This document shows, piece after piece, positions 1 to 7,399 of a DNA stretch of 7,399 bases. The DNA comes from an uncultured Sphingorhabdus sp. Lineage in GTDB: Bacteria > Pseudomonadota > Alphaproteobacteria > Sphingomonadales > Sphingomonadaceae. Both the position numbers and the translations under genes were made by a program. The stretch spans positions 1 through 7,399 of the forward strand of contig CALMYW010000014.1 of assembly GCA_937873665.1 (NCBI GenBank), in the 5' to 3' direction. The number at the start of each line of letters is the position of its first letter. Within the stretch, counting starts at the first letter, position 1. The notes below the pieces were generated by a model that saw only the letters and a program-made list of their open reading frames with translations, had not been told where the DNA came from and searched no databases.

Positions 1-48
1 ATGAGCGTGGTGATGGATCCCGAATGGGACGCGGACTGCCCGTTCTGA
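1..48 (+). CDS. 3' end of a gene with an SSB-like C-terminal tip (partial)
   Basis: Only the last 15 codons and the TGA (46-48) of a rightward gene are in the window; the body lies upstream, and the ATG at position 1 need not be its start. The visible residues are MSVVMDPEWDADCPF. An acidic stretch ending in Pro-Phe is the hallmark of the C-terminal tip of single-strand-DNA-binding protein (DDDIPF in E. coli SSB), which recruits repair and replication partners. Here the tip reads DADCPF, with Ala and Cys at two consensus positions. SSB genes are common in the leading regions of conjugative plasmids, which suits the position beside a candidate oriT. The reading frame is supported by the stop lying just before an intrinsic terminator. 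Without the OB-fold the identity is open: it could be another protein carrying an SSB-like tail, or chance. Confidence 0.45.
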   Translation: MSVVMDPEWDADCPF

Positions 49-85
49 GATGCAGGTATATCGCACAGCGCCGGAGGGCTCTTCA

Positions 86-108
86 GGGGCTCTTCGGCCC
101 CCTTTTTT
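86..108 (+). terminator. Rho-independent terminator of the upstream gene
   Basis: A GGGGC/GCCCC stem (86-90 with 97-101) closes a TCTTCG loop and is followed by C and six T (103-108). It starts 38 nt after the stop codon at 46-48, so it ends the rightward transcript of the partial gene. The nonamer GGGCTCTTC occurs twice (76-84 and 87-95), giving the left side a short duplicated look. Being a canonical hairpin plus T-run, the call is secure on sequence alone. Confidence 0.85.
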
Positions 109-116
109 GTGAGCCT

Positions 117-171
117 GAATAAAGCACAGCCGGGGCATCGAACCCCGGCTGTGCTGGTCTCTTGCGAGACC
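117..171 (-). terminator. Tandem hairpins ending the leftward gene
   Basis: Read leftward after the stop codon at 176-178, the sequence forms a perfect 6-bp hairpin, GGTCTC/GAGACC with a GCAA (GNRA-type) loop (171-156). Directly adjoining it is a perfect 13-bp hairpin (155-143 pairing with 135-123) with the 7-nt loop TTCGATG, followed by TTTATTC. The second hairpin and its T-rich tail fit an intrinsic terminator for the 75-residue gene. With the terminator at 86-108 it insulates two converging genes. The T-tract is imperfect, so efficiency is uncertain. Confidence 0.7.
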
Positions 172-175
172 GGTT

Positions 176-403
176 TCAGCTTTTCGCCAAGCGCTTTTCC
201 GCTTCGTCCAGGCCGAGCTTTCCGAGTGCGGCGAAGAAGCCTTCAACCCGCTCGAACGGTGCCTTGCCGAGTGCCGATTTTCTCAGCAGTTCGGCCATGG
301 CATTTTGCTCGCTTTCCCGCAGCTTCGCTTCGCGCGCTTCCAGCGCGTTTCGCTCCCTTGCGATTGCCTGTCGTTCCGCTTCAAGACTTCCTTTCCTGGC
401 CAT
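176..403 (-). CDS. Small charged helical protein beside oriT, unknown function (75 aa)
   Basis: A 75-residue protein beginning MARKGSLEAERQAIARER. Residues about 6-42 are rich in Glu, Arg, Lys, Ala and Leu and look like a long helix or coiled coil; a second helical stretch (about 50-75) ends KRLAKS. There are no cysteines, signal peptide or membrane segment, so it is probably cytosolic. I chose the start at 403 because GAGG (411-414 on the complement) lies 7 nt upstream; the frame stays open to an ATG at 472, but that start has no comparable ribosome-binding site and the extra residues look non-coding. Size, charge and location resemble the small TraC/TraD-type mobilisation accessory proteins next to oriT in other alphaproteobacterial plasmids, but no diagnostic motif is visible. 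If the proposed nic at 632/633 is right, this is the first gene to enter the recipient. The gene call is firm, the function is not. Confidence 0.75.
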   Translation of the reverse strand: MARKGSLEAERQAIARERNALEAREAKLRESEQNAMAELLRKSALGKAPFERVEGFFAALGKLGLDEAEKRLAKS

Positions 404-410
404 GATGATA

Positions 411-414
411 CCTC
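411..414 (-). promoter_or_regulatory. Shine-Dalgarno deciding the start of the 75-residue gene
   Basis: On the complement GAGG is followed by a 7-nt spacer and ATG (403-401). It favours this start over the in-frame ATG at 472, shortening the protein from 98 to 75 residues. Confidence 0.65.
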
Positions 415-498
415 GTGGGTTGGCGCTGAAACCTCCCGCGCCCATCGTTCCAAGCCTGGACGACTTTGGCAAGACCTGTCCTGCATGTCCCGGCAGAA

Positions 499-527
499 AT
501 TATCAGCTACCGATAAGTAACATCCAA
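499..527 (-). promoter_or_regulatory. Candidate promoter of the leftward 75-residue gene
   Basis: Reading leftward, TTGGAT (527-522) and GATAAT (504-499) are separated by exactly 17 nt. They match the sigma-70 consensus at 4/6 and 5/6 positions. This would start transcription near 492, leaving an untranslated leader of about 90 nt before the ATG at 403. A 5-bp inverted repeat, TTATC/GATAA (500-504 and 512-516), overlaps the -10 and spacer and could be an operator. The call rests only on consensus match and placement. Confidence 0.5.
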
Positions 528-624
528 ACACAAATGACAATCCATCACAACGTGAAGTGCCCTTCCCCATGTCGCTTAAGAAACCTGTAACACGCACAAA
601 ACGAAGGTTGGTGGATCAGTGGTA

Positions 625-654
625 TAGATAGCACACCCTACACGGCAGGGCCGT
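625..654 (-). other. Candidate oriT nic region, F-like
   Basis: On the complement a hairpin ACGGC-CCT-GCCGT (654-642) is followed at once by GTAGGGTGT and then GCTATC. In plasmid F the nic-proximal hairpin is followed by GTGGGGTGT, then the nick, then GGTGC. The 9 nt between hairpin and nick match at 8 of 9 positions with identical spacing, placing a predicted nick between 633 and 632. The relaxase encoded downstream is F/R388-like (MobF), and the polarity is right: the nicked strand would lead leftward, so the tra operon transfers last. The F sequence is recalled from the literature and was not aligned by software. The hairpin stem is short (5 bp). Confidence 0.55.
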
Positions 655-686
655 AGTGAAATCATCGGACTTATGCGGGTTTGCGA

Positions 687-730
687 TTGTCCGCCGCCAT
701 ATGACATGTGTCTGACATCGTGGCGGACAA
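687..730. repeat. Inverted repeat TTGTCCGCC / GGCGGACAA
   Basis: Perfect 9-bp arms (687-695 and 722-730) flank 26 nt. Those 26 nt contain a smaller symmetric element, GACA-TG-TGTC (703-712), and two copies of TGACAT (702-707, 713-718). Nested symmetry like this, close to a candidate nic, fits binding sites for a relaxosome accessory protein. An RNA structure is less likely because the spacer is long. The role is inferred. Confidence 0.5.
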
Positions 731-731
731 C

Positions 732-759
732 GTAAATCCGTCATTTACCCGTCTGACGG
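732..759. repeat. Two adjacent small inverted repeats
   Basis: GTAAAT-CCGTC-ATTTAC (732-748) is a perfect 6-bp hairpin with a 5-nt loop. It is followed directly by CCGTC-T-GACGG (749-759), a perfect 5-bp palindrome around one base; the loop of the first repeats the arm of the second. GTCTGACGGCG (751-761) also repeats GTCTGACATCG (710-720) at 9 of 11 positions, 41 nt apart, close to four helical turns. These look like protein-binding sites of the oriT region. Confidence 0.45.
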
Positions 760-814
760 CGTCACACACCTATTGTTCGCGCCGCTTGACTTGCCAAGCA
801 TGGACCAATCGCCT

Positions 815-825
815 AGAACGGTTCT
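815..825. promoter_or_regulatory. Palindrome AGAAC-G-GTTCT, candidate operator
   Basis: A perfect 5-bp palindrome around a single base, 35 nt before the ribbon-helix-helix gene. Ribbon-helix-helix dimers bind short symmetric sites and usually repress their own operon, so this is a natural operator candidate for TrwA/TraY-like autoregulation. No second copy with the same arms was seen in the intergenic region, which weakens the case. Confidence 0.4.
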
Positions 826-842
826 CGCGCAATTCCCATCGG

Positions 843-857
843 GCCCTCGCTGAGGGC
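843..857 (+). promoter_or_regulatory. Hairpin covering the Shine-Dalgarno of the first operon gene
   Basis: GCCCTC-GCT-GAGGGC forms a perfect 6-bp stem with a 3-nt loop, and its right arm contains the ribosome-binding sequence GAGGG (852-856). In mRNA it could hide the Shine-Dalgarno and lower translation of the regulator; in DNA it could be an operator. Either is inferred. The symmetry and overlap are direct observations. Confidence 0.45.
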
Positions 858-860
858 TAG

Positions 861-1154
861 ATGATGACAGATGAAACCCGCGTCTCCGTTCGCCTGCCAA
901 GGCGGCTTGCCGAAGCGCTCGACAAGGCTGCCGAAGCACAATCGGTCAACACTTCGATCATTCTTCGCGCTGCGCTCGAGACATATCTCGGCACGCTCGC
1001 CGGTGCCGGCGATGCGGAGCGGCGCCGACAGTTCTCAGCCGAGTATGTTTTCCTCGTCGCGGACCTGATCGCCCAGCGCGAATATCCTGATGTCCACAAC
1101 GAACTGTTGACCGAAGCCGAACGCCGGATGGAGGCGCTTCATGGCGCGTCCTGA
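861..1154 (+). CDS. Ribbon-helix-helix DNA-binding protein, TrwA/TraY-like relaxosome accessory
   Basis: 97 residues. Residues 6-13 (TRVSVRLP) form the DNA-contacting beta strand of a ribbon-helix-helix (Arc/MetJ) fold. Helix 1 spans about 14-27, and the SVNTSIILRAALETYL segment is the turn and helix 2. The C-terminal half (about 50-97) is charged and helical and may serve for tetramer formation. Starts at 861 and 864 are both possible; GAGGG (852-856) is 4 nt before the first and 7 nt before the second, so 864 (96 residues) may be the true one. The gene precedes the coupling protein and relaxase, exactly as trwA does in R388. TrwA (about 121 aa) binds oriT, stimulates nicking and represses its operon; the same role is inferred here. 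It overlaps the next gene by 14 nt. A plain transcriptional regulator or antitoxin-like protein is less likely given the context. Confidence 0.85.
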   Translation: MMTDETRVSVRLPRRLAEALDKAAEAQSVNTSIILRAALETYLGTLAGAGDAERRRQFSAEYVFLVADLIAQREYPDVHNELLTEAERRMEALHGAS

Positions 1155-3510
1155 CGCCTGGTCCGATCAGACCCGCCCGGGCAAGCTGCTGCATCATTCG
1201 GCGCGCGGCACGACGCCGCGCAACGCCGGAAACTTTACTCGCGGATCGCAGCTCATCACCCATGAATATCTGATGTGGTTCGCTTCCGCGCGGCTGCCCT
1301 TCCTGGTCTGGTTCTTCGCGTTCCTGTTCATCGTTTCAGTCGCCCTCGCGCTGCGGCTCCAGGAACACGAAGTGCAGATGATCCTGATGCGGATCTATGC
1401 ATCGGGATGGAGCTTCATGGAGTTCAGCAGCGCGAAGATCATCAATCTCACCTTGCCCTCTGGCGAGGTCATTCCCGCGCCGATCGGCATGGTCGCCTCG
1501 CACCCGGATGTGGTGATCGCCTGGAACAAGCTGACGCGCGCGTTCCTCGGCTCGCTGTTCATTTCGCTGTTCGTCGCGCTGCCGCTCACCGTCTGGTTCG
1601 TCGACTATTCGCGAAAGCGCGGGAAGGCCATTCTCGAGGAGCGACACCAGCGCGGCGCAATGCTGGTGGATGCGCCTGCGCTCGCCGCTTCAATCCACGA
1701 ACATAACCGGGCCGCGTTGATCGCGGAAGTTGCCGAACGGGTCCCGGGCAGGACCCTCGAACAGGTCCTCGCCATGCCGCTGGCCGAGCGCAAGGCGTCC
1801 GGCATTCACCACGCCTATACCATCGCCGGCGTGCCCTATCCCTGGCGGACCGAACAGGCCCATGCGATGATGATCGGCTCCACCGGCACCGGCAAGACGA
1901 CGCAGATGCGCGACCTGATTGCCCAGATGCGCGTGCGCCGTGATCGGGCCGTGGTCTTCGATCTCACCGGGGCTTACGTCGAGGCTTTCTACAACCCCGA
2001 GACCGACATCGTCCTCAATCCGATGGACGAGCGCTGCCCGTCCTGGTCAGTGTTCGACGAGGCGAAGAACCATGCCGATTTCATCGGCATTGCCGCGTCC
2101 CTTCTGCCGAGCGACGGGGGCGGAGCGGAGCCCTTCTGGATGCTGGCTGCGCGCACGCTGTTCGTCGAGACTTGCGTCAAGCTTGTACGGATCGGCCAGG
2201 CGACCAACCAGGCCCTTGCCAGCAAACTGATGATGGCCGACCTCAAGGAGGTCCACAAGTTTCTCGAGCGCACCGTCGCCGACCCACTGACCGCACCTGA
2301 GGCGGCCAAGATGGCGGAATCGATCCGTGCCGTGTTCAACACAAATGCCCAAGCCTTGCGGTTCCTTCCCGAGGGCAAGGCGCACTTCTCGATCCGCGAG
2401 TGGATCGGCAAGGAGCACCTGCCTGGCTCGATCCTGTTCATCACCTCCTCGCACACCGAACTGGTGCTCAATCGCGCCCTGCTTTCGCTGTGGATGAACC
2501 TTGCCGTGCACTCGCTGATGCGGCTGCCACGGACCCGCTCCCTGCGCACCTGGTTCTTCTTCGACGAGGTCCACGCGCTTCACCGCTTGCCCGCAATCGA
2601 GGACGGCATGCAGACCGCGCGCGGGTTCGGCGGAGCCTTCGTGCTTGGCATCCATTCCTTCGCCAAACTGTCGGAGACTTACGGCAAGGAGGGCGCGCAG
2701 AACCTTGCGTCGCTGGCGCGCACCAAGCTCATCCTTTCGGCCGCCGATCACGACACCGCCGAGCAATGCTCGGAGTTCATCGGTGAGCGCGAAGTGCGGA
2801 TCATGGATGAGGCTTACAGTTACGGCTACTCGACGATCCGCGATGCCGCGACGATCACGCCGCGCACCGAACTCCAGCCCCTGATGCTCGCATCCGACAT
2901 CATGAAGCTGAAGTCGCTCTATGGCATCCTGGTGTTCCCCGAAGGCTTCGACGCCGCCCGGATCAAGCTTCAATACAAGGACTATCCTGCGATCGCGCCG
3001 GGCTACGTGCTGCGCGAGAATGTCGAGCCGATCGAGTACGTCGCTCTCGACCTTGGAGATGGTAACGAAGACGACGAGGATTCTTCGGAAGAAGCGGGCG
3101 GGCGCGAGAACAGGGATGCGCTTGAAGCCGACCTTGCGCGCGCGGCCGAACCCGTTCCCCGCGAGGCACCGGTCCGCGGATCCTCGCACGAGCATGTCGC
3201 GCGCCAGATTGAGCAGACCGCCCCTGCCAATCCTCTCCCCCAAAACGGCATGGCGGGCCAGATGCGGTTCCGGTCGCAGCCGGCCGGAACCGCATCCGGG
3301 CGCAGCGCTTGCGAGGCCAATCGCGACACCGCGCGCTCCGCGAAGCCAGCCTCCCGCTCGTCAGGCAAGACAACCTCGCCGCGCACGGCTCAGGCAAACC
3401 GCGAGCTCGGCGAGAACCTCGAACCCGACCCGCGCGATGCACGCAGCCGGGATGGCACGTCCCCCTCCCCCGAAGCACCGCCGACCCCTGACGACGGCAT
3501 GGAGATGTAG
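1141..3510 (+). CDS. traD: Type IV coupling protein, TraD/TrwB/VirD4 family
   Basis: A 789-residue inner-membrane ATPase that links the relaxosome to the type IV secretion channel. Two membrane helices (about 52-71 and 135-154) flank a periplasmic loop. The RecA-like motor carries Walker A GSTGTGKT (246-253) and Walker B WFFFDE (471-476), followed by the family segment HALHRLPAIEDGMQTARGFG. LNPMDERCPSW and the FEGFD-like PEGFD stretch are also typical. The usual QSxxQL motif reads HSFAKL (505-510), so both glutamines are replaced. From about 639 the tail is low-complexity, with an acidic run (EDDEDSSEE, 643-651), then a Pro/Arg/Ser-rich disordered region to the end. It is longer than TrwB (507 aa) and F TraD (717 aa), whose C-terminal tail docks the accessory protein TraM. 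GGAGG (1130-1134) is 6 nt before the ATG, confirming the start. It ends 3 nt before the relaxase gene. Confidence 0.95.
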   Translation: MARPDAWSDQTRPGKLLHHSARGTTPRNAGNFTRGSQLITHEYLMWFASARLPFLVWFFAFLFIVSVALALRLQEHEVQMILMRIYASGWSFMEFSSAKIINLTLPSGEVIPAPIGMVASHPDVVIAWNKLTRAFLGSLFISLFVALPLTVWFVDYSRKRGKAILEERHQRGAMLVDAPALAASIHEHNRAALIAEVAERVPGRTLEQVLAMPLAERKASGIHHAYTIAGVPYPWRTEQAHAMMIGSTGTGKTTQMRDLIAQMRVRRDRAVVFDLTGAYVEAFYNPETDIVLNPMDERCPSWSVFDEAKNHADFIGIAASLLPSDGGGAEPFWMLAARTLFVETCVKLVRIGQATNQALASKLMMADLKEVHKFLERTVADPLTAPEAAKMAESIRAVFNTNAQALRFLPEGKAHFSIREWIGKEHLPGSILFITSSHTELVLNRALLSLWMNLAVHSLMRLPRTRSLRTWFFFDEVHALHRLPAIEDGMQTARGFGGAFVLGIHSFAKLSETYGKEGAQNLASLARTKLILSAADHDTAEQCSEFIGEREVRIMDEAYSYGYSTIRDAATITPRTELQPLMLASDIMKLKSLYGILVFPEGFDAARIKLQYKDYPAIAPGYVLRENVEPIEYVALDLGDGNEDDEDSSEEAGGRENRDALEADLARAAEPVPREAPVRGSSHEHVARQIEQTAPANPLPQNGMAGQMRFRSQPAGTASGRSACEANRDTARSAKPASRSSGKTTSPRTAQANRELGENLEPDPRDARSRDGTSPSPEAPPTPDDGMEM

Positions 3511-3513
3511 GCC

Positions 3514-6500
3514 ATGCATTCGATCGCCCCGGTCCGCTCGTCGGGCGGCGCTGCCGCCTATTTCGCTCAGGACAACTACTACACGGTGCAGGAAAACGCG
3601 GAAGTCGGGGTCTGGGCCGGCGAGGGTGCGCGTCTGCTCGGGCTATCGGGCCAGGTCGACAAGGACACGTTTGAAGCGATCCTGAATGGGCGGCTGCCCG
3701 GCGGCGAGATGGTCGGCCAGGTCGAGGGGCGCAGGCTGGGTGTCGACCTCACTTTCTCGATGCCTAAGTCAGCGTCGATCCTGGCGCTCGTCAGCGGGGA
3801 CACGCGCATCCTTGACGCCCATATGACGGCTGTCAGATCGACCATGTCGCAGCTCGTCGAAAAGCAGTTTGCCGAAGCCCGCAACTACGAACGCAATCGC
3901 AATGGTGAGCCTGAGAAGACCGGCAACCTGGTCTATGCGCTCTTCGCCCACGACACGAGCCGCGCGCTCGATCCTCAGGGGCATATTCATGCCGTCGTCG
4001 CCAACCTCACCCGCGATCTCAAGGGCAACTGGAAGGCACTGTGGAACGGTGAGATCTGGAAGAACAATACGACGATCGGCCAGTTCTACCATGCCGCCTT
4101 CCGCGCCCAGTTGCAGAAGCTCGGCTACGAGACCGAGGCCGCCGGCAAGCACGGCGCTTTCGAAATCAAGGGCGTGCCTGCCGAGGTCATCAAGGCGTTC
4201 AGCCAGCGCCGCGAGGACATCCTCACCAAGGCCGAAGAAACTGGCATATCGGCCCCCAAGGGGCTCGACCGGATCACGGTCAACACGCGCGATGCCAAGC
4301 TTGCGGTTGCCGATCGGGAAGCGCTGACCCGCGATTGGCAGGACAGGGCCCAGGCGCTGGGGTTCACCGGCAAGGCGCTTGTCGCCGAAGCGCGCGAACG
4401 GGCTCAGGAACAGGCCCGCCCTTCCTTGCGCGAAACAGCGAGCGCGGCCTTTGCCGAAGTGGCGGCCAGGATCGGTGCGGCTTTGCGTCCACCGAGCGAA
4501 CTGGCCGCGAGCGGTCCGGCTGCGTTTTTGCTCAGCGCCGCCACCATCAAGGCGCAGCATGCCACCGCGTCAGCGATCCGGCATCTCTCGGAGCGCGAGG
4601 CAGCTTTCAGCCTCCAGGCGATCCTGAGCGCCGCGCTTGGCTTCCAGATCAAGGGGCTCGAAGGCAGCGCTGTGACCACGCGGATCGGCGAACTTGTCCG
4701 CGAGGGACACCTCATCCCCGGCATGTCTGACCGGCTCGATGGGCACTACGATCTCGTGACCACACCTGCGGCGCTTGGCCGAGAGCAGCAGATATTGGAC
4801 CGGATTGAGGCCGGGGTCGGCAAAGGCCGGGTCTTCATGGCACCTGACGCCGCCATGGCGCGGCTGCAGGCGGCGGCGCGCGAACTCGGGGTCGAGCGGG
4901 CCGGGGGCGATGGCTGGCAGCTCAATGCCGGACAACTCGCCGCGGGCGTCGCCGTACTGTCGGGCAAGGATCGCTTCCTCAACATCCAAGGCGTCGCAGG
5001 TGCCGGCAAGTCGACCCTGCTGGGTGCGCTTGACAAGGTGCTTGGCGCAGAAGGCGTCAAACTGATCGGCCTCGCCTTCCAGAACAAGATGGTCGCCGAC
5101 CTGCGCGGCGGAGGCACGAGCGCGATGACGGCCGAGCAGATGCGCGAGGCGGGGATTGAGGCCTGGACCATCGCCAGTTTCGTCAACCGTTATGCCGGGC
5201 CTGCGGCACATGGCCATGGCGAACGATTCGAGGCCGCGCGCACCGCGCTCAAGGACACGGTCATCATCACCGACGAAAGCTCGATGGTCTCCTCGCGCGA
5301 CATGGCGAGCCTGACGATGATCGCCGAGCGGCTCGACCTCGCCAAGGCGCCGTTCATGGGCGACCGTCAGCAGCTGTCGGCGATCGAGCAAGGCAAGATG
5401 TTCGCCGTGTCGCAGGCCGCCGGGCAGGCGACCGTGCGCATGGATGAGAATATTCGCCAGAAGGGCTCGCCGCTGCTGCTCGCGGTGGCAGGTCTGTCGA
5501 ACGAAGGCCATGCCGGGCTTGCGCTTGATCTCCTGGCCGCGCACGGCCGGGTAATCGAGGACAAGGCCGACCATATTGCGGCTGCCGCTGACCTCTGGCT
5601 GTCGCTCGCGCCAGACGAGCGCGCTCGCACCGCCATATTCACCGCTGGCCGCGATGACCGCACCCGGATCAACGGCCTCGTCCAGCAGGGCCTGCTCAAG
5701 GAGGGTGGCCTCAGCGGTCCTGGCGTCCCGCTCTCGACGCTGCAAAGTGCCAACGCTACCCGTGAGGAAATGCGCTTCGCCTCGACCTACCGGGCGGGCC
5801 AGGTGCTCGAGGCGCGGATGGACGTGCGCGAACTGGGGTTGAAACGCGGCGAATATGACGTCGTGGCAATCGGCCGCGGCGGCAAGGTGACGCTGGAGCG
5901 CGAGGGCAAAAGGAAGGTCATCGACCCCGACCGGATCGACCCGCAGCACCGCTTCGACCGGATCGGGCTCTACGACCGCAAGGACATCACTCTCCATGAC
6001 GGCGAGACGGTGTTCTGGCGCGAGAAGGACGCTGCCCGTGACATCGCCAAGTCGACCTATGCCACGGTCGTCTCGGCAACCAGGGACGCCGTGACGCTTG
6101 AGCTGGCCGACAAGCGGCAGCTTACCCTGCCCTCGGGCGATCCCATGCTGCGGCGGCTTGATCTGGGCTATGCGCTCAACGCTCACATGGCGCAGGGCAT
6201 GACCCAGGCTCTGGCGATTGAGGTGATCTCGTCAACGCAGCGCAACCTCGCCACCCAGCGCACCCAGAACGTCCTCAATACCCGTGCGACCGATGACATG
6301 CGCGTTGTGACCAACGACCTCGAGGCGCTCAAATTCCAACTCGACCGGACGCCGGGCAACAAGACCTCGGCGCTGGAGACGGTTGGCAGGCTTGATGTCG
6401 ATACCAAGCCGGCGAACCCGATCGAGCCTCGCCAGCTACCCGAACTCAGGATGAGCCCGGAACTGAAGGCGAAGCTTGATGCCGTCCTCGGCCCGGTCGC

Positions 6501-6558
6501 GGCGCCTCCGGTACGCCAGCTCCCTGTCCCGGAAAAGTCGCTGGGACTCGACCTGTGA
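3514..6558 (+). CDS. traI: MobF conjugative relaxase-helicase, TraI/TrwC family
   Basis: 1014 residues, close to TrwC (966) and much shorter than F TraI (1756), so it has one relaxase and one active helicase. It nicks oriT, stays covalently bound to the 5' end and unwinds the strand. Relaxase domain (about 1-300): catalytic Tyr16 followed by Phe17, a second pair Tyr22-Tyr23, Asp78 in DLTFSMPKS, and the metal-binding histidines His146, His157 and His159 in HDTSRALDPQGHIH, at the same numbers as in F TraI. Helicase of superfamily 1 (about 440-930): Q-motif NAGQ (471-474), Walker A GVAGAGKS (493-500), Walker B IITDESSM (584-591), GDRQQL (616-621), DENIRQ (644-649) and YALNAHMAQGMTQ (886-898). 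The tail (after about 930) is Pro-rich. GGAG (3501-3504) is 9 nt before the ATG. It overlaps the next gene by 4 nt. Confidence 0.97.
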   Translation: MHSIAPVRSSGGAAAYFAQDNYYTVQENAEVGVWAGEGARLLGLSGQVDKDTFEAILNGRLPGGEMVGQVEGRRLGVDLTFSMPKSASILALVSGDTRILDAHMTAVRSTMSQLVEKQFAEARNYERNRNGEPEKTGNLVYALFAHDTSRALDPQGHIHAVVANLTRDLKGNWKALWNGEIWKNNTTIGQFYHAAFRAQLQKLGYETEAAGKHGAFEIKGVPAEVIKAFSQRREDILTKAEETGISAPKGLDRITVNTRDAKLAVADREALTRDWQDRAQALGFTGKALVAEARERAQEQARPSLRETASAAFAEVAARIGAALRPPSELAASGPAAFLLSAATIKAQHATASAIRHLSEREAAFSLQAILSAALGFQIKGLEGSAVTTRIGELVREGHLIPGMSDRLDGHYDLVTTPAALGREQQILDRIEAGVGKGRVFMAPDAAMARLQAAARELGVERAGGDGWQLNAGQLAAGVAVLSGKDRFLNIQGVAGAGKSTLLGALDKVLGAEGVKLIGLAFQNKMVADLRGGGTSAMTAEQMREAGIEAWTIASFVNRYAGPAAHGHGERFEAARTALKDTVIITDESSMVSSRDMASLTMIAERLDLAKAPFMGDRQQLSAIEQGKMFAVSQAAGQATVRMDENIRQKGSPLLLAVAGLSNEGHAGLALDLLAAHGRVIEDKADHIAAAADLWLSLAPDERARTAIFTAGRDDRTRINGLVQQGLLKEGGLSGPGVPLSTLQSANATREEMRFASTYRAGQVLEARMDVRELGLKRGEYDVVAIGRGGKVTLEREGKRKVIDPDRIDPQHRFDRIGLYDRKDITLHDGETVFWREKDAARDIAKSTYATVVSATRDAVTLELADKRQLTLPSGDPMLRRLDLGYALNAHMAQGMTQALAIEVISSTQRNLATQRTQNVLNTRATDDMRVVTNDLEALKFQLDRTPGNKTSALETVGRLDVDTKPANPIEPRQLPELRMSPELKAKLDAVLGPVAAPPVRQLPVPEKSLGLDL

Positions 6559-6830
6559 GGCCCCTGCCTTTCCTTTCGCGCGAGCGCAGGGCTCGTCTGT
6601 TCGACGGCTGCCAGGCGGCCTTGGTCTGGCTGGCCGTGCTCGCTTGTGTCGTGTCCGATCCGGCGGTCGAGAGGCTGGCGCTCGCCGCCATGGGTGCCGT
6701 CGCGCTTGCCGCGGCATTGACGGTGCTTTTCCCAATGCCGCCTGAAACCACAGACGCGGCAGCGCCTTCTGTCCGGCCATCCGGCAGCGCTTCCCCGATC
6801 AGCAAGGAGGACGAGTCCCATGTCCTATGA
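6555..6830 (+). CDS. Small two-helix inner-membrane protein, unknown function (91 aa)
   Basis: Begins with GTG inside the GTGA that also holds the relaxase stop codon, a classic coupling overlap; the next in-frame ATG (codon 46) would cut off the first hydrophobic segment. Upstream GGGA (6543-6546) is a weak ribosome-binding site, so translation probably depends on ribosomes leaving traI. A basic N-terminus (RERRAR, 9-14) precedes hydrophobic segments at about 19-33 and 41-59 separated by a short loop with charges (DPAVER). The C-terminal tail (60-91) is Pro/Ser-rich. The positive-inside rule puts both ends in the cytoplasm. I do not recognise a family. Position after traI suggests a conjugation accessory such as a channel, entry-exclusion or coupling-protein partner, but nothing in the sequence proves it. 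Confidence 0.65.
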   Translation: MRPLPFLSRERRARLFDGCQAALVWLAVLACVVSDPAVERLALAAMGAVALAAALTVLFPMPPETTDAAAPSVRPSGSASPISKEDESHVL

Positions 6831-7023
6831 CCATCAGGAAATCGGCGACTTTGCCAACGAACGCAACGCCCAGGACTGGGCGGAACGAAACAACCTCGAT
6901 GTCCTCGACCTCCACTACCGCAGTCGCGGCAGTCGGGGCGTTACCCTGAGCGTGCGCCGGTCGGCGCTCGGGGACTCTGCAACCAGCGACCTCTCATACG
7001 GCCGCCGGACCGGCTTTTTCTGA
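6820..7023 (+). CDS. Small protein of unknown function (67 aa)
   Basis: AAGGAGG (6804-6810), the best ribosome-binding site in the window, lies 9 nt before the ATG, and the gene overlaps the previous one by 11 nt. The product begins MSYDHQEIGDFANERNAQDW, an acidic, probably helical N-terminal half. The second half is basic and Ser/Gly/Arg-rich (HYRSRGSRG at about 32-40) and the protein ends GRRTGFF. There is no signal peptide, membrane segment or cysteine, so it is likely cytosolic. The charge split, acidic then basic, could suit a small nucleic-acid- or protein-binding adaptor. No family recognised. The gene call rests on the strong ribosome-binding site and the operon packing. Confidence 0.65.
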   Translation: MSYDHQEIGDFANERNAQDWAERNNLDVLDLHYRSRGSRGVTLSVRRSALGDSATSDLSYGRRTGFF

Positions 7024-7039
7024 GTCCAGGAGATTACTC

Positions 7040-7399
7040 ATGAAACTGAAATACCTGTTGTTCGCGCTTCTTGCCGCTGGTGCACAGCCTTCGCTCGCTG
7101 CCGAGCCGGCAGCCGGACTTACTGCGACTGAGCCTGGGGCCGCAGTTGCTGCGGTCCGCAGGCAGGAGCTGCAGCGCGTCGCGGATGCGCTGACCGCCGA
7201 AGCCAGTGCAAAAGGAGGCGTGAACACGCGAGATGCTGCCCCGGCGATCAAGGCGCGGATCAAGGTAATGAAGCGGCCCTCCCCTACTGCCGAGCAGCCG
7301 GACTGCGATGATTGTCCTGACAAGGCGGTTGCTCTCCGCCCCGATTCTGCCAGCCAGGTTCGCAACCGCGACTGCATCGACTGCGTCGAAGAAGCGATC
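7040..7399 (+). CDS. Exported protein with two DCxDC motifs (5' part)
   Basis: An open frame of 120 codons that runs off the right edge. AGGAG (7028-7032) is 7 nt before the ATG and the gap to the preceding gene is 16 nt, so it belongs to the same operon. MKLKYLLFALLAAGAQPSLA is a Sec signal peptide with a likely cut after Ala20 or Ala21, so the mature protein should be periplasmic or outer. After an Ala-rich helical stretch (about 34-60) and a basic segment (KARIKVMKR, 71-79) come two Cys pairs in DCDDC (88-92) and DCIDC (111-115), 23 residues apart. The pairs could form disulfides or bind metal; the surroundings do not look like a thioredoxin fold, so TrbB/DsbC-type isomerase is not supported. 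Many type IV secretion parts are exported with disulfides, which fits the location. Family unknown; the missing C-terminus may settle it. Confidence 0.7.
   Translation, partial: MKLKYLLFALLAAGAQPSLAAEPAAGLTATEPGAAVAAVRRQELQRVADALTAEASAKGGVNTRDAAPAIKARIKVMKRPSPTAEQPDCDDCPDKAVALRPDSASQVRNRDCIDCVEEAI

Follow-up and report, generated by a model that had tools for sequence, protein, structure and literature searches.

The minus strand at positions 625–654 of a 7,399-nt stretch of DNA (hereafter, the window) is, judging by sequence comparison, very probably the nic core of a conjugative transfer origin (oriT), and the thumb of the relaxase that would read it has, among relatives, repeatedly changed together with nic bases 20 and 24 as a matched pair. 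The two resulting combinations, G/G and C/C, would represent two transfer-specificity types.

Setting of the putative oriT

Judged from its relatives, the window would stem from a conjugative plasmid of a sphingomonad. A blastn search of PLSDB with positions 380–900 returned 13 records, every one from a Sphingomonadales genus and typed as conjugative, and plasmid p3 of Novosphingobium sp. ES2-1 was the one record that matched the full-length query. The core lies in a gap (404–860) with the minus-strand gene at 176–403 on one side and a plus-strand RHH-TrwB-TrwC operon on the other (Table 1), and GC content drops to 47% at 451–675. Most close records have an annotated gene that corresponds in size and location to the small divergent one, and the annotation of one relative (L014) assigns it to the DUF6437 family; the copy in the window had no Pfam or NCBIfam match. 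In L014, a single-strand DNA-binding protein gene is annotated at 503–916, on the flank of oriT predicted to be transferred first, a placement that resembles the leading regions of known plasmids.

Table 1. Coordinates of the features discussed in the text (cassette, the relaxase segment that switches with nic type)
Feature	Position	Strand	Basis or remark
Small divergent gene for a charged protein, leading side of oriT	176..403	-	
First bases of the transferred strand past the predicted nick	625..632	-	Consensus of 38 close rows and alignment
Predicted nick, T25 (633)/G26 (632)	632..633	-	Analogy with the F and R388 records; rules in passages of PMC4176350
9-nt single-strand recognition sequence GTAGGGTGT	633..641	-	nt 17–25 in R388 numbering; putative U-turn 22–25 = GTGT
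Hairpin 5' of nic, IR2-like candidate relaxase recognition hairpin, ACGGC-CCT-GCCGT, 5-bp stem, 3-nt loop	642..654	-	Read 654→642
Degenerate second operator-like site	689..705	-	Alignment position against better palindromes of relatives
RHH-operator-like 7-3-7 palindrome GTGTGACGCCGTCAGAC, 1 mismatch	751..767	-	Palindrome scan
RHH accessory protein, presumed TrwA/TraY-like role	861..1154	+	RHH_1, E 1.6e-7
Coupling protein TrwB/TraD	1141..3510	+	TrwB_AAD_bind, E 9e-158
MOBF relaxase-helicase TrwC/TraI	3514..6558	+	Profile matches
Predicted catalytic tyrosine Y16	3559..3561	+	Alignment with F Y16; invariant in 39 rows
Metal triad H146, H157, H159	3949..3990	+	Invariant
Thumb/clasp cassette, relaxase codons 231–257, switching with nic nt 20 and 24	4204..4284	+	

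The relaxase passed the MOBF profiles NF041492 (268.6 bits; cut-off 100) and TIGR02686 (328.3 bits; cut-off 145.5) and has the residues looked for in a MOBF relaxase, namely the HUH triad H146/H157/H159 together with Y16, Y22, and Y23, with F17 at the position of F's second tyrosine. The F-type equivalog cut-offs were missed, at 465.8 for TIGR02760 (929.85 needed) and 401.6 for TIGR02759 (521.35 needed); therefore, the window proteins would work like, yet are not filed as, TraI and TraD of F. The layout is that of an R388-type Dtr region, an RHH-coupling protein-relaxase operon whose complementary strand carries nic, and the gene order (RHH-TrwB-TrwC, with the divergent gene across oriT) is R388's and not F's. 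The MobF relaxase with F-numbered histidines that the first-pass annotation had placed downstream is thus borne out by profile score and triad. So is its proposal that strand and direction are as in known systems, since nic lies on the minus strand family-wide and lies opposite the tra genes in F, R388, and the window alike.

The predicted nic core and its resemblance to known sites

As the first-pass annotation had described, a hairpin at 654–642 is followed directly by nine unpaired nucleotides (GTAGGGTGT) and then by GCT (632→630, minus strand), an arrangement confirmed in the sequence and kept across the family. In R388 numbering, 17 is the first base past the hairpin and 25 the last base ahead of the nick. 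By the rules in passages of PMC4176350, a MOBF nic has G at position 17, T at positions 18 and 23, and a purine at position 26, and the window has G17 (641), T18 (640), T23 (635), and G26 (632). The U-turn bases 22–25 read GTGT in the window and GTCT in 25 of the 38 close rows defined below, the latter being also the R388 reading; within 625–632, only G26 and C27 are invariant among these rows. In the F record, GTGGGGTGT/GGT was located directly behind the F hairpin, so that the claimed identity of 8/9 bases before the nick holds, and in the R388 record, GTATTGTCT/ATAG lies directly behind the R388 hairpin. The window 9-mer is identical to that of pKM101 at 7/9 positions and to that of R388 at 6/9. 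The nick marks in the F and R388 words agree with the rules in PMC4176350.

The caution that short matches may arise by chance was justified: the window contains the 9-mer, at up to one mismatch, a single time where 1.41 occurrences would be expected, and the 9-mer alone is therefore not significant. When the word (at least 8/9) was combined with a stem at the right spacing, 2 of 3000 dinucleotide shuffles of 405–860 contained it for stems of at least 5 bp, and 12 of 3000 for stems of at least 4 bp. Single-strand folding of 625–654 returned the 5-bp hairpin with a z of only −1.7; for 620–660, the hairpin is the centroid and the minimum-energy structure contains it plus additional pairs, and for a 61-mer from one relative (L034) a different hairpin comes out as the best fold. 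The fold of the nic hairpin is not unusually stable. What settles the reality of the core is its conservation in relatives.

Conservation of place and strand

An unguided alignment of 11 gaps (the window and 10 plasmids, of which L005 and L006 are identical and L002 and L003 nearly so) contained one block at 625–654, a hairpin and then GTA(C/G)GGT(C/G)TGC, that was kept in 11/11; the check proposed in the first-pass annotation, whether 625–654 is the conserved core of the 404–860 regions, thus came out positive. In pLA1 and pCADAB1, both stem arms have changed jointly (ACTGC...GCAGT). Two plasmid loci without the operon, L009 and L012, were left out of the alignment. At L012 (NZ_CP063447.1 182075-193116), a relaxase relative is accompanied by a SLOG-family protein annotated at the place of trwB, no RHH protein is annotated, and the nic core was looked for and not found; the locus is probably a remnant.

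From the window and the 10 plasmids, we derived a strict pattern, GTANGGT(G/C)TGC with a stem of at least 4 bp, and scanned genome-contig loci found via the relaxase (80 in all, 74 with at least 3.2 kb upstream and 6 without), some of which are the same as, or close to, the plasmids behind the pattern (e.g., L034, from the same strain as L010). The strict pattern was found in the expected gap in 49/74 loci, on the minus strand throughout, and had no match outside that gap in 815 kb. A wider pattern, loosened after the misses had been seen, was found in 68/74 loci with 2 matches elsewhere; L056, L100, and L101, which have the core but escaped this test, bring the total to 71/74. The core of L056 is present with a broken stem. 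In L100 and L101, a core with one mismatch stands just beyond the stretch that was scanned, its distance to the downstream relaxase being ~2.2 kb where 2.8–3.2 kb is usual, and something between core and relaxase may have been shortened. No core was found in L087, L093, and L099 among the 74; L087 and L093 have in common an alternative hairpin followed by GAAGGATATGG, which stands ~2.93 kb ahead of the relaxase and may be another type of nic. The letters of the stem vary among loci (ACGGC, ACTGC, ACCAC, GCACC, GCGG, GCAG, and others) with complementarity kept, and a few rows have one unpaired position within the 5-bp stem register.

A family-wide search found a relaxase relative in 153 of 397 genomes and yielded 60 further regions, at least 9 of which (L141–L149) duplicate contigs or plasmid records already used and are not new samples; 3 were too short, leaving 57 for scanning. 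With at most one mismatch, the core was present in 46/57, 2.5–3.4 kb upstream and on the minus strand, with no core on the plus strand of these regions and 0/57 in control slices inside trwB; it was absent at that threshold in 11/57, one of which (L167) has it with 2 mismatches. It also stands behind relatives whose relaxase domain is merely 45–49% identical to that of the window. In L156, L177, L178, L182, and L189, relaxase relative and nic core lie on 2–4 Mb contigs, which suggests integrated elements.

Copies of oriT without a relaxase were considered and discarded. The hairpin-plus-core pattern occurred at 9 places in 7 of 397 genomes, 7 of them 2.9–3.2 kb upstream of a relaxase from the family-wide search; the remaining two are L201, on a short contig, and L208 (G345:C2:190044-190067). 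The latter is a second, identical nic copy that equals L204 over 3024 bases in a linear record, probably one left unclosed with its two ends overlapping.

Two nic types and a relaxase cassette

The close clade comprises 38 rows (the window, 3 plasmids, and 34 loci) with a relaxase at least 78% identical and a readable core. At nt 20 and 24, 13 of these rows have G/G (F-like), 25 have C/C (R388-like at 24), and none is mixed; among 81 ungapped columns of the nic region, these two alone divide the types. Across the 1014 residues of the relaxase, exactly 16 columns separate them perfectly, every one within 231–257. The first-pass annotation would have given up its reading if a GGGTGT core were not conserved among close relatives, and taken literally that conservation fails, CGGTCT standing in 25/38 rows. 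However, the bases switch with the thumb that would read them, so the change is not drift, and the case for nic is strengthened. The nic itself, its place in the gap before the operon, and its strand all hold family-wide; the label "F-like" does not, because two of its bases switch with the thumb and it therefore names an allele rather than a lineage.

When distant relatives were included (82 rows; 56 G24 and 26 C24), 8 of the first 299 residues separated nt 24 perfectly, all in 233–257. One cassette family accounts for 25 of the 26 C24 rows. The remaining row, L061 (57% identical overall), combines C24 with the C-type residues I240, K251, K252, and L256, which its G24 sisters L060 and L072 lack. 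Three C24 cases among the 46 later matches (L142, L143, and L145, all from contigs or records met before) carry the C-type cassette. Strict coupling of 20 with 24 was rejected for the family as a whole, as C20/G24, A20/G24, and A20/C24 occur in distant clades.

Both types were found in one strain in N. subterraneum DSM 12447 (L038 G/G, L051 C/C) and FKTRR1 (L044 G/G, L049 C/C), and also in ES2-1 (p3 G/G, p4 C/C), typed there from the nic sites alone. Two C/C sites share a strain in Sphingobium xenophagum NBRC 107872 (L033/L047), KCTC 2891 (L046/L054), and PQ-2 (p1/p2, L006/L011). In the metagenomic bin of L031/L146, the cassette found on one contig is G-type, and a second contig, L201, carries a C-type nic and stops ~26 bp ahead of the L031 start in L145 coordinates, with no joining contig. 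This may be a single plasmid whose cassette and nic are mismatched, and hence an exception to the pairing, or there may be two plasmids.

The cassette as a putative DNA-reading thumb

In an AF2 model of residues 1–319 (mean pLDDT 83.6, pTM 0.83; block means of 68–80 over 231–260), the cassette forms two helices, 232–243 and 248–257, and the best PDB matches of the model are TrwC-DNA and F TraI complexes. A relaxase "clasp" over the DNA is placed at TraI 231–271 and TrwC 237–262 in passages of PMC7826260. For pKM101 TraI, passages of PMC9868005 describe a two-helix thumb that makes hydrogen bonds via R235, R250, and Q256: within an 11-mer that runs up to nic, Q256 bonds to base A6 and R250 to base G10, and R235 bonds to a phosphate. 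Bases A6 and G10 of that 11-mer are nic positions 20 and 24 here. For R388, portions of PMC4176350 state that TrwC K262 contacts C24 (and also G22) and discriminates at 24, that C24G is badly transferred (down to 10^-5), and that base 20 is free, any base being tolerated. As we read the alignment, pKM101 Q256 corresponds to window residue 249 and TrwC K262 to window residue 255, and pKM101 R250 lies in a four-residue insertion behind window residue 245, so that all three counterparts fall inside the window cassette. Evolutionary and crystallographic evidence thus converge, each on its own, on one segment and one pair of bases, and our inference is that nic bases 20 and 24 are read by the thumb in the sphingomonad MOBF family.

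Paired exchange or common descent

Even with the nic correctly placed, the link between thumb and bases could be a matter of hitch-hiking, long blocks from oriT to relaxase being inherited jointly and the types separating by descent. We regard this as improbable, although the types do cluster in part. On trees of residues 1–220, of residues 270–1014, and of both together, 5, 7, and 6 type changes are needed, respectively, against 1 on the tree of cassette residues 225–262, and labels shuffled on the three non-cassette trees needed a minimum of 7 and a median of 11. Since the trees need 5–7 changes and shuffling never gave fewer than 7, there is some clustering of the types, and the independent sample is therefore about six switches and not 38. 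The 6 changes on the TrwB tree and the single cassette family behind nearly all C24 rows fit joint inheritance as well.

In contrast, the intervening trwB does not follow the types: the 6 changes on its tree (35 rows) correspond to 6 independent pairs, or only 3 when the pairs are drawn on well-supported branches alone. The rest of the same relaxase does not follow them either. A careful cassette-free relaxase tree required 6 changes and allowed 6 independent pairs to be drawn along supported branches. Cassette and nic type correspond in all rows, which gives 6/6 agreement among the pairs (sign test, p 0.03). The cassette-free relaxase rejects a single C/C clade (p-AU 2.4e-68), and a rerun without L063 (4 stops in the relaxase reading) and L057 (truncated) retained 36 rows and 6 changes (p-AU 6.6e-49). 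Hitch-hiking is further opposed by the restriction of the separation to residues 231–257 and nt 20/24, the bases that the pKM101 thumb contacts in passages of PMC9868005.

Sister pairs of opposite type convey the same pattern at shorter range (7 pairs were compared, 4 of which are given here). L056 (G/G) and L047 (C/C) are 96.6% identical in the RHH gene, 92.5% in trwB, and 94.5% in relaxase codons 1–220, and only 43.2% in codons 231–257; their nic words differ at 20 and 24 alone. L040/L050 and L042/L051, with cassette identities of 49.4% and 46.9%, follow the same pattern, identity in RHH, trwB, and relaxase codons 1–220 being 87–97% over the three pairs. In L038/L046, the cassette is 50.6% identical and the other parts are also more diverged. 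In summary, the thumb and nic bases 20/24 changed together about six times, and trwB and the rest of the relaxase did not follow. Because thumb and nic bases switch as a pair that the rest does not follow, the nic target is identified, and the transfer origin is identified by genetics, not resemblance. A crossover exactly at nic was considered as the route of exchange and rejected, identity across the nick having no consistent break in 8 pairs.

Other parts of the gap and other readings of 625–654

Palindromes of the form GTNNNAC-N3-GTNNNAC were found in 24 of 46 scanned regions, the window included, against 0.04% of mononucleotide shuffles, and not in the other 22, distant rows among them; the scan took loci with the core GTA(C/G)GGT(C/G)TGC, and its 46 regions include two misplaced ones (L077 and L097). 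They stand ~125–139 nt ahead of the core and in some regions also at 73–74 nt, with lineage-specific letters (GTATTAC, GTCAGAC, GTCGGAC), and we take them as putative sites of the RHH protein. The site at 689–705 was not picked up by the scan in the window. Between nic and the operator-like palindrome, an inverted repeat at 687–730 (14-nt arms, 86% complementary) folds better than most shuffles (z −2.3). No IHF consensus with at most one mismatch was found in the gap, a weak test with a single pattern, the E. coli consensus, and a promoter and terminator scan of 380–900 found nothing.

The same gap is also the region upstream of RHH-trwB-trwC and contains the operator-like palindrome and the inverted repeat; 625–654 might be a hairpin conserved for some other function (as operator, attenuator, or single-strand DNA promoter), the nick lying elsewhere, e.g., within 687–761. 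We consider this very unlikely for the following reasons: (i) complementarity of the stem is preserved while its letters change; (ii) the nine nucleotides fit the MOBF nic rules (G17, T18, G22, T23, T25, purine 26); and (iii) two of the nine track the relaxase thumb. A nick in 687–761 was itself rejected, as this segment lies outside the conserved core and overlaps the RHH-operator-like palindrome. A nick further down, at the word TATCT/ATA (~622/621), whose letters resemble R388 TGTCT/ATA, is hardly credible, given that these bases are unconserved in relatives and the distance to the hairpin would be wrong.

Proposed mechanism and its meaning

With 625–654 read as nic, the course of events can be modeled on F, R388, and pKM101. 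The relaxase would bind the hairpin together with the nine nucleotides that follow, the two-helix thumb (residues 231–257) would close over the strand, and bases 22–25 would form a U-turn. Y16 would then cut at 633/632 and stay on the 5' end, and the strand would exit leftward, so that RHH-trwB-trwC enter last.

The 81-bp stretch that encodes the thumb cassette and the two nic bases are ~3.6 kb apart. On balance, we favor a lock-and-key exchange between two interchangeable types with mutually non-recognizing oriTs, in which the trwB between them does not move along and which may prevent sister plasmids that share a host from acting on each other's oriT. That the types are blind to each other and that this protects co-resident sisters is speculative, and strains with two C/C sites weaken protection as a purpose. 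The system would amount to a natural experiment on MOBF site choice, one short protein segment and two bases having changed repeatedly; if true, relaxase specificity, and which plasmids mobilize which, would be predictable from sequence.

Comparison with known systems

The F nic (TraI, MOBF12) resembles that of the window in its hairpin, nine nucleotides, and nick and in the numbering of Y16 and H146/157/159, and all 10 aligned plasmids are typed MPF_F. In contrast, F has traM-traJ where the window has the RHH-TrwB-TrwC order, and 25 of the 38 close rows match F at merely 6/9 bases. The oriT of R388 with TrwC (MOBF11) shares with the window a small protein-TrwB-TrwC order, a divergent gene across oriT, and the bases G17 T18 A19, G22 T23, and T25, and the C/C allele has C24 in common with it and 7/9 bases equal; the window differs in G20, G21, and G24. 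The gene names are trwA and stbA in R388 and traY in F; the two R388 genes are labeled hypothetical in the R388 record. Whereas R388 tolerates any base at 20 according to passages of PMC4176350, in the close clade base 20 switches with 24.

The pKM101 TraI-oriT complex (8A1C), with the nic GTTAGGTGT/ from the base list in PMC9868005, matches the window at 7/9 bases and resembles the sphingomonad case in that thumb residues contact bases 20 and 24; a natural thumb exchange is not described in the portions of PMC9868005 covered here. That sphingomonad plasmids carry a MobF oriT is already known, as passages of PMC7755788 include pNL1 among the MobF query oriTs of the Zrimec 2020 collection, a set with nic sites. 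In our data, pNL1 (L003/L022) is of the C/C type, and the passages of PMC7755788 on that set contain no mention of two types or of the thumb. In the open-licence literature, the titles and abstract openings among the matches listed describe no natural exchange of a thumb with nic bases. Harley and Schildbach reportedly found in 2003, for F and R100 TraI, that a few residues set nic preference between close MOBF relaxases. The F/R100 case is said to concern a designed double mutant, whereas the sphingomonad relaxases differ by a natural 27-residue segment.
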